64,000 nt of DNA from an uncultured Flavobacteriaceae bacterium. Lineage in GTDB: Bacteria; Bacteroidota; Bacteroidia; Flavobacteriales; Flavobacteriaceae. Positions 1 to 64,000 of this stretch are shown here, piece by piece (within the stretch, counting starts at the first letter, position 1; each line of letters starts with the position of its first letter). The notes beneath the pieces are model-generated. The model worked only from the letters and a program-made list of their open reading frames with translations, ran no database searches and was not told the origin of the DNA. The position numbers and the translations under genes are program-made. The stretch lies in contig CAJYAG010000001.1 of the NCBI GenBank assembly GCA_913065125.1, forward strand, positions 124,001 through 188,000. Reading direction: 5' to 3'.

Positions 1-41
1 CAGCAAGTATTAAACCAATAGTAGCATTAAGAGCAGACTAA
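1..41 (+). CDS. 3' end of an ABC transporter permease (partial)
   Basis: The first bases read ASIKPIVALRAD followed by TAA at 39-41. This closely resembles the C-terminus of the next gene (ATIVKPIEALREE), the typical end of MacB/FtsX-type permeases. The gene therefore appears to be a paralogous permease whose body lies outside the window. The next ATG begins one base after this stop, so the two are almost certainly one operon and may form a heterodimeric permease. Only about 12 residues are visible, so the family call rests on this tail and the neighbour. Confidence 0.7.
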   Translation, partial: ASIKPIVALRAD

Positions 42-42
42 G

Positions 43-1287
43 ATGAAATTTTTATTTGATTCAGATACATGGCAAGAAATTTACGGAAGTATCCGTAAAA
101 ACAAAATGCGAACAGCAATTACTATTATTGGTGTTTTGTGGGGAATTTTCTTGTTGGTTGTTTTATTAGGAGCGGCAAGAGGTATAGAAAATAATTTTAA
201 TAAAATATTTGGAAGCTTTGCTACAAACAGTGTTTTTGTTTGGACACAAGCTACTGACACACCGTTTAAAGGGTTTCAAAAGAATAGAAGATTTAGTTTA
301 ACCTTAAGAGATGTTGAAATTTTAAAAAGCGAGTATCGTAATGAAATTAAATTATTGGCTCCAAGAAACCAAACTTCTAATTTAATTATTAAAGGCTTTA
401 AAACGGGTACTTTTCAGGTTAGTGGAGATTACCCTGTTTTAGATAAAATTCAGAAAAAAGAGTTACTATATGGACGTTTTTTAAATGACAACGACATTCT
501 ATCTTATGCAAAAGTATGTGTGATTTCTGAAGAAATGTACAAACAGTTGTTTGAGAAAAATGAGTTTCCAATTGGTCAACTTGTTAAGATAAATAGTATC
601 AATTATAAAGTAGTTGGTGTTTATAAACGGTCTAACGGAATTAGTTTTGATGGCGATTCTGCTTACATTCCATTTACAACTTTTCAAAAAGTATACAATA
701 CCGGGAATAAAATTGATTGGATGATGATTACTGCCAATGAAGGAATTGATATTGAGCAAATGGAGACAGATGTTCTATTAACCTTAAAAAACCTACACAA
801 AGTACATCCAGATGATAAAAGAGCATTTGGTAGTGTGAACCTTGGAGTAGAAATAGGGAAAGTAACTGGCTTTTTAACTGGAATGCAATTTTTAACATGG
901 TTTGTTGGTATTGCAACATTAATTGCAGGAGTTTTTGCAATTGGTAACATCTTATTAATTACAGTAAAAGAACGTACAAAAGAAATCGGAATTAGACGTG
1001 CTCTTGGAGCAACACCAATTAGCATAAGAAGACAAATTGTTTTAGAATCTGTATTCTTAACAACAATTGCAGGAATGTTAGGCATTGTCTTCGGAGCATT
1101 AGTGTTGTTTGGAATTGATAAAATGGTTGGAAGCGGAGATGATGCCGTATTGATAAACCCAACAGTAAACATTCCAATTATTTTAATAGCATTTTTAACA
1201 TTAACCGTATTAGGATCTTTAATAGGATTGATACCCGCCTACATGGCAACAATAGTGAAACCAATAGAAGCATTAAGAGAAGAATAA
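43..1287 (+). CDS. MacB-like ABC transporter permease (FtsX family)
   Basis: This 414-residue inner-membrane protein has the MacB layout. One membrane segment lies near residues 22-45, a large periplasmic core (MacB_PCD-like) spans about 45-270, and three more membrane segments fall in the last 140 residues. Between them is the cytoplasmic motif VKERTKEIGIRRALGAT, typical of the FtsX domain and its ATPase contact. It follows a second permease by one base and precedes an HlyD-type adaptor by 13 bases, which makes a tripartite export system. The ATPase is not in the window and probably lies upstream. Substrate is unknown; MacB relatives export lipoproteins, peptides or macrolides. Confidence 0.93.
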   Translation: MKFLFDSDTWQEIYGSIRKNKMRTAITIIGVLWGIFLLVVLLGAARGIENNFNKIFGSFATNSVFVWTQATDTPFKGFQKNRRFSLTLRDVEILKSEYRNEIKLLAPRNQTSNLIIKGFKTGTFQVSGDYPVLDKIQKKELLYGRFLNDNDILSYAKVCVISEEMYKQLFEKNEFPIGQLVKINSINYKVVGVYKRSNGISFDGDSAYIPFTTFQKVYNTGNKIDWMMITANEGIDIEQMETDVLLTLKNLHKVHPDDKRAFGSVNLGVEIGKVTGFLTGMQFLTWFVGIATLIAGVFAIGNILLITVKERTKEIGIRRALGATPISIRRQIVLESVFLTTIAGMLGIVFGALVLFGIDKMVGSGDDAVLINPTVNIPIILIAFLTLTVLGSLIGLIPAYMATIVKPIEALREE

Positions 1288-1300
1288 ACAAGAAACAATT

Positions 1301-2416
1301 ATGAGTAAAAGAGCAAAAATTATTTTAGCAATTATAGCAGTATGTTTTATTGCTGCACTTATTTGGTTCGGTAAAAAGAACAAAACAAATATTATAGAAT
1401 TTGAAACTGAAACAGCTTTCACTACAACAATTGTTAAAAAAACTGTAGCAACTGGTAAAGTTGTACCGTTAGAAGAAGTAGAAATTAAACCTCAAATTAC
1501 AGGAATTATTGACGAAGTTTTTGTGTTAGAGGGAGCAATTGTTAAAACAGGAGATCTAATTGCAACAGTTAGAGTTGTACCAAACATCGCCTCTTTAAAC
1601 AGCGCAACAGGTAGAGTAAAATCTGCAAAATTAAGTTATAACAACGCAAAAGTTTCTTACGATAGAAATAAAAACTTATTGAATAAAGGTGTCATTTCTC
1701 GTCAAGAATTTGAAGCTACTGAATTGAGTTATAACAATGCAAAATTAAATTTAGCGAATGCTGAATCTGATTTAGAAATTATTAGAAAAGGTTCTACTTC
1801 TGGATTAGGAAAAACGACAAACACAAACATTAGAGCTACAGCATCAGGTATGATTTTGGAGATTCCTGTTAAAAAAGGATATCAAGTAACGCAAACAAAC
1901 GACTTTAATGCAGGTACTACAATTGCTAGTATTGCAGACATGACAAAAATGATTTTTGAAGGAAAGGTTGATGAGTCTGAAGTTAGTAAACTAATTGTTG
2001 GAACAAAAATTGAGGTTTCTTTAGGAGCGATTGAAGGAAAGAAATTTCCTGCAGTATTAAATTTTGTTGCACCAAAAGGAACAGAAGAAGGCGGAGCAGT
2101 ACAGTTTAAAATTAAAGCAGATGTTACCTTAGATAAAAACAATTTTATTAGAGCTGGTTACAGTGCAAATGCTGATATTGTTTTAGAAAAGAAAGAGAAT
2201 ATTTTAGCGATTAAAGAAGCTTTATTGCGTTTCGATAAAAAAACAGAAGAACCTTATGTTGAGGTAAAAGTAGGAGATAAGTTCGAAAAAAGAACTGTAA
2301 AACTAGGAACTTCTGATGGCGTAAATGTTGAAGTACTTTCTGGTGTTACTAAAGAAGATCAAATCAAGATTTGGAACAAAGCTTCTAAGAAAGATGATAA
2401 AAATAACAACAACTAA
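1301..2416 (+). CDS. HlyD/MacA-family periplasmic adaptor subunit
   Basis: This 371-residue adaptor links an inner-membrane transporter to an outer-membrane channel. It has an N-terminal membrane anchor (about residues 6-24) and a biotinyl-lipoyl-like half domain around VEIKPQITGIIDEVFVLEGA. A coiled-coil hairpin of about 100-165 carries the repeated SYNNAK segments. A second lipoyl half, a beta-barrel and a membrane-proximal domain follow. The tail is Lys/Asn-rich and poorly ordered. It is the last gene of the operon: a strong hairpin lies just after its stop. Placement beside two FtsX permeases supports a MacA-type role rather than an RND adaptor. Confidence 0.93.
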   Translation: MSKRAKIILAIIAVCFIAALIWFGKKNKTNIIEFETETAFTTTIVKKTVATGKVVPLEEVEIKPQITGIIDEVFVLEGAIVKTGDLIATVRVVPNIASLNSATGRVKSAKLSYNNAKVSYDRNKNLLNKGVISRQEFEATELSYNNAKLNLANAESDLEIIRKGSTSGLGKTTNTNIRATASGMILEIPVKKGYQVTQTNDFNAGTTIASIADMTKMIFEGKVDESEVSKLIVGTKIEVSLGAIEGKKFPAVLNFVAPKGTEEGGAVQFKIKADVTLDKNNFIRAGYSANADIVLEKKENILAIKEALLRFDKKTEEPYVEVKVGDKFEKRTVKLGTSDGVNVEVLSGVTKEDQIKIWNKASKKDDKNNNN

Positions 2417-2438
2417 TTAGTCTAATTAGTAAGTATAA

Positions 2439-2470
2439 AAAGAGGAAATTCTATTTAGAATTTCCTCTTT
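2439..2470. terminator. Bidirectional intrinsic terminator
   Basis: A perfect 14-bp stem (AAAGAGGAAATTCT with its complement) closes a 4-base loop. It is preceded by an A run and followed by a T-rich stretch, so it can work in both directions between the two convergent genes. The stop codon of the minus-strand gene (2455-2457) sits in the loop. Confidence 0.85.
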
Positions 2471-3132
2471 CTTATTTTTATTGCATATTGAACTCCAAAT
2501 CCAGTACTAAAAATATTATATCCGCTATTTGGCATTTGAAAATTAAAATTAGAAACATGTCCAACTCCACCAAAAAGTTGAATAGAAATTTTATTATTTA
2601 ACTGCAAATCCAACCCTATATTTCCGTTTTCTATAAAAGTAAAACCTTTAGCCAAACGCTCTGTTTCTGTATCAATATAACTGAATCCTAAACCGGCTTG
2701 TAAAAAGATGCTTAGGTTTTTACAGAGTTGTTGCTTTGCTTCTAAAGTGAATTCTACTGCAGTAATAGAAAGATTCTTTAACCGTGTAAAGCGTTGTCGT
2801 TTCTCTATATAATTGTCTTCTTCTGGTCGTACAAATTGCTCATTATACAATTGGTGTTTTACAAATTGAATTTGAGGCTCTAGAATCAAAGAAACCTCCA
2901 TCGTTTTGAGTTTTGTTATCGGAAAATAGAATTGCCCTTTTACAGTGTTTGTTCTATAGAAATAATCGGCATCATCAAACAAAAAATTGTTTTCGTTTCC
3001 TTGCGATAATTGTATGCCGTATTTAGCTACGGTAAAGAAACTCTTGTCTGATTTTTGTGCGTAAGATGTAGCAATCAAACAAACAAAAACGAAAGTAAAA
3101 CTTATTATTTTTTTATAAAAACAAGCTGTCAT
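2455..3132 (-). CDS. Predicted secreted outer-membrane beta-barrel-like protein
   Basis: Starting at 3132 the protein is 225 residues, with a signal peptide (MTACFYKKIISFTFVFVC, cleavage near SYAQ). The rest shows alternating polar/hydrophobic strands and a terminal pattern (FSTGFGVQYAIKIRKRKF) typical of small Bacteroidota outer-membrane barrels. The open frame extends to an ATG at 3225, but the extra 31 residues are the translation of a dispersed inverted repeat, so the later start is preferred. The chosen ATG lies inside the end of that repeat. I recognise no specific family or function. It converges with the efflux operon. Confidence 0.65.
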   Translation of the reverse strand: MTACFYKKIISFTFVFVCLIATSYAQKSDKSFFTVAKYGIQLSQGNENNFLFDDADYFYRTNTVKGQFYFPITKLKTMEVSLILEPQIQFVKHQLYNEQFVRPEEDNYIEKRQRFTRLKNLSITAVEFTLEAKQQLCKNLSIFLQAGLGFSYIDTETERLAKGFTFIENGNIGLDLQLNNKISIQLFGGVGHVSNFNFQMPNSGYNIFSTGFGVQYAIKIRKRKF

Positions 3133-3223
3133 TCCGAATGAGGTACGAAGAGGAATCTCACAAAAATTGTTTTGAATTTTATGAGATTCCGCAATCGCTA
3201 AAAAACGCTCATTTCGAAATGAC
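3128..3223. repeat. Dispersed GTCATT...AATGAC inverted repeat
   Basis: The left end GTCATTCCGAATGAG and right end CTCATTTCGAAATGAC are near-perfect inverted copies, with a second inner pair (GAATCTCA and TGAGATTC). Similar ends occur at 13125-13192 and 26251-26344. Elements like this are common between genes in flavobacteria. Here it sits at the 5' end of the preceding gene and would fold as a long hairpin in its leader. Confidence 0.8.
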
Positions 3224-3290
3224 ATTTCGTTTTTGTTTTCAAGTTAAAAGTGTCATTTCAGACAAATTTTATTAATTTTTTGATTGTAGT

Positions 3291-4178
3291 TTATGCAAAT
3301 TGCTTTGCTACTTTTTCCGCACGTCTGTTCTTAGAATAATCATAAAAACCTTCGCCAGATTTAACACCTAATTTTCCTGCCCTAACCATATTTACTAATA
3401 ACGGACAAGGTGCGTATTTTGGATTTTTAAATCCGTCGTACAATACATTTAAGATTGACAAACAAACATCCAATCCAATAAAATCTGCCAATTGCAAAGG
3501 TCCCATCGGATGCGCCATTCCCAACATCATTACCGTGTCAATTTCTTTAACGCCGGCAACATCGTTGTACAACGTTTCAATAGATTCGTTAATCATTGGC
3601 ATTAAGATTCTGTTGGCAACAAAACCAGGATAATCGTTTACTTCAACCGGAATTTTATTGATTTTCTTTGTCAAATCAACCGTAAATTTCATCACTTCAT
3701 CAGAGGTATTATAGCCTCTAATAATCTCTACCAATTTCATAATTGGCACAGGATTCATAAAATGCATTCCAATTACTTGTGCTGGTCTTTTTGTTACCGC
3801 AGCAATTTGAGTAATAGAAATAGAAGAAGTATTTGTTGCTAAAATGGTATCTTCTGGACAAACTTCATCCAATTCTCTAAAAATATTGAGTTTTAAAGCT
3901 ACATTCTCAGTGGCAGCTTCTACAACCAAACTCGCATATTGTACACCTTCTTTGATAGAAGTGTAGGTGGTAATATTATTTAATGTATTGTTTTTATCAG
4001 CTTCAGAAATTTTTTCTTTAGCAACCATTCTATCTAAATTCTTGGTAATAGTTGCAATTCCTTTTGCCAAAGCAGTTTCAGAAATGTCTATTAATTGCAC
4101 TTGAAATCCAAATTGAGCAAAAGTATGCGCAATTCCATTTCCCATTGTTCCTGATCCGATTACAGCGATGTTTTTCAT
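3291..4178 (-). CDS. 3-hydroxyacyl-CoA (3-hydroxybutyryl-CoA) dehydrogenase
   Basis: This 295-residue NAD-dependent enzyme oxidises 3-hydroxyacyl-CoA to 3-ketoacyl-CoA in fatty-acid or butanoate metabolism. The start chosen is MKNIAVIGSGTMGNGIAHTF, which puts the Rossmann GxGxxG at residues 7-12. An upstream in-frame ATG at 4208 would add ten low-complexity residues. The NAD domain holds ATNTSSISIT and the catalytic His in GMHFMNPVPIMKLVE. The C-terminal domain contains NRILMPMINES and ADFIGLDVCL. Length matches stand-alone HbdA-type enzymes rather than the fused FadB form. No other beta-oxidation gene is adjacent. Confidence 0.93.
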   Translation of the reverse strand: MKNIAVIGSGTMGNGIAHTFAQFGFQVQLIDISETALAKGIATITKNLDRMVAKEKISEADKNNTLNNITTYTSIKEGVQYASLVVEAATENVALKLNIFRELDEVCPEDTILATNTSSISITQIAAVTKRPAQVIGMHFMNPVPIMKLVEIIRGYNTSDEVMKFTVDLTKKINKIPVEVNDYPGFVANRILMPMINESIETLYNDVAGVKEIDTVMMLGMAHPMGPLQLADFIGLDVCLSILNVLYDGFKNPKYAPCPLLVNMVRAGKLGVKSGEGFYDYSKNRRAEKVAKQFA

Positions 4179-4263
4179 GTATGTATTATTTAAAAATTTG
4201 TTATTCAAAGATTAAGAATGCGCTTTCAATTTTTCAATCTTTTAATTATTCTAATATTTTTTT

Positions 4264-4395
4264 GGGCGTTTTAACGGGCTTTCGCTACTCGCTTTTTTTA
4301 GCTTTGTTCTTTATACAAATTTATTCATTCTTCATAAATTCACTCAAACTAACAACTAAAAAAGAGCTCAAACAACCCGCTCAATCCCTAACGCA
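4264..4395. repeat. Degenerate palindromic intergenic element
   Basis: The left arm (GGGCGTTTTAACGGGCTTTC, then TCGCTTTTTTTAGC) and the right arm read on the other strand (TGCGTTAGGGATTGAGCGGG, then GAGCTCTTTTTTAG) are imperfect inverted copies around an AT-rich centre. I recall similar GGGCGTT...AACGC elements between flavobacterial genes. It fills much of the 300-base gap between two minus-strand genes, and I see no coding sequence in it. Confidence 0.55.
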
Positions 4396-4440
4396 CTTGT
4401 TTATTTTATGATTTACAAAAACGATAAACTTTGTCTTTAG

Positions 4441-4474
4441 CTTTGCAACTTAGTCACTTTCAAACTTTGCAACT
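4441..4474. repeat. CTTTGCAACT direct repeats
   Basis: CTTTGCAACT occurs at 4441 and again at 4465, with related ACTTTGTC and CACTTTCAAA between and before. A similar family (CTTTGTAACT) lies at 27165-27262. It sits just beyond the 3' end of the Gfo/Idh gene. Confidence 0.5.
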
Positions 4475-4478
4475 ATTA

Positions 4479-5438
4479 TTAAAAACAATCAATAATTCGT
4501 TGAGCAATTCGCAAAGCTTCTGTTCCTTGTGACAAAGAAACAACCGGAGTTGTATCATTATTAATGGCATCAGCAAACGATTCTAATTCGTCTAAAATGG
4601 CGTTGTTTTCTTTTACTTCCGGATTGTCAAAATAAATTTGTTTTTTAACGCCTTCAGCATTTTGTAAAATCATGGCAAACTCATCTTGATGTTCGGGAAC
4701 ATCTTTCATGCGAACTACTTCTGATTTTTTTTCTAAAAAATCTACAGAAATATAAGCGTCCTTTTGAAAGAATCTCGATTTACGCATATTCTTCATTGAT
4801 ATTCTACTTGCCGTTAAATTAGCAACACAACCATTTTCAAATTCGATTCTTGCATTGGCAATATCTGGCGTTTCACTAATCACAGAAACACCACTTGCGT
4901 GTACATTTTTTACAGGTGATTTTACAACACTTAAAATAATATCAATATCGTGAATCATTAAATCCAATACCACCGGAACATCTGTTCCTCTTGGATTAAA
5001 TTCTGCCAAACGATGCGTTTCTATAAACATTGGCGATTCGATCATATCTTTTACCGCAGTAAATGCAGGATTAAAACGTTCTACGTGACCAACTTGACCA
5101 CGAACATGTTTCTGACTTGCTAATGTTCTTATAGCTTCTGCTTCTAAAACTGTTTTTGTAATTGGTTTTTCAATAAAAATATGACAACCTTTTTCTATGG
5201 CTAATTTTGCACATTCGAAATGTGATAAAGTCGGAGTTACAATGTCGATGACATCAACTTCGTCAATTAAACTTTCTACAGAATCAAACAATGTATATCC
5301 AAATTCTTCTGCAACTTTTTGTGCGTTTTCTGTAAATGAATCGTAAAAACCTACTAATTCGTATTTATTTGATTGTTGTAATAAGCGAAGATGAATTTTC
5401 CCTAAATGACCAGCGCCAAGAACACCTACTTTTAGCAT
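4479..5438 (-). CDS. Gfo/Idh/MocA-family oxidoreductase
   Basis: This 319-residue NAD(P)-dependent oxidoreductase has the N-terminal Rossmann motif GVLGAGHLGKIHLRLL (residues 5-20) and the family's EKPITKT motif near residue 92. A C-terminal alpha/beta substrate domain begins near GQVGHVERFNPAF. The family acts on sugars, inositols, UDP-sugars or biliverdin, and the exact substrate cannot be read from the sequence. The DLMIHDIDIILS segment resembles relatives acting on nucleotide sugars or cyclitols. It stands alone on the minus strand. Confidence 0.9.
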   Translation of the reverse strand: MLKVGVLGAGHLGKIHLRLLQQSNKYELVGFYDSFTENAQKVAEEFGYTLFDSVESLIDEVDVIDIVTPTLSHFECAKLAIEKGCHIFIEKPITKTVLEAEAIRTLASQKHVRGQVGHVERFNPAFTAVKDMIESPMFIETHRLAEFNPRGTDVPVVLDLMIHDIDIILSVVKSPVKNVHASGVSVISETPDIANARIEFENGCVANLTASRISMKNMRKSRFFQKDAYISVDFLEKKSEVVRMKDVPEHQDEFAMILQNAEGVKKQIYFDNPEVKENNAILDELESFADAINNDTTPVVSLSQGTEALRIAQRIIDCF

Positions 5439-5504
5439 ATAAAATATATTTTTGTGTTAAATGTTGATTTTCAGCAAAGAAAAAAGCCAAAAATAAATCG
5501 TTAA

Positions 5505-5512
5505 CAAAGATA
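5505..5512 (-). promoter_or_regulatory. Candidate -7 element for the Gfo/Idh gene
   Basis: On the minus strand this reads TATCTTTG, a full match to TAnnTTTG, about 67 bases upstream of the start. No clear -33 TTTG is present, and a second match lies at 5488-5495. In DNA this AT-rich, chance matches are expected. Confidence 0.35.
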
Positions 5513-5574
5513 CACTTTTATAGCTATTTTTTTAGATTTATTACTACTTTTAGAACTCCAAACTAAAGATAGAA

Positions 5575-6216
5575 TTGAAAGACACTCATAAACATCAAGG
5601 ACTTAGAAAACAGCTAGCTAACGTGTTAGAAGCAAAAGGAATTACCGATAAAAATGTGTTAGATGCTGTGTGTAAAATTCCACGACATTTGTTTATCGAT
5701 TCTAGTTTTGAAGCGCACGCATATCAAGATAAAGCATTTCCGATTGCTGCCGAGCAAACCATTTCTCAACCGTATACCGTTGCTTTTCAATCACAAACAC
5801 TAGCAATAAAACCAGGAGATAAAGTGTTAGAAATCGGAACAGGTTCTGGATATCAAACGGCTGTTTTATTAGAAATGAAAGCAGAAGTATATTCGATTGA
5901 ACGTCAGAAAGAATTGTTTAAAAAGACCTCTTTATTCTTGCCAAAATTAGGGTATAGAGCAAAGAAATTAATTTTTGGTGATGGTTATAAAGGTTTGCCA
6001 GAAATTGCACCTTTTGATAAAATCATTGTAACTGCTGGTGCACCTTTTGTTCCGAAACCTTTATTGAGTCAATTAAAAGTGGGAGGAAAGTTATTAATTC
6101 CAGTCGGAGAATCCACACAAATAATGACGTTGTTTATCAGAAAATCTGCCAAAGAATTTGAAAAACACGAGTTGGGAGATTTTGCTTTTGTGCCGATGTT
6201 AGAGGAAAAGAATTAA
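5575..6216 (+). CDS. pcm: Protein-L-isoaspartate O-methyltransferase
   Basis: This 213-residue SAM-dependent enzyme methylates isoaspartyl residues so that damaged proteins can be repaired. The family motifs are clear: IPRHLFID, then AFPIAAEQTISQPYTVAF with the substrate-side Ser, then the SAM loop VLEIGTGSGYQTAVL near residues 84-98. VGGKLLIPVG lies near the end. The start is TTG at 5575. The frame has a stop at 5551-5553 and no ATG between, so a non-ATG start is needed. It converges with the KdsC-like gene. Confidence 0.95.
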   Translation: MKDTHKHQGLRKQLANVLEAKGITDKNVLDAVCKIPRHLFIDSSFEAHAYQDKAFPIAAEQTISQPYTVAFQSQTLAIKPGDKVLEIGTGSGYQTAVLLEMKAEVYSIERQKELFKKTSLFLPKLGYRAKKLIFGDGYKGLPEIAPFDKIIVTAGAPFVPKPLLSQLKVGGKLLIPVGESTQIMTLFIRKSAKEFEKHELGDFAFVPMLEEKN

Positions 6217-6299
6217 TCGATACCAATGTGAGTTCTGTTAAAAGGAAATAATTATAAAACGCAAGTTCTTGATTATTTTTTATAAGACTTCTCGATACA

Positions 6300-6324
6300 A
6301 TTTTTCTTCATTCTTCAGAAAAAT
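6300..6324. other. Hairpin in convergent intergenic region
   Basis: ATTTTTCT and AGAAAAAT form an 8-bp stem with a 9-base loop, followed by CACTCGAAGTGAC, which is itself palindromic. It lies between two convergent genes and may help end transcription or be a repeat remnant. Nothing else is visible in 6217-6397. Confidence 0.4.
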
Positions 6325-6397
6325 CACTCGAAGTGACAGTCAGTTCTAAAACTTCAATTTACCTTAGATAAACAAATCAACAATTACACACAATTTT

Positions 6398-6925
6398 TTA
6401 ATTATAGTTCGCATCAAAATTTCCATCCCATTTTCCTTGAACGCGTAAAATTTGTTCGATAATATCACGGACACAACCTTCGCCACCTTTTTTGTAGGAA
6501 ATATATGTAGAAATTTTTTGAATCTCTGGTGCTGCATCATTCGGGCAACATGGCATTCCGACTAATTTCATCACTGGATAATCTGGAATATCATCGCCCA
6601 TATACAATACGTTTTCTGGTTGTAAATTGTATTTTTCAACCAATTCGTTGTATTGTTTTATTTTATCATGCGCGCCTAAATAAATGTCTTTAATTCCCAA
6701 GCCTTTTAAACGAGTTCTTACACCTTCGTTATTTCCACCAGAAATAATACATACATTTAAACCAGCATCCACAGCCGTTTTTAATGCATATCCGTCTTTA
6801 ATATTCATATGTCTAACTAGTTCTCCGTTCGGAAAAACAGTTACGATTCCGTTGGTTAAAACACCATCAACATCAAAAATTAGTGTGTTTATTTGTGGCA
6901 AATATTCTTTATAACTTTTTTCCAT
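6398..6925 (-). CDS. kdsC: KdsC-like HAD phosphatase (KDO 8-phosphate phosphatase type)
   Basis: This 175-residue cap-less HAD hydrolase has the nucleophile motif DVDGVLTNG (residues 18-26), the Ser/Thr motif near CIISGG and the Mg-binding motif YMGDDIPDYPVM. Length and motifs match KdsC, which removes phosphate from 3-deoxy-D-manno-octulosonate 8-phosphate during lipopolysaccharide core synthesis. Relatives acting on other 9-carbon sugar phosphates share these motifs. It lies 84 bases downstream of the DUF2520 gene on the same strand, a pairing I recall from flavobacteria. Confidence 0.85.
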   Translation of the reverse strand: MEKSYKEYLPQINTLIFDVDGVLTNGIVTVFPNGELVRHMNIKDGYALKTAVDAGLNVCIISGGNNEGVRTRLKGLGIKDIYLGAHDKIKQYNELVEKYNLQPENVLYMGDDIPDYPVMKLVGMPCCPNDAAPEIQKISTYISYKKGGEGCVRDIIEQILRVQGKWDGNFDANYN

Positions 6926-6940
6926 ATCTTAATTTAATTT

Positions 6941-6996
6941 GTCTGTTTGAGCGGAGTAGAGAACTCATATAACCTCTCTACTCAGCTCGAGGAGAC
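6941..6996. repeat. Dispersed GAGCGGAGTAGAGA inverted repeat
   Basis: GTAGAGA and TCTCTAC pair across a short spacer, with outer ends GTCTGTTTGAGC and GCTCGAGGAGAC. Pieces of the same family (TTGAGCGGAGTCGA, CTCGAGGAGACAT, CATCTCGACCG) recur near 12040, 22390 and 26451. It sits between two genes on the same strand. Confidence 0.6.
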
Positions 6997-7009
6997 ATTT
7001 TATTTTAAT

Positions 7010-7711
7010 TTACTCAATTGAGTTTTGAATTGACTTTGTAAGCAATTGATATATTTTTTGTTGCTGCAAATTTAAATTTTCTAAATGATTTTGTATGGTT
7101 TGCACATCGTTTCTTTTTGCCGGACCCGTTTGTGCATCTTTTGGTGAAATTGACTGAATTTTCTTAGCAGTTTCTTCAATTAATGGATATAAAATTTCAA
7201 AAGGAATCTTATTTTTCTCGCAAATATCATTTGCAATTGTATACATATAATTGGTAAAATTATTTACAAAAACAGCCGCAACATGTAGTTTTTTTCGTTG
7301 TTCTGAATCAACTTGATAGATTTTTTCTCCAATTGATTTTGCGACATTTTCTAACAAATTAAAATCATCTTTCTGTGAAGTTTCTAGGCAAAACGGAATC
7401 TCATTAAAATTGATGATTGCATTTTTTGTAAACGATTGCAACGGATAAAAAACACCTTTTCGATTTCCTGCAATTGCATTGATGTCAACTGCACCAGAAG
7501 TGTGAACAATCAAACCATTTCTATTTTTAATTACATTAGATACATATTGAACTGCATCATCAGAAACCGCAATAATAGTCACGTCAGAACTAGGAATAGT
7601 TGATAATTTTCTAGAATTAAATTGCGTCACACTAATATTTGCTGCTTTAGAAAAAGCACTATACAAATGTGTTGCCACGTTTCCGTTACCAAGAATTGCT
7701 ACTGAAATCAT
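7010..7711 (-). CDS. Rossmann-fold, DUF2520-domain protein
   Basis: This 233-residue protein has an N-terminal NAD(P)-binding fold beginning VAILGNGNVATHLYSAF, a central segment IIAVSDDAV...LIVHTSGAV, and a C-terminal DUF2520 helical domain. The characteristic TGPAKRNDVQTIQNHL lies near residue 200. The family is related to pyrroline-5-carboxylate and ketopantoate reductases, but its reaction is not established as far as I know. It is probably co-transcribed with the downstream KdsC-like phosphatase. Confidence 0.85.
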   Translation of the reverse strand: MISVAILGNGNVATHLYSAFSKAANISVTQFNSRKLSTIPSSDVTIIAVSDDAVQYVSNVIKNRNGLIVHTSGAVDINAIAGNRKGVFYPLQSFTKNAIINFNEIPFCLETSQKDDFNLLENVAKSIGEKIYQVDSEQRKKLHVAAVFVNNFTNYMYTIANDICEKNKIPFEILYPLIEETAKKIQSISPKDAQTGPAKRNDVQTIQNHLENLNLQQQKIYQLLTKSIQNSIE

Positions 7712-7760
7712 ATCTAGCGAAGATATTGAAATTAATTTTCAACAATTAGATTATTAAAAA

Positions 7761-7768
7761 TATTTTTG
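7761..7768 (+). promoter_or_regulatory. Candidate -7 element for the MATE gene
   Basis: TATTTTTG fully matches TAnnTTTG, 125 bases upstream of the MATE start. No good -33 TTTG is visible. If used, it gives a leader of about 118 bases that holds two hairpins. Confidence 0.35.
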
Positions 7769-7837
7769 CATATTTGCAGTCTTATGATTGTTTAAATAGA
7801 CTTCAGTTTTCGTCGTTTCTAACACGACCCAAAATTA

Positions 7838-7866
7838 TCAGCATTGAAATATCTTTTCAAAGCTGA
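7838..7866 (+). promoter_or_regulatory. Leader hairpin before MATE transporter
   Basis: TCAGCATTGAAA and TTTCAAAGCTGA form a 12-bp stem with one mismatch and a TATCT loop. Just upstream, GTCG and CGAC (7812-7828) can form a smaller stem. Neither is followed by a T run, so this is not a typical terminator. It may be a structured leader; no known riboswitch class is recognised. Confidence 0.4.
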
Positions 7867-7893
7867 CTTCTATTATTATATATTTTAAGTATT

Positions 7894-9303
7894 ATGTCAC
7901 AAAACAATCAATTTACCATAAAAAATATCTTTCAACTTTTTAAAGACGCCGTTAGCGGAAAAGAACAAGATTTTACAACAGGAAGCATCCGAAAAGCAGT
8001 TTTTCTATTATCCATTCCGATGATTTTAGAAATGCTGATGGAGTCAATATTTGCTTTGGTTGATATTATGTACGTTTCTAGGGTAAGCGTAAACGCTGTA
8101 GCAACGATAGGTTTAACAGAATCTGTAATTACCTTAGTATACGCAGTCGCCATCGGATTAAGTATGGCAGCAACCGCTGTTGTTGCAAGAAGAATCGGAG
8201 AAAAAGATGTTGTAGGTGCAAATCAAGCAGCCATACAAGTCATTATTTTAGGCGTTGTCATCGCTATGATAATTAGTGTTATCGGAATTATTTATCCGAA
8301 AGAAATCCTTGCATTAATGGGAGCAGAACCTGATTTAATTGAAGAAGGTTTTGGCTATACAAAAATTTTATTAGGAGGAAACATCACCATTATGTTACTG
8401 TTTTTAATCAACGCTATTTTTAGAGGCGCAGGAAATGCTTCTATTGCAATGTGGACGTTGATTTTATCAAACGGACTGAACATTATTTTAGATCCAATTT
8501 TTATATTCGGATTTGGTCCGATTCCAGCGTATGGAGTAGAAGGAGCAGCGATAGCAACAACAATTGGTAGAGGAACTGCTGTGGTTTGGCAATTAATTGC
8601 ATTGTTTTATGGTTTTGGAAAAATTAAAATTGCCGTAAAAGATGTGGTGATTCGAGTTTCTGTAATGATTAATTTGATCAAAGTTTCTTTAGGCGGAATA
8701 GGACAATTTTTAATCGGAACTTCTAGTTGGGTTTTCTTGATGAGAATCATGTCAGAATTTGGAAGCGAAGTGTTGGCAGGGTATACAATTGCAATTAGAA
8801 TAATGATGTTTACGTTGATGCCAGCGTGGGGAATGAGCAATGCGGCAGCAACACTGGTTGGACAAAATTTGGGAGCAAAAAAACCTGACAGAGCAGAAAA
8901 ATCAGTTTGGAAAACAAGTAAATACGCAGCATATTTTATGGGATTTGTTTCTATCATTTATATGGTTTTTGCTTCCACTTTTTTAAATTGGTTTAGCGAT
9001 AATCCTGAAGTGGTAAAAAACGGAACCTTATGCTTGCAAATTATTGCAGCAGGTTATGTTTTTTATGCATACGGAATGGTTGTGATTCAATCTTTTAATG
9101 GTTCTGGTGATACAAAAACGCCGACGTATATTAATTTTGTTTGCTTTTGGTTGTTTCAATTGCCGTTTGCTTATATCGTTGCGATACTATTTGAAGCTGG
9201 ACCAATTGGTGTATTTTTATCCATTACGTTTGCAGAAATCCTAATTGCAGTCATCGGAATTTGGCTCTTTAAAAAAGGAAAGTGGAAAACGGTGCAAGTG
9301 TAA
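7894..9303 (+). CDS. MATE-family multidrug/metabolite efflux transporter
   Basis: This 469-residue inner-membrane protein has about 12 hydrophobic segments in two similar halves and the MatE arrangement. The first half starts AVFLLSIPMILEMLMESIF, with NGLNIILDPIFIFGFG near residue 190. The second half includes MPAWGMSNAAATLVGQNLGA near residue 310. MATE proteins export cationic drugs or metabolites using Na+ or H+. Related proteins also flip lipid-linked sugars, but this gene lies 31 kb from the polysaccharide locus and its layout fits the NorM/DinF-like branch. It is monocistronic by spacing. Confidence 0.93.
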   Translation: MSQNNQFTIKNIFQLFKDAVSGKEQDFTTGSIRKAVFLLSIPMILEMLMESIFALVDIMYVSRVSVNAVATIGLTESVITLVYAVAIGLSMAATAVVARRIGEKDVVGANQAAIQVIILGVVIAMIISVIGIIYPKEILALMGAEPDLIEEGFGYTKILLGGNITIMLLFLINAIFRGAGNASIAMWTLILSNGLNIILDPIFIFGFGPIPAYGVEGAAIATTIGRGTAVVWQLIALFYGFGKIKIAVKDVVIRVSVMINLIKVSLGGIGQFLIGTSSWVFLMRIMSEFGSEVLAGYTIAIRIMMFTLMPAWGMSNAAATLVGQNLGAKKPDRAEKSVWKTSKYAAYFMGFVSIIYMVFASTFLNWFSDNPEVVKNGTLCLQIIAAGYVFYAYGMVVIQSFNGSGDTKTPTYINFVCFWLFQLPFAYIVAILFEAGPIGVFLSITFAEILIAVIGIWLFKKGKWKTVQV

Positions 9304-9339
9304 TTGTTTTCTTAATTTAGCTAAACTAATTTTTACACA

Positions 9340-10494
9340 ATGAAGAAAAATAACAAATTAGGAATCAATACCATTTGCACACACATTGGAGAAGTTAAAG
9401 ACGAGCAATTTAAAGGCGCAATTTCGCCAATTTATATGTCGACTTCGTATGAGTTTGATAATGTTGATGTAAAGCGATATCCGCGTTATTTCAACACACC
9501 AAATCAAGAAATGTTATGCAAGAAAATTGCAGCTTTAGAAAAAACTGAGAACGCTTTGATTTTCGGATCTGGAATGGCAGCTGTTAGTACAACATTATTG
9601 GCTTTTTTACACAAAGGAGATCATGTTGTTTTGCAACAAACCTTGTATGGAGGAACCTATAATTTTGTAGTAGAAGAGTTTGATAAATTCGGAATTGAAT
9701 ATTCGTTTACAAAAGATTTATCCATTGAATCTTTTCAAAAAGAAATCAAAGAAAATACCAAAGTATTATACATAGAAACTCCATCAAACCCACTTTTAAC
9801 GATAACTGACATGCAATTGGTTGCTAACTTGGCAAAGCAAAACGGAATTATAACGATGATTGATAATACGTTTGCATCACCAATAAATCAAACTCCAATT
9901 GATTTCGGAATTGATATTATGTTGCACTCTGCAACAAAATATATGGGCGGACATTCAGATATTTTAGCCGGAGCAGTTGCTGCTTCTAATGAACATATTG
10001 ACAAAATTTGGAACATCGCAAAAAACTTAGGCGGAAGTTTAAGTGATTTTACCGTTTGGATGTTAGAACGCAGTTTAAAAACGATGAATTTACGTGTAAA
10101 ACGTCAAAGTAAAAATGCGTTGAAAATGGCAAAATATTTGGATAAAAATGAATCAGTTGCTAATGTATATTATCCTGGTTTAAAATCGCATCCAGATTAT
10201 GCATTGGCAAAAAAACAAATGAACAATTTTGGAGGAATGTTGTCTTTTGAATTGAAAGAAAACATCAATGCAATGGATTTTATGAATAATTTATCGTTGA
10301 TAAAACCATCCATGAGTTTGGCTGGAGTAGAAAGCACGATGTTAAGTCCGACTCAAACTTCCCACGCATTATTATCTCCAGAAGAAAGAGAAAATCAAGG
10401 AATAAAAGACGGATTGATTCGGTTTTCTGTTGGAATTGAAGAAACCAAAGATTTAATTGCCGATATTGAGCAGGCTATTAATAGTTTGTCGTAA
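9340..10494 (+). CDS. Cys/Met-metabolism PLP enzyme (methionine gamma-lyase / cystathionine gamma-synthase type)
   Basis: This 384-residue trans-sulfuration enzyme has the PLP lysine at K200 in SATKYMGGHSD, the phosphate-binding loop ALIFGSGMAAVST, and ETPSNP and DNTFASP around the cofactor. SLGGVEST-type C-terminal motifs appear as SLAGVESTMLSPTQTSH. The family includes cystathionine gamma-synthase, cystathionine gamma-lyase, methionine gamma-lyase and O-acetylhomoserine sulfhydrylase, which need substrate-site alignment to separate. The N-terminal CTHIGEVKDEQFKGAI fits the MGL/CGS side. No methionine-pathway neighbour helps. Confidence 0.9.
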   Translation: MKKNNKLGINTICTHIGEVKDEQFKGAISPIYMSTSYEFDNVDVKRYPRYFNTPNQEMLCKKIAALEKTENALIFGSGMAAVSTTLLAFLHKGDHVVLQQTLYGGTYNFVVEEFDKFGIEYSFTKDLSIESFQKEIKENTKVLYIETPSNPLLTITDMQLVANLAKQNGIITMIDNTFASPINQTPIDFGIDIMLHSATKYMGGHSDILAGAVAASNEHIDKIWNIAKNLGGSLSDFTVWMLERSLKTMNLRVKRQSKNALKMAKYLDKNESVANVYYPGLKSHPDYALAKKQMNNFGGMLSFELKENINAMDFMNNLSLIKPSMSLAGVESTMLSPTQTSHALLSPEERENQGIKDGLIRFSVGIEETKDLIADIEQAINSLS

Positions 10495-10532
10495 ACCTGT
10501 TATCAACTAAGAAATATTTTAAAACAAAACAA

Positions 10533-11117
10533 ATGATAAAAGGAAGATTAGAAGCATTTACAGATGGCGTTTTAGCCATTATTATTACCATTATGGTGCT
10601 TGAATTAAAAGTGCCACATGGCGGAGAGTTTAAAGATTTACAACCGTTGTTTCCTGTTTTTGGTAGTTATATTTTAAGTTTTATCTATGTTGCCATTTAT
10701 TGGAATAATCATCATCATATGATGCAAACGGTAAAACATGTTACTGGAAAAATTCTTTGGGCAAACATGCATTTATTATTTTGGTTGTCTTTAATTCCGT
10801 TTGTTACTGGTTGGATGGGTGAAAATAATTTTACAACTGCTACTGTGTTTTCTTATGGAATTGTTCTACTTGGAGCAGCAATTGCTTATTTTATATTGCA
10901 AAGTTTAATTATAAAAAGTCAAGGTAAAACATCAATTTTAGCAAAAGCATTAGGTAAAGATTATAAAGGAAAAGCATCACCAATTTTATACATAATTGGT
11001 ATTGTTTCTTCTTTTTTTAATATTTGGATTAGTGGTGCAATTTTTATCATTGTAGCAATTATGTGGTTAATTCCTGATCGTAGAATTGAAAAAGCACTTA
11101 AAAAAGAAGAAAAATGA
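10533..11117 (+). CDS. TMEM175-family (DUF1211) potassium-channel-like membrane protein
   Basis: This 194-residue membrane protein with about six hydrophobic segments begins GRLEAFTDGVLAIIITIMVL, the signature (RxxxFxDGVxAIxxT) of TMEM175 proteins. Bacterial members form K+-selective channels as multimers of six-helix subunits. Length matches the single-repeat bacterial form. The last codons overlap the start of bshB1 by four bases (ATGA), so the two are probably translated in a coupled way. The link to thiol synthesis is unexplained. Confidence 0.9.
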   Translation: MIKGRLEAFTDGVLAIIITIMVLELKVPHGGEFKDLQPLFPVFGSYILSFIYVAIYWNNHHHMMQTVKHVTGKILWANMHLLFWLSLIPFVTGWMGENNFTTATVFSYGIVLLGAAIAYFILQSLIIKSQGKTSILAKALGKDYKGKASPILYIIGIVSSFFNIWISGAIFIIVAIMWLIPDRRIEKALKKEEK

Positions 11118-11830
11118 AACTAGATATATTAGCGTTTGGAGCACATCCAGATGATGTTGAATTAGGTTGTGGAGCAACCATTGCCAAAGAAATTTCTTTA
11201 GGGAAAAAAGTCGGAATTGTAGATTTAACTCGTGGCGAATTAGGTACTCGAGGTTCTGCGGATTTACGAGATAAAGAAGCTGCAAAAGCGGCAAAAATAT
11301 TAGGAGTTTCGGTTCGTGAGAATTTGGGTTTTGCTGATGGATTTTTTATCAACGATAAGAAACATCAACTAGAAGTTATAAAAATGATTCGTAAATACCA
11401 ACCAGAAATGGTGCTGTGTAATGCGGTTGATGACCGGCATATAGATCATCCAAAAGGAAGTAAATTGGTTTCTGATGCGTGTTTTTTAAGCGGATTGATA
11501 AAAGTAGAAACGGAATTGAATGGAAAAAATCAACAAAAATGGCGCCCAAAACAAGTGTATCATTATATCCAATGGAAAAATAGTGAACCTAATTTTGTTG
11601 TTGATGTAACTGGTTTTATGAATGCAAAAATTGAATCGGTAAATGCCTACAGTTCACAATTTTTTGATCCGAATAGTAAAGAGCCAGAAACGCCAATTAC
11701 AAGTAAAAACTTTACTGATAGTATAGAATACAGAGCCAAAGATTTAGGGAGATTAATTGGCGTAGAATACGCAGAAGGTTTTACCACAGAACGTTACGTT
11801 GCTGTAGAAAATTTAGGGAAATTAATTTAG
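11114..11830 (+). CDS. bshB1: Bacillithiol biosynthesis deacetylase BshB1
   Basis: This 238-residue PIG-L/LmbE-type Zn-dependent deacetylase removes acetate from GlcNAc-malate in bacillithiol synthesis. The metal-binding motif AHPDDVELG is at residues 9-17 and a second metal His lies in DRHIDHPKG. The BshB1-specific LTRGELGTRGS follows the first motif. Length and the C-terminal GVEYAEGFTTERYVAVENL are typical of Bacteroidota BshB1. It overlaps the TMEM175 gene by four bases; bshA and bshC are not in the window. Confidence 0.95.
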   Translation: MKLDILAFGAHPDDVELGCGATIAKEISLGKKVGIVDLTRGELGTRGSADLRDKEAAKAAKILGVSVRENLGFADGFFINDKKHQLEVIKMIRKYQPEMVLCNAVDDRHIDHPKGSKLVSDACFLSGLIKVETELNGKNQQKWRPKQVYHYIQWKNSEPNFVVDVTGFMNAKIESVNAYSSQFFDPNSKEPETPITSKNFTDSIEYRAKDLGRLIGVEYAEGFTTERYVAVENLGKLI

Positions 11831-11837
11831 CTTTTCT

Positions 11838-11869
11838 TTTGTTGTAAATTAAAAAATGAATTATATTTG
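11838..11869 (+). promoter_or_regulatory. Promoter of tRNA-His
   Basis: TTTG at 11838-11841, 20 bases, then TATATTTG at 11862-11869: a full match to the Bacteroidota consensus TTTG-N19-21-TAnnTTTG, 17 bases before the tRNA. Confidence 0.85.
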
Positions 11870-11885
11870 CACCCGCAAGTTACAT

Positions 11886-11960
11886 GGTGGTTGTAGCTCA
11901 GTTGGTTAGAGTATCGGTTTGTGGTACCGAGGGTCGCGGGTTCGAATCCCGTCTTCCACC
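11886..11960 (+). tRNA. tRNA-His (anticodon GTG)
   Basis: The cloverleaf folds as follows. The encoded G-1 is at 11886, acceptor GTGGTTG/CTTCCAC and D stem GCTC/GAGT. The anticodon stem TCGGT/ACCGA has loop TTGTGGT (anticodon GTG), and the T stem GCGGG/CCCGT closes on TTCGAAT. G-1 facing C73 is the identity mark of tRNA-His. CCA is not encoded. Acceptor pairs 5:68 and 6:67 are both U-U, which is unusual. A terminator follows at 11971. Confidence 0.95.
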
Positions 11961-11970
11961 CAAAAGCAAA

Positions 11971-12000
11971 AAGCTTCTCTTTTTTAGAGGAGCTTTTTTT
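11971..12000 (+). terminator. Intrinsic terminator after tRNA-His
   Basis: AAGCTTCTCT pairs with AGAGGAGCTT (one G-U) across a 5-base T loop and runs into seven or more T. It lies 10 bases after the tRNA. Confidence 0.85.
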
Positions 12001-12057
12001 GTATGTTACATTTATGAAGAAAAGGGATGAGAAGTTTATCTTGAGCGGAGTCGAAAG

Positions 12058-12080
12058 GAATCCCGTCTTCCACCCAAAAG
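12058..12080 (+). repeat. Duplicate of tRNA-His 3' end
   Basis: These 23 bases are identical to 11944-11966, that is, the T loop end, T stem and acceptor 3' strand of tRNA-His plus the CAAAAG beyond it. The rest of the tRNA is absent: the sequence before it (TTGAGCGGAGTCGAAAG) belongs to a dispersed repeat family. It is either the remnant of a tandem tRNA-His or an integration-site footprint. Confidence 0.8.
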
Positions 12081-12082
12081 TA

Positions 12083-12113
12083 AAATCCTTCTCATAACGA
12101 GAAGGATTTTTTT
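12083..12113 (+). terminator. Second intrinsic terminator
   Basis: A perfect 11-bp stem AAATCCTTCTC/GAGAAGGATTT with loop ATAAC and a T run. It follows the tRNA 3' duplicate just as the first terminator follows the tRNA, though the stem sequence differs. Confidence 0.85.
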
Positions 12114-12161
12114 GTGCTTCAATTTTTTATTCTTTCACCATATTTTATAGTTCTTATTTTT

Positions 12162-12169
12162 TACATTTG
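12162..12169 (+). promoter_or_regulatory. Candidate -7 element for dehydratase gene
   Basis: TACATTTG matches TAnnTTTG 18 bases before the next ATG, implying a very short leader. The -33 region has no TTTG at the usual distance. Confidence 0.4.
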
Positions 12170-12186
12170 GATAAATACTTATTTCT

Positions 12187-13116
12187 ATGCAACATTTATT
12201 GAACGTTTACAAAAGAATACAACCACATATTCACAAAACTCCAGTATTGCAATCAAGATTATTAAATGAAGCAACAGGTGCACACGTATTTTTAAAATGT
12301 GAAAACTTTCAAAAAACGGGGTCCTATAAAACTAGAGGAGCAAGTAATGCCATTTTAAATTTAACTGAAGCACAAAGAAGTAAAGGTGTTGTAACACATT
12401 CTTCTGGAAATTTTGCTCAAGCTTTGTCATTAGCCGCTAAAAACTTAGGTGTAAAAGCTTATATTGTTATGCCTTCTTCTGCTCCAGAAATTAAAAGAAA
12501 AGCGGCATTAGATTATGGCGGAATCGTAACGATTAGCGGGCCAACTTTGGCAGAAAGAGAAATGGCTTCAAAGAAGATTGAAAAAGAAACTGGAGCAACT
12601 TTTATTCATCCTTCTAATAATATTGATGTAATTGACGGGCAAGGAACTGCTTGTTATGAATTACTGCAATCAGCATCAGATTTTGATTATGTCATTGCAC
12701 CAATTGGTGGTGGTGGTTTGATTGCAGGAACGTGTTTATTCGCAAATGCTTTTTCTCCATCTACAAAAGTAATCGGAGCAGAACCTTTTGAGGTTGATGA
12801 TGCGTATCGTTCGTTAAAAAGTGGAAAAATAGAAACCAATACAACAGCCAATACAATTGCAGACGGATTGAAAACACAACTAGGAAATCACAATTTTCCA
12901 ATCATTTTAAATCATGTAGACCAAGTAATTAGAGTTACTGAAGATGAAATTATTGCAGCCATGCGTTTTGTTTGGGAACGCATGAAAATTACGATTGAAC
13001 CATCTAGCGCTGTTGCTGTCGCAGCAATTTTTAAAGAACCAATTTTGTTTAAAAATAAAAAAGTGGGTGTTATTATTTCTGGCGGAAATGTAGATGTAAC
13101 AAAACTTCCTTTTTAA
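12187..13116 (+). CDS. Serine/threonine dehydratase or serine racemase-type PLP enzyme
   Basis: This 309-residue fold-type II PLP enzyme has the cofactor lysine at K48 in TGSYKTRGA, substrate motif SSGNFAQAL and the glycine loop IGGGGLIAG. SGGNVDV sits near the C-terminus. It lacks the C-terminal ACT regulatory domain of biosynthetic IlvA, so it belongs to the short group that holds serine racemases, threo-3-hydroxyaspartate dehydratases and catabolic threonine dehydratases. Which of these it is cannot be settled by eye. It stands alone between the tRNA region and the LytTR operon. Confidence 0.9.
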   Translation: MQHLLNVYKRIQPHIHKTPVLQSRLLNEATGAHVFLKCENFQKTGSYKTRGASNAILNLTEAQRSKGVVTHSSGNFAQALSLAAKNLGVKAYIVMPSSAPEIKRKAALDYGGIVTISGPTLAEREMASKKIEKETGATFIHPSNNIDVIDGQGTACYELLQSASDFDYVIAPIGGGGLIAGTCLFANAFSPSTKVIGAEPFEVDDAYRSLKSGKIETNTTANTIADGLKTQLGNHNFPIILNHVDQVIRVTEDEIIAAMRFVWERMKITIEPSSAVAVAAIFKEPILFKNKKVGVIISGGNVDVTKLPF

Positions 13117-13124
13117 AAAAGAAT

Positions 13125-13192
13125 GTCATTCCCATGAAAAAGAGAATCCATAAACTTAGATTTTGAAAGATTCCTGCCTTCGCAGGAATGAC
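13125..13192. repeat. GTCATTCC...GGAATGAC inverted repeat with terminator-like hairpin
   Basis: GTCATTCC (13125-13132) and GGAATGAC (13185-13192) are inverted ends. Inside the right end, TTCCTGC-CTTC-GCAGGAA forms a stable hairpin. It lies between two convergent genes, so it may serve as a terminator. Family member of the repeat at 3128-3223. Confidence 0.75.
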
Positions 13193-13199
13193 ACTAAAA

Positions 13200-13949
13200 T
13201 TAAAGATTAGCAAGCGCTTCAATAACTTCAGCACGTTTTCTTACAGAAACCGAAACGGTGCTTTTATCTTTTAATACCAAATAACCGCCATCAGATTTTA
13301 TAAACTCTTTGATGTATTTTGTATTTACTAAATGACTTTGATGTACGCGTAAAAAGGAGTTGTCTTTTAACAAATCGGCATAAAATTTTAAGGTTTTTGT
13401 GACCATAATTTTAGTGCCATTTTCAAAATAAAAAGTGGTGTAATTATTGTCGGATTTACAACGAATAATTTCATCCAAAGAAACCACCACAATTTTATCT
13501 AAGGTATGTAATGATATTTTTTTAGGCAATTGATTTGGTGTAGCAATAGATTCTTGTAAGACTGATAATTGCTCGTTTTTTGGCTGAACTTGAAGCATTG
13601 CTTTGTCAATTGCATTTTTCAGTTCTTCATCAGAGTAAGGTTTTAAAATATAATCGATTGCCGCAAATTTAAATGCTCTGATAGCAAACTCATCACTAGC
13701 AGTTACAAAGATGATTTTAGAAGTTAAATTTGGAATGATTTCTAACAAATCAAATCCTGTTCCGTCTCCCAACATAATATCTAAAAACAACATATCTGGT
13801 TGTTTTTTTTGTAAAATTTTTGCAGCAGAAACTACACTATTTGCGGTGCCAATAATTTTTATGTTTGGATGATTGTTAGCAATATCTTGTGCTAACATTT
13901 CTAATGCTTGCGGCATATCATCTACTAAAACAGCTGTTTGTTGTTGCAT
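13200..13949 (-). CDS. LytTR-family response regulator
   Basis: This 249-residue regulator has a receiver domain (about 1-120) with acidic pocket D10-D11, phospho-acceptor D57 in LFLDIMLGDG, switch Thr in FVTAS and Lys in ILKPY. A LytTR DNA-binding domain (about 145-245) contains IVVSLDEIIRCKSDNNYT and FLRVHQSHLVN. LytTR proteins bind pairs of direct repeats with about 21-base period. It follows the sensor kinase gene by one base, so the two form a cognate pair. Confidence 0.95.
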   Translation of the reverse strand: MQQQTAVLVDDMPQALEMLAQDIANNHPNIKIIGTANSVVSAAKILQKKQPDMLFLDIMLGDGTGFDLLEIIPNLTSKIIFVTASDEFAIRAFKFAAIDYILKPYSDEELKNAIDKAMLQVQPKNEQLSVLQESIATPNQLPKKISLHTLDKIVVVSLDEIIRCKSDNNYTTFYFENGTKIMVTKTLKFYADLLKDNSFLRVHQSHLVNTKYIKEFIKSDGGYLVLKDKSTVSVSVRKRAEVIEALANL

Positions 13950-13950
13950 A

Positions 13951-16707
13951 TTAATAATCTGTTTTTAACGGAATTTTAAATTCAACTTTTGTTCCAATTA
14001 CATAACTGTTTTCAGCGAGTTCTTTGATTTCTAATGTACTCGTTTTTGATAAATTTTCTATTCGTTCTTTGGTTACTTTTAAAGCAATTGAAGTATGCGT
14101 TGAAGCTGTTTTTCCTTTTTTTGATTGCTCAATTCCGATTCCGTTATCAATAATTGTACATACTAAATGATTGTTTTTTGTTTTAAAATGAATCGATACC
14201 TTTCCGTTTACATTTTTAAAACCATGTTTGATGCTGTTTTCTACAAAAGGTTGCACCAACATTGGCGGAATTAAAATTTCTTCTGTTGCAATATTTCCGA
14301 CTTCTGTTGTAATTGTGTATTCAAAATTAGCATTCATTTTCTGTTCTAAATTCAAGTAATTTTTTAGCGTATCAATTTCTTCTGAAAGACTAATTTCTTC
14401 TTTTCTAGAATTCTGTAAAAGCGAGCGTAACAAGGCTGCAAACTGACTAATTGTAGTGTTTAATTCTTTTGTATTTCCGTTGTATCCAAATGCTTTAATT
14501 CCGTTTAACACATTAAAAATAAAATGCGGATTCATTTGTAGTTGTAAGGCTTTTTGCTCTAAAGTAATTAAATAATTTTCTAAGGTTAGTTTTTCAATTT
14601 TTTGTTGATTTTTTAATTGTTTTCTTCTAAAGAAAGAGAATATAATCAACAAGAAAATTAGTATTACTAAAGTAGTAGCACTAACTATAAACCACGTTTT
14701 TTGATACAAAGGTTTATCAATATAAAAAGAAAAAATTGCAGGTTGACTTTCAGTTTTTGATGCATTTCTAGATCTTACAGAAAAGGTATAATTCCCTGAA
14801 GTTAAATTTGCAAAATTGATTGAATTATTCGATGTCCAAGCGCTTTTAGTTTCATTTAAAGTATACTGATATTCAACTCTTTTCGGTTGATTGATATCCA
14901 CCGTTTTAAAGTTAAAAGAAATATTATTTTGCGCTGGAGAAAGTTGCAAAACAGCATTTTTAAACTGCTGTTGAATACGATCAATAGATTGATTTGAAAC
15001 TTCAATAGTTATAAAATGAATCGTTGGTTTTATAAGCGTTTTTTTATTTTCGTTTGGTGTATATCTAGTAATTCCGTTTTTTGTTCCAAACCAAAGATTG
15101 CCAAAGTTGTCTTGGATACTTGTGTTCTTTGTGGTTTCAATTCCGATAAAACCATCATTTGCATTGTAATGTGTAGATTTTGAAATTTCATGGTTTTGAA
15201 ATTCAATTTTATCCACACCTTTTTCTGAACCCATCCATAATTGATTTTTTGCATCAACCATTAATTGATAACTATTTTTTGAACTTAAAAATTCGCTTTT
15301 TATCGGTTTTGGAGAATTCAATTTCGGAATTGTGGTTTTCCAAATTCCGTTTCCTAAAGTTCCGATATACAAATCATCAGCAGAAAAAGCCAAACTGCTA
15401 ATTGAGGTGTTTATATTTAAAAATCTTGAATAATGAGTTACTGTATTGTTGGCAATAAAACCGATATCACCATTTAATGTTCCGTACCAAATTTTATTAT
15501 TATGTAGCAGAGAAGTAGTTGTCAAATGATTTTTTAATCCGTTATTTTGATTGAAAACAGAAATACTTTCTACAAAATTTTGTTGAAAATTATAGGCTAA
15601 TTTTAGGATTCCAAATTTTTCCGAAACCAACCAAACTGTGTTATTTTGAATGATAATATTCTGAATATTATTGGTTGGTAAACCATTTTCTGAATGTAAT
15701 CTTTCGATGTCAAAGCCTGAAACATTTAAAGAATCATTGGATTTTCTAAAAATAGAAACACCTTTGTTTTGTGAACCAAACCAAAGGTTATCATTGCTAT
15801 CTGATGTAATTGCTGTTGTTTTAAAGCTATTTTTTCTAACAAACCGAATTCCTAAACTATCAATGGTAAATAAGTTTCTATTTGTATCAGTAAACCAAAT
15901 GCTATTGTTCTTTTGATGAATGGCTGTAACTCCTTTAATGACTATGTTATCAATAACATCATAATGCTTAAAATTATTAGAAATCGATTTGTAAACTCCA
16001 TTTCCGTAGGTTAATAACCAGGTATTTTGTTGTCTATCAGTAAAAATTTTATGTGTGATAGATTTTATTGAGTTGTCAATTTCTAAACGTTGAATGATTG
16101 ATTTTTCTTGATTAAAAAGCGCATCAAATTCTTTTAAAGTACTGCTCTTAATTTTTGATGTTGAGTTTAATGAAGTAGATTTCCAGATTTTATTAGATGT
16201 TTTTATCCAGTAAGAAGAATTTTTATATTGGATGTCTAGCACATTAGATAAATCAATTTTTAAATTGATTTTTATAGGAGTAGTATAGTTCTTTTTAAAT
16301 TGATAAACGCCTTGATTTGTTGCTAAATACAGTTTTTTATCAAGCCAAATTAGCTTGTTAATTTTTGGTGTTTTATAAGTTGTAAACTTGTTTTTAATTT
16401 TAATAGATAAACCATTATTAGTACCAATAAACAAACTATCTTTTTGTATATAAAATGAATTTGCAAAATTAGAAGACAATCCATTTTCTTGACTAAAAAC
16501 ATCGAAACTATTTCCATCAAAACGAGCGATTCCGCCACCTTGAGTTGCAAACCAAATATATCCAACAGCATCTTGAACCGCATCAACTACATCCGATTGT
16601 GGCAACCCGTTTGCAATTGAGTAGTTTTTAAAATTTACTTTTTGAGCATTAATCGTTATTGCAAAAAGGAAACAAAATAAGAAAAGTGTGAATCTAAAAA
16701 AAGTCAT
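13951..16707 (-). CDS. Sensor histidine kinase with beta-propeller ligand-binding region (LytS/His_kinase type)
   Basis: Starting at 16707 the protein is 918 residues. A signal peptide (MTFFRFTLFLFCFLFAI, ending near INAQ) precedes two-component propeller repeats (GLPQSDVV, GYIWFAT, NLWFGT). A Y_Y_Y domain follows, then a membrane segment near residue 690 and a PF06580-type kinase domain with acceptor His in QMNPHFIFNVLNGIKAF. The ATP-binding PPMLVQPFVENSIKHGF closes the domain set. An ATG at 16740 would add 11 residues, but a -7 element at 16752 leaves too little leader for it. The periplasmic part probably senses a carbohydrate or envelope signal and signals to the LytTR regulator one base downstream. 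Confidence 0.93.
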   Translation of the reverse strand: MTFFRFTLFLFCFLFAITINAQKVNFKNYSIANGLPQSDVVDAVQDAVGYIWFATQGGGIARFDGNSFDVFSQENGLSSNFANSFYIQKDSLFIGTNNGLSIKIKNKFTTYKTPKINKLIWLDKKLYLATNQGVYQFKKNYTTPIKINLKIDLSNVLDIQYKNSSYWIKTSNKIWKSTSLNSTSKIKSSTLKEFDALFNQEKSIIQRLEIDNSIKSITHKIFTDRQQNTWLLTYGNGVYKSISNNFKHYDVIDNIVIKGVTAIHQKNNSIWFTDTNRNLFTIDSLGIRFVRKNSFKTTAITSDSNDNLWFGSQNKGVSIFRKSNDSLNVSGFDIERLHSENGLPTNNIQNIIIQNNTVWLVSEKFGILKLAYNFQQNFVESISVFNQNNGLKNHLTTTSLLHNNKIWYGTLNGDIGFIANNTVTHYSRFLNINTSISSLAFSADDLYIGTLGNGIWKTTIPKLNSPKPIKSEFLSSKNSYQLMVDAKNQLWMGSEKGVDKIEFQNHEISKSTHYNANDGFIGIETTKNTSIQDNFGNLWFGTKNGITRYTPNENKKTLIKPTIHFITIEVSNQSIDRIQQQFKNAVLQLSPAQNNISFNFKTVDINQPKRVEYQYTLNETKSAWTSNNSINFANLTSGNYTFSVRSRNASKTESQPAIFSFYIDKPLYQKTWFIVSATTLVILIFLLIIFSFFRRKQLKNQQKIEKLTLENYLITLEQKALQLQMNPHFIFNVLNGIKAFGYNGNTKELNTTISQFAALLRSLLQNSRKEEISLSEEIDTLKNYLNLEQKMNANFEYTITTEVGNIATEEILIPPMLVQPFVENSIKHGFKNVNGKVSIHFKTKNNHLVCTIIDNGIGIEQSKKGKTASTHTSIALKVTKERIENLSKTSTLEIKELAENSYVIGTKVEFKIPLKTDY

Positions 16708-16751
16708 TATTACAGTACTTGAACACACTAAAATAAACATTTATTGTGCCA

Positions 16752-16759
16752 CAAAATTA
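16752..16759 (-). promoter_or_regulatory. Candidate -7 element for the sensor kinase operon
   Basis: On the minus strand this reads TAATTTTG, a full TAnnTTTG match, 45 bases upstream of the preferred kinase start. The -33 is not evident. Confidence 0.4.
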
Positions 16760-16832
16760 TTTTAACATTTTAAGAAGAAAGATAGTATTTATTATTTAGT
16801 AAATTCACATTTTAAAACTAAACTTTAGAATT

Positions 16833-19800
16833 ATGAAATCTTTTATAAGTGCATTTTTATTGCTTTTTTCTGTAGCAATTTGTTCGCAAAACGGCAACGT
16901 ACATTTTACTTTAAAACCAACATTAACTCCAGACGCTACCAATGTAATTTTTAGTTACGAAGGCGATTTATGGAAAGTTTCTTCAAACGGAGGTGAAGCA
17001 TTTCGTTTAACAGCTATGGATGGAGTAGAAACAGATCCAAGTGTTTCTCCAGACGGAAAATGGTTGGCTTTCACGAGCAATCAATACGGAAATAACGACG
17101 TATATATTATGCCGTTAAATGGCGGAGAAATTCAACAATTAACATTTCACCAAAGTAACGATGCAGTTTCTTCTTGGAATTGGGATAGTAAGACGGTAAA
17201 TTTTACATCAAACAGGTATAATTCGATGACAAATTATGCTGTTCATATTGATGGTGGAACACCAAAAAGAACTTTTGAGCATTATTTTAATACGGTTCAT
17301 AATGTTGTTGAGCATCCAAAAACGGGAGATATTTATTTTAATGAATCTTGGGAAAGTTCAAGGTTTACACATAGAAAAAGATATAAAGGAGATTACAATC
17401 CAGATATAAAATCGTACAATAAAAAAACAAAAAAGTACACACAACACACCACATATAGAGGAAAAGATTTTGCTGCTACCATTGATAAAAATGGAACCGT
17501 TTATTTTCAATCGGATGCATATAAAGGAGAATATAATTTATATACGTTCCAAAACGGCACTAAAAAAAGATTGACGAATTTTTCTACATCAATCATGTGG
17601 CCAAAAGTAAGTGCGAACGGTAAAAAAGTAGTTTTTAGAAAAGATTATCAATTGTATGTGTATGATGTTGATAGAAAATCTTCGAAAAAACTAAAAATCG
17701 ATATCAATAATAATTCTACAACACAACAAGAGCAATCTTTTGATGTTAAAGGAAATATCACCTTTTTTGATGTTTCTGAAGACGGAAAAAAAATGGCATT
17801 TGTTTCTAGAGGAAAATTATTTGTTTCTGATGTTGAAGGAAAGTTTGTGAAAGAAATTGAAACAAATCCTAAAGAAGCTGTTAAAGAAGTAAAATGGTTA
17901 AAAGATAATAGCTCTTTAATATTTTCTAGATCTGTAAATGGTTATTATAATTGGTTTGTAACAAGTGCAAATGGCGCATTTAAAACCAAACAAGTAACAA
18001 AATCAAAAGAAAATAACAGACAACTTAGCTTAAATAATGACAGAACTAAAGGTGTGTATTTAAGCGGAAGAAATGGTTTGCACATTATTGATTTAAACAA
18101 TTACAAATCAGAAGTAGTTGTAAAAGATGAATTTTGGGCCTTTTATAGCTCTAATCCTTATTTTTCTCCAGACGGAAAACACATTTTGTACAGTGCAAGA
18201 AGAGATTTTGAAGAAGATGTTTTTGTGTATACAATTGCTACAAAAAAATCGGTAAACTTAACAAAAACAAAGGTTTCTGAATCTGATCCACATTGGTCTC
18301 CAGACGGAAGATATGTTTATTTTTCGTCAGAAAGAACGGCACCAAGTTTTCCAAGCGGAGGAAATGGTGTTTCTAAAGTGTATCAAATGGCTTTAGACAA
18401 ATACGAAAAACCATTTAAGATTGATAAAGTAAATGAGTTGTTTGTAGAAAAAAGCAAAGACAAAAAAGATGCTAAAGATAAAAAGGAAGAAATTGAACCA
18501 ATTGTAATAAACGAAAAAGGTTTAATGGACAGATTAACAGCAATTAGTCCAAGATTTGGTGGTCAAAGAAATATTTCGATTATAAAAGACGGCGCAAAAA
18601 CACATGTAATTTATATCTCTAATCATGATCAAGGAAGAAATAAATTATGGAAAACAACAATTGAGCCTTTTGAAAATAATAAAACAGTGAAATTAAGTGA
18701 TTCTCCAACTTTTGGATATCAACTAGTAAGTGCTGGAAAAAAACATTATCTATTATCAAGAGGAACCATTAGTGCTATCAATTTAGGAGCAAATAAATTA
18801 AAAGCAATTGCAATCAATCATAGCTTCAATAAATCATTGTCGGATGAGTTTGAGCAAATGTATTACGAAGCTTGGGCAGGAATGGAAGAAAGTTTTTATG
18901 ATGAAAATTTCCATGGAGAAAATTGGCAAAAATTAAGAGATTCTTATGCAGAATTTTTACCAAAGGTTTCTAGTAGAGCGAATTTGCGTTTGATTTTTAA
19001 CGACATGTTAGGAGAATTAAATACTTCTCACTTTGGATTTAATTCTTTCGGAAAAGAAGAGCAAGTTTTTTACGGATCACAAACATTAGCAACAGGAATT
19101 TTGTTTGATAATGAAAATCCATATATAATAGAAAGAATCATTTCTGAAAGTCCAACAGATGTTAGAGGTAAAAACCTAAGAAAAGGTGACAAGTTAATTG
19201 CCGTTAATGGTAAAAAAGTAAACACTAAAAACAATAGAGAATCGTATTTTACAAATCCGAAATTTGCATCAGAAATTAGCTTGACTTTTTCTAGAAACGG
19301 TTCAGAGTTCGATGTAAATATTCATCCAACAAACTTCAGAGCAATTAGCACTTTATTGTATGATGAGTGGCAAGATGAAAATCAATCTTATGTTGATAAA
19401 AAATCAAATAACAAGATTGCTTATGTGCACATGAAAAATATGTCTGGTGGCGAATTGACAAAGTTTTATCACGATTTAGTTAGTGATGAAGCTTATAAAG
19501 AAGGTTTAATTTTAGATTTACGTTTTAATACTGGAGGAAATGTGCACGATGCCGTTTTAAACTTCTTAAGACAAAAACAATATTTAAACTGGAAATATAG
19601 AGAAGGAAAATTAACAAGTCAGTCGAATTTTAGTTATGGTGATAAACCAATTGTATTGTTAATCAACGAGCAATCATTATCTGATGCAGAAATGACAGCA
19701 GCCGGATTTAAAGAACTTGGAATGGGAACAATTGTTGGAACAGAAACCTATAGATGGATTATTTTTACAACAAGTGGTTCTTTAGTAGACGGTTCTAGTT

Positions 19801-19967
19801 ATCGTTTGCCAGTTTGGGGATGTTATACTTTAGGCGGAAAAGATTTAGAATTAACAGGAGTTTCGCCAGATGTGTATGTTGGTAAAAACTTTAAAGACAG
19901 ATTAGAGAATAAAACTCCGCAATTAGACAAAGCGATTGATATTATTTTGAAGAAATTAAAGAAGTAA
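16833..19967 (+). CDS. Tricorn-like S41 peptidase, secreted
   Basis: This 1044-residue exported protease-like protein has a signal peptide (MKSFISAFLLLFSVAICSQ). WD40/TolB-like beta-propeller repeats follow (FSPDGKHILYSAR, WSPDGRYVYFSSERT, SVSPDGKWLAFTSN). Next come a tricorn C1 region, a PDZ domain (VRGKNLRKGDKLIAVNGKKV) and a C-terminal S41 peptidase domain with LILDLRFNTGGN and the nucleophile region NEQSLSDAEMTAAG. This order matches bacterial tricorn homologues that degrade peptides. It is divergent from the LytTR pair, about 125 bases apart, so common control is possible but unproven. Confidence 0.93.
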   Translation: MKSFISAFLLLFSVAICSQNGNVHFTLKPTLTPDATNVIFSYEGDLWKVSSNGGEAFRLTAMDGVETDPSVSPDGKWLAFTSNQYGNNDVYIMPLNGGEIQQLTFHQSNDAVSSWNWDSKTVNFTSNRYNSMTNYAVHIDGGTPKRTFEHYFNTVHNVVEHPKTGDIYFNESWESSRFTHRKRYKGDYNPDIKSYNKKTKKYTQHTTYRGKDFAATIDKNGTVYFQSDAYKGEYNLYTFQNGTKKRLTNFSTSIMWPKVSANGKKVVFRKDYQLYVYDVDRKSSKKLKIDINNNSTTQQEQSFDVKGNITFFDVSEDGKKMAFVSRGKLFVSDVEGKFVKEIETNPKEAVKEVKWLKDNSSLIFSRSVNGYYNWFVTSANGAFKTKQVTKSKENNRQLSLNNDRTKGVYLSGRNGLHIIDLNNYKSEVVVKDEFWAFYSSNPYFSPDGKHILYSARRDFEEDVFVYTIATKKSVNLTKTKVSESDPHWSPDGRYVYFSSERTAPSFPSGGNGVSKVYQMALDKYEKPFKIDKVNELFVEKSKDKKDAKDKKEEIEPIVINEKGLMDRLTAISPRFGGQRNISIIKDGAKTHVIYISNHDQGRNKLWKTTIEPFENNKTVKLSDSPTFGYQLVSAGKKHYLLSRGTISAINLGANKLKAIAINHSFNKSLSDEFEQMYYEAWAGMEESFYDENFHGENWQKLRDSYAEFLPKVSSRANLRLIFNDMLGELNTSHFGFNSFGKEEQVFYGSQTLATGILFDNENPYIIERIISESPTDVRGKNLRKGDKLIAVNGKKVNTKNNRESYFTNPKFASEISLTFSRNGSEFDVNIHPTNFRAISTLLYDEWQDENQSYVDKKSNNKIAYVHMKNMSGGELTKFYHDLVSDEAYKEGLILDLRFNTGGNVHDAVLNFLRQKQYLNWKYREGKLTSQSNFSYGDKPIVLLINEQSLSDAEMTAAGFKELGMGTIVGTETYRWIIFTTSGSLVDGSSYRLPVWGCYTLGGKDLELTGVSPDVYVGKNFKDRLENKTPQLDKAIDIILKKLKK

Positions 19968-19987
19968 TATTTAGATGAAAAACGATA

Positions 19988-20014
19988 AAGGCTGTTCAAT
20001 TTGAACAGCCTTTT
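19988..20014. terminator. Bidirectional intrinsic terminator
   Basis: AAGGCTGTTCAA and TTGAACAGCCTT form a 12-bp stem with almost no loop (AT in the middle), flanked by an A-rich left side and T-rich right side. It serves the convergent tricorn and lipoprotein genes. Confidence 0.8.
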
Positions 20015-20020
20015 CTTTGT

Positions 20021-21094
20021 TTAGTTTACGTTGTACAAACGCAAGTTATCAATTTCTGGCTCTACGTGTTGTAAATCTCCGTAAGGTTTTATAATTGGTT
20101 TTAAAACACATAATACAGTGGTAATTCCTTTAATAATTAACTTGTCGTCTTTTTCAACTGTTTTCCATCTAAATTTTTCAATAGGAATGTTATAACTTTT
20201 AAATTCGTTTAAAAGATTTTCGTCAGCTTCAATAAAATCCATTATTGCATCTTGAGAAGTTAAAGTAGGAACTCCGTTATCAGAATCTGTAAAATCTACT
20301 TCCATTTTTATTGGTAGATTAAATTGTGTTGTAAACGGATCTCCAACATAACGCTCACTTTCATTATACAAAGTTTCTAACCAATCAATATCTTCTTGCG
20401 GATATTTTTTAGCAAATGCTTTTGATACATCTACTTTTCCTGGAGAATGGGCCGTTGGATAAAATTCATAAAACGGTTTAGCTAAATGATATTTAGAAAA
20501 CTCACCACCAAAAATGGTGTAAAACGGAGTCGCAACAATATTTGGTTGTTTGTTGCTACTAAAAACAGTTTTCATACCTTCAATTAAATTGGTATTGCTA
20601 CCCAAAGCTGGAACATGGAAAACAATATTTGTGTCATCTGCAATTCCTTTATCTACTTTTGGAAGTTCATTATTTAGCAAAGCGTTTCTTAGTGTGTTTT
20701 CATTAACAATTTTCCCGTTTATCGCTGTTTCTAAATGCATTCCTTTCCAAGGATTATTTTCGCTTACAATATGAATGTCAGAATACAATCTGTCATCATA
20801 ATTGTTGTTTAACCAAGAAATGATTTCTTGTAGCGAAAAAGCTTCTGTGATGACTTCAAATTGTTTTTCTTCAAAATACATTTTTGCACTTGTGTAATAA
20901 TTTGAATGTTCAGAATCTACTCCGGTGATAAAAACGATAGCTTCTCGGTAAATGGGAGCTTCACTAATTTCTTCAGCAAGTACTGTTGGAGCGATGGTTG
21001 CTGTTGTTTTCTTTTTTCTGTTACAACTAGTAAAAGAAATACTGAAAGCTAGCAAAACGATTGCGATAACTTTTGTGTTTAGGATTTTTTTCAT
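20021..21094 (-). CDS. Predicted lipoprotein of unknown function
   Basis: This 357-residue protein has a lipoprotein signal: hydrophobic stretch IAIVLLAFSISFTSC with the lipobox Cys near residue 24, then a charged NRKKK segment. The mature part is globular with mixed charges. I see no catalytic motif and do not recognise the family. Its promoter region carries a -7 element and two exact direct repeats at 21-base period that look like a LytTR operator, so it may be under a LytTR regulator. It ends at a shared terminator with the tricorn gene. Confidence 0.85.
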   Translation of the reverse strand: MKKILNTKVIAIVLLAFSISFTSCNRKKKTTATIAPTVLAEEISEAPIYREAIVFITGVDSEHSNYYTSAKMYFEEKQFEVITEAFSLQEIISWLNNNYDDRLYSDIHIVSENNPWKGMHLETAINGKIVNENTLRNALLNNELPKVDKGIADDTNIVFHVPALGSNTNLIEGMKTVFSSNKQPNIVATPFYTIFGGEFSKYHLAKPFYEFYPTAHSPGKVDVSKAFAKKYPQEDIDWLETLYNESERYVGDPFTTQFNLPIKMEVDFTDSDNGVPTLTSQDAIMDFIEADENLLNEFKSYNIPIEKFRWKTVEKDDKLIIKGITTVLCVLKPIIKPYGDLQHVEPEIDNLRLYNVN

Positions 21095-21129
21095 GATACT
21101 TAGGTTTTAGATTAATAATTATGGTTTAT

Positions 21130-21137
21130 CAAATCTA
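21130..21137 (-). promoter_or_regulatory. -7 element of the lipoprotein promoter
   Basis: Reads TAGATTTG on the minus strand, a full match to TAnnTTTG, 36 bases before the ATG. There is no TTTG at -33, as expected for a promoter that needs an activator. The direct repeats at 21167-21206 lie just upstream. Confidence 0.55.
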
Positions 21138-21166
21138 GTATCAGAAAGCAGTTAAATTTGGTTGGT

Positions 21167-21206
21167 TTTAGAATTCGTAAGGAAGTATTTAGAATTCGTA
21201 AGTAAA
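21167..21206 (-). promoter_or_regulatory. Candidate LytTR operator (two direct repeats)
   Basis: TTTAGAATTCGTAAG occurs twice, starting at 21167 and 21188, a period of exactly 21 bases. On the minus strand the core can be written TTACGAATT-N12-TTACGAATT. Known LytTR regulators (AgrA, YpdB, BtsR) bind direct repeats with this helical spacing. The pair sits about 30 bases upstream of a -7 element lacking a -33. Confidence 0.55.
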
Positions 21207-21213
21207 CAAGTTT

Positions 21214-22311
21214 TTATTTATTATAAACCACCAATTTTGTGGGGTTTTTAATTGTGGTTTCATCCGCAAAAGACAAAATATATTGTTCCACTTTTTTTGC
21301 AACTCTTGGTTGTGGATAGAGTAGTACTTTATTAATATCTCCAGCCCATTCGTTTAAATACAAAACGGTCATGTGTTCGTTTGTCCTGTAGTATTTCTGT
21401 ACATTTTCCGGGAGTTTGTCTTTTAAAGAAGCATCAATCTGAACGTAGTAATAATCTAATTTAGAAGTAAAAAAACTAAAGGATAACAAATGATCCCAAC
21501 CACCAAATAAATTGCTAAAAGGCAAGATGAAGGTGAAGATGAAAATCAATCCTTTTTGATATGAAATAGCATCTATAAAAACTTCAGTAAATGAAGTTGT
21601 TTTAAGCGTCCAAAAGATAATAAGCACACTTAAAATGTTTTGTAGATTCCATGGAATTACGTTAAAGCCGTATCCTAAATACAACAACATTACAATAATA
21701 ATAGCATGCATCAATACAATTCCGTAAATGCCTAATTTTCTTGTTTTGTTTGATACAATAAAAACTCCTAAAAGAGCTTCTAACCACGGAACAGCATAGG
21801 TAAATGCTAACAATAATTTTTCAGGAATAAAACTAAAATGCTTTGTCAAAGCGTGCATCCATTGTTCGTAGAAAATTCCGTTTAATTTATGAAGTCCGCT
21901 CCAAAAATAGGTCGCAATAAAAATGAGTATAATTGTAAATAATACTTTTTTAGCTTCTGTAGTTTTAGGATATATTACAATTGCAAAAATGGTCAAAAAA
22001 CTTTGATAAAAATACGGTTGTAGTCTGTTTTGATCTACAAAAGCTAAGTAGATGTATAGTAACAATACAAACCAACCTAACAAGCGTTTGGGTTTGAAAA
22101 TAAAGACAACTTGACTCACAAAAAAGATGCCTGCAAAAACAGTGTCAAACGGAGAAGTCGGAATCGGAATCCAGTCAAATAGCGGAATTACAGGAAAGTT
22201 TTTGTCTGTAATCCAAAGTTCTGGCGCGTACAACATCATTGCTAATGTTGATAGAATTGCAAGAATTCTTACCGCGTTTACTTTTTGTTTGTCTGTTAAG
22301 TTTGTTATCAC
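21214..22311 (-). CDS. Multi-pass membrane protein, possibly HTTM-like
   Basis: This 365-residue protein with a GTG start has about eight or nine hydrophobic segments. YFWSGLHKLNGIFYEQWM and the segment around NRLQPYFYQSFLT resemble the HTTM domain of vitamin K-dependent gamma-carboxylase relatives, whose bacterial members are mostly uncharacterised. The C-terminal 90 residues look soluble and could lie outside the membrane. It is downstream of uvrA on the same strand but separated by a strong hairpin, so it may have its own transcript. Family assignment is tentative. Confidence 0.75.
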   Translation of the reverse strand: MITNLTDKQKVNAVRILAILSTLAMMLYAPELWITDKNFPVIPLFDWIPIPTSPFDTVFAGIFFVSQVVFIFKPKRLLGWFVLLLYIYLAFVDQNRLQPYFYQSFLTIFAIVIYPKTTEAKKVLFTIILIFIATYFWSGLHKLNGIFYEQWMHALTKHFSFIPEKLLLAFTYAVPWLEALLGVFIVSNKTRKLGIYGIVLMHAIIIVMLLYLGYGFNVIPWNLQNILSVLIIFWTLKTTSFTEVFIDAISYQKGLIFIFTFILPFSNLFGGWDHLLSFSFFTSKLDYYYVQIDASLKDKLPENVQKYYRTNEHMTVLYLNEWAGDINKVLLYPQPRVAKKVEQYILSFADETTIKNPTKLVVYNK

Positions 22312-22353
22312 TTTTTAAAAACTTTATTAACCTCTCGCTAAACTGTGTTTACT

Positions 22354-22385
22354 ACTTTCAATGAAAATGTATTTTCATTGAAAGT
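22354..22385. terminator. Perfect 14-bp hairpin between uvrA and membrane-protein gene
   Basis: ACTTTCAATGAAAA and its exact complement enclose loop TGTA. It lies downstream of uvrA on the minus strand and next to a dispersed repeat end (CTCGAGGAGACAT). There is no T run, so it could be a repeat, a transcript-stabilising hairpin or a weak terminator. Confidence 0.5.
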
Positions 22386-22402
22386 AATGCTCGAGGAGAC
22401 AT

Positions 22403-25195
22403 CTAAAATACTAATTTCCCTTTTAAGTATTTAGAGGTGTAGGATTTTTTATCTAGAATTAATTCTTCTGGCGTTCCTTGAAAGATTAGATTTCCACCAT
22501 TTTTTCCGCCCTCTAAACCTAAATCAATAATATAATCGGCACATTTTATCAACTCAATATTATGTTCAATTACAATGATTGAATGTCCTTTTTCAATCAA
22601 CGCATTAAACGAAGCCAATAATTTTTTAATATCATGAAAATGCAAACCTGTTGTTGGTTCATCAAAAATAAATAAGGCTTTGTCTTTTGTGTTTCCTTTT
22701 ACTAAAAACGACGCCAATTTAATTCGTTGCGCTTCTCCGCCAGAAAGCGTAGAAGAAGATTGTCCTAATTGTACATACCCCAAACCAACATCTTGCAATG
22801 GTTTTAATTTCTGAACGATTTTTGTTTGCTCGTTTTCTATAAAAAAGGCAACAGCATCATCAATTGTTGACGTTAAAATATCATCAATTGATTTTCCGTC
22901 AAAAGTAATTTCTAAGACTTCTTTTTTGAAGCGTTTCCCGTTACACGCATCGCATTCTAAATGCACATCTGCCATAAATTGCATTTCAATAGTAACTTCT
23001 CCATCTCCTTTACATACTTCGCATCGTCCACCTTCAACATTAAAAGAAAAATGTTTGGGTTTGTAATTTCTAATTTTCGCTAATTTCTGATTCGAAAATA
23101 AATTTCTGATATCATCATAAGCTTTAATATAGGTTACAGGATTTGAACGAGACGAACGCCCAATAGGATTTTGATCGATAAACTCGATGTGTTTTAAGTT
23201 GCTAAACGAACCTTTGATTTCTGTAAACTGTCCTAGTTTATCTCCGTAGCCAAACAGTTTTTTTTGCATTGCTGGATACAAAATCTTTTTAACTAAGGTG
23301 CTTTTCCCGCTTCCTGAAACTCCCGTAATTACGGTTAAATTATTCAACGGAAAAGTAACATCAATATTCTTTAAATTGTGTTCTCTTGCGCCGACAATTT
23401 CAATAAAATTGGTTGATTTCCTGCGAGTTTTAGGAACTTCAATTTTTAATTTTTCATTCAAATATTGCGCAGTTAAAGAATCCGATTTTAAAATGTCTTT
23501 AAAGTTTCCTTCGGCAACAACATGTCCACCAAACGTTCCTGCTTCTGGGCCAATATCAATAATATAATCTGCAATTTTCATGATGTCTTCATCATGCTCA
23601 ACCACAATTACAGTATTCCCTAAATCGCGTAAATCTTGCAAAACGCCAATCAAACGTTCGGTATCTTTTGGATGCAATCCAATACTTGGTTCATCTAAAA
23701 TATACATTGAGCCGACTAAAGAACTTCCTAAAGAAGTTGCTAAATTGATACGCTGACTTTCTCCGCCAGAAAGTGAGTTCGAAGTCCTATTTAAAGTTAA
23801 ATAACTCAAACCAACATTTAATAAAAACTGCAATCTGTTATTGATTTCTGTCAACAAACGCTTTCCAATTTTTAATTCTTGTTCATTTAGGTTGATGCTC
23901 TTAAAAAAATCTGCCAATTCATCAATTGGTAACGTAACCAAATCAGAAATTGTTTTGTGATCAATTTTTACATAATTGGTTTCTTTTCGCAAACGTTTTC
24001 CGTGACAATCTGTACATGTTGTTTTTCCTCGATACCGAGAAAGCATGACTCTATTCTGAATTTTATAACTTTTTTCTTCTAATTTTTGAAAGAAATGATT
24101 GATTCCGTCAAACTTTTTATTTCCAGTCCAAACCAATTCTTTTTGTTTTTCGGTCAACTCAAACCAAGGTTTGTGAATCGGAATGTCAAAATCGACAGCG
24201 TTATGCACTAAATCGTCTTTGTATTTTCTAAAGGATTCAGATTTAAAAGGAACAATAGCATCCTCGTAAATAGACAGTCCTGTATTTTGAATCACCAAAT
24301 CTTCGTCAATTCCGATGACATTTCCATAACCTTCGCAAGTTGGACAAGCGCCGTACGGATTGTTAAAACTAAACAAATGTGTGTTGGGTTCTAAAAATGT
24401 AATTCCGTCTAACTCAAATTTATTACTAAATTCAACCGATTTGTTGGTGTTTAAATTTTCTAAAAAACAGGTGCCTTTTCCTTCAAAAAAAGCGGTCTGA
24501 ATTGCATCTGCCAATCGGTTGTAAAAGTCTTCATCATCCTTTAAAATAATTCGATCTACCACCAATTGCAGGGTTTCTTCTTTATAAGCATCAAAAGGAA
24601 AATCTTCAATCCTTAAAATTGAATCGCCCATTTTAATTCTTGCATAACCTTGTTGAGAAAAAATGTTTAAGAGTGTTTTTAAATCTCTTGTTTTGTCTAA
24701 AAAAACGGGCGCTAACAATAATAATTTTGAACCTGTTTTATAGGTTTTTACATGTTTGATAACGTCAGCAACCGTATCTTTTTTTACTTGGTTGTTAGAA
24801 ATAGGCGAGTAGGTGTTACCAATTCTGGCAAACAACAACTTCATATAATCGTAAATTTCTGTTGATGTGCCAACTGTTGATCTTGGATTTGTAGCATTTA
24901 CTTTTTGTTCAATAGCAATTGCAGGTGCAATACCTTTAATATACTCTACTTTTGGTTTGTGTAATTTTCCTAAAAACTGACGTGCATACGAAGATAAACT
25001 TTCTACATAACGTCGTTGTCCTTCTGCATACAACGTATCAAAAGCCAAAGATGATTTTCCTGAACCAGACAAACCAGTAATTACCACTAATTTATTACGC
25101 GGAATAACAACATCTATATTTTTTAAATTGTGCAAACTTGCACCTTTAATGATGATATTTTCTTTCGGATTTACGCTGTTTAAATCTAACTTCAT
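22403..25195 (-). CDS. uvrA: Excinuclease ABC subunit A
   Basis: This 930-residue DNA-damage recognition ATPase of nucleotide excision repair has both ABC modules. The first Walker A is [17 protein letters not shown], with signature LSGGESQRI and Walker [14 protein letters not shown]. The second set is [30 protein letters not shown] and [13 protein letters not shown]. The C-terminal zinc module is intact (CEVCKGDG...CDACNGKR). In the first module the downstream CPTC is present, but the upstream CxxC (where E. coli has ACPIC) reads FSNKFELDG and lacks cysteines. UvrB and UvrC are not in the window. Confidence 0.97.
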
Positions 25196-25274
25196 TTGTG
25201 AAAAAAGTAAGCGTTAAAAATACCATTTTTTAAGAGAAGAAAAAGAGAATTTTCATTTAAAAAATAGCAAGTTA

Positions 25275-25306
25275 TTTGTTTTTGTTAAATATTATCATCA
25301 TATTTG
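25275..25306 (+). promoter_or_regulatory. Promoter of the ECF sigma factor gene
   Basis: TTTG at 25275-25278, 20 bases, then CATATTTG at 25299-25306, one base off TAnnTTTG. This predicts a leader of roughly 95 bases. The region 25196-25409 shows nothing else. Confidence 0.6.
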
Positions 25307-25409
25307 AATCATTAATTCACTAAAAATCACGTGCGTATAGTTTAAAATTACTTTAACTGTTTATAAATAATAGGAACCAGAAGGCAAACTTGCTTTCTAA
25401 AAGTAATTT

Positions 25410-25997
25410 ATGATGCGTGAAAATTTAACCCCAGACAGCAAATTAGTTAGCGATTACATTCATGGTAATGAGTATGCTCTTGAAATTTTAATTAAGAGAC
25501 ATCAGCAGCGTTTGTTTAGCTTTATTTATAGTAAAGTTAAAGATAGAGATATTACAGAAGATATTTTTCAAGACACATTTATTAAAGTTATTAGAACTTT
25601 AAAGAAAGGAAACTACAACGAAGAAGGTAAGTTTTTACCTTGGGTAGTTCGTATTTCTCATAATTTAGTAATCGATCATTTTAGAAAATCGAATCGAATG
25701 CCAAAATTCAGAAATACAGACGAGTTTGATATTTTTTCTGTTCTAGGCGATGATGTACTAAATGCTGAGAAAAAAATCATCAAAGAGCAAATTCATGCAG
25801 ATGTGAGAGAGCTGATAAATGAATTGCCAGAAGAACAAAAACAAGTGTTGGTAATGCGCATGTACAATGATATGAGTTTTAATGAAATATCAGAAAATAC
25901 AGGTGTTAGTATTAATACTGCGTTAGGTAGAATGCGGTATGCATTAATTAATTTAAGAAAACTCATAGAAAAAAATAAAATAATTTTGGTAAACTAA
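25410..25997 (+). CDS. ECF-type RNA polymerase sigma factor
   Basis: This 195-residue sigma-70 family regulator has region 2 (about 20-90: LIKRHQQRLFSFIYSKV, DITEDIFQDTFIKV, LPWVVRISHNLVIDHFR) and region 4 (about 130-185: LPEEQKQVLVMRMYNDM, SFNEISENTGVSINTALGRM). Two adjacent ATG codons are possible starts. No anti-sigma factor follows; instead a 47-codon ORF and a terminator come next. The family is common in Bacteroidota. Its regulon cannot be read from the window. Confidence 0.93.
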   Translation: MMRENLTPDSKLVSDYIHGNEYALEILIKRHQQRLFSFIYSKVKDRDITEDIFQDTFIKVIRTLKKGNYNEEGKFLPWVVRISHNLVIDHFRKSNRMPKFRNTDEFDIFSVLGDDVLNAEKKIIKEQIHADVRELINELPEEQKQVLVMRMYNDMSFNEISENTGVSINTALGRMRYALINLRKLIEKNKIILVN

Positions 25998-26056
25998 ATA
26001 CTAAAAGTAAAAAAGCATCGTTATGTGATTAACAATCAAGTACTAAAAGACACTAT

Positions 26057-26200
26057 ATGATGCAACTTTACTCTAAAAAGTCTCCCGAATTTAGGGAGCA
26101 ACCAAAACAAGAAACAATTCAATTTTTAATTAATTTTTCTAAATCATTAAAAGTAATTAAAACGGGACCAGACCAAGTTATTGAGTTGAATTTGAATTAA
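26057..26200 (+). CDS. Small conserved-looking protein of 47 residues
   Basis: The ORF starts with two ATG codons at 26057 and 26060 and encodes MMQLYSKKSPEFREQPKQ..., ending in VIELNLN before TAA. It has no signal peptide or membrane segment; the middle QFLINFSKSLKVI is amphipathic. It lies 59 bases after the sigma factor and is followed at once by a strong terminator, so it appears to be the last gene of that transcript. I recall similar 40-50 residue proteins with QETIxFLLxxSKxL in flavobacteria. Function is unknown; an anti-sigma or stress-response role is only a guess. Confidence 0.7.
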   Translation: MMQLYSKKSPEFREQPKQETIQFLINFSKSLKVIKTGPDQVIELNLN

Positions 26201-26205
26201 GAGGG

Positions 26206-26237
26206 AAAAGCCTTAACTAACGGAGTTGAGGCTTTTT
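26206..26237 (+). terminator. Intrinsic terminator of the sigma-factor transcript
   Basis: AAAGCCTTAACT pairs with AGTTGAGGCTTT (one G-U) across a short loop and ends in six T. It starts six bases after the 47-codon ORF. Confidence 0.85.
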
Positions 26238-26250
26238 TGATGCTTTTTAA

Positions 26251-26344
26251 TGTCATTTTGAGCCTGCTTGTTCGGCAGACAGGAAAAATGAAATGAAGGC
26301 GAAAAAACTATGTGTGAGATTCCTCCATTTCAGTCGGAATGACA
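26251..26344. repeat. Dispersed GTCATTTTGAG...GGAATGAC element
   Basis: The ends are GTCATTTTGAG and CGGAATGAC, with inner GTGAGATTCCTCC like the repeat at 3128-3223. The stretch to 26481 has no convincing gene: an open frame through it is only repeat sequence. Confidence 0.65.
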
Positions 26345-26390
26345 TGGGTATTTTTAGTCTGAATGACATGGGTATTTTTAGTCTGAATGA
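26337..26390 (+). repeat. 24-base tandem repeat
   Basis: The unit GAATGACATGGGTATTTTTAGTCT is split here as GAATGACATGGG and TATTTTTAGTCT; it occurs at 26337-26360 and 26361-26384 and starts a third time with GAATGA. It grows out of the right end of the neighbouring dispersed repeat. Confidence 0.85.
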
Positions 26391-26450
26391 AATCATATAT
26401 TTGAGGGTCATCTCAATTATATTTTATTTTTTACAATTGAAAAGTGATTT

Positions 26451-26477
26451 TCATCTCGACCGTAGTGGAGAGATCTT
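26451..26477. repeat. CATCTCGACCG/AGTGGAGAGATC repeat fragment
   Basis: The segment contains CATCTCGACCG and AGTGGAGAGATC, a partial inverted repeat of the family seen near 6941 and 22390. It lies directly beyond the 3' end of nth. Confidence 0.5.
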
Positions 26478-26481
26478 CTTT

Positions 26482-27153
26482 CTATTTATCTTTTTTCTTG
26501 AGCCTGTTTTTGTAATATTCATCTAAAACAGCTTGTCGTCCAATAGTTTTTGTGATGATGTCTTTTTCTAAATCCCAACCACGAGCTGGAGAATATTCGC
26601 GTCCATACCAAATAATTTGTAAATGCAAGTCGTTCCACAATTCTTTTGGAAACAATCGTTTTGCATCTTTTTCTGTTTGAACTACATTTTTTCCGTTGGT
26701 TAAATTCCAACGATACATCAAACGATGAATATGTGTATCCACAGGAAAAGCAGGAACTCCAAAAGCTTGACTCATTACAACACTTGCAGTTTTGTGTCCA
26801 ACTGCTGGCAATTCTTCCAATCCTTCAAAACTTTGCGGAACTTCTCCGTTGTATTTTTCAATCAAAATTTTAGACAAGCCATAAATTCCTTTACTTTTCA
26901 TTGGCGATAAACCACACGGACGAATAATTGCCTTGATTTCTTCTACAGACATTTTAATCATATCAAACGGATTATCCGCTTTAGCGAACAAAATTGGCGT
27001 GATTTGATTGACACGAACATCGGTGCATTGTGCAGACAATAACACCGCAATTAACAATGTATACGGATCTTTATGATCTAACGGAATCGGAATTTCTGGA
27101 TAGGTTTCTTGAAGTGTGTCAATTACAAATTGCACTTTTTCTTGTTTGGTCAT
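26482..27153 (-). CDS. nth: Endonuclease III-type DNA glycosylase/AP lyase, without Fe-S motif
   Basis: Starting at 27153 the protein is 223 residues. It is a helix-hairpin-helix base-excision repair enzyme that removes oxidised pyrimidines and cuts the abasic site. The catalytic Lys is K121 in LPAVGHKTASVV and the Asp is D139 in FPVDTHIHR. The four C-terminal cysteines that bind a 4Fe-4S cluster in E. coli Nth are absent; that region reads YGREYSPARGWDLEKD. The frame opens at 27183, but a -7 element at 27173-27180 lies inside that extension, supporting 27153. It is divergent from bcp. Confidence 0.93.
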   Translation of the reverse strand: MTKQEKVQFVIDTLQETYPEIPIPLDHKDPYTLLIAVLLSAQCTDVRVNQITPILFAKADNPFDMIKMSVEEIKAIIRPCGLSPMKSKGIYGLSKILIEKYNGEVPQSFEGLEELPAVGHKTASVVMSQAFGVPAFPVDTHIHRLMYRWNLTNGKNVVQTEKDAKRLFPKELWNDLHLQIIWYGREYSPARGWDLEKDIITKTIGRQAVLDEYYKNRLKKKDK

Positions 27154-27172
27154 TTCTCGCTTTTGAAAGTAA

Positions 27173-27180
27173 CAAAGGTA
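27173..27180 (-). promoter_or_regulatory. Candidate -7 element of nth
   Basis: Reads TACCTTTG on the minus strand, 20 bases before the preferred nth ATG. No TTTG at the usual -33 distance. Confidence 0.4.
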
Positions 27181-27251
27181 CAAAGTTGCAAAGTATTTTG
27201 TTCGTTAAGTTTTAGGCTTTTATTTTAAGACTTTGTAACTTGCCTACTTTG

Positions 27252-27259
27252 TAACTTTG
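27252..27259 (+). promoter_or_regulatory. Candidate -7 element of bcp
   Basis: TAACTTTG matches TAnnTTTG 15 bases before the bcp ATG. It overlaps the alternative TTG start at 27257, which argues for the ATG at 27275. Confidence 0.4.
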
Positions 27260-27274
27260 AAACTCAATAAAATA

Positions 27275-27724
27275 ATGACCACACTAAAAATAGGAGATAA
27301 GGCTCCAAACTTTACAGCAAAAGACCATAAAGGAAATACGATTCAGCTTACTGATTATAAAGGAAAAAAATTAGTTTTGTTCTTTTATCCAAAAGCAAGT
27401 ACGCCAGGTTGTACTGCCGAAGCGTGCGATTTAAGAGACAATTACCAAGCTTTTTTGTCTCAAGGTTATGATGTGTTAGGAGCAAGTGCAGATGCTGCTA
27501 AGAGACAACAAAATTGGATTGACAAACACGAATTGCCTTTTCCTTTATTGGCAGATGAAGACAAAACGGTTATCAATGCATTTGGCGTTTGGGGGCCAAA
27601 GAAATTTATGGGACGCGAATATGACGGAATTCACAGAACTACGTTTGTCATTGACGAAAATGGAATTATTGAAGATGTGATTACCAAAGTAAAAACGAAA
27701 GCGCATGCTGCGCAGATTTTGTAA
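27275..27724 (+). CDS. bcp: Thioredoxin-dependent thiol peroxidase (Bcp/PrxQ type)
   Basis: From the ATG at 27275 the protein is 149 residues. It reduces hydrogen peroxide and organic peroxides with thioredoxin. The peroxidatic Cys is C46 and the resolving Cys is C51 in STPGCTAEACDLRD, the spacing of the PrxQ/Bcp class. FFYPKAS and FVIDENGIIEDV are further family marks. An in-frame TTG at 27257 would add six residues but falls in a promoter-like element. It is divergent from nth, linking two oxidative-damage functions. Confidence 0.95.
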   Translation: MTTLKIGDKAPNFTAKDHKGNTIQLTDYKGKKLVLFFYPKASTPGCTAEACDLRDNYQAFLSQGYDVLGASADAAKRQQNWIDKHELPFPLLADEDKTVINAFGVWGPKKFMGREYDGIHRTTFVIDENGIIEDVITKVKTKAHAAQIL

Positions 27725-27808
27725 TATTTTATATTTCGCTGACTTTAGATTAGCAAATATATTTGAGCCTATGTTTGTTAGGTGGTTAAATGTAAGGAAT
27801 ATGTGTTG

Positions 27809-28627
27809 TTAATTTTTACTCATCTTTTCCCAAGCTTTTCTTTTCATTGTAAAAAGTGATTCCTTTTTTAAGTCAAAAATTGAAACTTCTTTTTTACTTA
27901 TTACAATATGTTTTTTCCATTCTACATAATCTTTATACAATAGCAATGTGCAAATATCTGTTGAGGAAATATATTTGGTTACAATATGAGAATGGAACGT
28001 TTGTACAGTTGGATTTTCTTTATTGTCTGATTTATAAGGAAATTGTAAAATAGAATTATGAATTTTCATCTTTTTTTCAAACCTGTTCTTTTTATCGTAA
28101 CTTAACTTATAATCGTTTCCTATTAATACAACACCACCAACTCTAGGTCCAGTTAATATAAACACAGTTCGTTTCTTCTCTTGAATTACTGGAATAAAAT
28201 TCAGTGCAGTGTTTTCGTAAAATTTAAAAAAATCATCCTTATTAGTTGATACTTTATTTTTTGCATCTTGTCTTATTAATATTAGGTTTTTCTCCAATTC
28301 TGACGCAATATTATTCAAAGTATCAATTTTAATAGGATTTACTTTTGGTAAACTGTCAAACGTATAACGAATTAAAATTTCATCAGAATTAAAACGGTTA
28401 AAAAATATTGTGTTTATGTTGTTGTCTTCTGTCTCATATGATAAGTACCCACCAATAGAATCTTTTTTTGTTTTAAATCTTGATAGCATATCATCAGTTC
28501 CGTACCAAGAACCTTTTTCCAAACGAAAAAGTAATTTTCCTTCCTTTAAAATTTCTTTAGTTTCTTTATTTTGTGAGTAAGATATAGTTACAGAAAATAA
28601 TAATATTAAAAAGATTTTTTTATTCAT
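27809..28627 (-). CDS. Secreted protein of unknown function
   Basis: This 272-residue protein has an N-terminal signal peptide (MNKKIFLILLFSVTISYSQ) and a hydrophilic, Lys-rich mature part. Short hydrophobic strands (VFILTGPRVGGVVLIGNDY) break it up. I recognise no motif or family. It lies downstream of, and convergent with, bcp and upstream gives its own -7 element. It is 83 bases from the 5' side of the TonB receptor's 3' end, so the two are probably separate transcripts. Confidence 0.85.
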   Translation of the reverse strand: MNKKIFLILLFSVTISYSQNKETKEILKEGKLLFRLEKGSWYGTDDMLSRFKTKKDSIGGYLSYETEDNNINTIFFNRFNSDEILIRYTFDSLPKVNPIKIDTLNNIASELEKNLILIRQDAKNKVSTNKDDFFKFYENTALNFIPVIQEKKRTVFILTGPRVGGVVLIGNDYKLSYDKKNRFEKKMKIHNSILQFPYKSDNKENPTVQTFHSHIVTKYISSTDICTLLLYKDYVEWKKHIVISKKEVSIFDLKKESLFTMKRKAWEKMSKN

Positions 28628-28671
28628 TCTTTTGATTTTTCACAGCTTTAATATGCTTAAACGATCTATAT

Positions 28672-28679
28672 CAAATTTA
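28672..28679 (-). promoter_or_regulatory. Candidate -7 element of the secreted-protein gene
   Basis: Reads TAAATTTG on the minus strand, 44 bases before the ATG at 28627. A TTTG lies 14 bases further upstream, closer than usual. Confidence 0.35.
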
Positions 28680-28710
28680 CCTAAAATAAATAACAAAAAA
28701 AGCGAAGCTT

Positions 28711-31158
28711 TTAAAACTGCATTCCAATTTTAAAATTCAACACTCTACCAGTCATATAATTTGGAATTCCGTACATGGTTTTAGAATACACATCGCGCAC
28801 CCAAGTATTGGTAATCGAATTGTTAATATCAAACAAGTTAAACAATTCTAATCCGGCAGTTAATTCTTTAAAATTACGAAGCCAACTAGAAGTTGCTTTT
28901 TTATTTTTATCCACAAAAATGTAAGAAACACCTAAATCTGCACGTTTGTAAGCGCCTAATCTACTTTGAAATTTGTAGACATCCGCATAACTTGGTGAGC
29001 CTCCAGGAACGCCAGAATTGTACACCAAGTTTAAATACGCTTTTAAATCTGGTAAGTTGGGCACATAATCTTGAAACAAAATTCCCAGTTTAAAACGCTG
29101 GTCTGTTGGTCTGTCAATAAAACCGTTGCCATCAATATTTTCTTGTGTTTTTAGCAAACCTAAACTAATCCAACTTTCGTTACCTGGAACAAATTCTCCA
29201 TTTAACCGAATATCGATTCCTGTTGCATACGCAGTTGCGTTGTTTTTTGCTTGATAGCGAATCCGAACATTGTCAACCGTGTATGGATTTACGTTGCTTA
29301 AATGCTTGTAATAGATTTCTGTGGTCAATTTAAAAGGTCGTTCCCAAAGCGTAAAACTATAGTCGTTTCCAAGAACTGCATGCATCGATTTTTGTGCTTC
29401 TACTTCTGGATGAATTCCGCCCAAATTGTCTTTTAATTCTTTGTAAAATGGCGGCTGGTAATACAATCCGCCAGAAATACGGAACAACATGTCTTTTTCC
29501 CAATCTGGTTTGATGGCAAATTGTGCTCTCGGACTAAAAATAGCATGACTTTCGGATGCGATTCCGTTTGCTTTTACAGCCCAATTCTGAAAACGCATTC
29601 CGACATTGTACCAAATTTGATGCTCGTTCCAGAAATCTTTTCTACTGAATTGCGCAAAACCAGAAACACGATTGATCGTTACATTATTGGTTGCTCTAAT
29701 ACTTTGATACGGTTGCAATGTGCCTTTATACGGATCGTAAGGTTGATCGTTTATAGAATGATGAGGCGGACGAATGGAAAATCCAACAGAATCAATCACT
29801 TCCCATTCTATAATTCGGTCTTTGATATCTTCTATTTGATATTTAATTCCCACCTCCAATTGATTGTTGTCCTTTTTGTAAATTCCTTTCAATTGCAAAT
29901 TGGTAATGAGAGCGTCTAAATCGTTTCTTGCATGATTTAATTGTGAGCCAATTCCGGTAGAAAACTCAACTTCTCCAAAATTTTCAGAACCTAAATTGCC
30001 ATCAACTTCACCTAAATTATACGAAGCCAAAATATCAAAATATTCTTCTTCTTGCGTGTTATACATGGATGCTGTTGCATTTAATGTAATTTCTTCGTTG
30101 AGTATGTAATCCGCTTTAAATGCGCCAAAACTAGTAATGTATTTGTCTTTTTCTTGTCCGCTATAAAAAACAATCAATTCAATTGGATCTAATAACGTTC
30201 CGAAACGTGTTCTACGAGAAATAGGCGTATAGTTGTAATTGTTGAGCGAGAAATTACCTAAAAAATCGACATTTAATTTATCATTTACCTGATAACGAGC
30301 AAATGCTTGAATGTCTGTGAAATTTGGTTTGTAATTGGTTTCTATTTGTTTGCTATTTACAAATAAGCTGTTGTTTCTATGGCGCCAACCAATAAGTGCG
30401 CTTCCTTTTTTATTGTTGGTTTGTCCTTCTATCGTTGCGCTTGCTCCAACCAAACTCACTTCTACTTGCGTTTTAAATTCTGTTGGTTTTCTGTACGTTA
30501 TATCTAAAACTGATGACAATTTATCGCCATATTTTGCTTGAAATCCACCAGCAGAAAAATGAATATTCTGCACCATATTAGAATTGATAAAGCTCAATCC
30601 TTCTTGTTGTCCAGAACGCACTAAAAACGGTCGATACACTTCAATTCCGTTTACATAAACAAGGTTTTCATCGAAGTTTCCACCTCTTACATTGTATTGT
30701 GTACTGAGTTCGTTGTTGTTATTTACGCCAGGAAGCGTCATTAATAAATTTTCTACACCAGCATTTACGCCAGGCAATCGTTTTACTTTAGCAACATCAA
30801 TTGTTTTGATTCCTTTTGCTGAGTTTTTATTGTTTTTTACAATAACTTCGTTCAACTCGTTATTTAAAGAAGTTAGAATAGGTGAGTAGGTAAGGATTCT
30901 TTTACTTCGTAAAGTAATTTTTTTGGCATGTTTTAAATACGAAACATGACTAAAAACAACTTCTATAGTTTTTCGAATCGGAATTGTAATTTCGTAATAT
31001 CCTTTTGCGTCGGTTGTGGTTCCGGAATTTAAATACGAAACTGCAACATCTTTAATGGGTGAATTTTGTTTGTTGGTAACAACACCTTTTAGAGTTGTGG
31101 TATTTTGCCCAAGAAGCGAAAATGGTAACATTAAAATAAGAAGGAAAAGTTTTTTCAC
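28711..31158 (-). CDS. TonB-dependent outer-membrane receptor
   Basis: This 815-residue protein with a GTG start has signal peptide MKKLFLLILMLPFSLLGQ and a carboxypeptidase-regulatory-like domain (about 22-105, TTLKGVVTNKQNSPI). A plug domain of about 115-225 holds LPGVNAGVENLLMTLPGV and YNVRGGNFDENLVYVNG. The rest is a 22-strand barrel ending in FKIGMQF. No SusD-like gene accompanies it, so it is not a classic glycan-uptake pair. It lies 26 bases downstream of the M23 peptidase gene, making a likely operon. The substrate is unknown. Confidence 0.95.
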   Translation of the reverse strand: MKKLFLLILMLPFSLLGQNTTTLKGVVTNKQNSPIKDVAVSYLNSGTTTDAKGYYEITIPIRKTIEVVFSHVSYLKHAKKITLRSKRILTYSPILTSLNNELNEVIVKNNKNSAKGIKTIDVAKVKRLPGVNAGVENLLMTLPGVNNNNELSTQYNVRGGNFDENLVYVNGIEVYRPFLVRSGQQEGLSFINSNMVQNIHFSAGGFQAKYGDKLSSVLDITYRKPTEFKTQVEVSLVGASATIEGQTNNKKGSALIGWRHRNNSLFVNSKQIETNYKPNFTDIQAFARYQVNDKLNVDFLGNFSLNNYNYTPISRRTRFGTLLDPIELIVFYSGQEKDKYITSFGAFKADYILNEEITLNATASMYNTQEEEYFDILASYNLGEVDGNLGSENFGEVEFSTGIGSQLNHARNDLDALITNLQLKGIYKKDNNQLEVGIKYQIEDIKDRIIEWEVIDSVGFSIRPPHHSINDQPYDPYKGTLQPYQSIRATNNVTINRVSGFAQFSRKDFWNEHQIWYNVGMRFQNWAVKANGIASESHAIFSPRAQFAIKPDWEKDMLFRISGGLYYQPPFYKELKDNLGGIHPEVEAQKSMHAVLGNDYSFTLWERPFKLTTEIYYKHLSNVNPYTVDNVRIRYQAKNNATAYATGIDIRLNGEFVPGNESWISLGLLKTQENIDGNGFIDRPTDQRFKLGILFQDYVPNLPDLKAYLNLVYNSGVPGGSPSYADVYKFQSRLGAYKRADLGVSYIFVDKNKKATSSWLRNFKELTAGLELFNLFDINNSITNTWVRDVYSKTMYGIPNYMTGRVLNFKIGMQF

Positions 31159-31184
31159 TAAGATTTTTTGTTTAAAACGCTAAT

Positions 31185-32882
31185 TTATTCTTTTTTATAG
31201 AACGTAGCATTAAGTGTATTCGTATTTCCAACATTATCTTCTACAACTATTTCTAATTGATGTTTGGCGCCAACTAATTTTTTATCTTTAAAATGATATA
31301 CAATTTGCTTCTTTTTTAAATTGTATTCCATCAAAATCCATTCGCCATCTAAAGTAGCAGTATAGGATTTAATCCCAGATATTTTATCTTCAATTTTTAC
31401 AATGATTTTATTCTGATTGGTGATCCATTGACCACTTCTAAAATTGATTAATTTTATGGTAGGTTTTTGTTTGTCAGCTAGCAACGTGTAATTACCTAAA
31501 GTTTTAGTTGTAGTGAAGAATTTGTCGCCTTTTTTTCTGGTATTTTGATAAGAAGGATATTTTTTATTATTGATATTAGCAATATACAGTTGACTTTTTT
31601 CATCTTCTGTGTATTTAGAAACATCAAAAGTTAAGGTGTAACTTTTATCTAACGGAATTCTTGGATTGTGAATTTCTGCAATGTTATTTTCAACGTTAAA
31701 ATCTAAATACACATCAGTATAAAAAGTATTTTTTGGAAACGCAATGCTAACACCATTTTGTTCAAACTTATGGAATTTGTCAGCTATAATTTTATAAGCA
31801 GTTGTGTCTTTTTTTTGTCTAAAAACAGCATTGCTTTCTACACCTTTTACCGGAATTTTAACTGTAGTTTTATTGCCAGCAAAATCTGATGCAATAATTT
31901 CTACCTTATAATTAAAGCCTTTTTTTATGTTTACGATACCGTTATTTAGCAACGATTTATAAATTTTTAATTTATTTGATTTCTCTTTAAACGTTTTCTG
32001 AAACTTGTTTTTAAAACGAGCGTAATTATCATAATCAATTAGCAAATTAATGTATTTGCTTTCTGCAAATGAAAAAGTTTCAAGAACATGATGATATACT
32101 TGATGTCCATTTACCTTCATTTCCAAACTGTAAATTCCGTTTTTATTATAAGCGCCGTTTAATTGATCGTACACTTGAACACCAAGTCCGATTGGACCTT
32201 TAGCGTTTATTCTGTTTGTTATGTATGTATTATTTCCAATGGATTTAAACGACAATAGTGATTTTTTTACCGATTTATTAATTCGAGTAGAATCGGACAA
32301 CGGATACACAAACAATCCTTTTAGTTTGGGAGCAATAGTGTCTTTAACCTTTAGACCAAACAATAACGGATTGATAATTTTTTCTGTTTTTGTATCTCTA
32401 ATTTCGTAATGCAAATGCGGAGCGACAAATCCGCCAGTACTTCCAGTATACGCAATTACTTGCCCTTTTTTAACCGGAATTTCACCTTTTTTAGGAAAAA
32501 TATTACCCGTTTCGTAACTCTTCTTTTTATATTGAATTGACTTTACGTATTCTTCAATTCCGTCACCAAATTTACTTAAATGCGCATACACAGAAGTGTA
32601 ACCGTTTGGATGCGTTATATAAATTACTTTACCATAACCCCAAAGTGCCACTTTAATTCTTGAAACATAACCATTAGCAACTGCATACACTTTTAAACCT
32701 TCTTTTCGTTGCGTTTTAATATCTAAACCGGCATGAAAGTGGTTGGTTCTAAGTTCACCAAATGTTCCGGCCAAAATAGTTTTGATATCTAAAGGATTTC
32801 TAAAATCTTTAGTAGGATACTTTTTTTGCCCAAAAAATAATGAAGTTGCAAAGAGGAATACGAATGCGAATACTAGTCTCAA
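31185..32882 (-). CDS. M23-family peptidoglycan endopeptidase, secreted
   Basis: This 565-residue protein has signal peptide MRLVFAFVFLFATSLFFGQ and a TTG start. The M23 (LytM) domain of about 35-180 has the metal ligands in TNHFHAGLDIKT and VAPHLHYEIRD and the family GKVIYITHPNGYTSVYAHL. The remaining roughly 380 residues are beta-rich and likely form Ig-like or sugar-binding domains. It probably trims or remodels peptidoglycan. It precedes the TonB receptor gene by 26 bases. Confidence 0.92.
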   Translation of the reverse strand: MRLVFAFVFLFATSLFFGQKKYPTKDFRNPLDIKTILAGTFGELRTNHFHAGLDIKTQRKEGLKVYAVANGYVSRIKVALWGYGKVIYITHPNGYTSVYAHLSKFGDGIEEYVKSIQYKKKSYETGNIFPKKGEIPVKKGQVIAYTGSTGGFVAPHLHYEIRDTKTEKIINPLLFGLKVKDTIAPKLKGLFVYPLSDSTRINKSVKKSLLSFKSIGNNTYITNRINAKGPIGLGVQVYDQLNGAYNKNGIYSLEMKVNGHQVYHHVLETFSFAESKYINLLIDYDNYARFKNKFQKTFKEKSNKLKIYKSLLNNGIVNIKKGFNYKVEIIASDFAGNKTTVKIPVKGVESNAVFRQKKDTTAYKIIADKFHKFEQNGVSIAFPKNTFYTDVYLDFNVENNIAEIHNPRIPLDKSYTLTFDVSKYTEDEKSQLYIANINNKKYPSYQNTRKKGDKFFTTTKTLGNYTLLADKQKPTIKLINFRSGQWITNQNKIIVKIEDKISGIKSYTATLDGEWILMEYNLKKKQIVYHFKDKKLVGAKHQLEIVVEDNVGNTNTLNATFYKKE

Positions 32883-32991
32883 ATCTCTATTTTTAGCTAA
32901 AATAGTAAAAATTTAAAGCAGACAAAAGCCAAAATTTTAGAACGCTAATAAACAGTTGTTTAGAAATTAATAGTTAAAAAGAGTCTATTTT

Positions 32992-33023
32992 TTTGTGTTT
33001 TAGGATTCAGAATGTTAACTTTG
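32992..33023 (+). promoter_or_regulatory. Promoter of the coiled-coil/zapA operon
   Basis: TTTG at 32992-32995, 20 bases, then TAACTTTG at 33016-33023, a complete Bacteroidota-type promoter. It lies 27 bases before the ATG at 33051. Confidence 0.85.
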
Positions 33024-33050
33024 TTGTAATAGTTTTGATTCAGAAAATTG

Positions 33051-33341
33051 ATGAGTAAAACACTAGAAGCAATTCATTTACTAGAAGATAGGTTAAAAAC
33101 CCTTTTAGCTAATTATGAATTTTTAAAAGAAGAAAACGAAATTCTTCTTCAAAATGTTGGTAAATTACAAATTCAAATAAATAGGAATCAGCAAACAATA
33201 GAAGATCAAAAACAAAAATTTGAACTTTTAAAAATTGCAAAAACTATTGATGGCAGTAACGATAGTACAAGAGAAACAAAACTCAAAATAAATGCTTTAA
33301 TTCGAGAAATCGATAAATGTATTGTTCAATTAAGCGAATAA
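33051..33341 (+). CDS. Small coiled-coil protein, ZapA operon
   Basis: This 96-residue protein is almost entirely helical with heptad-like Leu/Ile spacing (HLLEDRLKTLLANYEFLKEENEILLQ is the clearest stretch, residues 9-34). The central QIQINRNQQTIEDQ continues it. There is no membrane segment. It is the first gene after a strong promoter and lies 16 bases before zapA, then 6S RNA and rny. Position and size resemble ZapB, the coiled-coil partner of ZapA in proteobacteria, but I cannot show homology. A cell-division role is inferred from context. Confidence 0.85.
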   Translation: MSKTLEAIHLLEDRLKTLLANYEFLKEENEILLQNVGKLQIQINRNQQTIEDQKQKFELLKIAKTIDGSNDSTRETKLKINALIREIDKCIVQLSE

Positions 33342-33357
33342 AAAAAGTTCATTAACA

Positions 33358-33651
33358 GTGTCAGGAAAATTAAAAATTAATGTTGTAATTGCAGGTAGAA
33401 CCTACCCTTTAAGTGTTAAAAATACACAAGAAGAAGAAGGGATGAGAAAGGCTGCAGCCAATATCAATCACTTAATTTCTTTGTACGAACAAAATTATGC
33501 TGTGAATGACAAACAAGATGTCTTGGCAATGTGTGCCTTGCGTTTTGCATCACAATTAGAAATTTCGTCTATTGATAAAAATGATAGTACAGACAAAGCT
33601 TTAGAAAAAATAAATAAACTAAATGAGATGTTGCAATCTCATTTAGATTAA
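33358..33651 (+). CDS. zapA: Cell division protein ZapA
   Basis: This 97-residue protein starts at a GTG and shows the ZapA pattern. An N-terminal domain has KINVVIAGRTYPLSVKNTQE (residues 5-24), then EEGMRKAAANINHLI, then a C-terminal coiled coil from about residue 60. ZapA crosslinks FtsZ filaments at the division ring. It is second in the operon after the small coiled-coil gene. The order zapA then 6S RNA also occurs in gamma-proteobacteria. Confidence 0.92.
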   Translation: MSGKLKINVVIAGRTYPLSVKNTQEEEGMRKAAANINHLISLYEQNYAVNDKQDVLAMCALRFASQLEISSIDKNDSTDKALEKINKLNEMLQSHLD

Positions 33652-33679
33652 GTTCATTAAAATAGAATTACAATACACT

Positions 33680-33860
33680 GCCTACGTTAGTATAAGTTTA
33701 TTAAACTCAACACTATTCAATTATGAAGGATGAGTCTTAATTGTAAAAGCAAGCCATTATTACTGAATTTATTTAGTATTTAGATGGATCCTTGATCAAT
33801 TAGTTAATCCTATAAATGCCATAATGGAGTTTAAAAAAACCACTGATGTAGGCTTTTTTT
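33680..33860 (+). ncRNA. ssrS: 6S RNA (6S-Flavo-like)
   Basis: GCCTACGTTAGT near 33680-33691 pairs with ACTGATGTAGGC (33842-33853) through G-U-tolerant base pairs. This closes a single long rod of about 180 bases that ends directly in a T run (33854-33860). Length, the long closing stem, internal bulged region and the position between zapA and rny fit the 6S RNA of Flavobacteria. 6S RNA mimics an open promoter and binds RNA polymerase. The exact 5' end is uncertain by a few bases, and the promoter is weak (TAGAATTA at 33663). Confidence 0.75.
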
Positions 33861-33878
33861 ATATATAAATAGAAAATT

Positions 33879-35447
33879 ATGGATGGAATGATACTTCCTG
33901 CTTTGTTGGGAATTTTTATAGGAGTTGCGATAGGGTTTATAATTGCGAAAGCACTTGAAAAATCAAAAGGGAAAAAACTTTTAAACAATACGCGAAAAGA
34001 AGCATCGGCAATGCTTAAGCAAGCCAAGATAGATGCAGAATCTTTAAAGAAAGATAAAATATTACAAGCCAAAGAGAAGTTTATCGAACTAAAATCTGAG
34101 CACGAAAAAGTAATATTAACAAGAGAAAAGAAAATCTCTGAAGTAGAAAAGAGAATTCGTGATAGAGAATCTCAAATAGCATCAGAAGTAGATAAAACAA
34201 AAAGATTAAACAAATCTTTAGAGCAAAAAGAAGCAGATTTTACCTATAAATTAGATTTTTTAGAAAAGAAAGAAAGCGATTTAAACAAGATGCATCATAG
34301 GCAAGTTGATATGCTTGAGCAAATTTCAGGGTTATCTGCAGAAGAAGCTAAAAAAGAATTAGTAAGTACTTTAAAAGAAGAAGCGAAATCAGATGCAATG
34401 GCTTTTATTCAAAACTCAATTGAAGAAGCAAAGTTGACTGCAGAACAAGATGCAAGAAAAGTTGTTCTAAGTACGATTCAACGTGTTGGAGTTGAACAAG
34501 CAGTAGAAAACTGTGTTTCTGTTTTTAACTTAGAATCTGACGATGTAAAAGGAAGAATTATTGGTAGAGAAGGAAGAAACATTAGAGCTATTGAAGCAGC
34601 AACGGGTGTAGAAATTATTGTAGATGACACGCCAGAAGCTATTATTTTATCATGTTTTGATCCAGTAAGAAGAGAAATTGCACGTTTGTCTTTACACAAA
34701 TTAGTGACCGACGGAAGAATACATCCTGCGAGAATTGAAGAAGTTGTAAAGAAAACAGAAAATCAAATTACACAAGAAATTATAGAAGTTGGTAAACGTA
34801 CCGTTATCGATTTAGGTATCAACGGATTGCATCCGGAGTTGATTAAAACGGTTGGGCGAATGAAATATCGTTCTTCTTATGGACAAAATTTATTACAACA
34901 CTCAAGAGAAGTTGCTAATTTATGTGGAATTATGGCTTCAGAAATGGGCTTAAATGCTAAAATGGCAAAACGCGCTGGTTTGTTACATGATATTGGAAAA
35001 GTGCCAGATGCAGAAAGTGAATTACCACATGCTTTATTAGGAATGCAATGGGCAGAAAAATATGGCGAAAAACCAGAAGTTTGTAATGCTATTGGTGCGC
35101 ACCACGATGAAATTGAAATGAAGAGTTTGTTATCACCAATTGTTCAGGTTTGTGATGCAATTTCTGGTGCAAGACCTGGAGCAAGAAGACAGGTATTGGA
35201 TTCTTACATTCAACGTTTAAAAGATTTAGAAGAAATTGCTTTCGGATTTAACGGCGTACAAAAAGCATATGCAATTCAGGCTGGAAGAGAATTACGTGTT
35301 ATGGTAGAAAGTGCGAAGGTGAGTGATGAAAAAGCATCTGAATTATCATTCGGAATTTCGCAAAAGATTCAAAATGACATGACCTATCCTGGTCAAGTTA
35401 AAGTTACCGTAATTAGAGAAACGAGAGCTGTAAATGTAGCGAAGTAA
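33879..35447 (+). CDS. rny: Ribonuclease Y
   Basis: This 522-residue membrane-anchored endoribonuclease initiates mRNA decay. It has an N-terminal membrane segment ([18 protein letters not shown]), a long coiled coil (about 30-190) and a KH RNA-binding domain with [19 protein letters not shown] (about 220-240). The HD metal-dependent nuclease domain holds [13 protein letters not shown] and [12 protein letters not shown]. Length and order match RNase Y. It starts 18 bases after the 6S RNA terminator and may be partly fed by read-through. Confidence 0.97.
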
Positions 35448-35474
35448 AGAATATTAAATAAAGTATATTATTAT

Positions 35475-35503
35475 GATTCCTGCGAAAGCAGGAATCTTTT
35501 TTT
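35475..35503. terminator. Bidirectional intrinsic terminator
   Basis: GATTCCTGC and GCAGGAATC form a 9-bp stem around a GAAA tetraloop and run into seven T. It lies between convergent rny and xerD. The stem sequence is the same core as in the repeat at 13171-13188. Confidence 0.85.
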
Positions 35504-35512
35504 AAAGCAATT

Positions 35513-36409
35513 CTAATTTCTTGGATGAAACTTTTCTACCACATTTTTCAAATAGGATTTATCCAAATGCACATAAATTTCTGTAGTAGTGATACTTTCG
35601 TGTCCCAGCATTTGTTGTATCGCTCTTAAATCTGCTCCGCCTTCTAATAAATGCGTAGCAAAAGAATGACGTAAGGTGTGTGGACCAATTTTTTTATTCA
35701 AATTGATTTCTATTGCCAAATTTTTAATAATCATAAAAATCATTTGACGTGTTAACCCTTTTCCTCTTCGGTTTAAAAAGAGTGTATCTTCAAATCCTTT
35801 TTGAGGAGAAATATGACTTCTAATGTCTTTTATGTAAAAAAGAATATATTTCTGAGTGTTGTAGTTTATGGGCGTATAACGCTCTTTATTTCCTTTTCCG
35901 AGTATTTTTACAAAACCTTCTTCAAAAAATAAATCAGAAATTTTTAGAGAAATTACTTCGCTTACTCTTAGTCCGCAGCTATAAATGGTTTCTAAAATAG
36001 TTCTGTTGCGCTCTCCTTGCGGATGACTTAAATCAATGGCATTGATCAACTCATTTATTTCACTTACAGATAAAGTATCTGGTAATTTTCTTCCGATTTT
36101 TGGAGTTTCAATCAAATCAGTAGGATTGTCTGAACGATAATCTTCAAAAATTAAATAATCAAAAAAGTTTCGAAGTCCAGAAATCACTCTAGATTGTGTT
36201 GTGGGTTTTACTTTTTTAGCAATTTCATAAATAAAACGCTGAATAAAAACGATATCAATTTTAATTGGAGAAACTATAATTTCGTTTTCTTCTAAGAAAT
36301 ACATTAATTTTTGAATATCACGCGTATAACTATCAATCGTGTTTTTAGAAAGTCCTCTTTCTATCTTTAAAAACAATTGGTAATCTTTAAGTGCGTTTTG
36401 CCATTTCAT
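35513..36409 (-). CDS. xerD: Tyrosine recombinase XerD-type
   Basis: This 298-residue site-specific recombinase has an N-terminal SAM-like core-binding domain (about 1-85, starting NALKDYQLFLKIERGLSKNT). Its catalytic domain carries Arg in CGLRVSEVISL, Lys in LGKGNKERYTP, HTLRHSFATHLLEGG, LGHESITTTEIY and the nucleophile Tyr at the end of that motif. Length and the terminal YLKNVVEKFHPRN match chromosomal XerD, which resolves dimers at dif. There is no sign of a nearby mobile element. Confidence 0.93.
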   Translation of the reverse strand: MKWQNALKDYQLFLKIERGLSKNTIDSYTRDIQKLMYFLEENEIIVSPIKIDIVFIQRFIYEIAKKVKPTTQSRVISGLRNFFDYLIFEDYRSDNPTDLIETPKIGRKLPDTLSVSEINELINAIDLSHPQGERNRTILETIYSCGLRVSEVISLKISDLFFEEGFVKILGKGNKERYTPINYNTQKYILFYIKDIRSHISPQKGFEDTLFLNRRGKGLTRQMIFMIIKNLAIEINLNKKIGPHTLRHSFATHLLEGGADLRAIQQMLGHESITTTEIYVHLDKSYLKNVVEKFHPRN

Positions 36410-36451
36410 TAGCTAAAAATAAAGTTTATATTTACAACTTTAAAACAATTT

Positions 36452-36865
36452 ATGAAACTAATCATTATAAACGGACCAAACTTAAATTTATTAGGAAAAA
36501 GAGAGCCAGAAATTTATGGTTCAGAAACCTTTGATGCTATTTTTAAAAAGCTACAAAGTGAATTCCCGGAAGTAGAAATGTCTTATTTTCAATCAAATAT
36601 TGAAGGCGAATTGATTGATAAATTACACGAAGTTGGTTTTGATTATGATGGAATTATCTTAAATGCTGCTGCTTATACGCATACTTCTGTCGGAATTGGA
36701 GACGCAGTAAAAGGCATTGAAACTCCAGTTGTAGAAGTGCATATTTCTAACGTACACGCAAGAGAAGAGTATAGACATGTTAGTTATATAGCTGCAAATG
36801 CAAAAGGGGTAATTTCTGGATTTGGAATTAAAAGTTACGAATTGGCAATTCAGAGTTTTTTATAA
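36452..36865 (+). CDS. aroQ: Type II 3-dehydroquinate dehydratase
   Basis: This 137-residue shikimate-pathway enzyme converts 3-dehydroquinate to 3-dehydroshikimate. It begins IINGPNLNLLGKREPEIYG, with the catalytic Tyr at the end of that run. NAAAYTHTSVGIGDA and EVHISNVHAREEYRHVS follow, holding the catalytic His. Length matches the dodecameric type II family. It is divergent from xerD and its 3' end overlaps the GNAT gene by six bases on the other strand. Confidence 0.96.
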   Translation: MKLIIINGPNLNLLGKREPEIYGSETFDAIFKKLQSEFPEVEMSYFQSNIEGELIDKLHEVGFDYDGIILNAAAYTHTSVGIGDAVKGIETPVVEVHISNVHAREEYRHVSYIAANAKGVISGFGIKSYELAIQSFL

Positions 36866-37321
36866 TTCTAATTTCATTTTAATATTTGCTCTTTCGTAAT
36901 ACACGTCTTTTTCTAACGCTATTTCTTTAAATCCGACTTTTTTATATAAAGTAATTGCTGGTTCAAGAATTCTATTAGAATACAACATCAAATTTCTCCA
37001 ACCTTGTTGTTTAGAAAAATGGATACAATAATCAATGAGTTGTTGCCCAATTTTTTGTCCGTGATATTTTGGTAGAACCGCCATTTTACTTAATTCAAAG
37101 CACTCTTTTTCGTTGATCAAAGCTACGGTGCCCACAATTTCATTTTTGTAAGTTGCAAAAAAAACAAAACCACCTTTATCAATGATATGCGTTTTTGGGT
37201 TGCTTAAAACCTTTTCATCATAAGGTTCTACATAAAAGTATTTTTGCAGCCATTCTACATTTAAATCATAAAAATTCTTTGCAAATTTTTCTTCAAAAGG
37301 AATGATTGAAATTTTTATCAT
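36860..37321 (-). CDS. GNAT-family N-acetyltransferase
   Basis: This 153-residue acetyl-CoA-dependent transferase has the strand ELSKMAVLPKYHGQKIGQQLIDYC with the acetyl-CoA pyrophosphate loop (HGQKIGQQL, about residues 88-96). A C-terminal NRILEPAITLYKKVGFKE completes the fold. The acceptor substrate cannot be told. It lies four bases downstream of the fused formiminotransferase gene's stop and so is probably its operon partner. Confidence 0.9.
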   Translation of the reverse strand: MIKISIIPFEEKFAKNFYDLNVEWLQKYFYVEPYDEKVLSNPKTHIIDKGGFVFFATYKNEIVGTVALINEKECFELSKMAVLPKYHGQKIGQQLIDYCIHFSKQQGWRNLMLYSNRILEPAITLYKKVGFKEIALEKDVYYERANIKMKLEL

Positions 37322-37324
37322 GTA

Positions 37325-39019
37325 TTAAATTTTTGCATCTATAAGTGCCATCATCTCTTGCTCTAAAGCAATCGTTTTTTTATAAATATCTTTTGCGTCA
37401 GAAAGAATTTTATCAGCAAATACTCTGTCTTTAATATCTTTTGCATTGATACGAACATTAAAATATGCGCCAATTACAGCGGTTCTTGCACACAATGCGC
37501 CAACGCCAGCGTCAGAAAGCGAATTTTGCAATCCTTTTTTTGCCATTTCTAACATTACTTCCATAGAATTGTATGCGGTTTTCATTACTTTAAACGGAAT
37601 TTCAGTAGCATATTTTGTAGCATTTTCCACTGCTTTTTTTCTAATGGTTATTTCTTCTTCTGTTGATTTTGGCAATCTAAATCCGTCGATAATTTTATTA
37701 AAAGCATTGGTGTCTTCATCTACTAAGAACAACAAGTCATTTTTATATTTCTGACCTTTTTCTGCCCAATTAGAAAAGTATTCCCATTGATCGTCCCAGC
37801 CAGGTTTGTGAGCAGATAAATTTGCAACCATGGTTCCGAGAGAAACGCCTAAAGTTCCAACATAAGCGGCAATACTTCCGCCGCCTGGCGCCATAGATTC
37901 TGAAGCTGTTTCTTCAGCAAAATCTTTCACCGTAAAGTCGATTAGTTTTTTATCAGCACCGGTATTCATTACATATTCTATAATTCTTTCTTGCGGATTG
38001 AAAGGTTTTAAATCGTCTAATCCAAGGGATTTTATAGCAATTTTTATCTTTTCACTTTCGCTAATTCCCAAAGAGCGTTCTTGTTTTTTTAAGAAATAAT
38101 CCGCGGCATCGAGCATTGCTTGTAACGGAACCAAACCAACCAATTCTGATCCGGTAACTCTTAATCCACGTTTTGTTGCCGATAAAACAGTTTCTTCAAA
38201 AGCTTCGTGCATCGATGTAATGCTGATGTTTGTTAAGTTGTAAGATATTTGCGCAATTCCGTATTCATCAATAAACCAACCGATTCCTTTTACCGCTTTT
38301 AATTTTCCAGGAACTCGTGTTGGTTCGCCATTTTTATCCAAAACTTTTTTTCCTGTAATAGGATTTCCTTCACGCAAAACTCTTCCGGCTTCTCTCACAT
38401 CAAAAGCAATTGCATTTGCACGTCGCGTAGAAGTAGAGTTTAAATTTATGTTATAAGCGATTAAAAAATCACGTGCAGAAATTGCTGTAACTCCAGAAGT
38501 AATAACTTGTTGATTGTATGTTGATGGGCCAAAATCTGGTTTCCATTTTGTAGTATTTAATTTTTCTTTTAATCCTTCGTATTCTCCAGAACGAATTGTT
38601 GCTAAATTTTTTCTCTCATCTGAAGTTGCAGCATTTTCATAGAAATATCCAGAAATCCCTAATTCATCTCCAATACGTTTTCCCAATTGATGTGCAAACT
38701 CAGCAGTTTCTTCCATAGAAATATTTGCAATCGGAACTAACGGACAAACATCTGTTGCTCCAAATCTTGGATGTTCGCCAGAATGGTTGCTCATATCGAT
38801 TAATTCTGACGCTTTTTTAATCAATCTAAAAGCAGCTTCAATTACATTTTTAGGCTCTCCAACAAAAGTAATAACCGTTCTGTTTGTTGCTTTTCCTGGA
38901 TCAATATCAAGCAATTTAACTCCTTCAACTTCTTTGACAACGTTTGCAATGGTGTGTATTTTGTTTAAATCACGTCCTTCACTAATATTAGGAACACATT
39001 CTATAAGTTGTTTGTTCAT
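37325..39019 (-). CDS. Formiminotransferase-cyclodeaminase (bifunctional)
   Basis: This 564-residue enzyme fuses a glutamate formimidoyltransferase (about 1-300, with VPNISEGRDLNKI and catalytic H79/H83 in NHSGEHPRFGATDVCP) to a cyclodeaminase domain (about 360-560, with SMAPGGGSIAAYVG). It transfers the formimino group from formimino-glutamate, a histidine breakdown product, to tetrahydrofolate and releases ammonia to give 5,10-methenyl-THF. Other histidine-degradation genes are not in the window. A short duplicated leader sits before the start. Confidence 0.95.
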   Translation of the reverse strand: MNKQLIECVPNISEGRDLNKIHTIANVVKEVEGVKLLDIDPGKATNRTVITFVGEPKNVIEAAFRLIKKASELIDMSNHSGEHPRFGATDVCPLVPIANISMEETAEFAHQLGKRIGDELGISGYFYENAATSDERKNLATIRSGEYEGLKEKLNTTKWKPDFGPSTYNQQVITSGVTAISARDFLIAYNINLNSTSTRRANAIAFDVREAGRVLREGNPITGKKVLDKNGEPTRVPGKLKAVKGIGWFIDEYGIAQISYNLTNISITSMHEAFEETVLSATKRGLRVTGSELVGLVPLQAMLDAADYFLKKQERSLGISESEKIKIAIKSLGLDDLKPFNPQERIIEYVMNTGADKKLIDFTVKDFAEETASESMAPGGGSIAAYVGTLGVSLGTMVANLSAHKPGWDDQWEYFSNWAEKGQKYKNDLLFLVDEDTNAFNKIIDGFRLPKSTEEEITIRKKAVENATKYATEIPFKVMKTAYNSMEVMLEMAKKGLQNSLSDAGVGALCARTAVIGAYFNVRINAKDIKDRVFADKILSDAKDIYKKTIALEQEMMALIDAKI

Positions 39020-39042
39020 TTTTTAGATTTGTTTGTTCATTT
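39008..39042. repeat. 14-base direct duplication at the FTCD start
   Basis: TTGTTTGTTCATTT (plus strand) occurs at 39008-39021 and 39029-39042, a period of 21. The right copy carries a second ATG (39040) that is in frame with the gene but meets a stop after five codons (MNKQI). Confidence 0.8.
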
Positions 39043-39050
39043 CAAAAGTA
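39043..39050 (-). promoter_or_regulatory. Candidate -7 element of FTCD gene
   Basis: Reads TACTTTTG on the minus strand, a full TAnnTTTG match 24 bases before the ATG at 39019. A clear -33 is missing. Confidence 0.4.
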
Positions 39051-39104
39051 AAGATATATCAATTTATATTAGTTAAGAATTGATAAAACTTCGCAAGAAT
39101 TAAT

Positions 39105-39112
39105 TATATTTG
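39105..39112 (+). promoter_or_regulatory. -7 element of the polysaccharide-locus promoter
   Basis: TATATTTG fully matches TAnnTTTG. ATTG at 39079-39082 is a weak -33 with 22-base spacing. The -7 covers the first codon (TTG, 39110) of the longest open frame, so translation more likely begins at the ATG at 39134. Confidence 0.55.
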
Positions 39113-39133
39113 TTTGATCCCTATATTTTAAGA

Positions 39134-39997
39134 ATGAAGAATGAAAAGTGGCTTTTTGAAATTTCCCCAAAACAAAGTTTGTTTGATTTAAACCTAAAAG
39201 AACTTTGGAGATATAGAGATTTATTAATGCTCTTTGTAAAAAGAGATATTATTACCTTATATAAACAAACTGTTTTAGGGCCTTTGTGGTATATCATTCA
39301 GCCTTTGTTTACTTCGGTTATCTTTACGTTGGTTTTTAATAATATTGGTAATATTTCTACTAATGGTATTCCGGCTTTTTTATTCAATTTAGGAGGAATT
39401 ACTGCGTGGAATTATTTTAAAGATTGTTTGATAGACACCTCAGACACTTTTAAAAAGAATGAACAAATTTTCGGAAAAGTATACTTTCCGAGAGTAATTA
39501 TGCCTATGTCTATTATTGTTTCAAATTTATTAAAATTTGCAATTCAATTATTTATTTTCATTGTTTTTTATTTTTACTTTATAGCTATCAATGCAATAGA
39601 CTTTAGCTTTTCGCTAGATTTATTGTATTTACCTTTCTTGTTTGTTTCAATGGGAGTTTTAGGTTTAGGTTTGGGGATGATAATCTCTTCAATGGTGACA
39701 AAATATAGAGATTTAACTTTTTTGGTTTCATTTGGAGTACAGTTGTTAATGTATTTGTCTGCAGTAGTTTATCCTGTGGAATTGATTAAAGCTAAAGTGC
39801 CAAAATATTCTTGGTTGGTAGAATACAATCCTATGACAATTGTTATCGAGAATTTTAGAAAAATTGTTTTTCCTACTATAGAAACAAGGGTTTTACCATT
39901 AGATATTTTTTATATGTTATTGATTTCGTTTGTGGTCTTTACTTTAGGGTTACTTATTTTTAACAAAACAGAAAAAAGTTTTATTGATACAATTTAG
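39134..39997 (+). CDS. Polysaccharide ABC exporter permease (Wzm-like)
   Basis: This 287-residue ABC-2 type membrane subunit has about six hydrophobic segments. The N-terminal LWRYRDLLMLFVKRDIITLY and KQTVLGPLWYIIQPLFTSVI match the lipopolysaccharide/teichoic-acid exporter permeases (Wzm, TagG). The start chosen is the ATG at 39134; the TTG at 39110 lies in the promoter. Together with the ATPase two bases later it would move an undecaprenyl-linked polysaccharide across the inner membrane. It is the first gene of the locus. Confidence 0.93.
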   Translation: MKNEKWLFEISPKQSLFDLNLKELWRYRDLLMLFVKRDIITLYKQTVLGPLWYIIQPLFTSVIFTLVFNNIGNISTNGIPAFLFNLGGITAWNYFKDCLIDTSDTFKKNEQIFGKVYFPRVIMPMSIIVSNLLKFAIQLFIFIVFYFYFIAINAIDFSFSLDLLYLPFLFVSMGVLGLGLGMIISSMVTKYRDLTFLVSFGVQLLMYLSAVVYPVELIKAKVPKYSWLVEYNPMTIVIENFRKIVFPTIETRVLPLDIFYMLLISFVVFTLGLLIFNKTEKSFIDTI

Positions 39998-39998
39998 A

Positions 39999-41273
39999 AT
40001 GAAAGACGAAGTGATTTTAAAGGTAGAAAACATATCGAAACATTATCGATTGGGCACCATTGGTACTGGAACCATAAGTCACGATTTAAATCGATTTTTT
40101 GCCAGAATTAGGGGAAAAGAAGACCCGTATTTAAAAATTGGTGAAACAAATGACCGTTCTAAAAAAGGAAAAACAGAATATGTTTGGGCTATAAAGGATG
40201 TTAATTTTGAATTAAAACGAGGAGAAGTTTTAGGGATTATTGGTAAAAATGGAGCAGGGAAATCTACTTTATTAAAAATTTTATCAAAAGTTACCAGTCC
40301 AACTACAGGCTCAATTAAATCAAAAGGAAGAATTGCTTCTTTGTTGGAAGTTGGAACAGGTTTTCATCCAGAAATGACAGGAAAAGAAAACATCTTTTTA
40401 AATGGTGCTATTTTGGGAATGACCAAAAAAGAAATTGAATTAAAACTTGATGAAATTGTTGCTTTTTCTGGATGTGAAAGATATATTGATACGCCTGTAA
40501 AACGGTATTCAAGTGGAATGAAAGTCAGATTAGCATTTGCAGTTGCCGCTTTTTTAGAACCAGATATTTTAGTGGTTGATGAAGTATTAGCTGTTGGTGA
40601 TGCAGAATTTCAAAAAAAAGCCATTGGTAAAATGCAAGACATTTCGAATACCGATGGACGAACAGTTTTGTTTGTGAGTCATGATATGGCAGCTGTTAAA
40701 AGTTTATGTAATAGAGGCGTGTTATTAGAAAACGGAAAAGTAAAATATATAGGTTTAGTTTTAGATACTATAAATGAATATTTGAGGGGGAATTTGAATG
40801 TAAAAAGTAAAGGAGGAGAAGTCAATTTCAATTTTGTTAAAGATAGAACATTATCTTATATAAAATTGTTTAATAATGAAGACAAGAATACTAATTTTAT
40901 TTTTATGGGAGAGAACCTTAAACTTAAAATAGGAGTATTTAATGAAAATGATTCTAAAGATATAGCATTAAGTATCTTAATTATTTCTAGTAGAGGAGAG
41001 AAAGTTGCAGCAATTAGATCTAAAGAATCTGAAGGGCGCTCTTTTAGTTCTTTTAAAAACTTTGAAATAAATGTTTTATTAAAATCTTTAAATTTAATGC
41101 CTGGAGATTATTTTTTAACTATTGCGTTAGCATTAGAAGGTAAAATGGTTGATTTAAAAGAAGAGGTAATTTGTTTCACTGTACACCCAAAAAACGTTAA
41201 CAAAACTAGTAAAATACCAAAAGGTAACTTTATAAATTATTTTTCTTCAGAATGGGAATTAAAAAATATATAA
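39999..41273 (+). CDS. Polysaccharide ABC exporter ATPase with C-terminal extension (Wzt-like)
   Basis: This 424-residue protein has an ABC domain (Walker A GIIGKNGAGKSTLLK, signature YSSGMKVRLAFA, Walker B PDILVVDEVLAVGD). A C-terminal domain of about 140 residues from residue 280 resembles the Wzt carbohydrate-binding domain, which in some O-antigen systems recognises the capped chain end. The first possible ATG (39984) overlaps the permease, while 39999 leaves one base after its stop. The extension argues for export of a finished, modified chain. Confidence 0.92.
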   Translation: MKDEVILKVENISKHYRLGTIGTGTISHDLNRFFARIRGKEDPYLKIGETNDRSKKGKTEYVWAIKDVNFELKRGEVLGIIGKNGAGKSTLLKILSKVTSPTTGSIKSKGRIASLLEVGTGFHPEMTGKENIFLNGAILGMTKKEIELKLDEIVAFSGCERYIDTPVKRYSSGMKVRLAFAVAAFLEPDILVVDEVLAVGDAEFQKKAIGKMQDISNTDGRTVLFVSHDMAAVKSLCNRGVLLENGKVKYIGLVLDTINEYLRGNLNVKSKGGEVNFNFVKDRTLSYIKLFNNEDKNTNFIFMGENLKLKIGVFNENDSKDIALSILIISSRGEKVAAIRSKESEGRSFSSFKNFEINVLLKSLNLMPGDYFLTIALALEGKMVDLKEEVICFTVHPKNVNKTSKIPKGNFINYFSSEWELKNI

Positions 41274-41830
41274 AAAAAACTTACTTATCTTTATTCGGTA
41301 GAAAAAAAGAGAGCGGTCCTTTTTTAATTAAAGAAGGTCCAAATCTTAAATGCGGAAGAAACTCATATCATAATGGCAATTTTATTATAAAAGGAAAAAA
41401 TGAAATAACCATAATTGGTAGTTTTTGTGCTTTTGGTCAAGATATAAAAATAATAACATCTAATCATAACTATAATTACTTAAGTATACAATATAGTTTA
41501 TATAATACTTTGTTTAATAAAAAACCGTTTTCGAATAAAAATAATTCTATATCCGTTAAATTAGGTAGTGATATTTGGATCGGAGATAATGTTATAATTT
41601 TACCCAATGTTGAAATAGGGTCTGGTTCTATAATTGCAGCTGGTAGTGTTGTGACAAAATCTTTTGAACCTTATTCTATAATTGGAGGTACTCCTGCAAA
41701 ATTGATAAAATATAGATTTGATAGTAAAACAAGAAAAGAATTGTTAGAATTAGGTTGGTGGGATTGGTCTGATGAGAAAATAAAAGATAACAAAGAACTT
41801 TTTTTTAAAAATTTTAATGAGAATGATTAA
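41252..41830 (+). CDS. Hexapeptide-repeat acyltransferase
   Basis: This 192-residue left-handed beta-helix enzyme of the WbbJ/xenobiotic acyltransferase group carries isoleucine-patch repeats (IGSFCAFGQDIKIITSNHN, VKLGSDIWIGDNVIILPNVE, IGSGSIIAAGSVVTK) and the terminal GGTPAKLIKYRF. Such enzymes O- or N-acetylate sugars using acetyl-CoA. It overlaps the Wzt gene by 22 bases and the next gene by 14. It is one of three acyltransferases in the locus. Which sugar it modifies cannot be told. Confidence 0.9.
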   Translation: MGIKKYIKKTYLSLFGRKKESGPFLIKEGPNLKCGRNSYHNGNFIIKGKNEITIIGSFCAFGQDIKIITSNHNYNYLSIQYSLYNTLFNKKPFSNKNNSISVKLGSDIWIGDNVIILPNVEIGSGSIIAAGSVVTKSFEPYSIIGGTPAKLIKYRFDSKTRKELLELGWWDWSDEKIKDNKELFFKNFNEND

Positions 41831-42662
41831 GTTTTTATACTATTGGAAATCGAACTCTTCAAAACAAAATTTTGGTGATTTATTATCTAAATATATTGTA
41901 GAGAAGATATCTAATAAAATAGTTATCCATGTAGATCCTACAAATAGATGGGTTCGAAATTTAGGTATTAAACATTATTTAGCAATTGGTAGTATTATAA
42001 ATAAAGCTACAAAAAAAAGTATAGTTTGGGGTAGTGGTATAATAAAAAAAGACCAAAACATAAGAGAAAGTAATTTTGTTGCTGTAAGAGGGCCAAAAAC
42101 AAGTAAAAGAATTACAGAACTTGGATATAAAACAACAACTATTTATGGAGATCCAGGCTTGTTAAGCAACTTGTTTTACAAAAAGGATATTCAAAAAAAA
42201 TATAAATATGGTATTATACCACATTATGTAGATTATCAAGAAATAAACAAAATACATTCTAAAGATAAATCTATTTTAGTGATAGATTTAATGTGTAATA
42301 ATGTTGAAGATATTTTTGAAAAGGTTAAAAGTTGTGAGTTTATCTTTTCTACGTCTCTCCATGGTGTTATTATAGCTCATTGTTTTTATATACCAGCATT
42401 ATGGATTAAATTTAGTAATAGATTATCTGGTGACAATATAAAATTTTATGATTATTTTGAATCTGTAGGTTTGGAATATCCTATTGTTGAATTTAGTTCA
42501 AGTACCTATGAAATTGAAGATTTAATAAATGTAATGAATAAAAATAATGCAATTTCAATACCCAAAAAAGGTGTTATAAACAAATTACAAAAAAACCTTA
42601 TTATAGCATGTCCTTTTATAAAAGAGAAAAGAAAAACGAAATTATTACTACTTATTAATTAG
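41817..42662 (+). CDS. Polysaccharide pyruvyltransferase family protein
   Basis: This 281-residue protein has the family pattern: NFGDLLSKYIVEKI near the start, AIGSIIN and VWGSGI, VRGPKTSKRITELGYK, YGDPGLL and a late STSLHGVIIAHCF. Family members such as CsaB and WcaK transfer pyruvate from phosphoenolpyruvate to sugars as ketals. The coding sequence is extremely AT-rich. It overlaps the preceding acyltransferase by 14 bases. Confidence 0.85.
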   Translation: MRMIKFLYYWKSNSSKQNFGDLLSKYIVEKISNKIVIHVDPTNRWVRNLGIKHYLAIGSIINKATKKSIVWGSGIIKKDQNIRESNFVAVRGPKTSKRITELGYKTTTIYGDPGLLSNLFYKKDIQKKYKYGIIPHYVDYQEINKIHSKDKSILVIDLMCNNVEDIFEKVKSCEFIFSTSLHGVIIAHCFYIPALWIKFSNRLSGDNIKFYDYFESVGLEYPIVEFSSSTYEIEDLINVMNKNNAISIPKKGVINKLQKNLIIACPFIKEKRKTKLLLLIN

Positions 42663-42713
42663 TAAAAGGTTTATTTATGTTTATTTTAATTAAAATATGG
42701 TAATATAATTTTT

Positions 42714-43688
42714 ATGAGAATTGGAACAAATCCTGAAAAGGATAAAAAAATAAAAATAAATTATAAACAGCATCGAGTTATAATACCGGTTTATATACCA
42801 GATACTGAAGAAAACTATTTTGAAAATTTATTTGATATTTTTAAATTATCTATTAAATCGCTCCTAAATACAATTAATCTTGAAAACACAGCTATTTCAA
42901 TAATAAATAACGATTCTAAAAGTGAAGTTACGGCGTATATTGATTCTTTATTGAGTAAAAAACTAATTGATAAACATATAAAATATAAAGAAAATTACGG
43001 AAAAGTATTTACTATATTATCTGAAGCTAGAGCTTCTTATGAAGATTTTATAACTATTTCAGATGCAGATGTTTTTTATTTTAATTATTGGGAGAAAGAA
43101 GTTTTTAGAATTTTTCATGCATTTGATAGAGCTGGTGTTGTATCTTCTGTCCCCGCACCAAATGTAGCTTTTTATAATAATATTTCATTATTTGGTTCTA
43201 TATTAAAAAGCAAACTTAAAATGGAAAACATTGTTGATCCAGAATCATTTACACTTTTTGAACAAGGAACAAATAATTCAAATATATTCAAGAGCAAAAG
43301 ATATGCTTGGAAAAAAAAGCAGTACTATTTAGAAAAAAATAGTGTTAAAGCGTGTGTTGGTAGCGGTCATTTTATTGCTACCTATAAAAATGTTTTTAAA
43401 GAGATTCCATTAATTAGGCCAGTATATGTTTTTAAAAATGGGGATGAATCTAAGTTCTTAGATAGTCAATTTGACGTATTAGGATATTATAGATTATCTA
43501 CAATAAGTTCTTTTGGCTATCATATTGGTAATACTATCCCAAACTGGATTAAAGAATATAAATTTTCTAACTATAAAGATAGTAAAGGGTTTAAGCGTAT
43601 TCCATTAAAAACTTTTACTATCAGTAAACAAATGTATAAAATTAAAAGACTTTATTTTAAGTTTTTAAAAAAGACTAAGTTGATATAA
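42714..43688 (+). CDS. Glycosyltransferase, GT-A (GT2-like)
   Basis: This 324-residue protein has a GT-A-like fold: VIIPVYIPD opening strand, SIINNDSKSEV, KENYGKVFTILSEARAS and the metal-binding DAD in TISDADVFYF near residue 120. It ends in a basic tail. Acceptor and donor are unknown. It lies 51 bases after the previous gene, one of the few real gaps in the locus, with no clear promoter in it. Confidence 0.8.
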   Translation: MRIGTNPEKDKKIKINYKQHRVIIPVYIPDTEENYFENLFDIFKLSIKSLLNTINLENTAISIINNDSKSEVTAYIDSLLSKKLIDKHIKYKENYGKVFTILSEARASYEDFITISDADVFYFNYWEKEVFRIFHAFDRAGVVSSVPAPNVAFYNNISLFGSILKSKLKMENIVDPESFTLFEQGTNNSNIFKSKRYAWKKKQYYLEKNSVKACVGSGHFIATYKNVFKEIPLIRPVYVFKNGDESKFLDSQFDVLGYYRLSTISSFGYHIGNTIPNWIKEYKFSNYKDSKGFKRIPLKTFTISKQMYKIKRLYFKFLKKTKLI

Positions 43689-43740
43689 TACTTATATTAA
43701 TTTTTTTAATCTATGAATAATATCAGATACTAGAAAGAAT

Positions 43741-44391
43741 ATGCTAAAGCTATTTTTATATAAAAAATGGATAAATTATAAACGGAAAAAATTTATAGCT
43801 CTTAAAAAGAAAAAAGGGATATATATTGATTCTTCAGCTTCAGGTTTTATTAATGTAGATTTTAAAGGTAAAAATGGAGTGCCAGAAAATTGTCAATTTT
43901 TTGGTAATGTAAAAATAGGCTATGCCACAACTTTAGGGAAAAACAACTTTTTAGGAGGAAATATAGTTATTGGAAATTATTGCCAAATAGGAGCAGATGT
44001 AGCCATGCACGCAACAAATCACCCGATGACTTTTATGTCTACTTATATCAATAAAAACCTATTTAACGGAGAGTTAAAATCATTAAAAGAAAATAATAAA
44101 ATAGAGATAGGAAATGATGTTTGGGTTGGTCATGGAGTAATTATAGTTGGTGATGTTAAAATAGGAAATGGAGCAATTTTAGCAGCAGGAGCAGTTATAA
44201 CAAAAAATGTTTCTCCTTACACGATAGTTGGTGGAGTTCCAGCTAAAGAAATTAAAAAAAGATTTAATGATAAAATCATACAAGAAATAGAAGAATTAGA
44301 ATGGTGGAATTTAGAAGAAAATGAATTAGAAAAAATAAAACCATTATTTTTTAAAGATTTTAGCAAGATAAAAAGCATTTATGAAAAGTAA
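43741..44391 (+). CDS. Hexapeptide-repeat acyltransferase
   Basis: This 216-residue beta-helix acyltransferase has IGYATTLGKNNFLGGNIVIG, IGADVAMHATNHP, VWVGHGVIIVGDVKIGNGAI and GGVPAKEIKKRF. It resembles CatB/vat-type and O-antigen acetyltransferases. Its end overlaps neuB by 11 bases, so it may modify the nonulosonic acid or its precursor. It is about as AT-rich as its neighbours. Confidence 0.9.
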   Translation: MLKLFLYKKWINYKRKKFIALKKKKGIYIDSSASGFINVDFKGKNGVPENCQFFGNVKIGYATTLGKNNFLGGNIVIGNYCQIGADVAMHATNHPMTFMSTYINKNLFNGELKSLKENNKIEIGNDVWVGHGVIIVGDVKIGNGAILAAGAVITKNVSPYTIVGGVPAKEIKKRFNDKIIQEIEELEWWNLEENELEKIKPLFFKDFSKIKSIYEK

Positions 44392-45391
44392 TTTATTTAT
44401 CATAGTAGAAATAGCGCAAGCTCACGATGGTAGTTTAGGAATGGCACACTCTTATATAGATGCTGTTGCCAAAACAGGTTGTGATGCTATAAAATTTCAA
44501 ACGCACATTGCAGCTGCTGAAAGTAGTATTTATGAACCTTTTCGTGTTAAATTTTCTAAACAAGATAAAACTCGTTTTGATTATTGGAAAAGAATGGAGT
44601 TTACGTTAGTACAATGGAAAGAAATTAAAAAACATTGTGATGAGGTCGGTTTAGAATTCATAAGTTCGCCCTTTAGCAATGCTGCGGTTGATTTACTTGA
44701 AGAAATCGGAGTGAAGAGATACAAAATAGGTTCAGGTGAAGTAAATAATTTTGTGCTTTTAGAAAAAATAGCTCAAACAGGGAAACCTGTAATTATTTCT
44801 TCAGGAATGAGTTCTTATGATGAATTGGACAAAACAATTGCCTTTTTAAAAAGTAGAAACGTTTCGTATTCCATTTTGCAATGTACAACGGCATATCCTA
44901 CAAAACCAGAAGAATTTGGGCTCAATGTAATACCAGAATTAAAAAAAAGATACAAAGTTTCTGTCGGATTTTCAGACCATTCATCAACCATAGAAACCTG
45001 TATCGCAGCGACAACTTTAGGAGCTGAAATTTTAGAGTTTCATGTAGTTTTTGATAAGGAAATGTTTGGGCCGGACACAAAAGCATCCTTAACAATTGAT
45101 GAAACTATTACTCTAGTAAAAGCAGTTAAAAATATAGAAACAGCATTAAAAAATCCGATTGATAAAAAGGACAATTCTAAATTTTCGGATTTGAAACAAA
45201 TTTTTGAAAAGTCACTAGCAATTAATAAAGATTTAAAAAAAGGACACAGTATCACTTTTTCGGATTTAGAAACTAAAAAGCCAAAAGGTTATGGTATTTT
45301 AGCAAGTGAATACGAAAATGTATTAGGAAAAAAGCTCAATAAAGACTTATCTCAATGGAGTTTTTTAAATGATAATGATTTAATAGAATAA
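44381..45391 (+). CDS. neuB: N-acetylneuraminate (nonulosonate) synthase
   Basis: This 336-residue enzyme condenses phosphoenolpyruvate with ManNAc or a related 6-carbon sugar to make a nonulosonic acid. The NeuB barrel shows EIAQAHDGSLGMAHSYID, AIKFQTH, GSGEVNNFVLLEKIAQTGKP, GFSDHSSTIET and EFHVVFDKEMFGPD. A C-terminal SAF (antifreeze-like) domain follows with SLAINKDLKKGHSITFSDL. Where NeuB proteins often have KRPG, this one has KKPKGYGI. Whether it makes sialic, legionaminic or pseudaminic acid cannot be told; no legionaminic/pseudaminic dehydratase-aminotransferase pair is in the locus. Confidence 0.92.
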   Translation: MKSNLFIIVEIAQAHDGSLGMAHSYIDAVAKTGCDAIKFQTHIAAAESSIYEPFRVKFSKQDKTRFDYWKRMEFTLVQWKEIKKHCDEVGLEFISSPFSNAAVDLLEEIGVKRYKIGSGEVNNFVLLEKIAQTGKPVIISSGMSSYDELDKTIAFLKSRNVSYSILQCTTAYPTKPEEFGLNVIPELKKRYKVSVGFSDHSSTIETCIAATTLGAEILEFHVVFDKEMFGPDTKASLTIDETITLVKAVKNIETALKNPIDKKDNSKFSDLKQIFEKSLAINKDLKKGHSITFSDLETKKPKGYGILASEYENVLGKKLNKDLSQWSFLNDNDLIE

Positions 45392-45393
45392 AA

Positions 45394-46551
45394 ATGTCTA
45401 TAAAAAAAATATGTGTTGTCGTTACCGCAAGACCGTCCTATAGCCGTGTTAAAACGGCTTTAACTGCTATAAAAAATCATCCAAAATTAGAATTGCAATT
45501 AGTTATTGCAGGATCAGCTTTATTAGGTCGTTACGGAAATGCTGTTGATTTTATAGAAAAAGATGGATTTGAAATTGTAGAGAAAGTTTTTATGATTTTA
45601 GAAGGGGAAAACCCAACTTCAATGGCTAAAACTACTGGTTTAGGTGTAATGGAGTTAGCAAATGTGTTCTATAAATTACAGCCAGATGCAGTAATAACAA
45701 TTGCTGATCGTTTTGAAACCATCGCTACAAGTATTGCAGCTTCTTATCAGAATATTCCTTTAATTCATATTCAAGGAGGAGAAGTTACTGGAAATATTGA
45801 TGAAAAAGTACGTCACGCAAACACAAAATTAGCTGATTTACATTTAGTAGCTTCTGAAGATGCTAAAGAGCGTGTTTTAAAAATGGGTGAAAATCCAGTT
45901 ATGGTATTTAACACCGGTTGTCCGTCTATAGATTTGGCAAAAGAAATAAAAGAAAATCCGAAATTAGATTTCAATCCTATTGAAAAATACGGCGGCGTTG
46001 GAGAAGTTATTGACTGGAAAAAAGGCTATTTAGTGGTAATGCAACATCCTGTTACAACAGAATATAGTTCAGCAAGAAAAGATGTTTTAAAAACCTTAGA
46101 AGCAATTCATGAATTAAATATTCCTACTTTTTGGTTTTGGCCAAATGTAGATGCTGGTTCTGATGGAACATCCAACGGAATACGATATTTTAGAGAAACT
46201 GTAAAACCAAAAAACATTCACTTCTTTAAAAACATGGAACCAAATGATTTTTTACGATTATTAGTTAATAGTAAATGTTTAGTTGGTAATTCTAGTGTCG
46301 GAATTAGAGAATGTTCTTATTTAGGTGTGCCAGTTGTAAATATAGGAACTCGTCAAAATAGAAGACAAAGAGGTTCTAATGTGTTTGATACTATTTATGA
46401 TAAAAATGAAATTACAAACGCAATACAGAATAGAATTTCAACAAAAAATATAGTTTCAGAGAGTATTTATGGAAATGGAAATTCAGGAGAAAAGATTGCT
46501 GATATTATTGCAAAAACTCAACTTGATTTTCATAAAACAATAATGTATTAA
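45394..46551 (+). CDS. neuC: UDP-GlcNAc 2-epimerase (hydrolysing), NeuC type
   Basis: This 385-residue GT-B-like enzyme converts UDP-GlcNAc (or a derivative) to ManNAc (or derivative) plus UDP. Motifs are CVVVTARPSYSRVKTAL at the start, ITIADRFET, HIQGGEVTGNIDEKVRHA and VGNSSVGIRECSYLGVPVVN. The GGEVTGNIDE signature separates hydrolysing NeuC/LegG enzymes from the non-hydrolysing WecB. It starts two bases after neuB and supplies its substrate. Confidence 0.92.
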   Translation: MSIKKICVVVTARPSYSRVKTALTAIKNHPKLELQLVIAGSALLGRYGNAVDFIEKDGFEIVEKVFMILEGENPTSMAKTTGLGVMELANVFYKLQPDAVITIADRFETIATSIAASYQNIPLIHIQGGEVTGNIDEKVRHANTKLADLHLVASEDAKERVLKMGENPVMVFNTGCPSIDLAKEIKENPKLDFNPIEKYGGVGEVIDWKKGYLVVMQHPVTTEYSSARKDVLKTLEAIHELNIPTFWFWPNVDAGSDGTSNGIRYFRETVKPKNIHFFKNMEPNDFLRLLVNSKCLVGNSSVGIRECSYLGVPVVNIGTRQNRRQRGSNVFDTIYDKNEITNAIQNRISTKNIVSESIYGNGNSGEKIADIIAKTQLDFHKTIMY

Positions 46552-46554
46552 TTT

Positions 46555-47523
46555 ATGCTTGCAGTTTCTAATTACCACTATATAAGAGAAAGCTTTGATT
46601 ATAAGTATCCAAGTATATTTGGATTAAATCCAAAGCAGTTTGAAGAGCAATTGATAGAACTGTCCAAACATGGAACATTTATTTCTCAATCTAAATTATT
46701 AAACTATATTGATAAGCCTTTTGATAAAAATTATATACTAATAACTTTTGATGACGGATTATCAGAACAATTTTATTTAGCTAGACCAATTTTAAAAAAA
46801 TTAGGAATTCCTTATGTTTTTTTTATAAATACAATGAATTATCTTGAAAAGAAAGTTTCATTAGTTCACAAAATACACATTGTTAGATCTGAAATTTCAC
46901 CTGAAGATATTATTAATTTTATAAAAAAAGATTTTAATATAAGTTTAAACAAAAAAGAAAAGAGTTTAGCAAAAGTTAATTATAACTATGATAATGAAAT
47001 TTCTGCTAACTTAAAATATTTACTTAATTTTAAATTAAACCTTTTTGAGCAAGAACAAGTTATGAACCCTTTATTTGCTTCTATTAGAAATGAAGAGCAA
47101 GTAAATAAAGAATTATATTTTACGGAAGAACAATTAAATATTTTATATGCTGAAGGCTCTTTAGGTTCACATTCACATTATCATATTCCTTTAGGTAAAT
47201 ATAATGAAAATGAAATAGAAAAAGAATATTTAAATACTCAGAAATTTTTTAAAAGTAGATTTGGAAAAGAAGCTTATTCTATAAGTTATCCATATGGATC
47301 TTATGAGGCATGTGCAAAAGTTACGAACGTAGGTGAAAAATATAATTTTAAATTAGGTTTTTCTATGGAAAGAGCTGCCTCATTAAATTTAGAGAGTAAC
47401 CCTTTAATGATTTCTCGATTTGATTGTAATGATTTACCAAAGGGTAAGTTTTCTTTATTTAAATCAAAAACAAATTTATTTCAAAATATTAATTTAAGTG
47501 AATGGTATCAAAAAGTAAATTAG
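46555..47523 (+). CDS. NodB-type polysaccharide/sugar deacetylase
   Basis: This 322-residue carbohydrate esterase family 4-like protein has metal-binding Asp pair D66-D67 in ITFDDG and a His pair H206/H210 in GSHSHYH. YPYG lies near residue 240. It has no signal peptide, so it probably works in the cytoplasm on a soluble or lipid-linked sugar. It sits between neuC and a formyltransferase, overlapping the latter by 22 bases. An insertion of about 110 residues lies between the two metal motifs, larger than in simple NodB. Confidence 0.85.
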   Translation: MLAVSNYHYIRESFDYKYPSIFGLNPKQFEEQLIELSKHGTFISQSKLLNYIDKPFDKNYILITFDDGLSEQFYLARPILKKLGIPYVFFINTMNYLEKKVSLVHKIHIVRSEISPEDIINFIKKDFNISLNKKEKSLAKVNYNYDNEISANLKYLLNFKLNLFEQEQVMNPLFASIRNEEQVNKELYFTEEQLNILYAEGSLGSHSHYHIPLGKYNENEIEKEYLNTQKFFKSRFGKEAYSISYPYGSYEACAKVTNVGEKYNFKLGFSMERAASLNLESNPLMISRFDCNDLPKGKFSLFKSKTNLFQNINLSEWYQKVN

Positions 47524-48305
47524 TATTATTAACGAGCACAAGTTTTAGACATAAATATATTGCAAATCAGTTAGCAAAGTGTTTTAATTTAGCATTAGTA
47601 ATTACAGAAGAAAAATCATCAAAAATAGAAAGCCTTGATAATTTAAATAATGAAGAGTCTATTTTTTTGAATAATCACTTTAAAAATAGATTGCTAAATG
47701 AACAGAAGTACTTTGGAGATAACCTTGATTTTAATAAAGACATTAATGTTGTTAAAGTTCCTCATAAATCAATAAATTCTATTGAAACATTTAAAAGAAT
47801 TAAAAAGGTAAACCCCGATAGAATAATTTTATTTGGTACATCTATAATTAAAGAACCAATACTTTCTTTTTTTAAAGGGAATATAATTAATTTACATCTA
47901 GGGTTATCGCCATATTATAAAGGTTCTGCTACTAATTTATTCCCAATAAAGTATAATGAATTAGATTGTATAGGTGCAACAATTCATATAGCAACACCAA
48001 AAGTAGATCAGGGACCAATTCTACACCAATTAAGACCAGATATTAATGGAGATGAAAAAATTCATGATTTAGGAAATAAAGTAATATTAAAGTCAGGTAT
48101 AATATTACCTTTGGTTATAAGAAAAAATATTGATGGTGAGATTAATGGAAAAACTCAAATAGGTAAAGGTAGAATATGTAAAATATCCGATTTAGATATA
48201 AATGTTTTAAAGGATGTTTATAAAAAAATTGAATTAGGTATTGTAAGTGATTTTTTAAAAAATAAAAAGCGTACTTTAAAACCAATTATAGAAGTAGATT
48301 TATGA
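47502..48305 (+). CDS. Formyltransferase-family protein (sugar N-formyltransferase-like)
   Basis: This 267-residue protein has the formyltransferase core with candidate catalytic triad N130 and H132 in IINLHLGLSPYYKG and D169 in TPKVDQGPIL. Sugar N-formyltransferases use N10-formyl-tetrahydrofolate to formylate a free amine. The C-terminal 60 residues are not recognised. It overlaps the deacetylase gene by 22 bases and neuA by four, so it belongs with the nonulosonate cassette by layout. A deformylated or deacetylated amine made by the neighbour would be a fitting substrate; this is inference. Confidence 0.85.
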   Translation: MVSKSKLVLLTSTSFRHKYIANQLAKCFNLALVITEEKSSKIESLDNLNNEESIFLNNHFKNRLLNEQKYFGDNLDFNKDINVVKVPHKSINSIETFKRIKKVNPDRIILFGTSIIKEPILSFFKGNIINLHLGLSPYYKGSATNLFPIKYNELDCIGATIHIATPKVDQGPILHQLRPDINGDEKIHDLGNKVILKSGIILPLVIRKNIDGEINGKTQIGKGRICKISDLDINVLKDVYKKIELGIVSDFLKNKKRTLKPIIEVDL

Positions 48306-49000
48306 AAATTTTGGCAATCATACCAGCAAGAGGAGGGTCTAAAGGTGTTCCAAGAAAGAATATTAAATTATTAGCAGGAAAACCTTTGCTAGAATATACA
48401 GCTGCTGTTGCATTAAAATCTACTTTATTATCAAAAGTTATTGTTAGTACTGAAGATGATGAAATTATTTCTGTGGCAAAAACTTTAAACTTAGAAATTC
48501 CTTTTAAAAGGCCAATAGACTTAGCAACAGATAGCTCCTCTTCTTTATCTGTTATTCTTCATGCTTTAGAGTATTTTGAGTCTAAAAATGTATATTTTGA
48601 TTCTGTTTGTTTGTTACAAGTAACTAGTCCATTTAGAACCGTTGAGTTTTTAGACGAAGCCATTCAGAAATTTATTAAAAGTGGGTCAGATTCGTTAATT
48701 TCTGTACAAGAAATTCCACATGAATACAATCCACATTGGAGTTTTAAATTAGATGAAGGTCAAAATTTAAAAATTGCTACAGGAGAAACTGAAATTATTT
48801 CAAGAAGACAAGATTTACCAAAAGCGTATCATAGAGACGGAAGTATTTATATTACTAAAACAAAAACATTAAAAGAACAAAATTCTTTATTTGGGAAAAA
48901 AATAGCACACATCGTTTCACCAAAAGAGTTTTATGTAAATGTTGATACAATGGACGATTGGAAAAAAGCAGAAGAATTGGTAAAGCATTTAAAATTGTAA
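48302..49000 (+). CDS. neuA: Acylneuraminate cytidylyltransferase
   Basis: This 232-residue enzyme activates a nonulosonic acid as its CMP derivative. It starts IPARGGSKGVPRKNIKLLAGKPLLEY, the CMP-sugar synthetase signature, with LQVTSPFRTVEF near residue 105, RRQDLPKAYHRDGSIYI and FYVNVDTMDDW. It lacks extra C-terminal domains. ATGA overlap with the formyltransferase gene indicates coupled translation. It completes the neuB-neuC-neuA set. Confidence 0.94.
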   Translation: MKILAIIPARGGSKGVPRKNIKLLAGKPLLEYTAAVALKSTLLSKVIVSTEDDEIISVAKTLNLEIPFKRPIDLATDSSSSLSVILHALEYFESKNVYFDSVCLLQVTSPFRTVEFLDEAIQKFIKSGSDSLISVQEIPHEYNPHWSFKLDEGQNLKIATGETEIISRRQDLPKAYHRDGSIYITKTKTLKEQNSLFGKKIAHIVSPKEFYVNVDTMDDWKKAEELVKHLKL

Positions 49001-49006
49001 AATAAT

Positions 49007-50704
49007 ATGTGTGGTATTTCTGGGATAATTGGTAACAATTCTAATAATAAAGTGCTATCAAAAATGATAGAAACTCAAAAACATAGAGGTCCGGATAGCT
49101 TTGGGAAGTATGTTAAGAAAGGAGTTTGCTTAGGGCACAATAGATTATCAATCATTGATTTATCAGAAGCTGCAAATCAACCGTTTATTGATGAATCAGG
49201 GCGATATGTTTTAGTTTTTAATGGAGAAATTTATAATTATTTAGAATTAAAATCAGAATTAGACTATAATTTTAAAACTGATTCTGACACAGAAGTACTT
49301 TTAGCAGCATTTATTAAGTGGGGAAAAGAATGTTTACACAAGTTAAACGGAATGTTTTCGTTTGCAATTTGGGATTCAACCGAGAAAAAATTTTTTGCTG
49401 CTAGAGACCGATTTGGTGTAAAGCCATTTTATTATCATTTTTCAAAAAATACCTTTTATTTTGCTTCGGAAATAAAAACATTACATGCCGCAGATGTAGA
49501 TAAAAAACCAAATGAGAAAGTTTGGGCAAATTATTTTGTCTACGGTAGTTACGGAATGCCAAATGAAACTTTTTGGGAAGGAATTCAACAATTACCAGGG
49601 GGACACACATTAGAATTTGAGAATAATCAAATCATAATAGAAAAATGGTATGTTTTTGAAGAAGAAATAAAAAAGCATCAAAAAAAGAGAAGCTATGAAG
49701 AGGTTAAATCTGAATATATAGCTTTATTAAAAGATAGTATAAAACTAAGATTTAGAGCTGATGTTCCTGTCGGGTTTAATGTGAGTGGCGGATTAGATAG
49801 CTCGGCTCTTTTGGCTTTCGTAAATTTACTTGATGAAGATAAAAGTAAAATTAATGCCTATACTTTTTATACGGATGATGAACGTTATGATGAATTGCCT
49901 TGGGTAGAAGAAATGATTTCGTTTACAAAGAACCCACTTAAAAAAGTTTTATTAGAAGCAAAAGAGGTTAATGAATTATCAGAAAAAATAAGCAAATTTC
50001 AAGATGAACCTTTTGGTGGAATTCCAACTTTAGCTTATTCAAAAATTTTTCAAAAGGCTAGAGAAGATGGTGTTTTGGTTTTGTTAGACGGACAAGGAAT
50101 GGATGAGCAATGGGCTGGTTATGATTATTATGTAAAAAAATCAGAGAGTTTAATTCAAGGGGTTAACAAATCGCCTTTTCGTAAAAATACCCTTTCCGAG
50201 TATTTATTAAATCTTGCTGATAAGCCAAAGTATCCAATGCCATTTAAAGAAGATTTGTTAAATTTACAATTTAGAGATTTATTTTATACAAAAATTCCTA
50301 GAGCTTTACGATTTAATGATCGTGTTTCTATGGCATATAGCACAGAATTAAGAGAACCTTTTTTAGATTATAGATTAGTAGAGTTGGCTTTTTCTCAACC
50401 AATAGAATACAAAATAAAAGCTGGAGTACAGAAAAGTATGTTACGAGAAATAGTGTCAGAATATTTAAGTGATTCGATTAGTTATGCTCCCAAAAGACCG
50501 TTGCAAACTCCACAAAGAGAATGGTTAAATAATGAATTGAGAAAGAATGTTGACGTTAGCATAGAGAGCATAAAAAAATCTACTTTTAAAAATTGGTTTC
50601 ATCTAAATGAACTAGAAAGAGAATGGGAAAAATATAAAAGTGGAAATATGGATTCTAGTTTTCATATTTGGCAATGGATTAATTTTGAATTATTAATAGC
50701 ATAA
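49007..50704 (+). CDS. asnB: Asparagine synthetase-like glutamine amidotransferase
   Basis: This 565-residue enzyme has an N-terminal class II glutaminase domain with nucleophile C2 (MCGISGIIG) plus HRGPDSFG and NGEIYNYLEL. A synthetase domain carries the ATP loop FNVSGGLDSSALLAF and LLDGQGMDEQWAGYDYY. Within surface-polysaccharide loci, AsnB homologues are usually thought to amidate uronic or other acidic sugars. Its stop overlaps the next start (TAATG). The catalytic Cys is intact, so it should use glutamine. Confidence 0.93.
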   Translation: MCGISGIIGNNSNNKVLSKMIETQKHRGPDSFGKYVKKGVCLGHNRLSIIDLSEAANQPFIDESGRYVLVFNGEIYNYLELKSELDYNFKTDSDTEVLLAAFIKWGKECLHKLNGMFSFAIWDSTEKKFFAARDRFGVKPFYYHFSKNTFYFASEIKTLHAADVDKKPNEKVWANYFVYGSYGMPNETFWEGIQQLPGGHTLEFENNQIIIEKWYVFEEEIKKHQKKRSYEEVKSEYIALLKDSIKLRFRADVPVGFNVSGGLDSSALLAFVNLLDEDKSKINAYTFYTDDERYDELPWVEEMISFTKNPLKKVLLEAKEVNELSEKISKFQDEPFGGIPTLAYSKIFQKAREDGVLVLLDGQGMDEQWAGYDYYVKKSESLIQGVNKSPFRKNTLSEYLLNLADKPKYPMPFKEDLLNLQFRDLFYTKIPRALRFNDRVSMAYSTELREPFLDYRLVELAFSQPIEYKIKAGVQKSMLREIVSEYLSDSISYAPKRPLQTPQREWLNNELRKNVDVSIESIKKSTFKNWFHLNELEREWEKYKSGNMDSSFHIWQWINFELLIA

Positions 50705-52086
50705 TGAAAAAAAAAATATTCATTTTTTTACCTGACGGAGTTGGCTTAAGAAATTTTGCGTTTACCCATTTTTATAATACAGTGTCTAAAAATAATGATG
50801 TTTTTTTTCTTAATAATACTAGTTTTCCGCTAAAAGAGAAATTAAATATAAATGAAATAAAAATTGCTGGTTTAAAACCCCATTACTTAACAAATATTTT
50901 AAAGGTTGCAAAAAATGCTATTGAGTTAAAGCATAATTATAAAAAGTCAAAAGAGAAAGCATATTTGTCGTATATTTTTCCAAGAAAAAGTAAAACAATA
51001 AAACATTTTATTAAAAATAGTTTGATTAACTTTTACATCAAGTATTTTAATTCAAAGAATGGACTTCATAAAATTAATAAAAAAATCAATAAATTAGAAA
51101 GAATAACAGCGACTTATAAGGCAAGTTTAGCGTTGTTAAAAAAAGAAAAACCATCTTTTATTTTTTGTACAAATCAAAGATCAGTAGATGCAATATCAAC
51201 TATTTTAGCAGCAAAAGACTTGGACATCCCTACTGCAACATTTATTTTTTCTTGGGATAACCTACCAAAAGCAACTTTGGTTTTAGAAACAGATTATTAT
51301 TTTGTTTGGAGTGATTTTATGAAAAATGAACTAATAAAATATTATCCATCAATTAAAATAGATCAAATTAAAGTTACAGGAACACCACAATTTGAAAATC
51401 ATTTTGATAAGAGTTTATTAGATACTAAAGAAGTTTTTTGTAATGAAAATAATCTAGATATAAATAAAAAATATATTTGTTTCTCTGGAGATGATGTTAC
51501 CACATCGCCTTATGACGAATATTACTTAGAAGATTTAGCGAATGAAATTGAAAAATTAAATGATAATGGATATAATTTAGGAATTATTTACAGAAAATGC
51601 CCAGTTGATTTTACAGGTAGAGCAGATACTATTATTAAAAAGTATAAAGATGTTATTTATGTTATTAACCCTAAATGGAATAATTTAGGAAATTCTTGGA
51701 ATAAAGTAATGCCTTTAAAAGAAGATTTAAAACTATTGTCAAACACAATAGCGCATTCTATTTTAGTAGTTAACATTGGTTCATCTATGGTTTTTGATGC
51801 AGTAATACACAATGTGCCTTGTGCTTATATTAATTATAACACAAATCAAGTAAACACATCAATTTGGGATATAAATAATTTATATAAATTTATTCATTTT
51901 AAATCCATGCCATCAAAAAAAGCTGTTTTATGGGTAGATAAAAAGGGTGATTTTAAAACAATAATTAAAACAGTAAAACAAAATAAATATTCTTTAGAAA
52001 ATGCTAAAAAATGGTTCGATAAAATTAATAAGTTTCCAAAAAATGCAACAGAACAAATGCGAATAACTATAAAAGAACTAATCTAA
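50704..52086 (+). CDS. Predicted GT-B-type glycosyltransferase (tentative)
   Basis: This 460-residue cytoplasmic protein has a basic N-terminal half, a central segment CTNQRSVDAISTILAAKD, FSWDNLPKATLVLETDYYFV and VTGTPQFENHFD. A late SILVVNIGSSMVFDAVIHN resembles the nucleotide-binding end of GT-B enzymes. I do not recognise a specific family; CDP-glycerol glycerophosphotransferase-like or UDP-glycosyltransferase-like folds are both possible. It overlaps asnB and the following acyltransferase by one base each (TAATG), so the three are tightly linked. Confidence 0.7.
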   Translation: MKKKIFIFLPDGVGLRNFAFTHFYNTVSKNNDVFFLNNTSFPLKEKLNINEIKIAGLKPHYLTNILKVAKNAIELKHNYKKSKEKAYLSYIFPRKSKTIKHFIKNSLINFYIKYFNSKNGLHKINKKINKLERITATYKASLALLKKEKPSFIFCTNQRSVDAISTILAAKDLDIPTATFIFSWDNLPKATLVLETDYYFVWSDFMKNELIKYYPSIKIDQIKVTGTPQFENHFDKSLLDTKEVFCNENNLDINKKYICFSGDDVTTSPYDEYYLEDLANEIEKLNDNGYNLGIIYRKCPVDFTGRADTIIKKYKDVIYVINPKWNNLGNSWNKVMPLKEDLKLLSNTIAHSILVVNIGSSMVFDAVIHNVPCAYINYNTNQVNTSIWDINNLYKFIHFKSMPSKKAVLWVDKKGDFKTIIKTVKQNKYSLENAKKWFDKINKFPKNATEQMRITIKELI

Positions 52087-52667
52087 TGCTTTTTAAAAAA
52101 ATAAAAATAAGAGTAAAGGCTTTTTTTTTAAGGTTTTTAGGTATAGAAAATAACGAGCAGTATATTCAAAAACTACAAAAAAGAGGTTTAATTGTTGGAG
52201 CAAATTTTAATATGCAAAAAGATGTAATTCTTGATGATACACATTGCTGGTTGATTAAAATTGGAAATAATGTTACTATGGCTCCAAGAGTTCATGTTTT
52301 ATGCCATGATGCAAGTACAAAGCACTTCTTAAATTATACGAGAATAGGATTAGTTCAAATAGGTAATAATGTTTTTATTGGAGCTAATTCTGTAATTATG
52401 CCTTCTGTTATAATTGGCAATAATGTTATAATTGCTGCAGGAAGTGTTGTAACTAAAAACATAGAAGAAGGAACCATAGTTGCAGGTGTTCCTGCTAAAA
52501 AAATTGGAATTACTAAAGACTATATTTTAGAAAATAAAGAAAATCTAAATAATTCATTTACTTATGATGAAAGTTACACTATGCGAAAAAAAATTTCTCA
52601 AAAGAAAAAACATAAAATGATTACTGAAATGGAATCTAGCAAGCATAAACAAGCATATATTATATAA
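52086..52667 (+). CDS. Hexapeptide-repeat acyltransferase
   Basis: This 193-residue beta-helix acyltransferase has LIKIGNNVTMAPRVHVLCHD, LVQIGNNVFIGANSVIMPS, VIIGNNVIIAAGSVVTKNI and GVPAKKIGITKD. It has the active-site His region HDASTKHF. The tail of about 40 residues is charged and probably flexible. It is coupled to the preceding gene by TAATG. It is the third acyltransferase in the locus. Confidence 0.9.
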   Translation: MLFKKIKIRVKAFFLRFLGIENNEQYIQKLQKRGLIVGANFNMQKDVILDDTHCWLIKIGNNVTMAPRVHVLCHDASTKHFLNYTRIGLVQIGNNVFIGANSVIMPSVIIGNNVIIAAGSVVTKNIEEGTIVAGVPAKKIGITKDYILENKENLNNSFTYDESYTMRKKISQKKKHKMITEMESSKHKQAYII

Positions 52668-52669
52668 TT

Positions 52670-53806
52670 ATGCACATAGGTTTTATCACTCCAGAATATC
52701 CACATCAACTTTTCAATGTAAATATTGGGGGCATAGGCACTTTTATAAAAAACTTAGCAGAGCAGTTAGTACTAAAAAATTATAATGTTACTATTTTTAT
52801 TTACAGCCAATCAGCTACAAAAGTTATTACAGAAAACGGAATTGAAATTCATTTAGTAAAAATAAAAACGTTTAAAGGTTTAACTTGGTTAACAAACAGA
52901 CGCTCTTTTAATAAATATGTAAACGATGTTATTTTAAAGAATAAAATAGATGTAGTTGAAGCCCCAGAATGGACGGGTTTTACTGCGTTTATGAAATTTA
53001 AATGTCCTCTTATAATTAGACTACATGGATCGGATACTTATTTCTGTAATTTAGAAAGCAGAAAAGTGAAAGCTAAAAATAAATTTTTTGAAAGAAATGC
53101 ACTAATTGGAGCAGATAAAGTAGTTGGAGTAAGTAAATTTGTGGCAAAAAAAACAAAAGAGTTGTTCAAATTAAATAAAAACATAGAGGTAATATATAAT
53201 ACGGTAGATGCAACTACCTTTACTCCAAATCATAATCATATTCAACCAAAATCACTGTTGTATTTTGGAACAATTATCCGTAAAAAAGGTGTGTTAGAAC
53301 TCGCGCAAATGTTTACTAAATTAGTTGAAAAAGATAACGAGGTAAGTTTAATTTTACTAGGAAAAGACAGCAAAGATATTTTTACTGGAAAATCTACTTT
53401 AAAAATGATGAAAGAAATTTTATCAGAAAAAGCTTTAAAAAAAATTACTCATGTACATGCAGTTCCGTATCATAAAGTTATAAATTACATACAACAAGCA
53501 GAAGTGGTTGTATTACCAAGTTTTGCCGAAGCTTTTCCAATGACTTGGTTAGAAGCCATGGCTTTAGAAAAAAAGTTAGTAACTTCTAATATTGGCTGGG
53601 CAAATGAATTAATGATAGATGGTACAACAGGTTTTATGGTAAACCCTACAAATATAAAAGCGTTTAAAAATAAGGTTATAACGTTATTAGAAAATAAAGA
53701 AAAAGCAGATTTAATGGGTGTAACAGCAAGAAAACACTTGAAAGAAAATTTTAATTTCAAGAAAAATTTAACGACAAATAGAAACCTGTATAAAAGTTGT
53801 ACGTAG
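52670..53806 (+). CDS. Glycosyltransferase family 4
   Basis: This 378-residue GT-B retaining glycosyltransferase has N-terminal GGIGTFIKNLAEQLVLKNY and PLIIRLHGSDTY. The C-terminal donor-binding part contains LLYFGTIIRKKGVLELAQMF, VHAVPYHKV and the EX7E-like LPSFAEAFPMTWLEAMALEK. It follows the acyltransferase by two bases. Sugar donor and acceptor unknown. Confidence 0.93.
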   Translation: MHIGFITPEYPHQLFNVNIGGIGTFIKNLAEQLVLKNYNVTIFIYSQSATKVITENGIEIHLVKIKTFKGLTWLTNRRSFNKYVNDVILKNKIDVVEAPEWTGFTAFMKFKCPLIIRLHGSDTYFCNLESRKVKAKNKFFERNALIGADKVVGVSKFVAKKTKELFKLNKNIEVIYNTVDATTFTPNHNHIQPKSLLYFGTIIRKKGVLELAQMFTKLVEKDNEVSLILLGKDSKDIFTGKSTLKMMKEILSEKALKKITHVHAVPYHKVINYIQQAEVVVLPSFAEAFPMTWLEAMALEKKLVTSNIGWANELMIDGTTGFMVNPTNIKAFKNKVITLLENKEKADLMGVTARKHLKENFNFKKNLTTNRNLYKSCT

Positions 53807-53807
53807 C

Positions 53808-54806
53808 ATGAAATTTAGTTTAATTATTTGCACATATATGAGACCAAAAGCAATTATTACATTGCTAGACTCTGTAAATAAACAAGTTTTATATCCAAAT
53901 GAAATTATTATTGTTGATGGATCAACAAATACTAAAACAAAAGAAGCTATACTTAAAAACACTTATGCAGATTTAATATATTATAAAGTTTCTAAAGAGC
54001 AAAGAGGTTTAACAAAACAGCGCAATTTTGGAATTTCTAAAGTTTCTGATGATATGGAAATTGTTTGTTTTTTAGATGATGATATTGTATTAACATCAAA
54101 TTACTTTGAAAAATTAATTGCTACTTATAATGTTTATCCTGATGCAGCTGGTGTTGGAGGTTATATTATTAATGAGGTTAATTGGAGAAAATTAAAAATA
54201 AATGAAAAACCAAAATTCGAAGAATATTTAATTGATGGCTTTGTTAGAAGTTTAGGCAGTAGAAATATTTTAAGAAAAAAACTTAATCTTTTATCAAAAG
54301 AAAGTCCATGTATAATGCCAGAATTTTCCAATGGTTTTTCTGTTGGTTTTCTTCCGCCAAATAATAAAATATATAAAGCAGAATATTTTATGGGCGGAGT
54401 TTCATCATTCAGAAAAAAAATAGTAGATAATTTTAAATTTTCTAATTATTTTGAGGGATATGGTTTGTATGAAGATTTAGAATATTGTTTAAGAGTCTCT
54501 AATAACTATATATTATATGTAAATACTGGAGCAACATTATATCATTATCACGAAGAAGACGGAAGACCAAATACATATAAATACGGAAGAATGGTAATTA
54601 GAAATGGTTGGTATGTTTGGAGAATAAAATTCCCAAGTCCATCATTGAATGCACGTTTTAAATGGAATTCAACTGCTTGGTTACTAATGCTTATTAGGTT
54701 ATCTAATGTGATTACGACTTCTAAAAGAAAAGAAGCATTTACAGAATTTGTTGGTAGAAAAATAGGTTGGCTAAGTTTAATATTTAACAAACCAAAAATG
54801 AGATAA
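53808..54806 (+). CDS. Glycosyltransferase family 2
   Basis: This 332-residue GT-A inverting glycosyltransferase has FSLIICTYMRPKAIITLLDS, IIIVDGSTNTKT, TKQRNFGISK and the metal-binding DDD in CFLDDDIVLT near residue 95. The later YEDLEYCLRVS holds the acidic residues near the active base. Two bases separate it from the preceding GT4 gene and TAATG joins it to the next. Confidence 0.92.
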   Translation: MKFSLIICTYMRPKAIITLLDSVNKQVLYPNEIIIVDGSTNTKTKEAILKNTYADLIYYKVSKEQRGLTKQRNFGISKVSDDMEIVCFLDDDIVLTSNYFEKLIATYNVYPDAAGVGGYIINEVNWRKLKINEKPKFEEYLIDGFVRSLGSRNILRKKLNLLSKESPCIMPEFSNGFSVGFLPPNNKIYKAEYFMGGVSSFRKKIVDNFKFSNYFEGYGLYEDLEYCLRVSNNYILYVNTGATLYHYHEEDGRPNTYKYGRMVIRNGWYVWRIKFPSPSLNARFKWNSTAWLLMLIRLSNVITTSKRKEAFTEFVGRKIGWLSLIFNKPKMR

Positions 54807-55921
54807 TGAAATTTGGAATTATAACGCAAACAGTACATAAATTAAAAGAAAAAGATATTTTTGCTTATGAACCTTATGTGAGAGAAATGAACTTATGGGC
54901 AAAACATGTTGATGAAATTGTAATTCTGGCGCCAAAATCTGAAGAAAAAGAAATATCAAAAATTGAAACTCCATATCATCATCCAAAGCTAAAACTTATT
55001 GAAATCCGTAGTTTTAATCTAACAACTTTAAAAAATAGTTTTTTATCACTTATAGTAATTCCAAAAATTTGTGTTCAAATTTATAAAGTGATGAAATCTG
55101 TAGATCACATTCATTTACGTTGTCCAGGAAATATAGGAGTATTAGGATGTTTTGTTCAAATTGCTTTTCCGTCTAAACCTAAAACAGTTAAATATGCTGG
55201 AAACTGGGATCCTAAAAGTAAACAACCATTAAGTTATAGATTACAAAAAAGAATATTATCGAGTACTTTTTTAACCAAAAATTGTAAAGTCTTGGTTTAT
55301 GGAGAATGGAAAAATCAATCAAAAAATATAATCCCTTTTTTTACTGCTTCTTATTCAGAAGAGGAAATTACTGCTATTAAAACTAAAAATTTAAAAGCCA
55401 AAATTAGGTTATTGTTTGTTGGAAATTTTAGTGTTGGAAAGCAACCTTTATTGACTGTGAAAGTTGCAGAAATATTACTAAATAAAGGATATAACATTCA
55501 GTTAGATATGTTTGGAGATGGAGCAATATTTAATGTAGTTAAAGAGTATATTTCTAAAAACGAGTTGAATAGAAATGTGATTTTACACGGTAATCAACCT
55601 AAAGAAATGGTAAAAAAAGCCTTTCAAGAAAGTCATTTTTTAGTTTTTATTTCTAAATCTGAAGGTTGGCCTAAAGTTGTTGCAGAAGCTATGTTTTGGT
55701 CTTGTTTACCAATATCATCTAAAGTTTCTTGTGTTCCGTTTATGTTAGGAAATGGAGAAAGAGGTAGTATTGTAAGTAAAAGTATAACTGAAATTATAAT
55801 TGAATTAGAAAAGTATATTAGTCAAGAAAATATTTATATTGAAAAAATAACTAAAGCAAAAGATTGGTCTCAACAATTTACTTTAGAAAAATTTGAAAAA
55901 GAAATTAAAAAATTTGTGTAA
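54806..55921 (+). CDS. Glycosyltransferase, GT4-like
   Basis: This 371-residue GT-B protein has HLRCPGNIGVLGCF, KYAGNWDPKSKQP in the N-terminal half and LLFVGNFSVGKQPLLTVKVA, VILHGNQPKEMV and ISKSEGWPKVVAEAM in the donor-binding half. It starts within the stop of the GT2 gene (TAATG). Its own TAA is followed directly, and in the same frame, by the TTG start of the next glycosyltransferase. Confidence 0.88.
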   Translation: MKFGIITQTVHKLKEKDIFAYEPYVREMNLWAKHVDEIVILAPKSEEKEISKIETPYHHPKLKLIEIRSFNLTTLKNSFLSLIVIPKICVQIYKVMKSVDHIHLRCPGNIGVLGCFVQIAFPSKPKTVKYAGNWDPKSKQPLSYRLQKRILSSTFLTKNCKVLVYGEWKNQSKNIIPFFTASYSEEEITAIKTKNLKAKIRLLFVGNFSVGKQPLLTVKVAEILLNKGYNIQLDMFGDGAIFNVVKEYISKNELNRNVILHGNQPKEMVKKAFQESHFLVFISKSEGWPKVVAEAMFWSCLPISSKVSCVPFMLGNGERGSIVSKSITEIIIELEKYISQENIYIEKITKAKDWSQQFTLEKFEKEIKKFV

Positions 55922-56992
55922 TTGGAGCAGCTTGGTGTCATACAGATTATAGATTCACTTCATGTGGGCGGTGCAGAAGTTTTGGCTGTTAATATTGCCA
56001 ACGGACTTTTTGAACAAAATATTAACTCACATTTATGTGCTACAAGAAATGAAGGTCTTTTAAAAGAAAATTTAAACTTTGGTGTTGGGTACATTTTTCT
56101 AAATAGAAAAAAAATCATTGATTTTAGAGCAATAATAAAACTTAGTAATTATATAAAAAAACACAACATTACAATTGTTCATGCGCATTCAACTTCTTCA
56201 TTTATTGCTGTCTGTGTAAAAATACTCAATCCAAAAATTAAAATTATTTGGCATGATCATTACGGAAAAAGTGAGTTTTTAAAAAACAGAAAAACCTTCC
56301 AGTTAAAATTATTTTCATACTTTTTTTCTGCTATAATTTCTGTAAATAATGATTTAAAACAATGGGCAATAAAAAAATTAAAATCAAAAAAAGTCTTTTT
56401 TATTCAGAATTTTCCTGTTTTTAATAATCAAGAAAGAAATACAACTTTACGGGGATTAAAAGAAAAGAGGATTGTCCACTTAGCAGGTTATAGACCACAA
56501 AAAGATCATTTTAATTTATTAAAAGCATTTCTTCTACTTTCTAAAGAAAACAATGATTGGACACTGCATTTGGTTGGCAAAGCTTATAAAAGCGATTATT
56601 CTAACTACATTCAGGGGTTTATAGATGACAATAATTTATCAGACAAAGTATTTCAATACGGGGTTTGTTCAGATATTCAACATGTTTTATCACAAGCAAC
56701 AATTGGAGTATTATCTTCAAAATCAGAAGGATTACCAATTTCATTATTAGAATACGGTTTAGCAAAAATCCCTGCTGTTGTTACTGATGTTGGAGAATGT
56801 AACTTAATTGTTAAAGATTATAGATTTATTGTTCCACCATCAAATAGCTGTATTTTAGCAAATGCATTACAATTATTGATGAACTCTAAAGAAAAAAGAG
56901 AAATTTTGGCTTCAGAAATTCATAAAATTGTTACCTCAGGTTTTTCTAAAAATGAAACCATTTTTAAACTAATTAATATTTATAGCAAATAA
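55922..56992 (+). CDS. Glycosyltransferase family 4
   Basis: This 356-residue GT-B enzyme shows IQIIDSLHVGGAEVLAVNIANGL at the start, VHAHSTSSFIAV, IVHLAGYRPQKDHFNLLKAF and LSSKSEGLPISLLEYGLA. The only usable start is TTG at 55922, immediately after the previous gene's TAA and in the same frame; the conserved IDSLHVGGAE begins ten residues in, so little is missing. It probably relies on re-initiation by ribosomes finishing the upstream gene. TAATG joins it to the next gene. Confidence 0.9.
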   Translation: MEQLGVIQIIDSLHVGGAEVLAVNIANGLFEQNINSHLCATRNEGLLKENLNFGVGYIFLNRKKIIDFRAIIKLSNYIKKHNITIVHAHSTSSFIAVCVKILNPKIKIIWHDHYGKSEFLKNRKTFQLKLFSYFFSAIISVNNDLKQWAIKKLKSKKVFFIQNFPVFNNQERNTTLRGLKEKRIVHLAGYRPQKDHFNLLKAFLLLSKENNDWTLHLVGKAYKSDYSNYIQGFIDDNNLSDKVFQYGVCSDIQHVLSQATIGVLSSKSEGLPISLLEYGLAKIPAVVTDVGECNLIVKDYRFIVPPSNSCILANALQLLMNSKEKREILASEIHKIVTSGFSKNETIFKLINIYSK

Positions 56993-58320
56993 TGTTAAAT
57001 CGAATTATTGAAAATAAATTATTATTAATAGGTATCCATATTGTTATTGGATATTTAGCTACATTTTCTTTTTTTCCAAAAACATTTGGTTTTGTATGTG
57101 TTGCCGCTCCAATACTTTATTTAATAACTCAAAAAAACTTTAATGAAGAAGCATTAATGTTTTCTGCTTATATAGTTGGTGCTGAAGTTTTTTTAAGAAT
57201 GACAGGCTCTCTTGTTTTTTATGAGTCCGGTAAGTATGCAGTAATTATATTTTTAACCTTAGGTTTTTTTTTAGGGAGTTATAATCAAAAATTTGGCATT
57301 CATTTTTTATTTTACCTTCTTTTACTTTTTATAGGTGTTTTTTTTACAAGAGTTCCGGAAGGTGAATCTATCAGAAATGCTATTGTTTTTAATTTGAGTG
57401 GTCCATTTGTTTTAGGTATTTCTGCCATCTACTTTTACAAAAGAATGATTTCAAGAAAAAACTTAATAAACTCGCTGTTTTGTATGCTTTTACCTATATT
57501 TTCAACAGTTACGTATTTGTATTTTAGAACGCCAGATTTAAAAGAAATTGTTTTTAGAGGAGTTGCAAATTTTGCAACATCTGCTGGCTTTGGCCCAAAC
57601 CAAGTAGCAACAGCAATAGGATTAGGGATTTTTATTATTCCTGTCTTTATATTGTTAAAAGAGAAACTTACTGGTTTTATATTTTTAGATTTATTATTTC
57701 TGATTTATTTCATTTATAGAGGCTTATTAACGTTTTCTAGAGGAGGAATTGTTACTGGTGTTGTTGCCTTAATAGTTTTTGCGTTATTTTATATTGTTTC
57801 AAATAAAAAATCACTTCAGCAGTTTATAAAATACTTTAGCCTTGGTATAACTTTTTCAGTTGCAGTTTGGGTATACACCTCGGGCGTAACAGATGGTATG
57901 TTAGACAATCGTTATGCTGGGAAAAATGCACGTGGTGTTGAGAAAGAAGATATCACTTCAGGAAGAGCAGATATTATTGAGGGGCAAATACAAAGCTTTA
58001 TTGCAAACCCTTTTGGTATTGGGGTGGGTAATGGTAAATATAAAAGATTAAACTCAGAAAAGAATATTACAGCTGCATCACATAATGAAATTGGCAGATT
58101 AATAGAAGAACACGGAATCTTTGGTTTAATTATTTTAATAGGCTTATTAATTGTTCCGGTTTTCAATTTTTGGTTTTCAACAAATTACAAAAAAAGTTTT
58201 TTAATTGCTTTTTATTTAATTTGGTTTTTAACCATTAATCATTCTGCGATGCGAATTGCATTACCAGGATTTATTTATGCTTTGAGCTTAATTATAATTA
58301 CAGTAAATGAAGAAGAGTAA
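56992..58320 (+). CDS. O-antigen ligase/polymerase-like membrane protein (Wzy_C family)
   Basis: This 442-residue protein has about 11-12 hydrophobic segments and the O-antigen ligase (WaaL/Wzy) pattern. FSRGGIVTGVVAL sits in a membrane segment near residue 255. A periplasmic loop contains ITSGRADIIEGQIQSF, NPFGIGVGNGKY and AASHNEIGRLIEEHGIFGL. WaaL moves finished O-chains from the lipid carrier to lipid A-core; Wzy polymerises repeat units. With an ABC exporter in the same locus, ligase is the simpler reading. Confidence 0.88.
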   Translation: MLNRIIENKLLLIGIHIVIGYLATFSFFPKTFGFVCVAAPILYLITQKNFNEEALMFSAYIVGAEVFLRMTGSLVFYESGKYAVIIFLTLGFFLGSYNQKFGIHFLFYLLLLFIGVFFTRVPEGESIRNAIVFNLSGPFVLGISAIYFYKRMISRKNLINSLFCMLLPIFSTVTYLYFRTPDLKEIVFRGVANFATSAGFGPNQVATAIGLGIFIIPVFILLKEKLTGFIFLDLLFLIYFIYRGLLTFSRGGIVTGVVALIVFALFYIVSNKKSLQQFIKYFSLGITFSVAVWVYTSGVTDGMLDNRYAGKNARGVEKEDITSGRADIIEGQIQSFIANPFGIGVGNGKYKRLNSEKNITAASHNEIGRLIEEHGIFGLIILIGLLIVPVFNFWFSTNYKKSFLIAFYLIWFLTINHSAMRIALPGFIYALSLIIITVNEEE

Positions 58321-59320
58321 TATTTTATATATTGGAAATGATTTCGCTAAAACAAGCAAATATAATTCCTCAATGGAAGTATTAAGTCAATTATTAATTT
58401 CAGAAGGATTTGTAGTTTATAAAACCTCAAAAAAATCTAATAAATTAGCAAGATTGTTTGATATGTGTAAAACTATAATAATAAAAAGAAAGGTAGATTA
58501 TATTTTAATTGATACATTTAGCACCCTTAATTTTTATTATGTTTTAATTACTTCACAATTAGCAAGAATTTTTAAAATTAAATACATTTTAATATTACGT
58601 GGAGGTAATCTTCCTTATCGAATAAACTATTCAAAAACAATATCAAATTTCATATTTAAAAACTCATACAAAAACGTAGCTCCATCTAATTATTTAAAAA
58701 TTGCATTTGAAAAAAGAAATTATAAAACAATATTTATTCCAAACATTTTAGATATTGATAAGTATTCATTTAAAAATCGCAAAATAATTAGACCAAAAAT
58801 CTTATGGGTTAGAGCATTTAGAAACTTATATAATCCAACATTAGCAATTGAAGTTTTAAAATTAGTTAAAGAGCAATTTCCAGAAGCTTCCTTGTGCATG
58901 GTCGGACCTAAGCATGATAATTCTTTTCAAGATTCTATAAAATTAGCAGAAAAATACCAATTAGAAAATTCTGTTGAATTTACTGGTATATTACAAAAAG
59001 AAGAATGGCATAAAAAATCAAAAGAGTTTGATATCTTTATAAACACAACTAATTTTGATAATACACCGGTAAGTGTTATGGAGGCAATGGCTCTCGGTTT
59101 AGTAATTATAAGTACAAATGCAGGAGGAATGCCATATTTAATTGATAACGGCATTAATGGTATTTTAGTTGATAAAGAAAATGCAGAGCAAATGGCTAAT
59201 CAAATTTTTAAAGTTTTAAAACAGCAAAATATCAAATTGACCGTAAATGCTAGAGAAAAAGCAGAAACTTTTGGATGGAATGTTGTGAAGAATCAATGGA
59301 CTGAATTATTAAATAACTGA
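58307..59320 (+). CDS. Glycosyltransferase family 4
   Basis: This 337-residue GT-B protein is recognised from ILILRGGNLPYRI in the N-terminal domain and PKILWVRAFRNLYNPTLAIE. VEFTGILQKEEWHKK, INTTNFDNTPVSVMEAMALG and STNAGGMPYLIDNGINGILV follow in the donor-binding domain. It overlaps the ligase-like gene by 14 bases and the CapK-like gene by one (TGATG). Confidence 0.92.
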   Translation: MKKSNILYIGNDFAKTSKYNSSMEVLSQLLISEGFVVYKTSKKSNKLARLFDMCKTIIIKRKVDYILIDTFSTLNFYYVLITSQLARIFKIKYILILRGGNLPYRINYSKTISNFIFKNSYKNVAPSNYLKIAFEKRNYKTIFIPNILDIDKYSFKNRKIIRPKILWVRAFRNLYNPTLAIEVLKLVKEQFPEASLCMVGPKHDNSFQDSIKLAEKYQLENSVEFTGILQKEEWHKKSKEFDIFINTTNFDNTPVSVMEAMALGLVIISTNAGGMPYLIDNGINGILVDKENAEQMANQIFKVLKQQNIKLTVNAREKAETFGWNVVKNQWTELLNN

Positions 59321-60705
59321 TGATTTACGAAAAACTCTATAAATATTTGCCTATTTCATTTCAAAATATAGCCGTAAGTTGTTATGGTTATTATTGGAAA
59401 AACAGAAGGTATGGTGGAGGTTTTAAAAAAGAAGTTCTTAAGTTTAAGAAACGTGAAAAATTTTCAAAAAAACAATGGATTGAATATCAAACAAAACAAC
59501 TAAGAAAGCTTCTTTTACATGCGTATGATACAGTTCCTTTTTATACAGAACTTTATAAAAAACATGGATATGAAAGAAGAGATTTTCTAAATTTTAATTT
59601 AAGTAGCTTAAAAAATCTTCCATATTTAGAAAAAGAAGATTTAAGGAAGTTTGGTTCGACAACTCTTTTATCGACTAAAAAGAGAAAAGGAAAGTTTTAC
59701 TCAAGTAGTGGAAGTACTGGTAAACCTACAAAAATTTATTTTTCTAAAGAAGTGCATAGAATGTGGTTAGCTGCATATGAAGCTAGAGTTAGAAATTGGG
59801 CGGGGGTAAATTACAAGAATTCGAGAGGTATGATTGGAGGTAAAAGAGTTTTGTCTACTTCAAAAAACACACCTCCTTTTTACAGGTATAATAGTGCCGA
59901 AAAACAAACTTATTTTTCTGCTTACCATATTTCTCAAAAAAATGTAGAAAATTATATTAAAGGTATGTTAGATAATAAAATTGAGTATATGGTTGGATAC
60001 GCGATGAGTAATTATTTATTAGCAGATTTTATAGAGAGAGAACAACTAAAAGCCCCTAAGATTAAGGCAATGATAACAAGTAGTGAAAAATTAACTCAAG
60101 AAATGAGGAACACATTTCAAAGAGTTTACAGTTGTAAAACCTTTGATAGTTATAGTGGAATAGAAGCATGTGGATTGATATCTGAAAATAAAGAGGGTGA
60201 TTTTTTGTTTAACCCTGATACTGGTTTGTTAGAGGTTGTAGATGAAGAAGGAAATGAAGTTAGTAATGGTGAAGAAGGAGAAATTATTTCAACTGGCTTT
60301 TTAAATTTTGATCAACCACTAATAAGGTATAGAATTGGAGACAGGGCAAAAAAATCTTTGTCACAGGAATCTAAATCAGGTATTGAAATGCCTTTAATTG
60401 ATGAAATTATAGGCAGGGTTGAAGATGTTGTAATTACTTCTGAAGGAAAGAAGATGGTAAGATTTCATGGTGTATTTATAAATATAAATGGACTAAAATT
60501 ATCACAAGTTGTTCAGGAGAGACTAAATAGTTTTACATTAAACTTGGTTGTAGATATGTCAAGTTATAATTTAAAATCAGAAAAAATTATGATTAATAGA
60601 CTAAAAAGTCAAGTTGGAAATGAAATTGTAGTTAAATTTAATTATTTAAAAAAGATACCCAACATTTTTAATGGCAAATATAAATCTGTAATCTCTAAAA
60701 TATAA
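59320..60705 (+). CDS. CapK-like adenylate-forming enzyme (phenylacetate-CoA ligase family)
   Basis: This 461-residue protein of the PaaK/CapK group has the nucleotide-binding loop YSSSGSTGKPTKIYF (about 128-142), SYSGIEACGLISE near residue 285 and STGFLNFDQPLIRYRIGDR. Relatives activate acids as adenylates; CapK-type proteins occur in capsule loci with unclear jobs. It may activate an acyl group for attachment to a sugar, but no carrier protein is nearby. Translationally coupled to the preceding GT4. Confidence 0.88.
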   Translation: MIYEKLYKYLPISFQNIAVSCYGYYWKNRRYGGGFKKEVLKFKKREKFSKKQWIEYQTKQLRKLLLHAYDTVPFYTELYKKHGYERRDFLNFNLSSLKNLPYLEKEDLRKFGSTTLLSTKKRKGKFYSSSGSTGKPTKIYFSKEVHRMWLAAYEARVRNWAGVNYKNSRGMIGGKRVLSTSKNTPPFYRYNSAEKQTYFSAYHISQKNVENYIKGMLDNKIEYMVGYAMSNYLLADFIEREQLKAPKIKAMITSSEKLTQEMRNTFQRVYSCKTFDSYSGIEACGLISENKEGDFLFNPDTGLLEVVDEEGNEVSNGEEGEIISTGFLNFDQPLIRYRIGDRAKKSLSQESKSGIEMPLIDEIIGRVEDVVITSEGKKMVRFHGVFININGLKLSQVVQERLNSFTLNLVVDMSSYNLKSEKIMINRLKSQVGNEIVVKFNYLKKIPNIFNGKYKSVISKI

Positions 60706-60708
60706 GCT

Positions 60709-61926
60709 ATGAGTAAAACGATATGGATTATTAACCAAACTGCGGGAACATTTAATTCTGGTTGGGGAGAGAGACATATTAGCCTGAGCAAATATTGGGT
60801 TTTAAAAGGTTATAATGTTAAAATAATTTCAGGTTCGTACAATCATTTATTTAGAAATCAACCAAAAATTTCTAACAAATTACTGACTAAAGAAAAAGTT
60901 GAAAAAGGGATAGAATTCTATTGGATAAAAACACCAAAATATCTTAATGCAGGTTTTGGGAAATATTGGAGTAATCTCGTATTTACTTTAAAATTGTTTT
61001 TTTTACCTCAAAAAGAAATTGAAAAACCAACTATAATCTTGGTTTCATCAATGCCTATTTTTCCTATTTTAAGCGGTGCTTATTTTAAAAAAAAGTATAA
61101 AGCTAATAAACTGATTTTTGAAATTAGAGATTTATGGCCGTTAACACCTATTTATTTAAAAGGATTTTCTAAAAACCACCCATTTATAAAAATAGTTGGT
61201 TGGTTTGAGAAGTTTGCATATAAAAAATCTGATTTTATTGTTTCGTTATTACCAAATGCAAAAGAATATATTACAGACATTTCTAAAAATGAAAAAAAAT
61301 TTAAATATATACCAAATGGAATTGATTTAGTTTCATTAGAAAACGAGCTGTTACCAAAATCAATTGTAAATAAAATTCCTAATAATAAATTTATTATTGG
61401 TTATGCTGGTACTTTAGGTATGGCAAATGCAATGGAATATTTTTTTGAGGCATCTAATAAACTAAGAGAAAATAATCATATTCACTTTGTTGTAGTTGGT
61501 GATGGACCATTAAAGCATCAGTTTGAAAATCAAGTTAAAAATAATGAAAACATTACTTTTATAAGTAAGATAAAAAAAAGCCAAGTCCAAAATATATTGG
61601 CTTATTTTGATGTTTGTTTTATTGGGAGATATGATTCTCCGTTATATCAATATGGGGTTTCTTATAATAAATATTTTGATTATATGTTGGCTAAAAAGGT
61701 GATTCTAGAATCTTCAAATTTAGTTAAAGACCCAGTAGAACTATCCGGTTGTGGTATAATTGTTAAACCAGAATCTGCTAAAGAAATTGTTAAGGCAATT
61801 TTAAAATTATATGATATGAAAACCGAAGATAAAAATAATTTTGCTGTTAAAGGGTTTGAATATGTTACAAAATATCATAATTATAAATACCTTAGTAATT
61901 TATATTTAGAGATATTTAATTATTAA
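60709..61926 (+). CDS. Glycosyltransferase family 4 (WbuB-like)
   Basis: This 405-residue GT-B enzyme begins IWIINQTAGTFNSGWGERH, has LIFEIRDLWPLTPIYLKGF, IVSLLPNAKEYI and IPNGIDL. The donor-binding IGYAGTLGMANAMEYFFEAS completes it. The pattern resembles WbuB/WcaI-type enzymes that add an early sugar to the lipid-linked primer, fitting its place beside the initiating sugar transferase. A late FDVCFIGRYDSPLYQYGVSY replaces the usual EX7E. Confidence 0.92.
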   Translation: MSKTIWIINQTAGTFNSGWGERHISLSKYWVLKGYNVKIISGSYNHLFRNQPKISNKLLTKEKVEKGIEFYWIKTPKYLNAGFGKYWSNLVFTLKLFFLPQKEIEKPTIILVSSMPIFPILSGAYFKKKYKANKLIFEIRDLWPLTPIYLKGFSKNHPFIKIVGWFEKFAYKKSDFIVSLLPNAKEYITDISKNEKKFKYIPNGIDLVSLENELLPKSIVNKIPNNKFIIGYAGTLGMANAMEYFFEASNKLRENNHIHFVVVGDGPLKHQFENQVKNNENITFISKIKKSQVQNILAYFDVCFIGRYDSPLYQYGVSYNKYFDYMLAKKVILESSNLVKDPVELSGCGIIVKPESAKEIVKAILKLYDMKTEDKNNFAVKGFEYVTKYHNYKYLSNLYLEIFNY

Positions 61927-61941
61927 GACGTAAAAACTTAT

Positions 61942-61949
61942 TACATTTG
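61942..61949 (+). promoter_or_regulatory. Candidate internal -7 element
   Basis: TACATTTG matches TAnnTTTG 45 bases before the sugar-transferase ATG, in one of the few gaps of the locus (67 bases). No TTTG at -33. Confidence 0.35.
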
Positions 61950-61993
61950 ATATAATCAACAATCTCATCAAACTGTTTTTCTAATGAATTAAT

Positions 61994-63376
61994 ATGAGCA
62001 AAAAGTCATTTCATATAGACATTTCCGAAAGAAAATTATTACTTAGAACTTTTGATGTCGTTTCAATGCTCTTAAGTTTAATTATTGCATCCAAATATAC
62101 AAGCTTTACTTATATAGATGTAAATAGTGATTTAATATATAGTTGGTTTTTTATTTTAGCTATTTATTTTTTACTCTTTGGTCAAATATTTCAGCTTTAT
62201 AATTTAAAAGTTTCAAACAATAGATTTTTAGTAATTAGAAGTGTATTTGTTACTGCTTTAATTACGACACTGTTTTATATTTTTTCACCTTTTATTACCC
62301 CTTCTTTACCAACCAATAGGCTTCAGATAATTTATTTTTTCTTACTCATAACTTTACCGGTTATCTTATGGAGATTTTTATATATTGCCCTTTTATTTTC
62401 ACCTAGATATTTTAAAACCATAATTGTCATTGGTCATACTTCAAGAACAGAAAAGTTGATAGAATTAATACAATTTAAAAACTATCACAACATTGCAACT
62501 TATGTTTCTAATGCAGAGATTGAAGGATTAAATAACTTTAACGATGTAAAAACTGTAGATTTAATTGAATTAGTTAGCGCTAATTTGGCTTCAGAAATTG
62601 TAATATCAACATCAGGTTTTTCTGGAGACACCATTAGTAGGTTAAACAAACAATTAATTTTTCTATTTGAAACAGGTGTCAATATAAAAAGTTTTGAAAC
62701 GTATTATGAAGAGGTTACCAATAGAATTCCAAAAGAGTATTTAGATTTTAATTTTTATAAAAATATTAATTTTAGTGTTAACAATGACAATCAGTTTTTT
62801 CATTTTATGCAAATAGTAATTGATGTCTTAATTTCTTTAATTGGAATCACATTTTTTATTTGTATTATCCCATTAATTCTTATTGGTAATTTAATAGGAA
62901 ATAGAGGACCATTATTTTACACTCAAGATCGTGTAGGTTTTAAAGGAGAGGTTTTTAAAATATACAAACTGAGATCTATGGTTAAATATGCCGAAATAGA
63001 TGGAGCCGTTTGGGCCAAAAAAAACGATAAAAGAATTACTTCTTTTGGGAAGCTTCTAAGAAACACTAGATTGGATGAATTTCCTCAGTTTATAAATATT
63101 CTAAAAGGAGAAATGAGTTTAATTGGCCCTAGGCCAGAAAGACCTGAATTTGTTTCTGATTTAGAAGAGAAAATTCCGTTTTATGCAATAAGACATATAG
63201 TTAGACCTGGTTTAACAGGCTGGGCACAAGTTAATTACCCGTATGCAAACACTATTGAAGAGCAAGAAACTAAATTAAGATATGATTTATACTATATAAA
63301 AGAAAGAAGTTTCTTTTTAAATTTCAAAATACTTATCAAAACAGTTTCTACAGTTTTATTTTTTAAAGGTCAATAA
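61994..63376 (+). CDS. Polyprenyl-phosphate sugar-1-phosphate transferase (initiating enzyme)
   Basis: This 460-residue membrane enzyme begins polysaccharide assembly by moving a sugar-1-phosphate from a nucleotide sugar to undecaprenyl phosphate. It has four N-terminal membrane segments (about 15-125), a Rossmann-like middle domain (IIVIGHTSRTEKLIEL near 140) and a fifth membrane helix near 275. The catalytic domain shows GPLFYTQDRVGFKGEVFKIY, KLRSM, NTRLDEFPQFINILKGEMSL, IGPRPERPEF and RPGLTGWAQVNY. The end overlaps the next, convergent gene by 21 bases. Confidence 0.95.
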   Translation: MSKKSFHIDISERKLLLRTFDVVSMLLSLIIASKYTSFTYIDVNSDLIYSWFFILAIYFLLFGQIFQLYNLKVSNNRFLVIRSVFVTALITTLFYIFSPFITPSLPTNRLQIIYFFLLITLPVILWRFLYIALLFSPRYFKTIIVIGHTSRTEKLIELIQFKNYHNIATYVSNAEIEGLNNFNDVKTVDLIELVSANLASEIVISTSGFSGDTISRLNKQLIFLFETGVNIKSFETYYEEVTNRIPKEYLDFNFYKNINFSVNNDNQFFHFMQIVIDVLISLIGITFFICIIPLILIGNLIGNRGPLFYTQDRVGFKGEVFKIYKLRSMVKYAEIDGAVWAKKNDKRITSFGKLLRNTRLDEFPQFINILKGEMSLIGPRPERPEFVSDLEEKIPFYAIRHIVRPGLTGWAQVNYPYANTIEEQETKLRYDLYYIKERSFFLNFKILIKTVSTVLFFKGQ

Positions 63377-64000
63377 CACTTTATTTAGAAAGAAAAAACG
63401 AATCCCTAATAGCATTACAAAAGGAAGAATTGCAAACGGTAACAATTGTATTTTTCCAATCCAAATTATTGGAATAATTAAAAGTAAAACAATGAGCACC
63501 TTTACATACGTTTTTATCCACAATCTAGGGGTTTCTTTTACAATATAAAATGCAACAATTAGATTAGGTGCAAATGCCCATAAAAAATTAAAGTTGTTTG
63601 GAGTAGTAGAATGATCGGTAAAAAACCACAAGAATGCAATTAGAGCTCCAATTATTCCTGTAAAAAAGAACAGTAAAAAATCAAACCATTTTGTTCTTTG
63701 GTTTCTTTTTATATCTTTATAGGTGATAAAAATTCCAAGCAATAAAATGAATGTAAAAACGATAAACGGATTGAAAAAGGAAGGTGAAATTTTTAATTCT
63801 TCAAACTTTAAAATATAACGATCGTTTTTAATTAAATTTTCAGAAATAGCGCCTCGCTTCACAGTGGCATTTTTAAACCCGCTATACACATAATCTGGTA
63901 AATACATGTGTTGTTTTGCAGTTGCTACTTTATCTAATTTACTTCCTAAAGCTAAATTTATTCCGAAACTTCCCCAAGTGTTCCAAGGTATTTCAGCATT
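63356..64000 (-). CDS. DUF4105-family membrane protein (Lnb-like), 5' part outside window
   Basis: The reading frame stays open from its stop at 63356 to the window edge, so this is the last 215 residues of a larger protein. The upstream part reads IPWNTWGSFGINLALGSKLD and then KQHMYLPDYVYSG, matching the DUF4105 domain I recall from Bacteroidota and the Lnb N-terminal domain. About five hydrophobic segments follow (residues from FIVFTFILLLGIFITY on). An ATG at 63907 is internal, not the start. Lnb in other bacteria makes lyso-form lipoproteins; no function is proven here. Confidence 0.8.
   Translation of the reverse strand, partial: NAEIPWNTWGSFGINLALGSKLDKVATAKQHMYLPDYVYSGFKNATVKRGAISENLIKNDRYILKFEELKISPSFFNPFIVFTFILLLGIFITYKDIKRNQRTKWFDFLLFFFTGIIGALIAFLWFFTDHSTTPNNFNFLWAFAPNLIVAFYIVKETPRLWIKTYVKVLIVLLLIIPIIWIGKIQLLPFAILPFVMLLGIRFFFLNKVLLTFKK

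Follow-up and report, generated by a model that had tools for sequence, protein, structure and literature searches.

The acyl group on N5 varies among sialic acids and related sugars. Since this nitrogen is inherited from N-acetylglucosamine (GlcNAc), its acyl diversity lies beyond the aminotransferase route, in which sugar N-formyltransferases of the PseJ, WlaRD, VioF and ArnA kind formylate amines produced by aminotransferases. Published structures nevertheless have a formyl or lactoyl group, or an unsubstituted amine, at N5 despite the GlcNAc origin: excerpts of the literature describe 5-N-formyl-Leg from Halorubrum sp. PV6 (PMC6137143), 5-N-lactoyl-Pse (PMC7281560) and a neuraminic acid residue in the Loktanella core (PMC3210612). 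The locus studied here raises the question of what a deacetylase and a formyltransferase do inside a nonulosonate (NulO) gene cassette.

The five-gene cassette

In the 64,000-nucleotide stretch that was analysed (the window), five genes on the forward strand run in the order NeuB-NeuC-deacetylase-formyltransferase-NeuA. The deacetylase and formyltransferase genes overlap by 22 bases and the formyltransferase and NeuA genes by 4 bases, which bears out the layout given in a preliminary description of this DNA. The cassette and the two genes behind it are as follows.

44381..45391, + strand: NeuB-like nonulosonate synthase, 336 aa (PF03102, 241 bits; TIGR03569, 310 bits, under the cut-off of 399.65)
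45394..46551, + strand: NeuC-like hydrolysing UDP-GlcNAc 2-epimerase, 385 aa (TIGR03568, NeuC_NnaA, 397 bits; cut-off 235.9)
46555..47523, + strand: CE4/NodB-type N-deacetylase, 322 aa (Polysacc_deac_1, 60.1 bits; cut-off 23.1)
47502..48305, + strand: N10-formyl-THF-type formyltransferase, 267 aa (PF00551, Formyl_trans_N, 47.5 bits; cut-off 26.1)
48302..49000, + strand: CMP-nonulosonate synthetase, NeuA/PseF-like, 232 aa (PF02348; PseF, 182.5 bits, under the cut-off of 205.7)
49007..50704, + strand: asparagine-synthase-like amidotransferase (AsnB-like), 565 aa (PF00733, TIGR01536)
50704..52086, + strand: GT-B-fold protein, 460 aa (from a predicted model; no Pfam or NCBIfam family)

All five cassette proteins exceeded the Pfam gathering scores, and the NeuB, NeuC and NeuA enzyme families were found together in the locus by Pfam and NCBIfam. 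Among the NCBIfam models, NeuC scored above its cut-off (397 vs 236 bits), whereas NeuB (310 vs 400 bits) and NeuA (PseF as best model) scored below theirs, and therefore the exact nonulosonate is not fixed by the family models. Compared with solved structures, NeuB gave a near tie between PseI (8h2c, 161.5 bits) and SiaC (4ipj, 160.9 bits), and the best match of NeuA was 6ifd, a CMP-N-acetylneuraminate synthetase. The NeuC family profile scored 297 bits against 4zht (GNE) and 241 bits against the diNAcBac epimerase 5xvs, while the corresponding profile for the other backbone did not discriminate (227.6 vs 226.2 bits).

The AsnB-like gene comes after NeuA in many relatives. The 460-residue protein was modelled with a pLDDT of 94.2 and has GT-B and epimerase-like fold matches (5xvs_A, Z 24.4, 3.8 Å, 324 residues aligned); it is a candidate NulO glycosyltransferase. 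No sialyltransferase appeared among the 50 matches listed per fold search, a result that does not exclude one.

The deacetylase and the formyltransferase

Both motifs pointed out earlier in the deacetylase were located, TFDDG at residues 64-68 and HSHYH at residues 206-210, and the metal-site residues are conserved. D66, D67 and H206 were kept in 69/69 aligned sequences and H210 in 68/69; the alignment held the window protein, that of the congener G081 and those of 67 of the 78 loci surveyed below, the others being omitted for length or redundancy. The predicted model (pLDDT 95.2) has the CE4 fold of the PplD/IcaB/PgaB class, with a Foldseek E value of 1.2e-10 to 6dq3_A. Superposed on PplD (6dq3_B), it gave a Z score of 23.9 and 2.6 Å over 215 of 322 residues; from the model and this alignment, a helical segment some 100 residues long (approximately 94-200) separates motifs 1 and 2. 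The enzyme has no apparent export signal and looks cytoplasmic from its sequence and its model, in which residues 2-7 form a core strand.

The N/H/D triad of the formyltransferase corresponds to N130, H132 and D169 and was kept in all 30 aligned sequences (window, G081 and 28 loci). Loss of catalytic residues on alignment, a test set beforehand, was seen in neither enzyme. The formyltransferase subfamily also carries an N-terminal R16-H17 pair. Its best solved-structure matches by sequence were PurN enzymes (E 6e-9 to 2e-8), and assignment as PurN or Fmt was rejected because the protein scored far under both NCBIfam cut-offs.

A profile search of 395 genomes gave 18 formyltransferase matches, five of them above 150 bits. 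All five adjoin a deacetylase (the window's own genome is included, and two are the L066 and L105 records), whereas none of the 10 inspected among the 13 weaker matches does so. The known route, as a contrast to the pair, was seen once: in L169, a lower-scoring formyltransferase is separated by a single gene from an aminotransferase and PglF, and no deacetylase adjoins it. The second formyltransferase of genome G339 adjoins a NodB protein of 94 bits, a score within the range of the NodB controls (20-101 bits, flanks of 1.5 kb). A tblastn search for the formyltransferase in plasmids gave no match.

Recurrence of the pair among nonulosonate genes

Loci were collected by the deacetylase sequence alone, and from 123 relatives the best 80 were taken forward. 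Two (L118 and L135) were dropped since they held no scored deacetylase reading frame, leaving 78 usable loci; L095 and L098 are the source records for two of the five queries (G057 and G025). Gene labels came from BLAST/phmmer searches with single queries, by which diverged genes may be missed, and many names beyond the scanned genes were assigned by eye. Since several of the loci are closely related (L056/L057, L073/L107, L108/L109 and L101/L102/L113), the counts are not independent events.

This formyltransferase neighbours the deacetylase in 28 of the 78 loci drawn from the best 80 of 123 relatives. Since so many loci found by the deacetylase carry the pair, with the catalytic residues kept, the association is more than chance, and a one-off insertion was rejected. 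NulO genes lie within 8 kb in 20/28 pair loci, and six of the other eight are truncated by contig ends. The remaining two, L060 and L062, are not truncated, yet the 8 kb around the pair lack NulO genes; NeuB is about 23 kb and 21 kb away, respectively, on the other strand in L060 and separated by unrelated genes in L062, which is a loose link. NeuB-family matches occur in 47/50 deacetylase genomes, a figure that says little alone because 9/14 control genomes match too.

The same gene order was found elsewhere, as the preliminary description had led us to look for. NeuC, deacetylase, formyltransferase and NeuA are contiguous in 7/78 loci and in G081, the arrangement recurring in flavobacteria (strains of Gillisia mitskevichiae, Christiangramia and Zunongwangia among them) and in an Ignavibacteriaceae MAG, and the two inner genes are reversed in 2/78 loci, both from Anaerolineae. 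A second formyltransferase subfamily stands between NeuC and NeuA, adjoining the deacetylase, in L111/L114. On two phage contigs the order is NanE, NeuB, formyltransferase, deacetylase and NeuA, interspersed with additional genes, and the pair therefore does not need NeuC. A further phage locus, L182, has formyltransferase-NeuB-NeuA and no recognised deacetylase.

Whether the pair also accompanies unrelated sugar pathways, a test proposed beforehand, received a divided answer: NulO genes are near in 20/28 pairs, whereas L060 and L062 are loosely linked, and a further locus, L187, which is not one of the 28, has none. In L187, where an aminotransferase is present, a distant NodB protein (84 bits) adjoins a distant formyltransferase (48 bits), and hence the strategy may extend beyond NulOs. 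Both L187 proteins fall outside the two families studied.

These loci bear on a different reading, which we consider unlikely: the pair would modify another polysaccharide residue, such as GlcNAc on UDP or a lipid carrier, and its proximity to NulO genes would reflect the clustering of genes for one glycan. L060, L062 and L187 are in keeping with it, as is the placement of the pair behind NeuA and an AsnB-like gene in Dokdonia and Flavobacterium psychrolimnae. The GT-B protein, often near the deacetylase in Bacteroidota, also accompanies the pair there (labelled in 20/28 formyltransferase loci; where the partner is a GNAT, it is labelled in 25/26). In addition, an excerpt on Acinetobacter proposes UDP-GlcNAc as the substrate of a Pda deacetylase (PMC3628348). 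However, the pair lies among NulO genes with the GT-B protein unlabelled in L105, L108, L109, L115, L117 and L121, and it is flanked by NeuC and NeuA, the formyltransferase and NeuA genes overlapping by 4 bases in the window, L051, L061, L083 and L094. The contig-truncated loci L110 and L124 show neither a GT-B label nor NulO genes.

Exchange of the acyl partner

A recognised acyl partner stands beside the deacetylase in 66/78 loci and belongs to one of several unrelated families: formyltransferase, GNAT, MaoC with GNAT, or FkbH-methyltransferase-ACP. The remaining 12/78 have none recognised, among them L068, where NeuB, NeuC and NeuA are present. The FkbH-methyltransferase-ACP genes adjoin deacetylases 90-92% identical to one that adjoins a GNAT, an exchange of partner that was seen once. 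Among these, the deacetylase of Flavobacterium proteolyticum (L102, FkbH set) and that of Flavobacterium odoriferum (L113, GNAT) share 92% identity. On Escherichia albertii plasmids, a 28.6% identical deacetylase homologue is paired with a GNAT; the gene table of one plasmid record (n=1), which is incomplete, lists no NulO gene within 20 kb.

The suggestion that the five genes form one unit did not hold up. Gene order and partner vary among loci, so the cassette was rejected as an evolutionary unit; the constant element is the deacetylase, beside which the acyl partner changes. On balance, we lean towards the view that the deacetylase marks a widespread, exchangeable N5-acyl editing module of bacterial and phage nonulosonates, with one stripping enzyme and many acyl donors. 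The MaoC and GNAT partner would probably donate a 3-hydroxyacyl group and the FkbH-methyltransferase-ACP partner probably an O-methylglyceroyl group, while GNAT partners may restore acetyl unless other acyl-CoAs are used.

The partner counts also speak to the idea that deacetylation alone matters, the product being a free-amine NulO and formyl transfer minor or regulatory. The neuraminic acid residue of Loktanella and the 12 loci with no recognised partner agree with it, but acyl partners from unrelated families in 66/78 loci and a formyltransferase triad kept in 30/30 sequences make it very improbable.

Proposed N-acyl exchange

We propose that the deacetylase and the formyltransferase probably constitute an N-acyl-exchange module in a sialic-acid-type pathway with a CMP-N5-formyl nonulosonate as product; for the window, an N5-formyl NulO is the most likely outcome. 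The chemistry that we infer, from substrate to product, is as follows. NeuC would convert UDP-GlcNAc to ManNAc, NeuB would condense ManNAc with PEP, and NeuA would activate the NeuB product with CMP. The CE4 deacetylase would strip the N-acetyl group inherited from GlcNAc, i.e., that of the future N5, and the formyltransferase would N-formylate the freed amine from N10-formyl-THF. Since a free ketose bearing a 5-amino group would cyclise, the exchange would probably take place either upstream of NeuB, on ManNAc, or once NeuA has formed the CMP-sugar. With other acyl machinery in the place of the formyltransferase in relatives, the module would set the N5 acyl group. The loosely linked loci L060 and L062 and the distant pair in L187 lower our confidence in this scheme slightly; the 12 loci with no recognised acyl partner, phage locus L182 and the E. 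albertii plasmid also count against it.

The aminotransferase route

The observation that this locus holds no aminotransferase was confirmed: the genome has 11 DegT-family (PF01041) matches, none of them in the window. The locus thus lacks both the DegT-family aminotransferase of the legionaminic/pseudaminic pathway and one that would supply the amine to a formyltransferase of the PseJ/WlaRD/VioF type. A dehydratase was looked for in the window by eye only. Elsewhere on this contig, at a distance of about 760 kb from the window end, a LegC-family aminotransferase (359 bits, under the cut-off of 420) adjoins a PglF/PseB-like dehydratase. Aminotransferase-like genes occur in 4/28 pair loci (L066, L083, L105 and L119) and PglF-like genes in 3/28 (L115, L117 and L127). 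Since such genes are present in some pair loci and elsewhere in the genome, a diamino NulO may apply.

PseJ is thought to act on the 4-amino group of an aminotransferase product. By analogy, the sugar could be of the legionaminic/pseudaminic type, with the formyltransferase acting in the PseJ manner and the deacetylase serving some other purpose. This is consistent with the distant LegC-family gene and its dehydratase, with NeuB and NeuA scoring under the equivalog cut-offs, with the four loci just named and with a solved formyltransferase structure that bears the name PseJ. However, the window has no DegT-family match, no aminotransferase-like gene is labelled in 24/28 pair loci (6/28 being truncated), and the NeuC profile scores 57 bits better with GNE than with the diNAcBac epimerase. 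Moreover, the subfamily above 150 bits adjoins the deacetylase in 5/5 cases, while the L169 protein, which has PglF and an aminotransferase in its vicinity, has a far lower score. We therefore regard this alternative as improbable and retain the N-acyl exchange.

Significance and comparison with known systems

If the proposal is true, a deacetylase whose acyl partners are interchangeable would be the missing step behind N5-acyl diversity, glycan structure would be better predictable from gene content, and the enzyme pair could serve for preparing N5-modified sialic acids. Some phages may edit such sugars too, as the pair occurs on two phage contigs. No description of a deacetylase with a formyltransferase in a NulO pathway was found in the literature searched, which lay outside most subscription journals.

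PplD, IcaB and PgaB are deacetylases that act on polymers outside the cytoplasm. The window deacetylase has the predicted fold and the metal-site motif in common with them and, unlike them, lacks an apparent export signal and carries the extra helical stretch between motifs 1 and 2. The window formyltransferase shares the Formyl_trans_N family and the N/H/D triad with PseJ, WlaRD, VioF and ArnA, but it adjoins a deacetylase, whereas their substrate is an aminotransferase-made amine.

In the pse islands for Aeromonas polar flagellin, as excerpted, a deacetylase lies between pse genes in a NulO cluster as in the window; unlike for the window pair, the term 'formyl' is absent from the main text, and the likeness considered here is one of gene position (PMC7874193). 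For Halorubrum sp. PV6, the main text as excerpted does not mention a deacetylase, and therefore the loss of the N5 acetyl group is unexplained there (PMC6137143). According to the same excerpt, that pathway differs from the window in its legionaminic backbone and LegB/LegC, but likewise has a NulO cluster with NeuB, NeuC and NeuA homologues, a candidate formyltransferase (HrrPV6_1050) and a formyl group on N5 (PMC6137143).

The cassette and its enzymes

Five consecutive genes make up the cassette, and their coordinates agree with the preliminary description, including the overlaps of 22 and 4 bases:

44381-45391, + strand: NeuB (synthase); above the Pfam gathering score, below the curated NCBIfam cut-off
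45394-46551, + strand: NeuC (2-epimerase); above the Pfam gathering score and the curated NCBIfam cut-off
46555-47523, + strand: CE4/NodB-type deacetylase; above the Pfam gathering score
47502-48305, + strand: formyltransferase; above the Pfam gathering score, scoring far under the NCBIfam cut-offs for PurN and Fmt
48302-49000, + strand: NeuA (CMP-nonulosonate synthetase); above the Pfam gathering score, below the curated NCBIfam cut-off

Since NeuB and NeuA fall under the NCBIfam cut-offs, the exact nonulosonate (NulO) type is not fixed. A NulO inherits its N5 from the amine of GlcNAc, which is already acetylated; aminotransferases provide only the second amine, at N7. To carry any group other than acetyl on N5, the sugar must therefore be deacetylated there and acylated anew. 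These are the two activities required: the deacetylase would strip the N5 acetyl and the formyltransferase would re-acylate. Because a free 5-amino-2-ketose cyclises, the exchange would be placed either upstream of NeuB or downstream of NeuA. The pair is thus probably an N-acyl-exchange module in the NulO pathway, with reactions that we infer from the genes.

The locus had been described as lacking an aminotransferase, and indeed the genome's 11 DegT-family matches all lie outside the window. Less probably, the product could be a diamino NulO made by a LegC/PglF-type route, since a LegC-like aminotransferase and a PglF/PseB-like dehydratase are encoded elsewhere in the source genome. A NeuC profile of 20 window-type sequences matched the UDP-GlcNAc 2-epimerase/ManNAc kinase GNE (4zht) at 297 bits versus 241 for a diacetylbacillosamine epimerase (5xvs), and this preference is suggestive of ManNAc as the product and hence of a single amine, N5.

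The catalytic residues of both enzymes are kept on alignment. D66, D67 and H206 of the deacetylase metal site are invariant in 69 sequences (window included) and H210 is present in 68 of them, while N130, H132 and D169 of the formyltransferase are invariant in 30; we assume for these CE4 motifs and this N/H/D triad the meaning generally attached to them. The predicted deacetylase model (pLDDT 95.2) resembled PplD, IcaB and PgaB (Foldseek E 1e-10 to 3e-9), with Z 23.9 and 2.6 Å over 215 residues for PplD. Because its first core strand is already at residues 2-7, the model leaves little apparent room for a signal peptide. Predicted helices occupy the region from about residue 94 to 200 that separates motifs 1 and 2, and this stretch contains H105 (63/69), K106 (63/69) and H108 (64/69).

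Three hexapeptide-type acyltransferase-like genes lie in the region, one matched to Hexapep by the family scan (43741-44391) and two assigned by eye (41252-41830 and 52086-52667). Where the NeuB-NeuC-NeuA backbone is of the window type, NeuA is often followed immediately by an AsnB-like amidotransferase (49007-50704 in the window). A second NeuB-family gene in the same genome (L055, C2:479000-498500), 34% identical to the window NeuB and flanked, by eye, by cytidylyltransferase-like and KdsC-like genes, belongs to a separate ulosonate locus.

Partners of the deacetylase in relatives

In a set of 147 genomes that includes the source genome, only the congener G081 matched both genes of the pair strongly; it has them in the window order, with NeuC and NeuA. 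In the congeners G001, G025 and G057 the deacetylase is accompanied by a GNAT in place of the formyltransferase. Five deacetylase sequences were used to scan 84,980 species genomes, giving 223 pattern stretches and 123 relatives, of which the best 80 were retained and 78 loci were usable. Since only the deacetylase was queried, the neighbours are independent evidence.

Adjacent partner of the deacetylase in the 78 usable loci (best 80 of 123 relatives), and loci with NulO genes within 8 kb
Window-type formyltransferase: 28/78; NulO genes in 20/28
Other formyltransferase subfamily: 3/78; 2/3
278-aa GNAT: 26/78; 22/26
MaoC and GNAT: 4/78; 4/4
FkbH-like gene: 3/78; 3/3
Other GNAT: 2/78; 0/2
None recognised: 12/78; 4/12

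Six of the eight window-type formyltransferase loci without NulO genes (L066, L067, L110, L112, L124 and L125) are truncated, with a contig end no more than 3.5 kb away on one or both sides. L060 and L062 have no contig end that near; on contigs of equal length to theirs, a NeuB lies about 23 kb away on the opposite strand and about 21 kb away beyond unrelated genes, respectively, and they are the weakest of the 28. Aminotransferase-like genes were labelled in 4/28 pair loci and PglF-like genes in 3/28, so some of these loci may yield diamino NulOs.

The window order from NeuC to NeuA recurs in relatives, with variations. NeuC-deacetylase-formyltransferase-NeuA is uninterrupted in the window, G081, L056, L057, L061, L063, L083, L094 and L106, and is broken at L058 by two small opposite-strand ORFs. 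Two Anaerolineae MAGs (L108, L109) have NeuB-NeuC-formyltransferase-deacetylase-NeuA; in Dokdonia and Flavobacterium psychrolimnae the pair is placed downstream of both NeuA and the AsnB-like gene. At L111 and L114, which include extra genes, the deacetylase lies between NeuC and NeuA next to a member of the second formyltransferase subfamily.

Several partners of the deacetylase occur on the window-type NeuB-NeuC-NeuA backbone: a formyltransferase (window, L056 and others), a GNAT (L065, L074), MaoC and GNAT (L086) or FkbH (L077). In L101 and L102 the slot is occupied by FkbH, methyltransferase and acyl carrier protein genes and by one for a 340-aa protein that has no Pfam match; the deacetylase of L113, which is 90-92% identical to those of L101 and L102, has the GNAT next to it. 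An FkbH-methyltransferase-ACP set follows the deacetylase in L077, L101 and L102; the Pfam run covered the methyltransferase, carrier and 340-aa protein of L101 and the FkbH, methyltransferase and carrier of L077, and the remaining labels are by similarity. The tree of 69 deacetylases requires at least 16 partner-label changes against a shuffled mean of 34.3, so partners are inherited yet repeatedly swapped. FkbH proteins load glyceryl units onto carriers, and MaoC proteins are a source of 3-hydroxyacyl-CoAs. By analogy, the FkbH set suggests transfer of O-methylglyceroyl, and MaoC with GNAT that of 3-hydroxyacyl groups.

Phage and plasmid loci

Two IMG/VR phage contigs carry the pair, as NanE-NeuB-formyltransferase-deacetylase-(PglF-like SDR)-NeuA (L180/L184, 3300030095_005604) and as NanE-NeuB-two genes-formyltransferase-deacetylase-NeuA (L181/L183, 3300030060_008074). 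The genes of L117, labelled 'Candidatus Pelagibacter MED605' in the genome collection, are the same as those of L184, so this contig may be of phage origin. With NanE, the phage route to ManNAc(-6P) would bypass the NeuC reaction on UDP-GlcNAc, which makes ManNAc, NulO or CMP-NulO more likely than UDP-GlcNAc as the pair's common substrate. In L182, a third phage locus, the order is formyltransferase-NeuB-NeuA and no deacetylase was recognised; an adjacent 435-aa gene is also present.

Seven Escherichia albertii plasmid records matched a deacetylase homologue at 28.6% identity. In the one record read (L186, CP043247.1) it lies beside a GNAT, and no annotated NulO gene was found within 20 kb in the PLSDB gene tables, which are incomplete. 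The record also encodes metG, DNA ligase and a CobT-annotated gene.

We lean slightly towards the view that the deacetylase marks an exchangeable N5-acyl editing module for bacterial and phage NulOs, with many acyl donors. The 12/78 loci without a recognised partner, the lack of a deacetylase in L182 and the E. albertii GNAT pair count against the module reading.

Controls

The formyltransferase profile gave 18 matches in 17 of 395 genomes of the order. All five above 150 bits (own, G510, G203 and two in G339) adjoin a deacetylase; the contigs of G510 and G203 equal those of L066 and L105 in length, so that G339 alone counts as new, and the NodB protein beside its second copy scored only 94 bits. 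Ten of the 13 lower-scoring matches (75-97 bits) were inspected: none adjoins a deacetylase or has a NeuB/C/A label within about 9 kb. One of these ten (L169) has an aminotransferase one gene away and PglF two away, which is the arrangement expected of the known aminotransferase route; a weak NodB hit (46 bits) is six genes off. The contrast in NulO genes, 20/28 pair loci versus 0/10 weaker matches, gave Fisher p = 9e-5 with relatedness ignored. Within 1.5 kb, NulO genes occurred at 0/13 other NodB-family loci in relatives versus 32/78 deacetylase loci (p = 0.002).

The preliminary description had named conserved co-occurrence of the two enzymes with unrelated sugar pathways as a finding that would count against it. 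NulO genes lie within 8 kb of 20/28 pair loci. Next to one of the 13 NodB controls, L045, there is a formyltransferase-like gene (48 bits). Over a wider stretch (L187, G005:C13:13000-27206), this locus showed sugar-nucleotide genes and a DegT aminotransferase, with no NulO gene in the 14 kb to the contig end. Deacetylase and formyltransferase can thus be paired, in distant forms, outside NulO loci, although by score these forms fall outside the two families; perhaps the same tactic is applied there to another sugar.

L060, L062 and L187 make the link to NulOs less tight, and on their account our confidence in both the exchange reaction and the exchangeable module was lowered slightly. In Bacteroidota a 460-aa GT-B-fold protein (window 50704-52086), with no family in Pfam or NCBIfam, accompanies the module, so the pair could act on another glycan residue there. 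Its homologues, often near the deacetylase, have 15 invariant columns in 51 aligned sequences, and it is a candidate for a new NulO glycosyltransferase family.

Comparison with known systems

In the literature covered, which is partial, no description was found of a deacetylase joined with a formyltransferase in a NulO pathway. Non-acetyl N5 groups are known. Halorubrum sp. PV6 has 5-N-formyl-legionaminic acid and, as in the window, a candidate formyltransferase, whereas the available part of that report names no deacetylase such as that of the window cassette (PMC6137143). A further case is 5-N-lactoyl pseudaminic acid (PMC7281560). In another paper, a Loktanella core carries neuraminic acid, and a Flexibacter maritimus NulO is given as 5-(3-hydroxybutyramido) in one sentence and 7-(3-hydroxybutyramido) in another (PMC3210612). 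In the Aeromonas pse islands a deacetylase lies between pse genes, inside a NulO cluster as in the window (PMC7874193).
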